Shown in pieces: positions 1 to 36,497 of a stretch of 36,497 nucleotides of DNA. The stretch is taken from assembly GCA_027604705.1 (NCBI GenBank), contig JADHYV010000124.1, forward strand, positions 1-36,497, given 5' to 3'. Origin of the DNA: Allomyces arbusculus (lineage: Eukaryota; Blastocladiomycota; Blastocladiomycetes; Blastocladiales; Blastocladiaceae). The notes below the pieces were generated by a model, which ran no database searches, was not told the origin of the DNA, and worked only from the letters and a program-made list of their open reading frames with translations. Each line of letters opens with the position of its first letter. The first letter of the stretch is position 1. The position numbers and the translations under genes were made by a program.

Positions 1-624
1 TCACTTGACGTTCGCATGGATTCGAATCGGGCTCATGGACTGCAGCCAGAAATAGATTTCGTTGGACGGGGATTTGCGGTCGCTCTTTCTTCTCACTGCT
101 CGCCAGGCACATTTCGTCCGATTTGTCAGCGCGCTCGTTCGAGCTGTTTGCTGTTCCATGCTCAACGTCAGGAGAACTCGCAATGGCCTCAACAATCGCT
201 GCTCCTCAACGTGCACGTCATCCTTCTATACGGCTTGAGTGATATCTGTGCGTCTGTAGCGTGTAGTTCGCAACTGGAATCTCATTTTCGAGCGCGTTTT
301 CTTTCATTTTTGGTTGACACGATCGAGGACGAAGAACGACGAGGCGTGGGGTTGCAGGAGTCGCTTGGTTTGGGCTTGTGGTCGGTCGCTTGTGCGAGAC
401 GCGTCAAACGAGGACTGAAGGCCGCGAGTTCGCCACTCAGGTACCGTGTCCCTCAAGCTAGCGAGCTCCACCGTGCCCAGGTGCGAATTTCTCCATCCGT
501 CGACCTCGACGAGCCCGCCCAACCACCCGCAATCGGGTGCTGCGTCTGCCCTGCCACCAATTGTGAAAGCGACGCCATCAATTGCCGTTTTTTCAGCACT
601 CGAACTTGATACAGCTCCAGCACC
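1..624. other. 5' flank of the transgelin gene, no gene recognised
   Basis: I see no supportable gene here. Short open frames exist on both strands but none has a recognisable motif or matches the codon usage of the neighbouring genes. The stretch just before position 625 ends in a good translation-start context (CACC before the ATG) and presumably holds the promoter and leader of the downstream gene. Confidence 0.4.
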
Positions 625-2002
625 ATGTCCGACGTACCCGTCTACGGCATCGACCGCGAAATCAAGGAAAAGCTTGAGGGCAAGCTCTCGGCCGACCAGG
701 TCTTTGAAGGTGGGGCCCATCCCGACCAACCGATCCGCAGCACGCGCTATCCACCAACTGATCCACGCGGTCGCATCGCGTCGCCATACGCAGTCCAGCA
801 ATGGATGGAGGCCGTGCTTGGTTGCGCGCTCCCCGACGGCGGCCTCACGCAGGCCAACCTCAAGGACGGCGCGATTCTCGTCGAACTGCTCAACAAGGCG
901 ACCGGGTCGAATGTCAAGGTGAACAAGTCGGCACTCGCGTTCAAGCAAATGGAGAACATTCACCAGTTCCTTGTTGGCGCCGAAAGGCTCGGGTGCCCCA
1001 AGTTTGAACTGTTCCAAACCATTGACTTGTTCGAGGACAAGAACTTCCCACAGGTCCGGCGTGGGTTTTGCGAACGTCGCTCCGGATGGAGAGTAGTGCT
1101 GACACGTCGGTCGCATGCGGGATGTAGGTTGTTCAAGCGCTCTACTCGTTTGCGCGGCACGCACACAAGGCCGGACACGCTGTGCCGGTGCTCGGGCCCA
1201 AACTGCACGACAGTCGGGTGCGTCACCACGCACATCTCGCTCGGACAGCCCTTGAGCCGGTGCTCACGTTTGTGTTCTGTATTTTCCACGCCTCCAGGCT
1301 GTCCAGTTCACCGAAGAGCAACTCAACGCCGGCCGCAACATGCCGACGCTGCAGTCGGGCGCGCTCACCGCGGTATGCTCCGCCTTTTTCTCGTCTACCG
1401 CCTCTTTCCTCCACGATTGACTTTTGCCGCACGACATCTGGCATTGGTCGTCTGCCCGTCCTCCTCCGCATAGAACACAGGCCCCTCGGCGCTCATGTCG
1501 GTCGGCATGCCGCGGCAAATCACGGACACGCGGATTGGCCACGCGGCCGACGTCGTCACTCTGCAATCGGGTGGGCTTGTCTTGGTATGCTTATTCGCAT
1601 CACTTCCGCGGTTGATCGACCGCGCACCGCAACTCACACCTTTTTCGCTTGCGATGCTAGAACCCGGGTCCGTCCGCGCTCATGTCGGTCGGGATGCCGC
1701 GCCAAATCACCGACGCGCGCATCGGCCAATCGGTTGCAGCCGATGTGGTCACGCTGCAGTCGGGCGGCCTGGTCGTGGTGCGCATTCTGTTCTCTCACAA
1801 TCGCTAGTCACGGCCACACATTGGCTTGATTGAACCTTGAACGATCTCTCTGACACGAGTTTGCTCGACATAGCACAACCCGTCCGGGTCGTCGCCGCTC
1901 ATGTCAGTGGGCATGCCACGCCAGATCGTGGATTCGCGACTGGCTAAGACGGGCTTGCCTGACGTGCCGGCGCAACTGACGAGCGGGCATATGACGAAGT
2001 AA
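625..2002 (+). CDS. Transgelin/calponin-family actin-binding protein (Scp1-like), 7 exons
   Basis: Reconstructed exons: 625-709, 794-1053, 1128-1217, 1298-1372, 1474-1584, 1661-1777 and 1874-2002, giving 288 aa. The start has a CACC ATG context and reads MSDVPVYGIDREIKEK, the usual transgelin opening. Residues about 30-150 form one calponin-homology domain (VQQWMEAVLG, LKDGAILVELLNK, LAFKQMENIHQFL, ELFQTIDLFEDKNF, VVQALYSFARHAHK). The tail carries three copies of a calponin-like repeat built on LMSVGMPRQI(T/V)D; fungal Scp1 normally has one. The family bundles F-actin in cortical patches and the cytokinetic ring. Four of the six introns lie in phase 0 around the repeat-coding exons, so exons 5 and 6 look like products of exon duplication. 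Intron branch motifs (CTGAC, CTGAT, CTCAC) precede the acceptors. The family call is secure. The exact 3' splice choice of intron 4 (1473) was made by reading phase. Confidence 0.85.
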
Positions 2003-3181
2003 TGAGAAGGGGCTGCGGGCTTGCGTTTCAGGGGATGCCTGGAAGAATTGAATTGACTTGGAAATGACGGTGTATGAACGTTGGCAGTCTCAGGTCTGGT
2101 TCTTGACAAGGTATTCGTGGGTGGACAAGACTGCATCAGCTTGACCAAAAAATGCATCAAGCTGCTCGCACATCGACGGCCGAGCATCCTTCGGCGAAGG
2201 CAAAATATGGCAAAACGATGAATCACGCAGGGGTAGCGCAGCTCACGGAGTACTGCTCGTTTAGAAAGCTGCCTTTCTTTGACGTCATCCCATCGGTGAG
2301 GAAATGGGAGCAACATGGGACGCTGGCAAATTGAATTGATGCATTGGTGAGTTGTACAAGTCAGCAACCGTATGTTGAGGCTCTTTGCTGAACAGGAACA
2401 TCGGAAGAGGAACAACGGCCTGTCCATAGCTAATGGACGGATGCCAAGCCATCATAAATCCAGCAGTTTTGAACAAGATGTTCTAAGAGTCCAAAAATTC
2501 CCCACAAACCGAAGCCTGTGGAAGGATTAAGGAGCAGTTTGCAATCAGCAATTCCCCTGGTCAGTCGAAACTTCACTCCACGGGGTCCGTCCTTGCACAA
2601 GGATGAAGAGCAAAAACGGGTTCGGGGGTGCACTGCTTTTATATCGTTTTGTGGCGCATTGGTCTGCCACGTCTGTCGTGGGCGTGTGATTGATCGACTT
2701 GGTGGGAACGTGGCTTGAATGCTAACCCTGTTGTGTATTTTTCCATGATTTGAGCAAAAGCAGGGCAGAAAAGAGTCCCTCAACGGCGTCGATATGCATG
2801 TTTCGCGCCGACTTGCTGAATAGTTACAAACAGGACGTTCTGCAACATGCTGGGTTCGTGGTCCAACGCTGTGTCGACGCTTCGCACGAGGTGTGAAGAA
2901 TGAAGGGTCAGGAAACGCAAGGATCACGGTCTATTTTTATCCAACTAAAACACAACGAAACTCGGCCAACAATGCAGCAACAACACGATTCGGCCGAAGG
3001 CCGCACAAGAAGTGGGGGCTCCAGGCAGCAGCGAGGCCAAACACCTTCCCCAACTACCACTGCCGCCGTCTGGAATCTGTACAAAAAGCGGGGCCGACAC
3101 GAGGACCGCACCGCAGACACACGGACAACACATATACGGACTACAACTCACGCTTGGCCGGTCACGCTTGGCCGGTCGCGC
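2003..3181. other. Convergent intergenic region, no gene recognised
   Basis: About 1.2 kb between the stop codons of the transgelin gene and the minus-strand RasGAP gene. Base composition is clearly more AT-rich than the flanking genes. The longest open frame (minus strand, about 2430-2927, 165 codons) has neither the codon bias of the neighbours nor a motif I recognise, so I do not call it. I see no convincing tRNA or repeat. The region presumably holds both 3' UTRs. Confidence 0.4.
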
Positions 3182-6073
3182 TCACTTGCGCAAAAAGTAC
3201 TTGTTGAGCAAGTGCACCAGGCGCGCGACATTGATGCGCAAGAAGGTCAAATCGAGCGTCAATTCCCCACCCTGCTGCTTTTCGAGCAAATCGTCGAGCC
3301 GCAAATCCATTTCGAGCAACGGTCGGTCGCGGCCCTTGTATTCGAGCGAGATCAAAAAGCAGCCGGGCGACGGACACATGATGCTCATGGAAATGTGCGG
3401 CCGCCTGGCCTCTGGGATACTCGACTCGGTGATGACGCCGTCGCGCTCGAGGAACGCGTACGAAAAGGCGCGCGACGTGGGCACGTGCTGCGACGCCGCG
3501 AGGACGGCCGACGAGATGACCGATGCCGACGCGCCGGGGGTCGCCGACAGGGCCAGGTCCGACATGACGGATGTGCCGAGCCCATAGGACATGCCCGCCC
3601 CACCAGCACCGTACGACATCCCCGCCCCGCCATAAGACGTGCCGTAAAACCCCGGGTACGTCGTGCCTGTAATCGCCGACGGCGACGGTGACGAGTTCGC
3701 GCGCGACCGATTCCCGCCCGACATAATCGACGGTGCCGGACTCGACGCATTCGTTGCTGGCGACTTGGCCCCCTCGGAACTGGCCTTTTTCTTCCCAAAC
3801 GAGGGTCCCGGGCTCTTGGCTGTCTTCATGCGCACATTGGCCAGGTAGGCCTTGTACGTCTCGAGCTGCGCGTTCAAGTACTCGTTGTGTTCGCCAATCG
3901 CGCGATACACGTCCTCGAGCGACTCGATTTCCTTGCTCAGCTTGTCGCGCAACGAACCAAGGTGCGCAAGTTCGGCAGCGATTTCGTCGGCGAGAATGCG
4001 GTACCCGTCGCGCCGCGACACGACGCCGAGCCGCTCAAGTTCGAGGACCATGGCGCGGGCGCGCGCGGCTTGTTGCACGACGCCGTCGTCGCTGCGCAGG
4101 GTCATACCCGCGTGTGTCACGGCCATAAGATCGAGTGCCGGTGCGGCGGGCGTCGGCGTGGATGTGCTGCTATTGCTCGCGGCATCGTCGTCATGGCCAT
4201 TCGCGGCGGTGGAAATATCGCCGTTGGCTCGTGGTGGAAGTGGTGGGACGGGTGGGATCGAAGACGGCCGTCCGCGGACACTTGGGGGTGGTGGCGCCGC
4301 GAGCGACGGCACGCGACGTAGTAGCTGCACGAATGCGGCCTTGGTCTCGAGGTAGAGCGCTTCGGACGCCGACACGTCGGTCGAGTTCTTGATGAGTTCG
4401 CTCGAGTCGGGCAAGTGTGTTTCCCACCGCGAGTAGAGCGTGAGCGTGTAAGTAGCGTTTTCAGCGCGCGGTAACGCTGCCGGTGCGGGCCCCAAGTCCT
4501 TGAGCAATGCAGCGAGATGCGACTCGGGCTGGCACACCGTGTCGCGGTGCTTGGCGAGCAGCGCGTGGGTGGCATACATTTCGTTGGCCGAGATATTGAT
4601 GCGCAGCTGGTCGCGCCGCGAGAGTGCCAGGTACTGGTTGAGCTCGAGCTCCTCGTAAAAATCGCCCACGTCTGCGAGCTTGAGCAAGAAACGCTGCACG
4701 CGGTCTTTGTTACGCTCCGACCAGGCATTGAGCGGGGCCATGTAGGCCTCCTTGGTCTGCGACGGCTTGTTGGCCACGTTCTGCAACATCTTGGCAATCA
4801 GCGTGAGCGTGCGTCGCGGGTTCGTCGACGGCGCCGAGGGCACGAGCATAAACCCTTGAGGCGTGACAATCGCCGGGTTGATATACCGCAACAGGAAAAA
4901 CCCGCCAACCAGCGAACACAGCTGCGTGTCGGTCGCCTCAGGGTACTTGCGCTTGGCGAGCCCTTTGATCTGCTTGCAGATCCAGCGAATACCATAGGGC
5001 ACGCGGTCAAGCGAGTCGACAATAGTCTTGAGGAAAGAGGTTGCGATTTCAAGCAGCATGCGCACGCGCGCCTGCACGAGCTGCTGCACCTGCGGGATTT
5101 GCGCAACTTGGTCGGCTGGTAAACTCGACGCCGTGGCCAAGGACCGAGAGTCTCCGGTCGACTCGAGAATCTGCTGGTAAACCTTGACCGGGTTGATTTC
5201 CAGGTTCAGATCCTTGTGCTTAATGAGTGACGCGATGCGCTCTGACAGCAGCGACTTCAAGTAGGCCTGCCCGGGGCCACGGCGCGTGTAGGTCGTGAGC
5301 ATGCGGGAGACGGGCGTGTTGGCGCGCATCAACGACCCGAAGTCAGTCGCATGATCAAACTGGTGCGCGAGCACCGTCTGGAACATGGTCAGGAGCAGGT
5401 ACTCTTCGCGGCGGTCATACTGCTTGCCGTAGACAGTGAACATGACCGTTTGCAAGAGAGCGTCCATTTGATCGAGCGTGCACACGCGGCACAGTGTGGC
5501 GAGGTAGCGCGGTTCCGTCTGCAGCAGGAAAAACAGGTTGCCGTAGAGCTGCAGTTTACGGTCGTCGAGTCGTGCGGGGCCCTGCGCGCTATCGTCGTCG
5601 TCGCCCTGAAGCACGTGCGCGAGATCCTTGGCGTCTTTGTCGTCCAGTTGCATGCGGTTTTGGATGAGCAGAGCGATACGCGAGTCGAGCAGCCGCACGT
5701 CGCGCTCAAGCACAAAGTTCTTCTTGGACTGCGTCGAAATGAGCTCCTTGAGCTGCGTGAGCCGTTTTTGAGCTGTTCAATGATTGTATCGCGTTGGGGT
5801 CAGTCTCAAAAATGAAGGACACGCGCTTCTCATCTCCACTAGCATCAAGAGCGCCATACCTTTAGCCAGCTCATCGTCGACAGCGAGTTCTTGCTCGGCT
5901 CTTGCCGCGAGAAAATGCGCGTAAGAGATGCGACGCGCGCCGTACGTTGCCGATGCGGGGAGAGCCGTTGCGAGTGCCGCCATCGAGTACGGTGCGGTCC
6001 CTTCCGTTGCGGCGCCGACCGCAGGGGGTGGCGACATGACCGGTCCTGCTGGTGCGCTCGTGGTCATGGCCAT
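3182..6073 (-). CDS. IQGAP-type Ras GTPase-activating protein (RasGAP + RasGAP C-terminal domain)
   Basis: Two exons, 6073-5860 and 5772-3182, joined in phase 1 across an 87-nt intron (donor GTATGG, CTGAC branch, CAG acceptor), give 934 aa. The start MAMTTSAPAG sits in an ideal CCACCATGG context. After a coiled-coil-like region, a RasGAP domain spans about residues 190-450. It includes LMRANTPVSRM, where Arg ~221 occupies the arginine-finger position, and the FLR-type block FFLLRYINPAIV. A RasGAP_C domain fills roughly residues 630-934, interrupted by a Gly/Ser/Tyr-rich low-complexity insert (SYGGAGMSYG type). There is no CH domain or IQ motif, so it resembles fission-yeast Gap1/Sar1 or Dictyostelium GapA more than true IQGAPs. 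Known role of the family: switching off Ras by stimulating GTP hydrolysis, or scaffolding Rac/Cdc42 at the cortex. The conserved Arg favours catalytic activity (inference). Confidence 0.88.
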
Positions 6074-6589
6074 GGTGGTCGTTGCCGCACGGAATGAGAG
6101 CGTGGTGGACGGTGCAAATAACGTCGAGCGAGACAAAGTCACAGCACAGCAGGCGAGTGTGCGTGCGTGCAAGGTGACAGTTAAGCAGAGGAACACGGCC
6201 GTGGCGAGTAGGTGCACGGGGGCGGCGAAGAGAACGCAGTGGTCGAGCTGGGCACGTTCCGAGTTGCTGGAATGGCAGGGTGGCAACCGATTTCTCCGGT
6301 CACGGTCGTGTTGATGGCCACGTTCGCTAGGCGTGAACGGCTCGTCGTTCGAGCAGGCCTTGCTGCTAACTTGTCGCGCGTCACCGCGTGTCCCGGCCGG
6401 CAAATATAGGCGGCAGCTATTTGAGCCGTTTGGAGCGCCTTGGAATGCTGGCAAAGCCGAGCCGGAAGGCCTTGGCAGCGCACTGGACAGGCACACGGGT
6501 GGACAAGCGAGAGTTGAATGGCGGGCTGCCTGCAAAGCTTTTCCTCGACGAGATGGCGCGCAATAAAAAGTGTTGGTCGCTGCTTGGTC

Positions 6590-6636
6590 TGGAGGATGGT
6601 GCTGAGGATGAGGATGGTGCTGAGGATGGTGCTCGA
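6590..6636. repeat. Short tandem repeat, GAGGATGGTGCT-type
   Basis: About three imperfect copies of a 12-nt unit (GAGGATGGTGCT, one copy extended by GAGGAT) lie side by side in non-coding DNA upstream of the RasGAP gene. It is a small minisatellite with no evident function. Confidence 0.6.
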
Positions 6637-6772
6637 CCTCTTCTGTTGCTGTTGGACCTGCCGACGAGCATGGAGGCAAAGCAGGGCAAAGGCAGGGCAA
6701 ATGGAAACTGTGGAGATATCACGCGAGTTTGGCTCATTCCACGAAACGAGAATTTCGCGAATTTCGTACGAA

Positions 6773-6832
6773 GGCGTCGTGGCACAAGGAAAGCACAGAG
6801 CAGAGGTCGTCGGATCGAAACCTACAGACGCT
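6773..6832 (+). other. tRNA-like sequence with A-box and B-box
   Basis: A 60-nt stretch shows several tRNA features: an A-box-like TGGCACAAGG at the right distance from the 5' end, a B-box-like GGATCGAAACC (one mismatch to GGTTCGANNCC), and ends that pair over six positions (GGCGTC with GACGCT, one G-U). The D-stem is reduced and the segment between D- and T-arms is only about 14 nt, too short for a normal anticodon arm and variable loop. I therefore read it as a decayed tRNA or the head of a tRNA-derived SINE, not a working tRNA. It lies next to a transposase fragment. Confidence 0.35.
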
Positions 6833-6840
6833 GTGACAAG

Positions 6841-6960
6841 GAACAAGAATTCCATGGGGTTCAGGTACGGAGAGTAGGCTGGCAAGGAGTTTGAAAAACA
6901 ATTTCTTTTTGCCCAGCTTCCTCGAGCTTCGACTCGCCCGGCATCGACCACATCCAGCCC
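6841..6960 (-). mobile_element. Fragment of a Tc1/mariner-IS630-type (DDE_3) transposase
   Basis: Read on the minus strand, 6885-6841 encodes LPAYSPYLNPMEFLF, a close match to the third catalytic block of DDE_3 transposases (LPPYSPDLNPIE). Just upstream, but in the next frame, 6935-6890 reads SKLEEAGQKEIVF, matching the segment that normally precedes it. So this is a relic of about 40 codons with at least one frameshift and no catalytic N-terminal part. I could not find terminal inverted repeats or other pieces of the element nearby. Confidence 0.45.
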
Positions 6961-7154
6961 GCTAGGTCCCGTTCAGCATCCGGTCTGCCGTGTGGCCCAT
7001 TTCCCCGCGCTGTGCGAGATTTTGGGTGGACGGCCATGCTTCGGTTAGAAACAGGAGTTCATTTTGAGCTGATGCTTTGAGTTTGAGTAGGATTCAATTA
7101 TTTCTGATTCGTCACTTCAAACTCAGGCCATTGAAATACGATCGGCCCTTCTTG

Positions 7155-8108
7155 TTACGATTCTGCCCGCCCTCGAGCAGCTTCGGCTCCAGATGCCTCA
7201 CCTTTGGGCCACAACACATTCCCGCTCTGGTCCGTCACCTTGCTGAAATACTTTGGCGCAATGAACCCATCCAACCCGGCCGACAAGATGACTCCGTTCG
7301 GCGACTCGTACCACGGCATCCCGTCGGTCATTGCCTTGGCCACATCAACAAACACGTGCACGTCGCACGCGCGTCGCATGCCCGAAATCACGCCCGAGTC
7401 GCCCGGCAGACCCTTGGCGCAATGGACGTGGTGCCGCGCCATGGGCCGCAAACCATCCACTTGGATTTTAGCCCACGCCGACCGGGACGTACCATGCACG
7501 ACGGTATCGGGTACGGTCGCGGGGGTGAGCGGTGTCAGGTCGAGGTCGGTCACGGACTTGAGCGAGTGGCCCTGGTTGGCCTTGATTTCCCACCTGCCAA
7601 TGAATGGGTCGTCATGCTCAGCCGGTGAGGCGTCAGCAGGTGGGACGGGACGACGGCGCAGTGTGAACCGCTTCTTGTCGTTGTTGTCGACGGCCGCCTG
7701 CACGTCGGCGAGCGTGTACTTCTTGAAGCGCGGGTGTGCGACCTACGATGTGGAGTCACGGAAAGGGGTCAGGACCAACTTCGCGGGCGTGATCAAATCG
7801 CGACGCGCAAAACGAACCAAGTGATCCACGAGCACCCATCCATCGGGCGAGATTGGAATGCCCATCTCGTCGGCCGCGTGCCGGAGCACGCGCGACAGCG
7901 CCTTGGACAGCTGCACGTCATGCGGTGTGCTGTCGACGCCGTCGCCGCGTGGTGCGCTAGACGGCCGACCACCGCCGCCTCGACCACCACGGCCACGGCC
8001 ACGGCCACGACCACGGCCTCGGCCGCGGCCGCCTTCTCCACCGTTTGCGCTGCCGGAATTCGCCGCCGGTGGTCGCGCAGAGGTGCCTTGAGCGGCTGGA
8101 GTCGACAT
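7155..8108 (-). CDS. TPT1: tRNA 2'-phosphotransferase (Tpt1/KptA)
   Basis: Exons 8108-7818 and 7742-7155, joined in phase 0 over a 75-nt intron (GTTCGT donor, CTGAC branch, TAG), give 292 aa. Tpt1 transfers the 2'-phosphate left at the tRNA splice junction to NAD+, the last step of fungal tRNA splicing. The first ~60 residues are Gly/Arg-rich (a run of RG dipeptides, then GGRGGGGR). The RNA-binding lobe follows: LSKALSRVLRHAADEMG with the Arg-His pair, DGWVLVDHLVAHPRF and NNDKKRF. The NAD-binding lobe follows: VVHGTSRSAW, SGMRRACDVHVFVDV, ESPNGVILSAG and IAPKYF. One oddity: the nearly invariant IRANQGHS is IKANQGHS here, so a lysine replaces an arginine known to be important in the yeast enzyme. 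The gene is divergent from RRP46, 475 bp away start to start. Confidence 0.92.
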
Positions 8109-8583
8109 GTTGGAATCGCGGTCCTGGATCGTGCTTGTCTGGTTGAAAGTTCACTTCGCGTCTTGGTGATCGTGTTGCAGCAAGCTGTTTTGAAGGGTGC
8201 TGATTTGAATGGGGGGAGGGGGCGGGGGGAAGGGGGGGGGCGGGCTTCAATCACTTATATTGCAGCCCGCTTCGGCGCAATCAACGACACGACATCGCCG
8301 CAAGGAAACGTTCTCATCTTTCCTGCTGACGACGAACACCTAGCTCGTCAAGGTCAGGTCATATCGCTTGCTCGAGCGGGCGTTGCGGGTGCAACTGTGA
8401 GTCGAAGCCGAAACTGTTGGGCGCAAGCCAGACAGCAACGTGCAACGTTGCGTGTCAACCAGCCAGGTGACAGCACGCGACCTCGAGACGCGTTTCTCCA
8501 CCGCACGAACACCCACCACCCTGTTTGCCCACGCAAACCCAGCACGAAACGACATCAACAAGGCCATCCAACCAGCCACAACC
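8109..8583. promoter_or_regulatory. Shared divergent promoter region of TPT1 and RRP46
   Basis: The two start codons face away from each other across 475 bp, so both promoters must lie here. The only striking element is the G-run tract at 8211-8243. No TATA box or named factor site is recognised. Confidence 0.5.
8211..8243 (+). other. G-quadruplex-type G-run tract
   Basis: The plus strand carries consecutive G-runs of 6, 5, 6, 9 and 3 separated by one or two bases (A, C, AA, C). This meets the usual four-tract G-quadruplex pattern with very short loops. It lies about 100 bp upstream of the TPT1 start. Such a homopurine tract may also be error-prone in sequencing. Confidence 0.6.
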
Positions 8584-9585
8584 ATGACGCGCGCCAACGG
8601 AAGGAGCAATGGGACGATGAGGCCGTTGCGGAGCGCCAAGGTCGGGACCACACCATCACCCAGAAAATGATCCAACTCAGACAAGATCCTCGCGACTGAC
8701 GACTAGCATCGCGTCGAGTAGGGCGTCCTGAACCGCGCCGACGGTTCCGGCCGATTTGCGCATGGTAAGCTATCCGTTGGACACCAAATTCTGGCAAATC
8801 GCGTCCCTGATCCCATTCCGCAATTCTTCCAGACAAGACGACCGTGCTGTGTGGCGTGTACGGCCCCGTCGAGGTCAAGCTCCGTGACGAGCAGCTTGAC
8901 AGGGCGACGCTCGAGGTCATCTTCAAGCAGAACATCGGCCTGACGTGTACGCCTCTCACGTCCGTGACTAGCAGCAATACACGACCACTCGACTCTCACT
9001 TATCCACCAATACCAGCGACCCGCGAAAAGTATCTCGAATCCTTTTTGAAGGAAACTCTCGAAGCCCTGATCATGACCAACCTGCACCCGAGGACGCTGA
9101 TCCAAATCACCTTCCAGACGCTGCAAAACGATGGCTCGGTACAACCTCCCCGCGCCCCCGTTTCGCACGAGTGAGCGCGCAGCGCTCATTCGACCCTTCT
9201 CCGCCGTGTAGCTCCTCTCGGCGGCATTCAACGCCGCGTGTATGGCGCTCATGAATGCTGGGATCCCGCTGCACTCGACGTTTGCGAGCGTGTCGCTGTG
9301 CGTTTTGCCCAGCGGCGACATTTTGCTCGACCCGACGGCCGACGAGGAAGAGCAGGCCGAGTCGCGGCACGTGTTTGTGTTCGACAGCCGGCGCGAGGGC
9401 GCGTACTGTGTGCACTCGGAAGGCCCGTTTTTGCAGGAAAAGGTGCGCGAGTTTGCCGCGGGTTTCAATCAGGGATGGATGGTCGCTGACGATATGATGG
9501 TCTGCTTTAGTTTGACAAGTGCTACGACTACGCAGCATTGTCGGCCAAGGTCATTTTGGATTATATGAAGGCGGCACGAGAATGA
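8584..9585 (+). CDS. RRP46: Exosome complex subunit Rrp46/EXOSC5 (RNase PH-like), 6 exons
   Basis: Exons 8584-8640, 8722-8764, 8833-8946, 9017-9138, 9212-9442 and 9511-9585 give 213 aa, the usual size for this family. Diagnostic stretches in order: MRPLRSAKGVLNRADGSGRF, TTVLCGVYGPVEVKLRDEQ, RATLEVIF, LEALIMTNLHPRTLIQI, LLSAAFNAACMALMNAGIPL, LPSGDILLDPTADEE and a C-terminal helix FDKCYDYAALSAKVI. Rrp46 is one of six RNase PH-fold subunits of the exosome ring, which guides RNA to the nuclease subunits in nucleus and cytoplasm; in eukaryotes it has lost catalysis. Intron 1 (donor GTCGGG) is weak but its phase and CTGAC branch fit. Intron 5 (9443-9510) is required to reach the family C-terminus. 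A second in-frame ATG (8614) would shorten the protein by 10 residues. Confidence 0.9.
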
Positions 9586-10049
9586 AAACAAGTTCAAGAA
9601 TCATTTTGAAGGCTGTTTCCGCTTTACCGGGTTGACGCGCAGCGTCGCGCTTCGTTCAGCCTGATGATATCCTCAACGATGGGATTGAGCTTGGCGTGGT
9701 TAGATGCGGGTGCAAAAGGGCAAAATGGCAAGGTTCTCAAGGTTCCGTGCTTGGAGAAGCTCGCAGACGACGGTCCTGGCAGGTTCAAATCCTGACGTCG
9801 CTCAATGTTTGCGTTCGGGATGATGAAGTGACTGTCTGTTAGTTCACAGAACTATTTTTTAAGTCCAGAGGCCGAGTTTGTGGGCCTGCAAGCCCGTTCC
9901 CGGTCACCAGAGACGGCATGCAAAACGACGCGTGGGGGCATAATCTGTAGGTTTCAGCAGATGCCATGGCGGCGCAAACTTGTCGGCCGGCGTCGTTTTG
10001 GAGCATTTACAGTCGGACTGCATGGAATATAAACGTGTACAATGAATGA
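9586..10049. other. Convergent intergenic region, nothing recognised
   Basis: Lies between the stop codons of RRP46 and the PAAT-like gene. It is relatively AT-rich and has no convincing open frame, tRNA or repeat. A short palindromic run near 9633-9650 (GACGCGCAGCGTCGCGC) is the only local feature. Confidence 0.4.
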
Positions 10050-11348
10050 TCATTCCGAGCCGCTTGGCACCTCATCCACTCTCGCCGCGCCAAGCACCGC
10101 GCGCTCCACCACTTCCAGCCGCCGGTTCAGCCCACTCACCTCCGCGATGACTCGGTCGAGTGATGCCGTCAGGTTGGCCTCCATGCGTGCGATAGCGGCG
10201 AGTACCGGCGTAAGCTGGTCGACCAGCGCCGGTTCAACTACAGATCGCAGTTGCGGATCAACGGAGGCAGGTTCGGCGGCGGGAACCGGTGGAGAAGCAG
10301 TGTCTACTGACGGAGCACCGACGGCCGATGGTACAGCGCCCGCGGATGGAGTCGACAGCGCCGTAGGCACCGGCGGCACTCCTCCACCCAACGCCACACC
10401 CTGCATCCGCGCTGCGAGCATCGCCATCATTGACGCTGGGCCGGACATCGCAGGACCTCCGCCGACTTTACCACCCATCATTGACGACAAAAGCGCCATC
10501 GCGGCGCCCGCGTTTCCCGTCGTCGGGCACGTAGCGGGAGGTGCAGCAGCGGTCAATTCAGGAACGCGCAGGTACCGCAAAATGAAAATGTCCTTTTCAT
10601 CGCGTGGGAGCGAGACAAACTACACGAACGCGCACAAGACGATACGAGTAAGTAACTTGTCTACCATTCCCGCGTCAATGAGAACCCCAGACGCACCTTC
10701 CACCGTATCGCGCGCACAGGCGGCTCGATCGGGACCACGACGCGCTGCCACCACGACCCTTCCTCGTCGGCGGGCGCGCACCAAACGGCAGTCAGCGTCG
10801 ATTGGTACTCGAACGGCAGCTCGGCCACACTGGTCGCAGTCGTGGGGACGTGGTCCTCGTCGACGATTGAGTACTCGACGCGGCGCGCGTTGCTCATGAC
10901 CACAATGGGGCCCGTGAGCAGGTGGCCGGGCGGTGCGGCAAGGAAGAGAGTCGCGGGACCAACGTCAGCATCGTCATCTGGTCGGGTCCATAGGAGTGGG
11001 TCATTTGCGGGTGGACTAAATTGTTGGCGTCAGTCCATTGTCGTTCACTGGAAGAAACATCTTGCTGGACGAACGTGCGTACTCGGCCGCTGAGCTTGAC
11101 GAACAGGCACAGATCAATCGCAACAGCGCATGTCCGCCGTCGTTTGTAGCCTTGTTGCTGAAATCATCTCCTTGGTTGCCTTTGCCGGTGAGCGAGTGTT
11201 CATGTTTGCCGTTCTCGTTGATGTTAATGCTAGACGAGTCGGCAGCGCTGCCAGAAGGCGGCAACTCGCTGTCGGAGTCCTCGGAATGACCGTCATCGAC
11301 GGGCACAAAGGCCCAGCTGAGAAACGCTTCAAGTTGAAATGAATTCAT
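10050..11348 (-). CDS. PAAT-like protein (C10orf88 family)
   Basis: Three exons fit by phase: 11348-11083, 11015-10697 and 10619-10050 (introns of 67 and 77 nt), giving 384 aa. The conserved core runs from GPATLFLAAPPGHLLTGPIVV through MSNARRVEYSIVDEDHVPT to IRWKFVSLPRDEKDIFILRYL. It matches the N-terminal domain of human C10orf88/PAAT in order and spacing. A middle segment PASMMAMLAARMQG and a C-terminal amphipathic helix (DQLTPVLAAIARMEANLT ... VSGLNRRLEVVERAVL) also have counterparts there. PAAT has been described as a partner of mitochondrial ABC transporters; no function is known in fungi. The first exon is the weak part. An in-frame upstream ATG at 11387 is possible, and the N-terminal 75 residues (acidic, Ser-rich) are not conserved by eye. 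The gene converges on RRP46. Confidence 0.6.
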
Positions 11349-11704
11349 GTCAAAGGATTGGTGATGAGATGTTCTGCAAGTCTCCATGAGTAGCTAAGCG
11401 ACTTAATGCAGTTTGGCTGCACGCAACAAATCAGACCTCTGCTTCCCGCAGTCCTCAGATTCATGACCGGAAGTCGTACCTCAGTTCAGACAAGTCGAAG
11501 CATGCTCGGAAGCGGGCATTTTTTCTCTCTCGCCTGCGCGAATTCCTTCTTGGATGATTTTCCTCTCAGCCGAGCATGCAGCGCAAGTGGATTCCAAAAT
11601 GCCTGGCAATGGAAGTATTGGTTGGCAGGGGAAATTGATGAATTGAAGGCTATCAAACGAGCTACGAACTGCAAACCCAACGCGACCCCGACAAGATCCG
11701 GCAC
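11349..11704. other. Intergenic region between PAAT-like gene and NDUFV1, nothing recognised
   Basis: About 350 bp lying upstream of the PAAT-like gene and downstream of the NDUFV1 stop; both genes are on the minus strand. No motif, tRNA or repeat was recognised. It must hold the PAAT-like promoter and the NDUFV1 3' UTR. Confidence 0.4.
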
Positions 11705-13277
11705 CTACAGCTGCGCCGACGACGATTGCGACGACGCGGCCTGCTGCTGCGCATGGAACGCGGCAATCTTCTCCTCGATCGCCGGGCGGAAATGCCGAAT
11801 CAGACCCTGCACGGGCCACGCCGCGGCATCACCCAGAGCGCAGATCGTGTGGCCCTCAATCTGCTTGGACAGCTCGTAGATCATGTCGATTTCCACGTTC
11901 TTGGCGTTACCCTGCTGGAACCGATCCATCATGTTCTTGAGCCACGTGGTGCCCTCGCGGCACGGCGTGCACTGGCCACACGACTCGTGCTTGTAGAAGG
12001 ACGACAACCGCGCAATCGCGGCCACAATGTCGGTCGACTTGTCCATGACAATGACGGCGGCGGTACCGAGACCCGACTGCGCGTCCTTGAGCGCGTCAAA
12101 GTCCATGAGCACGTCGTCGCAAATGTGCTTGGGCAGCACGGGCACCGACGACCCACCAGGGATAATCCCGAGTAGGTTATCCCACCCGCCACGGACGCCG
12201 CCGCAGTGCTTCTCAATCAGCTCGCGCAGCGGGATCGACATTTCCTCCTCGACCGTGCACGGCTGGTTAACGTGGCCCGAGATACAGAACAGCTTGGTCC
12301 CTTGGTTCCGGGGGCGCCCAAACGACGCGAACCAGGCCCCACCGCGGCGCAGGATCGTCGGCGCAACGGCCACGGTCTCGACGTTCGACACGGTCGTCGG
12401 GCACCCAAACAGGCCGACATCGGCCGGGAACGGCGGCTTGAGCCGGGGCTTCCCCTGCTTGCCCTCGATCGACTCGATCAGCGCCGTCTCTTCGCCGCAA
12501 ATGTAGGCGCCGGCGCCGCGGTGGATGTAGACGTCAAAGTCGTACCCGGACCCGCACGCGTTCTTACCAATCAGGCCGGCCGCATAGGCCTCATTGATGG
12601 CCGTTTGCAGGTTCGAGGCCTCGTTGTAGAACTCGCCGCGAATGTAGATGTAGGCGGCCGACGCGCCCATGGCACGGCCCGCGACCAGGCAGCCCTCGAC
12701 GAGCTTGTGCGGGTCAGAGCGCATGATCTCGCGGTCCTTGCAGGTGCCAGGCTCGCCCTCATCGGCGTTGACGACGAGGTACTTGGGGCTAGACAGTGGT
12801 ATCAAGAGTGAGCGGATTGCCGCTGCGATCAGTGAAAAGAAAGAAGAGCTAACGACATACCGGCCGTCCGAGGGCTTGTTCATAAACGACCACTTAAGCC
12901 CCGTCGGGAACCCGGCCCCACCACGACCACGCAGGCCCGAGGCCTTCATTTCCTCGAGAATCCACTCGTGGCCCTTGAGCAAGATCTCCTTGGTCTTGTA
13001 CCAGTCGCCACGCTTCATGGCGCCCTTGAGCTTCCAATCGTGGAACCCGTAGAGGTTGGTGAAGATGCGGTCGCTGTCCTTGAGGTTGCCGTAGGCGCGC
13101 GGCGCCGGCGCGGCCTCGGTGACGGTGGCAAGCGCGCGCGCTAGATTGGAAAGGCCGTTAGCCGCAGTTCGTCGGGCGGTACTGGCAGCACGAGGGGCGC
13201 AGGGCAGGCGTACCCTGCACGCCGCGGCGGGCGTGGGCGGCAGCGGCGACGCGGCCGATGCGCGAGACGGACTGCAT
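11705..13277 (-). CDS. NDUFV1: NADH:ubiquinone oxidoreductase 51 kDa subunit (complex I, FMN/NADH-binding)
   Basis: Exons 13277-13214, 13140-12861 and 12788-11705, with phases matching, give 475 aa, typical for this subunit. Residues 1-25 ([19 protein letters not shown]...) are an Arg/Ala-rich mitochondrial presequence split by the first intron, which has a consensus CTAAC branch. Hallmarks in order: [18 protein letters not shown] (FMN), [40 protein letters not shown] (NADH site), and near the C-terminus [11 protein letters not shown] plus HTICALGD, whose cysteines bind cluster N3. It sits at the tip of the matrix arm, takes the hydride from NADH and passes electrons to the Fe-S chain. It is divergent from the UBZ4 gene. 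Everything looks canonical. Confidence 0.96.
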
Positions 13278-13750
13278 CGTGGTGAACGGTCTAAATGCGG
13301 TTCCCGTTCGAAGTGGTGTAGGTTGGTACCTCGCGTCGTCGAGAAAGCGGCAACGATCCGACCCGAGCTGAAGTTGCAGGGCCGACTGGGTGCTTTATAG
13401 CGAGCACAAGGTCGGCGCGGCGCGTTGCAGCAAGTGCCGAGGCGTGTCAAGTTGATCGTTACCTCAGCGTCGACGGTCCAAGGCACGACGGGATCGCGGC
13501 CTTCGTGCAGCGCGATCAACAGCGTTGCCCATCTCGAGCCGCTTGCTCCAGGGCGGGCACAGACCGCGAGCGCAAGGCCATTTCGGATAACATGAGCCCA
13601 CGTGCGTCTCGTTCAAATCGGTCACCGCGCCGTTCAAACCAGGTCCGACCGGTGCGCGCGATCCCGTTTCTTCGCTGCCAACCGCGACCCCACGCCGCGC
13701 GACTACCCGCACTGGATTCCCACCGAGCTCCTGTACCCAATGATATCAGA
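13278..13750. promoter_or_regulatory. Divergent promoter region, NDUFV1 / UBZ4 gene
   Basis: Start-to-start spacing is about 470 bp. The plus-strand frame of the UBZ4 gene stays open back to about 13505, and another frame over 13600-13750 is also protein-like. Part of this stretch could therefore be a 5' exon I failed to assign. No factor site is recognised. Confidence 0.35.
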
Positions 13751-14602
13751 ATGAGTGGGGTGGCCGCGAAGTTCGCGGCCGACGCCGAGTCGACCATGAC
13801 CATTTCGGTCCCCGTCCCGGCCTCCATTGCCAGTCTCGCCAAGAACGGCCTGGCCGCCATGCTTGCCGACACGACCCCCGTGCACCAGTGGACTCTGCCT
13901 GCCGATCCCGCCCCTGCACTCCAATCCACGACGACCACGCCGTCAGTGCCACCAGCTGGTCCTTCGAGCGGAGGGCCGTCCATCCGCTCGCCGGCGTCTA
14001 CGATCCCGAGCAAGCGACCCGGCGTGCTGCCGAGCCCACCGGCGCCGCCGAAACGCAGCAAACCGGACCCACCGACCGCCGCGCCGATCCCAGTCGCTCT
14101 CCCGACGCGAGCAATGGATTCTACATCGAGCTTGATTGAGCCCAGCAGCGTGTTGAGCTCTCCCGCATCGTCGGCGACCGTATTGCGCTCTTCCGTTTCC
14201 TCAACAACTGCTTCGCGCCCTCCCGTGCCGTCGTCCATATTCTCCGCCCCTGCTTCCGGTCCTCAAGCTGCTCCAGCGCGCATCGTCGTGGGGGCGAGGA
14301 CGGCCCTAGCCGTTCCATCACCTCGCGGGACTCTCTTCTCTGCTCGCGGACCCGCCGCTTCGTCTGCGGCTCACACAATACCTCCACCAGCTCCTCCTCG
14401 TCGTCAGGTCGTCGATCTCACCTTGTCCTCGTCGCCGTCTCCACCGCCGCCCCCTCCATTGCCCCAATCAGCGGCGAGCCAGCAGTCGGTGCAGACGTGC
14501 CCGATCTGCGCGGTTCAGTTTGCGCCCGGAACGCCCGCGACCGCAGTGGCCGCGCACGTGGACGAGTGCATGTCGGTCAATTTTGAAGACGACGCGTTTT
14601 GA
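13751..14602 (+). CDS. Ser/Pro-rich protein with SUMO-interacting motif and C-terminal UBZ4-type zinc finger
   Basis: From the ATG at 13751 the frame gives 283 aa and ends in a recognisable zinc finger: TCPICAVQFAPG ... AAHVDECM, i.e. C250-x2-C253-x15-H269-x3-C273. This resembles the UBZ4 fingers of Rad18, WRNIP1 or SPRTN but has a longer central loop. About 30 residues earlier, QVVDLTLSSSPS is a good SUMO-interacting motif followed by phosphorylatable serines. A basic patch PPKRSKPD near residue 100 could be a nuclear localisation signal. The remainder is Ser/Pro/Ala-rich and probably disordered. UBZ4 + SIM proteins usually work in ubiquitin/SUMO-dependent DNA-damage tolerance; that role is inference here. 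The N-terminus is uncertain: the frame is open upstream to 13505 and other frames in 13600-14250 also show coding-like composition, so exons may be missing. Confidence 0.55.
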   Translation: MSGVAAKFAADAESTMTISVPVPASIASLAKNGLAAMLADTTPVHQWTLPADPAPALQSTTTTPSVPPAGPSSGGPSIRSPASTIPSKRPGVLPSPPAPPKRSKPDPPTAAPIPVALPTRAMDSTSSLIEPSSVLSSPASSATVLRSSVSSTTASRPPVPSSIFSAPASGPQAAPARIVVGARTALAVPSPRGTLFSARGPAASSAAHTIPPPAPPRRQVVDLTLSSSPSPPPPPPLPQSAASQQSVQTCPICAVQFAPGTPATAVAAHVDECMSVNFEDDAF

Positions 14603-14680
14603 GCAACGGCCACGGATGGACTGTAACGACTGCGCATAATTATAAAGTGAATCACGATCGCAGGTGATTCTATGTGCCTA

Positions 14681-14686
14681 AATAAA
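14681..14686 (+). terminator. Poly(A) signal AATAAA for the UBZ4 gene
   Basis: A canonical AATAAA lies 79 nt after the UBZ4 stop and 29 nt before the minus-strand stop of the convergent ATG6 gene (14715). The two 3' UTRs therefore almost certainly overlap. Confidence 0.55.
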
Positions 14687-14714
14687 TACGAAAATTGAAA
14701 CTTAACTTCTCTTC

Positions 14715-16781
14715 CTACACCTTCCTCCCGACCCCCGGCGCCGCAACCGCCGCACCCGCGCCCTTCCCACCTCTCGCCGCATCCCCAGCCTCTGCCCTTG
14801 CCGCAACCAGCGTCACAAACGCCATGATCCACCGCAAATCCGACGTGAGACACTTGCACGCGCGCACCCATGCGTCCGACGACGTGCGTGGCCGAATCGA
14901 GTACCCGCCGACCTTATCCTTGTCGATCGGGTAAGGCATATTGAACTCGACCGGGTCCATGGCGGCGCAGTACTCGGCCAATTGCTTGACGCACGCGAGC
15001 AGCGCCTCGAGCCCTTGCTCGAATTTCGAGTTCAACAGGAGCCGGTTCAGGGTCGTGAATTCGCCCGGGCCGCCGTGCAGGTCGTAGGTCGCGTAGACGA
15101 CCCACTGCTGTCCCGCAGGATCGGTTGTAGATGCGGTGGATCCGCGCCGCGCCGAGGCGGCGTCCGATGGCACGACGCGCCGTGAACTGCGCGACGAACT
15201 GGACGAAGACGACGACGCGCCATTCGCTGGCGCCGGCACGAGTTTCTGAATCTTCGAGAACGACCCCATCGGCAGTAATCGGTACCCAACAAACTCGACC
15301 TTGGCCTTCCGCGCCAGCGCATCCACCATCAGACACACTTGTCCAAACGCCGCGTTCATTTCGTGCCACGGCACTGGCGGCGCGCCGTTCCCGCTGACTC
15401 CACGGCCGAGCCGGAGGCCATTGATCGTCGGGTATGTCCCGTCGTGTCCGAGCCGCGCGACATCATTATACACGTTGGTGCGCTTGAGTTTATCGAGATG
15501 CCGGGACGCCGCATCGTATTTGGTATTCAGTGCGTCTCGCTCGGCCTGGTACGCCTGCAGCGACGCCTGGAACGCGTGCGACGCGTGCCAGAAGTCGCGT
15601 TCCGCCGCATCGAGTGCCGCGGCGTCGGCGGCCAAGTCGGCGAGGGTGGACTCGAGCGCAGTTTCCTCGGCTTCGGCCGCGGCAAGTTGCGCGGCGAGGT
15701 CGGCCTCGAGCGCGAGCAGTCCGGCCAGGTCGTCGTCGGTATCCGCGGACGTGGTTGAAGGTGGCAGAAATTGCTGGTAGCAGCGTAGTTCTTCTTCGAG
15801 GTCTGCGAGGTCTGCGTGCAGCCGGTCAGCCAGAACCGTAGCGCAGTCGCTGCACAGTGGGAGCGGGACGTTCGAGTTGGTCGCGAGCGCGTGCAGCCGC
15901 TCAATGGTCGCAACGCGGGCGGACATGCGGGATTGTAAAGTGCCGCCGGCCGATGAGGTGGCGGATGCGACCATGCTCAGACTGGTCGCGGGCGGCGGTG
16001 GAGGTGGCGGTGGGGGTGGTGGCGGGACGGATGCGGGCGAGGGCGATGTCCCGGCGGGTGGTGGTGGCGTCGGATCGGATGACGACGACGGAGTCGCAGC
16101 GGTCGGCGGGATCAATGGCGGCGTACTTGCCGATGCGGCCGCGTGCAGCGCCGTAGATGCAGCATTCGCGGCGGCGCGCGCCGACGGTGAGACGAGTACA
16201 AACGACTGGTCGGGTTTCGGCAACTGTGCCGCTGGCGGCGGGATCGGGATTGGCGCCGCCACTGTACCCGCATCCCCGTGTGCTGGTGGTGGTGCGGGCG
16301 GCGTCGTCCCCGGGGTCGCGTCGATGGGCGTAATCTCGAGCGCGGCCACCACGTCCGACAAGTGCGCCACAGCATCGTCGAGTTCGGCGTCGTTGAGCCG
16401 TAGTTGGTGGTGGCACTGCGTGCACCGCAGCGCCACGGACGCGGGGCCATGGGCGGCGATACTGCCGCCGCGTGATGGTGGCGGGACGAGCAGGGTGGTC
16501 GCGCTTGCTTCGTCGCTCCAGTGCGCGGTCGAGTTGGCGGCGGACGCAGTCAGGAGCGACCCTGCAGGGGTTGGTGCCAGCGAAGAGGGGTGTGGCGCGC
16601 CCGACGCACGCATGGCCGCGGAGAGGGCGCTGGCCGGGTCCGCGGGCGAAGATGCGGCAAGTGCGGGTGGTGTTGGGGGCATGGTTGTCGCGGGTACGTC
16701 GTGCTGCAGGAGGTGCCCATCGTCGTCGTGCCGTGCCGACAACAAGACGTTGCGACGCTGGCGTGTTCGCGACGTGCTCAT
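14715..16781 (-). CDS. ATG6: Beclin 1 / Atg6 (Vps30) autophagy protein
   Basis: An uninterrupted 688-aa frame. It contains a CxxC pair near residue 120 (ALRCTQCHHQL) and a second CxxC near 310 (NSNVPLPLCSDC), matching the Beclin cysteines. A coiled coil runs from about 355 to 435 (Ala/Glu/Leu-rich). The evolutionarily conserved BARA domain follows: RTNVYND, GTYPTINGLRLGR, VPWHEMNAAFGQ, YRLLPMGSFSKIQKL and a C-terminal GGYSIR block. Atg6 is a core subunit of class III PI3-kinase complexes with Vps34 and Vps15, acting in autophagosome formation and endosomal sorting. It is much longer than human Beclin 1 (450 aa) because of low-complexity insertions: a Pro run near 253-264 and a Ser-rich run inside the BARA domain. 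The start at 16781 is the first Met of a plausible N-terminus; a later Met (residue 34) cannot be excluded. Start-to-start distance to HBS1 is 288 bp. Confidence 0.9.
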   Translation of the reverse strand: MSTSRTRQRRNVLLSARHDDDGHLLQHDVPATTMPPTPPALAASSPADPASALSAAMRASGAPHPSSLAPTPAGSLLTASAANSTAHWSDEASATTLLVPPPSRGGSIAAHGPASVALRCTQCHHQLRLNDAELDDAVAHLSDVVAALEITPIDATPGTTPPAPPPAHGDAGTVAAPIPIPPPAAQLPKPDQSFVLVSPSARAAANAASTALHAAASASTPPLIPPTAATPSSSSDPTPPPPAGTSPSPASVPPPPPPPPPPPPATSLSMVASATSSAGGTLQSRMSARVATIERLHALATNSNVPLPLCSDCATVLADRLHADLADLEEELRCYQQFLPPSTTSADTDDDLAGLLALEADLAAQLAAAEAEETALESTLADLAADAAALDAAERDFWHASHAFQASLQAYQAERDALNTKYDAASRHLDKLKRTNVYNDVARLGHDGTYPTINGLRLGRGVSGNGAPPVPWHEMNAAFGQVCLMVDALARKAKVEFVGYRLLPMGSFSKIQKLVPAPANGASSSSSSSSRSSRRVVPSDAASARRGSTASTTDPAGQQWVVYATYDLHGGPGEFTTLNRLLLNSKFEQGLEALLACVKQLAEYCAAMDPVEFNMPYPIDKDKVGGYSIRPRTSSDAWVRACKCLTSDLRWIMAFVTLVAARAEAGDAARGGKGAGAAVAAPGVGRKV

Positions 16782-17069
16782 CGCGGTCACGTCGAGTCCT
16801 GTGGTCTGCGTGCCGAAGCGTCCGAGCGCTGCTACCCTCGCTCGACCACGCGCGCCCACGTCACAAACTCGTCCCAGCGACCGCCGCACTGAACGACCGG
16901 CCGAGCACGACAACACGACCCCACACGACCACACTGATCCGCGATCTGTTGCCACATATTGCGCGCTGCAGTCCACGCCGAGGCCCGCAGCTGCCCACAT
17001 TTGCCTGCAACCGCGCCCGAACACGGCTCGCGCGCGCTCGATTGCTCCAACCGAGCTAAACCACCAACC
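16782..17069. promoter_or_regulatory. Compact bidirectional promoter, ATG6 / HBS1
   Basis: Only 288 bp separate the two divergent start codons, so transcription must start in both directions from this short stretch. No TATA element or named site was recognised. Confidence 0.45.
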
Positions 17070-20000
17070 ATGTCCCGCCACCGCGCCGTGCGCAACCTGA
17101 CGCGCGACGACTTTGACGACGATTTCGACGACGACTACGATGCCCGCCTCGTGCAGGCCATGCCCGAGTTGCGCGAGATTGTGGGCGACGACTTTGACGA
17201 CGCTGAGCTCGAGGAGACACTGCTCTACTACGACTACTCTGTCGTAAAGGCCGTGCGCTGGCTGCTTGACGGTGTCGACCCGGACGCTGAACCTGCTCCG
17301 AAACCCAAGCCGGCCGCACCCGCGCAGAAGAAGCCGGCAGCAACAACAGCACCAGCATCGACGGGTATGTCGCCCTTCCTTGCACTTTTGGTTGTTGCCT
17401 TTTCCTTCTCCCCCCCCCCCCCCCCTGGACCCGGTCGAGGATCGGCGTTGCTGCGCTGAATTGCCCGTACGTCTCTGTTCTCCCTCCTCTACCCTCGCCA
17501 TGTCCTGATCCGACGCGCGGTTGCTCACACTTGGTGCGTTCCCTGACATATAGCCCCCACGGCGGCGTCGCCTCTCGTCTCCTCCAACCTGGCCCGGTTG
17601 CTCGCGCCCAAATCGACAACCACTGCCGCCGCGGGCCCCGCGCCGCGATCGAGCTTGACCATCCCATCCGCCCTGCTTGCCGCGAAGCCCAAACCCGGTT
17701 CCGCTCCCGCTCCTGCCACCGGCACCCCAGTCGCCAGTTCCCCACTGCTCAGCGCTAGTCTCGCCAGCCTCCTACGAAAACCCCCTGCTGCACCCTCGAC
17801 CGCACCCGCGACCGGTCGCGCACCGCTCGGTGGGCTCGTGGCGCCCAAGGCATTGCACGACCGACTTGGGAGTATGCGCACAGGCTTGCCGGCGCCTTCG
17901 CGGCCGAGTAGCAGCAGCACAGCGGCGGGAGCGGGACCGCCCGTTCGGGCTGGGACCTTGGGCAAGCTCGTTCCGCGCGCGTCGATGGTCCCACGCGCAC
18001 CCGCGGCGGCACCGGCCAAGCCGGCAGTTCCCGTGGCCGCGCGTGCGGATCTGGCGCCGGTCGTGCGCCCCGCAGCACCGGCCGCGCCGGCCAAGCGCGC
18101 GACCGCGACCCCGTCGCCATTCGCGCGTGGGCTCGTGTCGGCTGTGGGGATGGGCGACTGCCTCGCGCCGATCCTCGACTGGGTCGCGCAGTACCCGGCA
18201 TGCCTCTACCCCACGTCGTCGAAATACGCGCCGTTTGCGTTTAACGTGCCGTCGCCTGACGATATTGTTCTTGCAGCGCAGGCACAAAGTAAGAACTTGA
18301 ACAAGGGGAACACGTCGGGTACGAGCAGTCCCGCCAAGTCGGCGGCGACGACGCCCAAGAAGGGTAATGGCAAGAAGGCTGGCTCCTCGAGTTCGGGCGC
18401 GACCACGATCCAGGCGCCGCTCAACGTGATGCAGGAGTTGACGGCCGGAGTCAAGGACATGCGCGTGGCCGCTGCCGCCAACTCGGCCGCCGCCTCCGGT
18501 GCCACAACCCCAGAACCCGCCGCGCCCGTTGTCTCCAAAAAACGGATCGACATTGCCGCTGAGTACGCGCAGCGTGCGGCGCACCTGAACCTGGTCATGG
18601 TCGGGCATGTGGACGCCGGCAAATCAACGCTCACGGGACACCTGCTCTACCAGGCCGGCGTCGTGGACGACCGGCAAATGCGCGCATACCACCGCGACGC
18701 GGTGAAAGCCGGCAAGGGGTCCTTCTCGTACGCGTGGGTCATGGATCAGAACGAGCAGGAGCGCGCGCGCGGTGTGACGATCGATGTCGGGGTCACGCAC
18801 TTGACGACGCCGTCGGGCCGGAAAGTCACGTTCCTCGATGCCCCCGGGCACCGCGACTTTGTTCCGAATATGATTGGTGGCGCCGCGCAGGCGGATGTCG
18901 CGGTGCTCGTCGTCGATGCGACGCCGGGGCAAGTGGAAATGGGTTTGTCCGAGGGCCAGACGCGCGAGCACTTGTTGCTTGTCAAGTCGCTTGGGATTCC
19001 GCGCATTGTCGTCGCCGTGAACAAGATGGACCATGCGATGGTCAACTGGTCGCGCGCGCACTTTGAGCGCGTGCGCACGTTGCTCGCGTCGTTTATGGCC
19101 GGGATCGGGTACAATGTCGAGTCGCACGTCGTGTTTGTTCCGACGTCGGCGCTCGCGGGCGAGAATCTCACGCAGCGACTCCCACACGGGCATGCTGCGC
19201 GCGCGTGGTACGCCGATCAGCCGTGCCTGCTGGACGTGCTCGACACGTTGCCCGTCCCGACACGGCCGATTCTAAAGCCGTTGCGCATGCTCGTCACGGA
19301 CTCGACCAAGGGCGGGATGGCGTCCGGGTCGGTGACCGTCTGGGGCCGGATCGAGCAGGGGTCCATGCAGATTGGGGATTCGGTCATGCTCATGCCGCTC
19401 GGGCAGGACGCGACCGTGCGGCACATCGAGGTCAAGGACGAGGCCGTGAAGTGGGCGGCCGCAGGGGATCATGTGATGGTGTCACTCGCTGGACCGGATC
19501 CGCAGCAGTTGTCGGCCGGGCTCGTGCTCTGCGCGCGCGACGCGCCGGTGCCGGTGACGAACCGCGTCGAGGCCAAGATCTTGGTGTTTGAGCCCAAGGT
19601 GCCGATCACGATGGGGTACCCGGTACGTTGCTCTTCTCGTGGGTGTCGCAAACGAAACTGATTCTGACCCTGGCGTGTTGTCGACATCGTGCAGGTCATT
19701 CTCCACCAGGGCACGCTCAACGAGCCGGCGTTTGTGACCAAGCTCCTCGCGATCCTCGACAAGACCGACGGGTCCGTGACCAAGAAAAACCCGCGCGTCC
19801 TGACCAAGGGCGCGACCGCCCTCGTTGAGCTCTCGCTCGACCGGCCCGTCTGCCTCGAGGCATTCTCGGACTGCAAGGAGTTTGGTCGGTTCATGCTGCG
19901 CAAAGGCGGTGAGACGATTGCCGCGGGCGTCGTCAGCAAGGTACTCTCCCTTTCGATCACGACGTGGGCGGATATGGGCATGAATGGCTAACTGTGCGTG

Positions 20001-20108
20001 CGCATGCGTATGTAGGTCGTCACGTACTACCAGCCGGCGGCGCTGCGCGCCGAGTCGCGGTCCAACTCGGCATGGTCGTTGGCTGACGCCGCCGACGGCG
20101 ACCTGTAG
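17070..20108 (+). CDS. HBS1: Hbs1-like translational GTPase (ribosome rescue, Dom34/Pelota partner)
   Basis: Exons 17070-17364, 17554-19622, 19695-19940 and 20016-20108 give 900 aa. The N-terminus (acidic DDFDDDFDDDYD, then LEETLLYYDYSVVKAVRWLL) matches the HBS1 N-terminal helical domain, which distinguishes it from eRF3. A long Ala/Pro/Ser linker follows. The EF-1A-like G domain begins near residue 442: GHVDAGKST (G1), DAPGHRDF (G3), NKMD (G4) and PTSAL (G5). Domains II and III follow (GYPVILHQGTLNEPAFV, FMLRKGGETIAAGVV). Hbs1 with Dom34/Pelota binds stalled ribosomes and triggers no-go and non-stop decay. Intron 1 is 189 nt, far longer than the others, and contains a run of 17 C. The last exon is short and ends WSLADAADGDL; decayed copies of this end occur twice downstream. 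Confidence 0.9.
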
Positions 20109-20402
20109 CGCGGCAGTGCACCGACGTGCAACGCACGTCGTTGGTCAAGTTGAAATACATCTATCGTGGCGTACGAAAATTCTGGATTGAAACCGCTTGT
20201 TCGACCTGCAAGACGATGCAGCCGGATTTGGCGCTCTGCCTGAAGGTGGCGAACCTGCCCGGAGCTGCAATTGCTGCGTTCATGCTGCCGACGTTGTTCA
20301 GTTTTTCTCAATTTTCCTCTCCATTTTCGACGAGAAAAACTCGAAAGTGGAGGACATCTGTAGGCGCGCTGGTGCGTATGAACCGGCAGCACCAGTGAGC
20401 GG

Positions 20403-20413
20403 GCAGCAATAAA
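20403..20413 (+). promoter_or_regulatory. Conserved TATA-like box upstream of paralog A
   Basis: GCAGCAATAAA, followed by ATGG, lies 167 bp before the start of paralog A. The identical 11-mer is found 150 bp before paralog B, while the corresponding place in pseudogene C is degraded. Conservation against a diverged background suggests a core promoter element (inference). Confidence 0.45.
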
Positions 20414-20569
20414 ATGGTCGGCCTTCCCCCGCTCCGTGGTTTGCATCCTCGCCAGCACGCCATACCATCCAGCCCGTCACCACTACGACGCGCCGTGCAC
20501 TCGTCCTCGATTCTCCACCCTGCACGTGACCGCGTTCCGCTCAACGACGCGTCGCTCACAGCACCAAGT

Positions 20570-21409
20570 ATGCCCACGCTCCCTGTCACCACGCATGACG
20601 ACAAGCGTCCGCTCGCGGTTCCTAGCGCTCCTCGCACCGGCTGGCGCAAGATTATCCTAACGACGCGTCTCGGACGCATCATTCTCGGCATCGCCTTGTT
20701 CGCTATCGTGTCCGCCCTCGCCGCGACCATTGCCATCTTTTCCCAGATCACCCTGCCGACAGTGGAGCTCCAGTCCTTTGCCGGCGTGAAAGGCGCGTAC
20801 ACGATCGAGACCAACGCAACGGGCCACCCGGTTCTTGCGTGGCGCCGCGGCAAAGACAGCGATCTCGAGAGCCCCATGGCGCACCTGTCGGTCGATAACC
20901 CAAACCTCTACCCAATCAAGCTGGTTGAGCCTTGCGTCGATGTGCACTCGCCAGTCATGCCATGGACAAAGATCGCTAGCACGACGGGCGTTTTGCGGCC
21001 GGAGAGCCTCAAGGCGCCCGATGTGGCCACCGTCTCGGGCAAGTCCACCGAGAATGTCAAGCTCAAGATCGAGGTGGCGTGGAACCTGACCGACGAGGCG
21101 TCGTCGCGCGTCTTGACCAAGGGGCTCCTGGACTGCAACTTGGCGAGCTCCCTCCTCCCGCCGCGTCTCGTCGCGCAGACCAAGGACCCAAAGCTCGACT
21201 CGGATCTGAATGTGTCTCTCCGGATGTTCATGGTCCATGGACCGTTTGTGCGCGCTCAGCCCATTTTTCCGAACCTGTTCAAGCGGCCCGCGAAGGACCT
21301 GATTTGTCCATCGAATGAGGGCAATACCCGCGATCTGGCTGATGCGCTGTGCCGCGCGTGGGGCGGTTGCGAGGTCGACCGCCAGGCCGCGGCGTCCAAG
21401 GCTGCATAG
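20570..21409 (+). CDS. Single-pass membrane protein with LEA14/WHy-like lumenal domain, tandem paralog A
   Basis: 279 aa, no introns. The ATG at 20570 was chosen because the homologous copies start at the same place (MPTLPVTTHDDK / MSTLPVTTHGDK), although the frame is open further upstream. A short cytoplasm-type N-terminus is followed by one hydrophobic helix at about 35-58 (GIALFAIVSALAATIAIF). A beta-rich domain follows, containing a conserved N-glycosylation sequon (TNATGHPVLAW) and SVDNPNLYPIKL, which resembles the NPN signature of LEA_2/WHy domains. Conserved cysteines (LLDC, LICP, ALCRAWGGC) could form disulfides. Topology resembles plant NDR1/HIN1-like proteins and fungal vacuolar Tag1-type proteins, but I do not recognise the family with certainty. 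Function unknown; a stress-related membrane role would be speculation. Confidence 0.75.
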   Translation: MPTLPVTTHDDKRPLAVPSAPRTGWRKIILTTRLGRIILGIALFAIVSALAATIAIFSQITLPTVELQSFAGVKGAYTIETNATGHPVLAWRRGKDSDLESPMAHLSVDNPNLYPIKLVEPCVDVHSPVMPWTKIASTTGVLRPESLKAPDVATVSGKSTENVKLKIEVAWNLTDEASSRVLTKGLLDCNLASSLLPPRLVAQTKDPKLDSDLNVSLRMFMVHGPFVRAQPIFPNLFKRPAKDLICPSNEGNTRDLADALCRAWGGCEVDRQAAASKAA

Positions 21410-21424
21410 ATTTGATGCTTGTGA

Positions 21425-21439
21425 TGTGGTTTTGTTCAG
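21425..21439 (+). other. Conserved 3' element of paralog A
   Basis: TGTGGTTTTGTTCAG begins 16 nt after the paralog A stop and is found identically 23 nt after the stop of paralog B (23222-23236). It may be part of a 3'-end processing signal or just shared ancestry of the duplicated unit. Confidence 0.5.
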
Positions 21440-21587
21440 ATGATGTGTCGTCAGGGCCGATACTTGCAAAATGAAATGTCTGTTCTAATTCCATGATCCT
21501 TATCGCGTCGAATCAAATCTTTCACACCGCAATTGCACAGTTGAATAACGAAATTGCCAACTCAGCAGAGACAGCTCTTGCCGAGGT

Positions 21588-21602
21588 GGGGGGGGGGGGG
21601 GG
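21588..21602 (+). other. Run of 15 G
   Basis: A 15-nt G homopolymer lies in the spacer between paralogs A and B, followed by ACGAGGGGACG. Its length is likely to vary or to be mis-sequenced. No function is evident. Confidence 0.7.
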
Positions 21603-22197
21603 ACGAGGGGACGAAACGGCCGCAAAGCGCTAATCCTTTCGACTCACGTGTCGTTTCAGCAAACATCATCACCACCAACTCGGCTTTGTTGGACCCAACC
21701 AGCCCATCCATCGTGATTCTTGAGAAGCGCTCATATCAGCGCAGTTTGTTGGCCCCCGCACGGCATTCCATACCGTCAATTGTGACCGCCACAATCGCCC
21801 CCATTACGCATGCCGGGTGCAGAGACGCTGCCACTTCGGCATGATCGTTGGCCGACGCCGCCGACGGCACGCGGCAGCATACTGGGTGAAACGTATGTTG
21901 CTGGGAACGTGATTCACATGCATCAATAGTGGCGCGCACGTTCTGGAACGAAACCTTTGTTTGATCTGCAAGTATCTGCAAGGGGATGCGGCCGGATTTG
22001 GCACCCGCCTGAGGGTGGCAGACATGCTCAGTGGCGCTCCAATGCGCGTGTACGTGGTGGCGAGCGTGTGCGACAAGCTTTCCTTCGACGTTGTGCCCTC
22101 CGCGACGAGAGGTGTGCGAAACCAAAAGGCACAATACGACGAGACGGAGAGTGTGCGCCCGCACGCGCCTGGATGCGCACGAACCAGCACCATACGT

Positions 22198-22208
22198 GCA
22201 GCAATAAA
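22198..22208 (+). promoter_or_regulatory. Conserved TATA-like box upstream of paralog B
   Basis: GCAGCAATAAA, followed by TAGATGG, lies 150 bp before the start of paralog B and is identical to the element upstream of paralog A. Confidence 0.45.
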
Positions 22209-22347
22209 TAGATGGTGCTTTCCTCTCTCCCCAGTTCTCAATATCAACCAGTCTTGATAGTCTCGACGCGTCGCGTGCCCACCCTCGACTCTCCGCCCAA
22301 GAAGCCCCATTGCGCCCAACAACGCATCATTCACACGGCCACCAAGC

Positions 22348-23199
22348 ATGTCCACGCTCCCCGTCACCACGCACGGCGACAAGCACCCACACTCGGTTCC
22401 CGACGCGGCCCTCACTGGCTGGCGCAAAACCATCACCACGCAACGTTGTCAGCGTCTCATTTGGGCTTTGTTGGTGATCAACATTCTGATCTCCCTCGGT
22501 GTGATCATTTCAATCTTTGTTCACGTCAACTCTCCCTACGTGAACCTCCACCACTTTGCCGGTGTGCAAGGCGCGTACACGATTGAGACCAACATAACGG
22601 GCCACCCGGTTCTTGCGTGGCGTCGCAGTAATGACAGCGACATCGAGAGCCTCTGGGCGTACTTGTCGGTCGAAAACAGGAACATTTATCCAATCAAGGT
22701 GTTTGAGCCCCAATTCTACGTGAACGCGCCGGCCGCGCCATGGAAGAGGATCGCCAACGCGACCGAAGTGCAGCGGCCCACGAACGTCAAGGAGGCCAAC
22801 GTCGTCTCCATTTCGGGTGGAGCCACCGACCTGATCCAGCTCAAGGCCGAAATTACATGGAACCTGACCGACGTCGTCTCGTCGCGCGTCTTGACCAAGG
22901 GGTTACTTGACTGCAACTTGAATAGCTCTCTCCTTCCGCCACGAATGGTCGCGCAGGCCAAGGACCCGAACCTCGGCTCGGCATTGAACGTGCACATCTC
23001 GTTGTACAAGGTCACGGGACCGTTTGTGCAAGCCAATCCCTTGCGGCTGCCACAGGACTTTCCGCGGCCGGCCAAGGACCTGCTTTGCCCTCTGAAAGAC
23101 GACCCGTCGGAGAGTAACCGCGTCTTGGCCGACGCATTGTGCCGCGCGTGGGGAGATTGCGAAGTCGATCGCAAGGTTGCTGTGTCGAAGAACCCCTAG
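22348..23199 (+). CDS. Single-pass membrane protein with LEA14/WHy-like lumenal domain, tandem paralog B
   Basis: 283 aa, no introns, colinear with paralog A over its whole length and about half identical by eye. Transmembrane helix at about 33-55 (WALLVINILISLGVIISIF). The sequon TNITGHPVLAW, a second sequon WNLTD, the VLTKGLLDCNL block, LLCP and the C-terminal ALCRAWGDCEVDR are kept. The NPN motif of copy A has become ENRNIYPIKV. The intact frame with retained cysteines and glycosylation sites implies selection on the protein. It lies head to tail with A and C and has its own upstream box, so it is probably transcribed independently. Confidence 0.75.
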   Translation: MSTLPVTTHGDKHPHSVPDAALTGWRKTITTQRCQRLIWALLVINILISLGVIISIFVHVNSPYVNLHHFAGVQGAYTIETNITGHPVLAWRRSNDSDIESLWAYLSVENRNIYPIKVFEPQFYVNAPAAPWKRIANATEVQRPTNVKEANVVSISGGATDLIQLKAEITWNLTDVVSSRVLTKGLLDCNLNSSLLPPRMVAQAKDPNLGSALNVHISLYKVTGPFVQANPLRLPQDFPRPAKDLLCPLKDDPSESNRVLADALCRAWGDCEVDRKVAVSKNP

Positions 23200-23529
23200 T
23201 TTTTGATGATTGCGCGCGGTTTGTGGTTTTGTTCAGTGATGCGGGGGCAAGGTTGATATTGTTTTTTTCAAATTCAGTCTTTGTTTTTGAACCACACAGT
23301 CAAATTGATGGTCATGCCGCTTCTCCTTGTAAAACACCTTCGCAATATTGCAGCCGAGTTGGCCTGACGCTGAGCTCGAGAGCAGTTGGCCAAGCGCGCT
23401 GAGGAACCGTACAATCCTTGAACGATAAGAAATCAGGTCAACAAAGAAACGATGTGAGTGATCATGACCTCCAACTTTAATGATGCATGCCAGGTGCTCC
23501 AGGTGCCCGAGTTGCATTCCATCCAGCTT

Positions 23530-24910
23530 GACGTGGTCGTTGGCCGACACTGCTGACAGCGAGGTGGAGCGAGGCATCATGCAAGAACGGTGATACCTAA
23601 AGAATAGTGGCGTGCACGTTTTGGAATAAACCTCCATTTTTACCCTGCACGACCCCGAAGTCGGATTTGGCATCCGCAGGAGGGGTGGCGAAGGGTGGGC
23701 AGGCGTGCAGCATTTGGCTGCAACGTTTGACCGGCTGTGGCGTTCCATGTGATGGATGGTGGACGCGTGTGCCTGCGCGCTCGCGCCCCTCTGTCGTTCC
23801 ATTTGGTGCCAGTCCGCGCACGTCGAGCGCGAAGTTTGAAAGCAAAGGGTTTGGCGAGAACGCATGCGCCTGGATACACACGCGAAACGGCTGCCAGCTG
23901 CATACAGATCATAGATGATTCTCTCCCCAGCCTAGTGTGTCATCCGTCACCTTTGCAACACATCCACCAGCACCGGCCGCAGCGAGTGGCGTATCCGCCC
24001 CTGACTCGTCACCCGAAAAATCAAGTTCCACCCAACGACGCGTTGCTCACACGGCCATCAAGCATGCCCACGCTCCCCATCAACACACACGACGATAAGT
24101 ACCCACACCCGCGCACGATTCTTGATGTAGCTCCTCACACCAAACCATTTGCGGCGTGATCGTAGCCGCAATTCTACTCGGCATCGTCGCGGTCTTTCGG
24201 ATATATGGCCAGATCAGCGGACCGTTGGTAGAGTTCCAGTACTTTGCCGGCGTGAAAGGCGAGTACACGATCGAGACCAACACCACGGGACATCCAGTCC
24301 TCGCTTGGCGCTGCGGCAATGACAACGACGCGGAGAGTCCCATGATGCACTTTTGGGTCAAGAAACCGAACCCGTTTACGATCAAGACCATGGGCTTGGC
24401 CGCTCATGTGAGTACGCGGGCCGCACCGGGGACGCAGATTGCTCACACGATGGGCGTGTGGCGCCCCGAAAACATCAAGGAACCAAGCAACTTTTATATC
24501 TCAGGCAAGACAAACGACATTGTCAAGCACAAGGTGGACATTACGTGGAAAGTGACGGACGAAGTCTCGTCGCGCGTCTTGACCAAAGAGCTGCTTGACT
24601 GCGATTTGCCCAGTCAATTCCTCTCGCCGCGCCTGGTCGCGCAGGCCAGGGACCCCCAAGCTCGACTCGGACTGCAGCGCGCTCATTTCGGTGATGCAGG
24701 TGGAGGGTCCGCTCACGACCTATAATGGAGAAGCCGGGACCTGGTACAAGGAGCTTGCCAAGGCCCTGATTTGTCCACCGAGTGGGGACCCAATCTCGAA
24801 CAGAACCCGCGTGATGGCCGACGCGCTGTGTCGCGCGTAGGGGGATTGTACAGTCGACCCCTAGTTTGTAACATCAAATTGTGTGGAGTTTTGATGGTTG
24901 TGAGCCCATT
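23530..24910 (+). repeat. Tandem duplication unit 3 (decayed HBS1 tail + pseudogene C)
   Basis: Starts with the HBS1-tail-like block CGTGGTCGTTGGCCGACACTG (first base at 23532), 1692 bp after its counterpart in unit 2, then CGTGCACGTTTTGGAATAAA and GTCGGATTTGGCATCCGC upstream blocks and the broken paralog C. It is the most decayed unit. Confidence 0.65.
24064..24864 (+). pseudogene. Degenerate third copy of the membrane-protein gene (paralog C)
   Basis: The homologous start is kept (MPTLPINTHDDK at 24064) but the frame ends after 31 codons. Reading then resumes in another frame near 24156 with the transmembrane and lumenal domain (VAAILLGIVAVF, TNTTGHPVLAW, SSRVLTKELLDCDL). A second shift occurs near 24655, where five C stand in place of the four expected (GACCCCCAAG). 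The tail follows in the next frame (VMADALCRA), and the Trp codon of the conserved CRAW motif is TAG at 24838. Compared with A and B, part of the segment before the membrane helix is also missing. No intron explains these breaks, because A and B have none. One of the two sequons (WNLTD) is also lost. This is a pseudogene, unless the first shift is a sequencing error. Confidence 0.75.
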
Positions 24911-25694
24911 TTGTGGTGAGCAACTAGTGTCAGCACGGACTCGGAGTGGCGCGAGGAGCACCGCGATATGGTGGAGAATAATGGTCATATTGTGTTGATT
25001 GAGAACCGTGAGTAGGAACGGAGTTGGTGTTGAGGTTGACATCAAGTGTGTGGGCACGACTCTGAGTTGGGTCAACCCACCAATACACAAGAACGATATA
25101 TTGCGTCACAAACGCTTCAAAAGTATTGGGAACAAAAAACACGGCCAGCAACTCAACCGCGTTTTTTTATGCCCGAGGACAAGCAACTTCACCGAGGTTG
25201 GTGAATTAGCTGTGGGCCAACAACTGCCTGGCCTGGGCAAGTGCGCATGCTGTTGTGCTCACGCCCCTCTGACAGCAGGAGCTATGCATTCCAGCATGTA
25301 TAGAGTATCAACAGGTCGCGCGCCTCTACGGAGTTGGCTTCGCCGGCACGCTTGAGAAGGCATCTTATTAAAGGTGAGTCTGAACTCTGGTCGTGGAATG
25401 GACCCATATTGATGTTGGCATGACGACACTAGGACCGGCTCTCGGCCGATCGCAACCTTGTCCAATGTGCTTGAATCTGAGAATTATTCCTTGATTCGAG
25501 ATTTGATGAGCTGATGGATTGGGTGGGAAACATCTTTAGACCCGCACGATGTCGCCGCTCCTATTTTACTGTACACCGTCCGTCCGCATCCATCCGTCCC
25601 GCCGCCCCCCCGCCCCCCCCCAGTCCATATCCAGCATCGTCCAGTCCGAGTGCGCTCAAATGCAACTCTTCTCCCGCGCTCTGCCTCCCCGCAG
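24865..25694. other. Intergenic region, no gene recognised
   Basis: About 830 bp between pseudogene C and the stop of the minus-strand MAPKK gene. It is AT-richer than the genes. A 118-codon plus-strand frame (24999-25355) shows no recognisable motif and poor codon bias, so it is not called. A C-rich tract (runs of 7 and 9 C) lies near 25600-25621 just beyond the MAPKK stop. Confidence 0.4.
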
Positions 25695-27168
25695 CTACTT
25701 GGCGACCTGGTCCTTGATCTGCGTGCACCACGCGACCAGGTCCGTCCCCGTGTCGTCGCGCGCCGTCACGACAAACACGTGGTTCTACCATCCCACCCAA
25801 CTCTTCTCGTCAGTCTGCCGATCTCCTCCTTGATTTCCACCAGTTCGAACGTACAAAGAGTTGCGCCGGTGTTGGTCGTTTTCGCGGATCCTTGATCAAG
25901 CACACGTGCAGGAAATCCTCAAACGCCTTGGAGAACCGGCCCGGCGGGAGTGGCGGCACATCTTCGTTGACAATGTAGTCGAGCAACTCGATTACGGCCA
26001 AGTTGCGCTCGCCCTCGTTGGGCGGGAACGGGAACCGGCCAATCGCGAGTTCCATGACTATTGGCGACGACGGCGACACGGCGTGAGCGGAGAGGAGCGA
26101 GGTGGAAAGGTGGGGAGGAGGAACGTACGGCTGATACCGAGCGACCATCTGTCGAAAGAGATGGGTGAGTTAGTTGCGAGGTGGAGAAGGGAGGGGAGAG
26201 TAAAGGGGTGACGTACACGTCTGACTGCACCGAGTAGGTCTGTCCCTTGATACGTTCGGGCGACATGTACCCGGACGTGCCGACAAACGTCTTGACAACC
26301 GAGTTGACGGCCTCGCCCGAGACGCCAAAGTCGCACAACTTGATCTCGCCCTTGGTGTTGAGCAGGATGTTGTTGGGCTTGACGTCTTTTCCGACGCAAA
26401 GGCACGGCGGAGTGAGGATCCGTGCGGTCCGCGTGCGGAAAAAATGAGCGAAAACGTACCGCGATGGATGATCCGGTGCTTGTGGTACAAGTAAATCAAC
26501 CCCTCGAGCACCGCGACCGTGATCTTGCCCAGTACGGGCTCCTCAATCGCGCCGCACTTGCGGTAAATGTAATCCAGCGACCCGAGGTCCATGTGCTCCA
26601 TACAGATGAATATCTCGCCGTCATGCACAAACGCGCCGTAAAAACTCACGATATACGGCGAATGGCAGGACCGCAGCACCTGCAGTTCCAGGAACACTTG
26701 CTTTTTCAGTTGCTCCACCTCGACATCGTGGATCTTGTTGGGCCCGCGATCAATGAACAGGTTCTTGCGCGCCATGATCCGGCCCGTCGGCCGGTGCAGG
26801 ACTTTTTTCACGGTGCCGCCATTACCGTGCCCGAGTTCGCCGAGCTCGTCAAAGTCGCTCGATTGCAGCGCGACCGAGGACGTTGAGGTTGGGTCGTCGG
26901 TGACCGCGAGCTGCTGCAGTTTCGCGGCCAGCGTCTCGACCACGTCGCTCGGCAGCATCGGCTTCGGGTGTTGCGCGGGCGCGGTGGAGGCAGTGGCCGA
27001 CCCGGGCGTACCGCCGTCGCCGGCGAGCGACATGGTGCTGCCGGTCACGGACGAGGCGCCGTCGCCGTGCAGCTTGAGGCCCTTGAAGTTGCGCTTTTTC
27101 TTGAGGCCGCCGCCGGCCGCAGCAATGGGCGGTGGGGTCGGCGCATCGGGCGAGCCGGATTCGGACAT
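25695..27168 (-). CDS. MAP kinase kinase (Ste7/MEK type), 5 exons
   Basis: Exons 27168-26460, 26385-26217, 26148-26129, 26057-25855 and 25784-25695 give 396 aa. All four donors are GTACGT. Exon 3 is only 20 nt, yet it supplies the WSLGIS segment of subdomain IX. Kinase landmarks: glycine loop GHGNGGTV (113-120), lysine in IMARK (135), [24 protein letters not shown], the activation loop [18 protein letters not shown] with Ser and Thr four apart as in MEKs, and a C-terminal [11 protein letters not shown]-terminal [12 protein letters not shown] (22-33) fits a MAPK docking motif: basic cluster, then spaced hydrophobics. It is a dual-specificity kinase of a MAPK cascade (mating/filamentation or cell-integrity type). 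The SGEAVNS wording recalls Mkk1/2 and the FVGTS wording recalls Ste7, so I leave the pathway open. Confidence 0.92.
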
Positions 27169-27803
27169 GGTGGCGGCGGATCAGATGGGGTGCAGCGGCG
27201 GCCGGTAAGTACGGCGCGGTGGGAGGGCGGTGCGGGGTGGCCAAGCGTGGAGCGTGGGTTTGGACGTCGGGTCGGGTTGCCGGCGGCTGGGCCGCTCGGA
27301 TCGCGTGTTTGTCGGGGACCGCGGCAGAGTCGGGCCAGCCGAGGGCAGTGCGGCAAGTCGCGGGAGATGAGGGCCAGTTACGGTACGGGTTGCACTGGAT
27401 TGCGCGTCCTGTTTGGTCGTTGGGCAGGCGACGGTAGCGAGCTGCTCGATACTGGCGCGGGGCCAAGCCGGCCAGCAAAGACCGCCAAGCAAAAATGAAG
27501 CGAAACGACGCGGTCACGCCAGTAAATGAAATTGGAGCCTGCCATGGCCATCAAAGGAGCCCACAAGCAGCGGCCGCTTGGCGTGCAACGTGTCCAAGTG
27601 TTCCTGCTCGCCTGTGAGCCACACTCTTCGACCACCTCCCCGACCACGACAGAACGGCCACTTCTCCACGACGACCTTTTCTTCACGGCGACCTCTTTTG
27701 ATCTCCACGACAACCACGATCACGATCCGCACGGAGACCAACGGCAGCAGCACGCTTCAGCTCTACAGCGCCGACACCAGCGACCCCGAGCCAGCTCGCC
27801 ACC
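27169..27803. promoter_or_regulatory. Divergent promoter region, MAPKK / SRP receptor alpha
   Basis: The two start codons are 635 bp apart and face away from each other. No convincing element or open frame was recognised. It presumably contains both promoters and leaders. Confidence 0.4.
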
Positions 27804-29709
27804 ATGCTCGACTTCTTCACTGTCCTCACCACGCACGGCCTAGTCCTCTACGACCGGTCCTTTTCGCCGGTCCTCTCCGCCACAGCGCGGCGCGACGCCA
27901 TTAACGCCCTGCTCGCGCACCAGCTGCTCGTGGGCCCGACCGACACGTTCACTGTCGGCGCTATGACCTTGCGCGCCCGTACTGCGACCCCACTCGTCCT
28001 GATTGCCGCCTACCCGAAAGCCGTCGAGGCGCGGTACGCGCCGGCCCTGCTCATTGCCATGGACAAGGTCGTGCGCAGGCTGTGCGCGGACTTGATCAGT
28101 GAAGAGTCCGTCGCGTGGACCGTGCCGATGGAGAGGGCAAGGGAGCTGGAAACAGCGTTCATGCGCGAGTTGGACAAGGCCGAGAACGCGGTGGCGAAGC
28201 CGGTCGGGCCGAGGAAACCGCTGGGTGGCGTGTCTCGGAGCTCTTCGACGGTGTCGGTCGGGGAGGGAGACAGCGACGTGTCGGCGGCGAGCGATGCGAG
28301 TCCCGGACCGGGTGCGCCGCGACCGCTCGGCGGCGTAAGTCCCGTGGGAGGACGGCGGATGCCGGTGCATCGGCGCAAGAACCGTGGGCGGAATACACCG
28401 GGTGGTGGTGACGAGGTGCGTTCATTTTGAGCGAAATACGGGGAGTAATCAGGTCCGGCCACTGACCGCGTACATTTTCTACTGCAAATAGAGCGATCCG
28501 GCCACACCACCACCAGCACGCAAGGGCAAAGCCGCGCGCAAATGGGACGACTCGAGTATTTCCGCCGAGGACGCGCAGTCACTCGACTACTCGTCGTCGT
28601 CGCTGAATCTGGCTGCCGGTTCGCGTACTGACAGCGTCGAGCACCTCGTCGACCAGACGTCGCTCGGGCGTACGAATCGCGACGGGTCCTATGTCCCGCA
28701 AGAACTCGGGAACCCGTCTACCACGACGGCGCCCTCGAAGATGCCGGCGTTTTTGACGTCGGTGCAGAGCTTGTTCTCCACGTCGCGCGCACTGACCCGC
28801 GCCGACTTGGAGCCCGTATTGGCCAAGATGGAGAACCACTTGATTGGCAAGAATGTGGCCGCGGAAGTCACGCGCGACCTGCTCGAATCCGTGGCTGTTG
28901 CGCTCGAGGGCAAACGCATCGGGTGGACGTCCGTCTACCAGCACATTCGGCAAGCGCTCGAGGACCGACTGCAGCGCATTTTGCTGCCATCGGCGGGCAC
29001 CGACTTGTTGCGCGACTTGCAGGACGTGGTGCGCGGCGAACACCGGCCGTACGTGATGGTCATGTGCGGTGTGAACGGTGTTGGGAAATCTACCAATTTG
29101 GCCAAGATCACGTTTTGGCTATTGCAGAACCGTGTCTCGGTCCTGATTGCCGCGTGCGACACGTTCCGGTCCGGCGCGGTCGAGCAGTTACGCACACATG
29201 TACGGAATTTGCGCGCACTGGTCGAGCAGCTCGGTCACGACGACGTCAAGATTGAGCTATTTGAGCGCGGCTACGGCAAGGACGCGGCGGGCATTGCCAA
29301 GGAAGCAGCCAAGTACGCAAAGGCCAACGGGTTTCAGACGGTCCTGGTGGATACGGCGGGCCGCATGCAGGACAATGAGCCCTTGATGCGGTCGCTCGCG
29401 AAACTGACGGCCTTGAACCGGCCCGACAAGATTGTGTTTGTGGGCGAGGCATTGGTCGGCAACGAGTCGATTGACCAGCTGACCAAATTCAATACTGCGC
29501 TTCGCGATTTCTCGAACCAGGCCGACCCGCGCGATATCGATGCGCTTTTGCTGACCAAGTTTGATTTGATTGCCGACAAAGTCGGGGCGGCGGTTTCGAT
29601 GACGTATATCACGCGCCGGCCGATCTTGTTTGTCGGGACCGGGCAGACGTACACGGACCTCAAGCGCATCAATGTCAAGGTGGTCGTCGACGCGCTGCTC
29701 GCGGCATAG
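27804..29709 (+). CDS. SRP101: Signal recognition particle receptor subunit alpha (docking protein)
   Basis: Exons 27804-28415 and 28492-29709, phase 0, 76-nt intron (GTGCGT, CTGAC branch, AATAG), give 609 aa. The N-terminal SRX longin-like domain starts MLDFFTVLTTHGLVLYDRSF and binds the small GTPase SR-beta at the ER membrane. A charged Ser/Gly/Arg-rich linker follows (RRKNRGRNTPGGG). The NG domain begins near residue 285 with FLTSVQSLFSTSRALT. Its GTPase motifs are GVNGVGKST (about 395), DTFRSGAVEQL, DTAGRMQDNEPLM and TKFD, plus the SR-alpha-specific GEALVGNESIDQL. It pairs with SRP54 to deliver ribosome-nascent chains to the translocon. Length and domain order are normal. SRP101 is the yeast name and SRPRA the animal name. 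Confidence 0.94.
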
Positions 29710-30725
29710 CCGGTGCGGTGGCTTTTTTTGTCGTGGAAAAGAGGAATCCGTTTGAAATGCCCGTGATCAGGAAGTCGGTGCAAGGTGGTCAGCGAGTCGG
29801 ACTTGCCCCACGACCGCCCGCCGACACACGGCCAACATCGGGCCAACACGGGCTCGCCGCCATGTTCCGCGGCATTGTGGGCGGGTTGAGCGCCAGGGTG
29901 AATCAAAGCTGCAGCGTACACACAAAAAGCGACCTGATATACTTAGCCAACAGTGGAAGAAAGGTGGAAGGTGGCGGGAACCGCTGCGAACGTCGACAGT
30001 CCCTTCCTCGCGAGTGCGCTTCCTAGAGCGCCACCGGCGAAGTGGGCGACTGTCCATTGCCGTCGACGACAACGACAGCGACGACGACGCCATTTCTCAC
30101 CCGCGCCGCTCACAAGGATCACGGCAACTTGGTGCAGCGTGTTACCGAGCACGTCGCGCGCCGCGCACTTCCCGCAGTCGACGGTCAAGAGCAGCGCAGC
30201 GCTGCCAACCCCGCCGCGGCCGTGCGACCAGCGAACCGACCTGTTCACAACCAACCCACCAGCGAAGGACAAGCGCCGACACCAGCTGCAACCCGAATTC
30301 GACGAGCGATCCGAGCCCGCGCAGTGAATCGCGCACTGCGCGCGCGACGCGGACCAGTAACGGGCTCGTGAACAAGATATTTGAGCACCGGTGCGCGTCG
30401 GATGCCGTGTGCGCGCGCTCCACCACCGCTGCCGCCTTTGTCAGCCCAGGGTGCTTGGTGTCCGTGCGCGCAACGAGCTGACGGGCATGTTTTGCTGCTC
30501 CTAGGACTGTTCCAGCGCTGCTGCGTGTGATCGCACGACACGACCCGGCGCGTCCGACTCGGCACGACACCGAATTTCGGCCGGTTCAGCGGCCGATGGG
30601 TCCTTTCCCGACCTCCGACCTCCCGCACTCATTCCATTACCCAGCGCCGCCTACTGCGACCTTGATACCCCTGCACCCGCTGCCGCCGATCGCACCGCGC
30701 ACGTTGCGCCCGCGCACACGCCACC
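29710..30725. other. Intergenic region upstream of the PTEN-formin gene
   Basis: About 1 kb between two plus-strand genes. Overlapping open frames (e.g. 29953-30327, 30042-30371) are Arg/Ala/Thr-rich with no motif and look like chance frames in GC-rich DNA. The region probably holds the SRP receptor 3' UTR and the promoter and leader of the formin gene. A non-coding 5' exon cannot be excluded. Confidence 0.4.
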
Positions 30726-33700
30726 ATGTTCAAGTTCCCAATGCTCGGGTCGCTCTTTGGCGGGGGCGGCTCGCCGGCCCCGACCCCGCCGCCCGCATCC
30801 TCGTCGTCGACGTCGCACCTCGGCACGTTAACCCCACCGCCGGCCTTGTCCGACACGGGCGGCGGGAGCGAGGATGACGACGCGTTTCCGCAATCGACCC
30901 CACCGCCGACCCTACGTCGCTCCTCGTCGCGCATCGCCATGCTCGCATCCGCCGCACGACCCGCAATCTCAGGCCTGCTCTGGGGCGGTGGCGGTGGGAG
31001 TAATTCCGGAACAGCGTCCCCGCCGCCGCAGGCCGAGTACCACGGCCCGGTCCCGCGCGAGTGCGTGCTCGACAACGACCTGTTCTACACGTACCCGAGC
31101 TACCTGCGCGACCACCAGGCCAAGATCGACTCGTCCGTGTCGCGGCTATCGCGGCGGGTGTCCATGACGTTTCGTCGACGGACCGAAGTGGCGGAATCGG
31201 CATCGGCATCGGCGCTCTCCGCGTGGGCCGAGGCTATGGCCGCGCAAAACGCCATGGCCGCGCAGTCAGCGGTGGATAGTGCGGGGAGCGGGTCCGAGTC
31301 GTTGGCGACGGACGATGCCGCATCGATGGTCTCGCTGAGCTCGTCGTCGGCTGCGAGTACCGTCGCAATTCCCGTGCCGGGTCCGGACCCCGTGGTCCCG
31401 CCGCTCGACGACAAGGATTTCCTGCGGATTTTGACAGAACTTGATATTGCCCGAATTACTCCGCGCGTGATCGCGTGCGGTTTACCGTGGCGCAACCGGT
31501 CGGAACGCGCGTCGCAGCGGAATAACATGCACGATCTCGCGCGGTTCCTCGACTTGCGGTACAAGTCGCGGTACCTCGTCTTCAACCTCGCCGAGGCCAT
31601 CAACTACGACGTCTCCGTCTTCCACCAGCAAATCGTTCATTTTGACTTGTCGCAGGTCTCCATCAAGGCGTTGCTCGATGTGGCCCGCGCCGTGGCCTCG
31701 TGGCTTGCCATGGACTCGCGCAACGTGGCCATCGTGCACTGCCATAACGGTAAAGCACGGACGGGCCTCGCCGTCGCCTGCGTACTCGAGTACCTCGGAA
31801 TTTTCCCGTCCGCGGCCGAAGCGCTCGACTTGTTCCTGCACCGCCGGTCGCCGGGAGATACCGCGTGGGTCACGGCGACGCACCGGCGGTACGTCGCCTA
31901 CTTCCACGATGTGCTCGCACACGGCGGCGCCGTTGCCCAACCGCGCGCGCTCGCGCTGCACCGGATCATTGTGCATGCGTTGCCAATCCCCGGGCGCACA
32001 GGCGACACCGCGGACACTTCCGTGACCTACACGCCGGGTCTCGAAGTGCACACGCAGGGCAAGCTCGTCTACTACAAGGACGACGGGCAGGACCTGGAAA
32101 TGGACGAGTACGGCGTGCTTTTCAACGTGGCGGCCACGGACGGCGCCGTACCGCTGAACTCGGACGTGACGATCCGCGTTTTTTACCGCGTCCAGTCGCG
32201 CGACGCGTGCCGGTCCCAGACGGTCCTGCATTTTGCGTTCAATACGGGATTCATGGACCCGGGCGTGCACCGGATCCACCCAGAGGATATGGAGGTGGCC
32301 AGCTCGGTTACGAATGACTTGGCCATGGATTTGGTCCTGGCCTACGCGCCGGTAAGTTCGCCGCGCAATGTGCACGCGGAGTTGTCGCCGACGTCGGCGG
32401 TCTTGCCGGGAGTTGGACCGGGTGGAGCGACAGGGTTGTCGTACGCGAAACTGCTCGACCGGTCGCCGACGCGGTGGCTCGCCAAGTTATCTCAAGCGCA
32501 TTTCGTGCGCCCGCACGAGCCGCACGCGGCCGTTCTCGAGCGGCAAGGGTTCACGCGCGTCCTCGCACGGTTCGCTCTGCAGCGCGCGAACAACGATCTG
32601 CACACGGCGACCGAACTCCTCCTGCGCGACCTCGTCAAGTCGCCCGTCTATGCCGAGATTTCCGCCGAATTGAAACGGCAAGGGCAGGCGAAATTCGACG
32701 CGATCAAGCGCAAGAAAGGACTTGGGCGTACCTCCCCGTCGCCGCCACTGCGCGCGCCGTCGGTCGGCAGTGACGAAGGGACCGCGAACGACGACGACGC
32801 GACGTCGGTCGCATCGAGCATGTACGTGTCGTCGGCCGCCGCGTCGCCGATCAAGCGCGTGCAGGAATTACGTGGAGCCGGTGGGTCCCGCGCGCAGTCG
32901 CCCGCGGAAAAGCCGCTACCGCCCGTTCCGGGATCGCCGTCATTTGTCGCTGACGCCCCGGCGCGGCAGCGCGCGGATACGCTCGAGTCGGAAGTGGCCG
33001 CGCTCGTGTCGGTTGCCGAGAACGACGATAATATCTTGGGGCATATCGAGAACGTGCTCGAGGCCGCATCGCGCACGCCGTCACCGACCAAGGAGGAAGT
33101 GCCCGCCGCACCGGGGGCGGATCTGGACCCGGCCGCGTGGTCGCTGCTGAACGAAATTGAGTCGGTCCTCGCCGCGGACGAGGTGTGGTCGGCGGCACCG
33201 TCGGCGGTGCCGTCGACAGCCGCGTCGGCCGCGACGTCGCCTGTGTTGCGGCCCGCGGAGACGACGGGACCGAGCGTGATGGCGGCACACGCGCACGCGA
33301 ACGCTCATGCGCATGCACCGGAGACGAATGTGGCCCCCACGCGCCCCGCGGCGGCGTCCGGCAAGGCACCTGGGACCCCGTCGCAATCGGCATCGACGCT
33401 CTCCGCGCTGCAGCAGATCGAGCTCGCTCGCACGCCACGGCGCGACCCGCCGGCGATGCCCGTGCCCGCGGCGCCCACGGGCCAGTCGATTGCGGGCACC
33501 GCGCGGAATAAGCGGTCAGGAATCATTCTCGACCCGCAGGTGCTCTCGGACCTGTCGGCCGCGGTCGCGGCCATGGGCAAGCAGCCGTCGCAGCAAGGGA
33601 TGCGCGAGCCGACGGCGATCGTCCCGCCGCCGCCGGTGGTCGCGTCACCAGCGCCGCCGACGGTTGCTGCGGGGCCGACTGGGCCGCCACCACCACCACC

Positions 33701-36026
33701 GCCGCCGCTGCCGCCGGTTATGTCGTTTGGATCAGGTGCCGCGCCGCCACCGCCACCACCTCCACCACCGGTTATGTCGTTTGGATCGGGTCCAGCACCA
33801 CCGCCACCACCTCCCCCACCGCCAGTCATGTCGTTTGGTTCTGGTGCGGCACCGCCGCCGCCACCACCTCCACCAGTTATGTCGTTCGGTTCGGGTCCGG
33901 CCCCGCTGCCACCACCTCCCCCACCGCCAGTTATGGGTTTCGGGTCCGGTCCTCCCCCACCCCCGCCGCCGCCCCCGCCGCCCGTCATGGGCTTCGGGTC
34001 GGGCCCTCCTCCACCTCCACCACCGCCTCCCGTCATGGGTATGCGTCCAGGCGGCCCACCGCCGCCACCTCCACCACCCCCCGTCATGGGAATGCGTCCC
34101 GGCGGCCCACCGCCACCCCCACCACCACCGCCAATCGGCGGCGGCCCGCCTCCACCCCCACCACCGCCCGGCATGATCCCTCCGCCGCCGGTGCCGATGA
34201 CCCCCGCAGGTCCACCAAAGCCGCGCCTGCGCGTGAAACTGCACTGGAACGAGATCCCTGCTGGCCGTGCGCCCGTCCCGCTCGAGGAAACCGTCTGGAA
34301 CGAGGCCGACGATGACATGTCGGACGCGTCCGGGTCTGGCGGCACGACGAGTCGCGGCGAGCTCAACGGGGGTACCACGACGCCGCCGGGCAAGGTCGAT
34401 TTCAATCGATCCAAGTTCGAGGCGTTGTTTTGTGTGACGGATTCGCCGGGTAAGTCTGGGAGACCCGCGGCGAAGGGCACGGCACCGAGTAAGAAGCCGG
34501 CGGTGCAGACGGTGCTCGATATGCGGCGCGTGAATAACGTGGATATCGCATTGACCGCGCGTTACGGACGGAACCAGACGGACTTATCGTGGTTGATTGA
34601 CGCAATTACCGCGCTCGATGCCGAGAAGCTGAGTTACGAGGACGTGGCCGCGATTGCCGAAATGGTGCCGACCGACGACGAGCGCAAGTTGCTTGGTCGA
34701 TTAAGGCCGGAACAGGTCAAGGCGCTTGGACGGCCGGAAAAGTTCTTGTACGAGCTGCACCGTGTCGCCGACTTGCCGTATTACTTGTCGGCGTGGACGT
34801 TGCGCGGGACCATGATTGCCGACTTGCGCAAGCTGACGGGCGACTTCACGGCGATCGCGGAACAGTGCGAGCGGCTGCGCACGCATGCCGGGCTCAAGGT
34901 GCTCTTGCGGTCGATCTTGTCGCTCGGCAACCTCGCCAACTACGAGTACGGCCGCGCACCGGCCGCAGGGCCCGGCATGTACCGCGCGCCGCACATGCAG
35001 CACCAGCCGCAGAAGAGAGGTGCCGCCGGGTTCAAGCTAGATGCCCTACCGAAGTTGCGCGACGTCAAGTCGGGCGATGGCAAGTGGACGCTGTTGCACT
35101 ACTTGGCCGAGACTATGGCCGAGTCGGGCATGGGCTGGGTGCTCGACCTGCCCGCGGAGTTTGCGACGCTCAAGCCGCTGCGGCACGTGTCGACGGCCGA
35201 ATTGGCCGCGCAGCTCGCGAACATGAGCAACGCAATTGCCAAGGCCAAGAACGCGCGGACGTCGCAGCCTCCCTCGGCCGTGTTCGAGGAGCGCATGGCC
35301 ACGGCCGTCGCCGACGCGGACGTGGTCCTGGCCGAAGCGACGGCAGCACAGGCGAGTATGCAAGAGGCGTTTATTCGCGTCGCGCGGTACTTTGGCGAGG
35401 ACCCAGAGGCGGCCGCTAAGAACCAGTTTGCTAACGTGGTTGTCAAGTCACCCGAGGACATGTTCCAGATCCTCGACTTGTTCTTCACGTACCTCGAGAC
35501 GGCCGTGCGTGAGAACACGCAGCGCCGCGACCGCGAGCGCAAGGCCAAGGAGCGCGAGGCCGCGGCTGCACGAGCCAAGTCGGAGCCCAACTTGGCGCGC
35601 GGCAAGGGCAGTGATGCCGCCAATGGCACCGACGACAAGGACGGCACATCGCCACCAGCGCTCCGGAGGACGGCATCGACGCTCCCGCGTGGGCCATACC
35701 GCCCGCGACCTATTTCGCGGCACGGGGTTGATGCCGAGATGCTCGCGGCTGGCGCCAAGAAGTTGCGCCGCACTGAGTCGATGGTTGCCGTGCACGGCAA
35801 GGAGTACGAAGTCGCACGCACGTTGCGCACCGTATTTGAAAAGTGCCACGAGTGCTCGCTCGCCGTCGACGAATGCGACTGTCCGCCGGCCGACGCGGTG
35901 GTCTCGGTCGAGCGCAGCAATGCGATTCGCGGCAAGCGGCGCGCGGCCAACGCTGCCGCCGCTATTGCCGAGGAGAAGGAAAATGGCGGTGGCGCGGGCA
36001 GTGAGGAGCGGCCGCGGTCGGCATGA
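30726..36026 (+). CDS. PTEN-like phosphatase/C2-UBA-FH1-FH2 formin
   Basis: A single 1766-codon exon; start MFKFPMLGSLFG in a CACC ATG context. After a disordered Ser/Pro N-terminus, a PTEN-like phosphatase domain spans about 230-400: YLVFNLAEAINYDVSVF, the P-loop HCHNGKARTG with C339 and R345 in CX5R, then THRRYVAYFHDVL. A C2-type beta domain follows to about 541. Residues about 597-640 match a UBA fold (LERQGFTRVLARFALQRANN ... ATELLL). A long disordered stretch leads to FH1 at about 980-1158, with eight poly-Pro units. FH2 runs from about 1165 to 1600: LRVKLHWNEIP, VLDMRRVNNVDIAL, LGNLANYEYG, GFKLDALPKLRDVKS, TLLHYLAE. The tail has a Cys cluster (C1707, C1710, C1717, C1719). FH2 nucleates and elongates actin filaments and FH1 recruits profilin-actin. 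A PTEN/C2 module in front is the plan of plant class II formins and would bind membranes there. No GBD/FH3 (Rho-regulated) region is seen. Confidence 0.9.
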   Translation: MFKFPMLGSLFGGGGSPAPTPPPASSSSTSHLGTLTPPPALSDTGGGSEDDDAFPQSTPPPTLRRSSSRIAMLASAARPAISGLLWGGGGGSNSGTASPPPQAEYHGPVPRECVLDNDLFYTYPSYLRDHQAKIDSSVSRLSRRVSMTFRRRTEVAESASASALSAWAEAMAAQNAMAAQSAVDSAGSGSESLATDDAASMVSLSSSSAASTVAIPVPGPDPVVPPLDDKDFLRILTELDIARITPRVIACGLPWRNRSERASQRNNMHDLARFLDLRYKSRYLVFNLAEAINYDVSVFHQQIVHFDLSQVSIKALLDVARAVASWLAMDSRNVAIVHCHNGKARTGLAVACVLEYLGIFPSAAEALDLFLHRRSPGDTAWVTATHRRYVAYFHDVLAHGGAVAQPRALALHRIIVHALPIPGRTGDTADTSVTYTPGLEVHTQGKLVYYKDDGQDLEMDEYGVLFNVAATDGAVPLNSDVTIRVFYRVQSRDACRSQTVLHFAFNTGFMDPGVHRIHPEDMEVASSVTNDLAMDLVLAYAPVSSPRNVHAELSPTSAVLPGVGPGGATGLSYAKLLDRSPTRWLAKLSQAHFVRPHEPHAAVLERQGFTRVLARFALQRANNDLHTATELLLRDLVKSPVYAEISAELKRQGQAKFDAIKRKKGLGRTSPSPPLRAPSVGSDEGTANDDDATSVASSMYVSSAAASPIKRVQELRGAGGSRAQSPAEKPLPPVPGSPSFVADAPARQRADTLESEVAALVSVAENDDNILGHIENVLEAASRTPSPTKEEVPAAPGADLDPAAWSLLNEIESVLAADEVWSAAPSAVPSTAASAATSPVLRPAETTGPSVMAAHAHANAHAHAPETNVAPTRPAAASGKAPGTPSQSASTLSALQQIELARTPRRDPPAMPVPAAPTGQSIAGTARNKRSGIILDPQVLSDLSAAVAAMGKQPSQQGMREPTAIVPPPPVVASPAPPTVAAGPTGPPPPPPPPLPPVMSFGSGAAPPPPPPPPPVMSFGSGPAPPPPPPPPPVMSFGSGAAPPPPPPPPVMSFGSGPAPLPPPPPPPVMGFGSGPPPPPPPPPPPVMGFGSGPPPPPPPPPVMGMRPGGPPPPPPPPPVMGMRPGGPPPPPPPPPIGGGPPPPPPPPGMIPPPPVPMTPAGPPKPRLRVKLHWNEIPAGRAPVPLEETVWNEADDDMSDASGSGGTTSRGELNGGTTTPPGKVDFNRSKFEALFCVTDSPGKSGRPAAKGTAPSKKPAVQTVLDMRRVNNVDIALTARYGRNQTDLSWLIDAITALDAEKLSYEDVAAIAEMVPTDDERKLLGRLRPEQVKALGRPEKFLYELHRVADLPYYLSAWTLRGTMIADLRKLTGDFTAIAEQCERLRTHAGLKVLLRSILSLGNLANYEYGRAPAAGPGMYRAPHMQHQPQKRGAAGFKLDALPKLRDVKSGDGKWTLLHYLAETMAESGMGWVLDLPAEFATLKPLRHVSTAELAAQLANMSNAIAKAKNARTSQPPSAVFEERMATAVADADVVLAEATAAQASMQEAFIRVARYFGEDPEAAAKNQFANVVVKSPEDMFQILDLFFTYLETAVRENTQRRDRERKAKEREAAAARAKSEPNLARGKGSDAANGTDDKDGTSPPALRRTASTLPRGPYRPRPISRHGVDAEMLAAGAKKLRRTESMVAVHGKEYEVARTLRTVFEKCHECSLAVDECDCPPADAVVSVERSNAIRGKRRAANAAAAIAEEKENGGGAGSEERPRSA
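33672..34195 (+). repeat. FH1-coding tandem repeat array
   Basis: Inside the formin gene, eight units alternate a short linker with 8-11 prolines. Four linkers are VMSFGSG(A/P)A, two are VMGFGSG and two are VMGMRPGG. The linker drifts in blocks from 5' to 3', so the array looks like it grew by local unit duplication. Each poly-Pro stretch is a profilin/SH3-binding site by family knowledge. Confidence 0.85.
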
Positions 36027-36497
36027 AGCGGTTGATTGCTTGCTTGGGTTACATTACGTAGCTGCTTGTTCGGGTTGGACTCGTTTGTCGTTTTTGCGCG
36101 TGTGTTGCTTGCTGCTGCGTGTGCATTCTGTTCTCGTTCCGGCCCCTACCCTGCTCGGCCGGAGATTTAGCGAGGATGAGTTTAGCGGGTGCCGTGCAAG
36201 AAGGGGTCTTTCATGCTGCCGCGGCTCATGTTGAATACGAAATCCGTTTTTGCTTCTCTCTCGTCTTGTTGTCGGTGGAGCGGCAAGGTAAGAAGCCAGC
36301 GTTCACGGACCAGGTCATGATGGACCAATGTCGATGACATGGGCAATCCACGACGGCCGGCTTGCATACTTTTTCGACTTTGCCTCTCGCTGCAAACGTT
36401 ATTTGAACCAAGCTGAAGAGGAGCGCAATGTGATGAAAAGTGGTCAAGCCTGCCATCCTTGACTTGCAACACCCATGATCACCACCGCTTTGGCACT
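36027..36497. other. 3' flank of the formin gene, nothing recognised
   Basis: 470 bp to the window end. There is no AATAAA in the expected place, no motif and no convincing open frame on either strand. It presumably contains the formin 3' UTR. Confidence 0.4.

Follow-up and report, generated by a model that had tools for sequence, protein, structure and literature searches.

A PTEN-formin frame of Allomyces arbusculus with a complete phosphatase signature and a probable UBA-like module

INTRODUCTION

The 36,497-nucleotide stretch of Allomyces arbusculus DNA analysed here (contig JADHYV010000124.1; referred to as the window) contains a long open frame in which a PTEN-like phosphatase and a C2 domain precede a formin core. 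This locus raises the question of how a fungal formin is controlled when no Rho-binding region is visible in it, and whether the phosphatase at its front is an enzyme or a relic.

Formins of a similar plan are on record. The passages of Pruyne 2017 (PMC5628938) dealing with them define 'PTEN-formins' by the order PTP-C2-FH1-FH2, report them from Spizellomyces, a microsporidian and choanoflagellates, argue that they are ancient and propose a shared origin for at least some of them. In the same passages, the Spizellomyces PTEN-formin consists of two adjacent gene models taken as one gene (FH2 clustering bootstraps of 59 and 91), the microsporidian one was recognised by PHYRE2, and a PTEN-domain tree unites the fungal and choanoflagellate with the stramenopile PTEN-formins (bootstrap 78). 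The words 'UBA', 'ubiquitin', 'catalytic' and 'active site' do not occur in the main text of that paper. As far as its relevant passages go, Grunt 2008 (PMC2386819) reported GBD/FH3 in all fungal formins studied there, and described the catalytic Arg as absent from plant and prasinophyte PTEN-formins and the signature His as absent from stramenopile ones. The proteins of all three groups were considered unlikely to be active; the differing active-site losses were used as an argument for independent origins, and the PTEN-formin fusion was suspected to have arisen twice. The PTEN domain of a moss class II formin binds PtdIns(3,5)P2, as cited in a passage of the review PMC3817587.

RESULTS

The PTEN-formin gene is a single ORF of 1766 amino acids, which occupies positions 30726–36026 of the window on the forward strand. 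An in-frame TGA lies 5' of its start, at 30663, no in-frame ATG is present between the two, and the start context, CGCCACCATGT, was judged to be good. At the local base composition, a stop-free run of 1766 codons has a chance of ∼1e-18. When the frame is divided into 18 blocks of at most 100 codons, GC3 is 0.68–0.89 in 17 of them; the outlier (0.49; codons 1001–1100) is inside FH1. The low chance of such a run, the start context and the GC3 pattern together establish that 30726–36026 is one coding frame. The regions follow each other in the order PTEN phosphatase, C2, UBA-like, FH1 and FH2, and the features are as follows.

30726..36026, forward strand: PTEN-formin gene, 1766 aa in one frame (ORF analysis, codon statistics)
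30726..31433, forward strand: N-terminal Ser/Ala/Pro-rich region, residues 1–236 (no domain recognised; lowest Pfam E 3.4)
31434..31925, forward strand: PTEN-like phosphatase (PTP) domain, about residues 237–400 (phmmer to PTEN, TPTE2, VSP and auxilin)
31644..31646, forward strand: Asp307, opposite the PTEN aspartate (PTEN alignment)
31737..31766, forward strand: catalytic loop HCHNGKARTG, residues 338–347, a complete HCX5R (PTEN alignment, sequence)
31938..32306, forward strand: PTEN-type C2 domain, residues 405–527 (Pfam PTEN_C2; the PTEN alignment extends through C2)
32526..32633, forward strand: UBA-like module, residues 601–636, profile match 607–632 with a QGF loop (Pfam UBA, E 1.2e-4; PDB match to the YBL047C UBA, E 0.25; structure test negative)
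32646..33680, forward strand: Ala/Pro/Ser-rich linker, residues 641–985 (composition; the codon bias carries on through it)
33681..34238, forward strand: FH1 region, residues 986–1171, with 10 proline runs (composition; DNA tandem repeat of ∼48–54 bases)
34239..35585, forward strand: FH2 domain, about residues 1172–1620 (Pfam, PDB matches, mDia1 alignment)
35844..35882, forward strand: C-terminal cysteine cluster CHECSLAVDECDC, residues 1707–1719, behind FH2 (sequence)

The initial annotation, which read this frame as an uninterrupted one joining PTEN/C2, a UBA-like domain, a repetitive FH1 and a full FH2, is borne out by the ORF and by Pfam and phmmer, the support for UBA being moderate. The C-terminal cysteine cluster is perhaps metal-binding; a Pfam search with the C-terminal piece (residues 1624–1766) gave no family.

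A Pfam scan assigned a family to 7 of the 20 frames of the window (RasGAP/RasGAP_C, NDUFV1, Atg6/Beclin, an elongation-factor-like GTPase of HBS1-like type, protein kinase, SRP-receptor alpha GTPase and CH domain), and a U4 spliceosomal RNA gene lies at 2480–2604 on the reverse strand (68.8 bits versus a cut-off of 46). These families and the U4 gene indicate that the window is nuclear DNA of a eukaryote. ARAGORN detected no tRNA genes in it. Among the 60 of 63 NDUFV1 matches listed, mammals (best 812 bits), a Yarrowia entry (807.5) and a Chaetomium entry (804) score so alike that animals and fungi are not separated, and plant entries reach at most 777 bits; ciliates are more distant as well. 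A fungus is compatible with these scores, and the HBS1-like and Beclin matches did not decide the matter. The RasGAP plus RasGAP_C protein (3182–5713, reverse strand), a pairing that we take to be that of the IQGAPs, is possibly another actin regulator. The frame of the Atg6/Beclin gene (14715–17549, reverse strand) opens about 500 residues ahead of the first matched region. The translation GTPase at 17598–19661 (forward strand) has an HBS1-like protein as its best match, and this match ends at residue 627 of the 710-residue chain, so its 3' end is probably located beyond an intron.

An intron of 72 bases (GTATGT..TAG, GC 0.47; 12789–12860, reverse strand) is present in frame inside the NDUFV1 frame (11705–13519), which means that open frames of this window can read through introns. 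Scanning the PTEN-formin frame for GT..AG introns with a branch site and a length divisible by three yielded no candidates. A looser scan with 15 donor hexamers, again for lengths divisible by three, gave 12 GT..AG pairs from 4 donor sites, with a GC of 0.65–0.74; none of these has a branch site or covers codon 1564. It is at this codon that the GC of a 69-base stretch reaches its minimum in the frame (0.46, level with the NDUFV1 intron), and an insertion of about 11 columns relative to mDia1 lies near it. Given this stretch and the insertion, it is still conceivable that FH2 contains a small unspliced piece.

Residues 238–581 aligned with PTEN across both the phosphatase and C2 (E 4.1e-28, phmmer against the PTEN chain of PDB, presumably human PTEN). 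At E<=0.001 the PTEN-C2 module matched 14 distinct PDB sequences, every one of them a PTEN, TPTE2, voltage-sensor phosphatase or auxilin. In the whole protein, Pfam Y_phosphatase3 scored 23.8 bits, which is above its cut-off of 22.2, while PTEN_C2 scored 25.2 bits and missed the cut-off of 27.1; it passed with 28.8 bits when the module was searched alone. An N-terminal PTP-like domain followed by C2, the mark of a PTEN-formin, is hence present. The single-sequence AlphaFold model of residues 230–690 (PTP-C2-UBA) has a pLDDT of 38.5, so the module is supported by its sequence and not by a fold. The alignment also revealed fewer basic residues than in PTEN at the position of a basic stretch that we assume to be the membrane loop of the PTEN C2 domain.

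The catalytic loop HCHNGKARTG retains His, Cys, Gly, Lys, Arg, Thr and Gly of the PTEN loop HCKAGKGRTG. Thus, the HCX5R loop (H338, C339, R345) and a candidate general acid, D307, are both present; the PTEN aspartate opposite the latter is, we presume, Asp92, its general acid. The pocket is altered. Taking the PTEN residues to be numbered Lys125, Ala126, Lys128, Gly129 and His93, the changes are Lys125 to His340, Ala126 to Asn341, Gly129 to Ala344 and His93 to Leu308, so that from the basic pocket of Lys125, Lys128 and His93 only Lys128 is retained (Lys343). Three residues found in PTEN are absent directly before Asp307, which makes this loop shorter. Owing to the altered pocket residues and the shorter loop, the PTEN-formin may act on PIP3 weakly, in a changed way or not at all. 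With the signature complete and the lipid pocket altered, phosphatase activity is possible, and we put the chance that the predicted enzyme works close to even. The domain reading of this module had been correct at first inspection; the complete active-site signature, its most testable point, had been overlooked.

The evidence for the UBA-like module depended on the length of the query. The Pfam UBA profile scored 16.6 bits with the 1766-aa protein (E 0.007), 20.3 bits with a 148-aa piece (E 5e-4) and 22.2 bits with a 61-aa piece (E 1.2e-4), below the cut-off of 22.4 in all three cases and 0.2 bits short of it in the last. With the 61-aa piece as query, Pfam listed four families at E<=1, each of them UBA or UBA-like. 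When the 148-aa piece was shuffled, none of nine sequences matched UBA and three drew some other family (E 0.07–0.15). In PDB, the 61-aa piece matched a single entry, the yeast YBL047C (Ede1) UBA (E 0.25); with the 148-aa piece, this UBA ranked second (E 1.4) after an unrelated enzyme (E 0.26). The loop reads QGF, where the usual UBA form is MGF. In a single-sequence AlphaFold model of the segment (pLDDT 86.5), helices 2 and 3 are merged into one long helix, and Foldseek returned no PDB match to this model at E<=10. Judged by its sequence, the segment is probably a UBA domain, and ubiquitin binding by it is only putative. The UBA assignment of the initial annotation was reasonable on the sequence and was not confirmed by the structure test.

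The FH1 region has 10 runs of 7–11 prolines (residues 987–1148) ahead of FH2. Its DNA is a minisatellite with units of ∼48–54 bases and multiples thereof (33684–34168, forward strand), so strains could differ in how many proline runs they have. Pfam FH2 matched with E 6e-52 (177 bits) in the whole protein and E 1.1e-53 (183 bits) in the domain alone, against a cut-off of 34.8 bits. Of distinct PDB sequences, 11 matched the FH2 piece at E<=0.001; all are formins (mDia1, FMNL3, DAAM1 or INF2), and none is a yeast formin FH2. The whole protein hit a Cdc12 construct (E 0.02), with only its FH1 stretch aligned. In mDia1, Ile1274 and Lys1448 have identical counterparts, which we take to be Ile845 and Lys994, essential for the contact with actin. 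Trp1174 and Trp1191 are presumably at the place of the conserved tryptophans that open FH2, the mDia1 alignments stopping short of both. Compared to mDia1, the PTEN-formin has two insertions, one of about 20 and the other of about 11 columns.

Drf_GBD, Drf_FH3 and DAD were not among the nine Pfam families listed for the whole protein at E up to 10, a range in which the program filters remove most matches above about 0.1. This is in agreement with the earlier remark that a Rho-binding GBD/FH3 is not visible. As no such region is seen, control of this formin must come from elsewhere: lipid, ubiquitin or both.

We then considered what is new in this architecture. The PTEN/C2 front end had been regarded as surprising in a fungus. 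The plan itself was seen correctly, but it is not a novelty, a PTEN-formin of the chytrid Spizellomyces being in print in the passages of PMC5628938; a plant-like front end in a fungus is already known. A published order PTEN-C2-UBA-FH1-FH2 was not found among the literature matches listed, from a search with most subscription journals outside its coverage, although PTP-C2-FH1-FH2 without UBA is described in those passages. In the same search, Pruyne 2017 was the single paper to turn up on PTEN-formins, and the single one that combines a formin with UBA and FH2 concerns, to go by its title, plant lipid bodies. The search found no publication on a formin with PTEN in Blastocladiomycota, and the whole words formin, formins and PTEN are absent from the portion seen of a preprint on chytrid cellularisation (PMC11974727). 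What goes beyond the published PTEN-formin passages is the UBA-like module and a full HCX5R with a PTEN-aligned aspartate.

Pattern searches for relatives gave 55 and 1 matches in viral contigs (FH2 and PTEN pieces, respectively) and 11 in bacterial and archaeal genomes (whole protein), none of them confirmed; these numbers have no bearing on rarity. The prokaryote library NCBIfam yielded no family at E<=1.

DISCUSSION

We consider it quite likely that this protein is an FH2 actin nucleator and elongator that is brought to membrane containing phosphoinositides by its PTEN-type phosphatase and C2, which take the part of a Rho-GTPase switch. This reading follows from homology and from the binding of PtdIns(3,5)P2 by the PTEN domain of the moss class II formin (cited in a passage of PMC3817587). 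By analogy with the respective families, FH2 would nucleate and elongate actin, probably as a dimer, FH1 would supply it with profilin-actin, and the phosphatase and C2 would recruit the formin to the membrane. Speculatively, given a complete-looking phosphatase site, this formin may in addition edit a lipid, or a phosphoprotein, at the site of actin building. Just as speculatively, the UBA-like module may place the formin on ubiquitinated membrane cargo or regulate it through such cargo.

A PTEN-UBA gene and a formin gene, fused in the assembly or through a splice that escaped notice, could account for the 345-residue Ala/Pro/Ser-rich linker; in-frame introns do exist in this DNA, the stretch at codon 1564 matches the NDUFV1 intron in its low GC, and a chytrid PTEN-formin was annotated as two genes (Pruyne 2017, PMC5628938, in part). 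Nevertheless, the frame is single, with codon bias steady across the linker, and the 12 GT..AG pairs are far richer in GC than the NDUFV1 intron (0.65–0.74 versus 0.47), are devoid of a branch-site match and leave codon 1564 uncovered. The same fused plan is also reported from other lineages in the passages of PMC5628938, and we regard two genes as very improbable. Transfer of a class II formin from a plant, to which the overall domain order would lend itself (PMC3817587 and PMC2386819, in part), was rejected as extremely improbable: the catalytic Arg kept here is absent from plant PTEN-formins according to the passages of PMC2386819, and the tree of Pruyne 2017 (PMC5628938), as far as it is described there, separates the two. 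Among the origins offered in the initial annotation, a PTEN-formin that is ancient and was kept is better supported by the trees in these passages than an independent origin or a transfer.

We give an even chance to the PTEN module being a dead phosphatase with a relic HCX5R, whose sole role would be to anchor the protein to the membrane, a role proposed for it in plant class II formins. The changed equivalents of Lys125, Ala126, Gly129 and His93 of PTEN and the pre-Asp loop shortened by three residues are in line with this, as is the inactivity attributed to plant, prasinophyte and stramenopile PTEN-formins in the passages of Grunt 2008 (PMC2386819); yet both residues on which that attribution relied, Arg and His, are retained here, as are the Cys and the putative general acid. 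We hold it to be less probable, though a reading to be taken seriously, that the UBA-like segment is a plain helical linker that does not bind ubiquitin: this would explain a Pfam score just under the cut-off that falls further in longer pieces, the fused helices 2 and 3, the lack of a Foldseek match at E<=10 and the QGF loop instead of the usual MGF. It does not explain why each of the four families that the 61-aa piece drew at E<=1 is UBA or UBA-like, why none of the nine shuffles matched UBA (three drew other families) or why the sole PDB match of that piece, at E 0.25, is a UBA.

A bolder reading combines all parts. One chain would be a working phosphoinositide phosphatase, a ubiquitin reader and a formin, which lands on a ubiquitin-marked membrane, alters its lipid code and grows actin there. 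We think this combination unlikely. If true, the live enzyme would be a first for a PTEN-formin relative to the papers compared here, and would point to an ancestral PTEN-formin that was active and was disabled separately in plants and stramenopiles. The complete signature in the fungal copy makes such an ancestral enzyme, linking lipid signalling to actin assembly and followed by separate losses, a testable proposition. What gives this PTEN-formin its interest is that the active-site signature is complete and that a UBA is probable, points which can each be tested directly.

Among the known systems, PTEN shares the phosphatase and C2, and the PTEN-formin differs from it in the pocket residues, the shorter pre-Asp loop and the fusion to UBA-FH1-FH2. 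With the yeast-type fungal formins Bni1, For3 and SepA it has the FH1-FH2 core in common, and GBD/FH3 is not among the families listed for it. Plant class II formins likewise have an N-terminal PTEN-like module, FH1 and FH2, and phosphoinositide binding targets the moss one to membrane, as cited in PMC3817587; in the passages of PMC2386819 and PMC3817587 describing them, UBA is not mentioned, in contrast to the UBA-like module here, and they are without the catalytic arginine (PMC2386819), whereas Arg345 and the complete signature are present in our protein. The stramenopile PTEN-formins share the PTEN module, FH2 and the Arg, and according to the same passages have lost the signature His that is found here. 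The opisthokont PTEN-formins of Spizellomyces (SPPG_06651_SPPG_06650), Encephalitozoon (Eint_101200) and Salpingoeca (PTSG_07580) have in common with it the order PTP-C2-FH1-FH2, the lack of GBD/FH3 and the opisthokont setting. Compared by description in the passages of PMC5628938, in which their active sites are not discussed and UBA is not mentioned, the protein of A. arbusculus differs from them by its UBA-like module.
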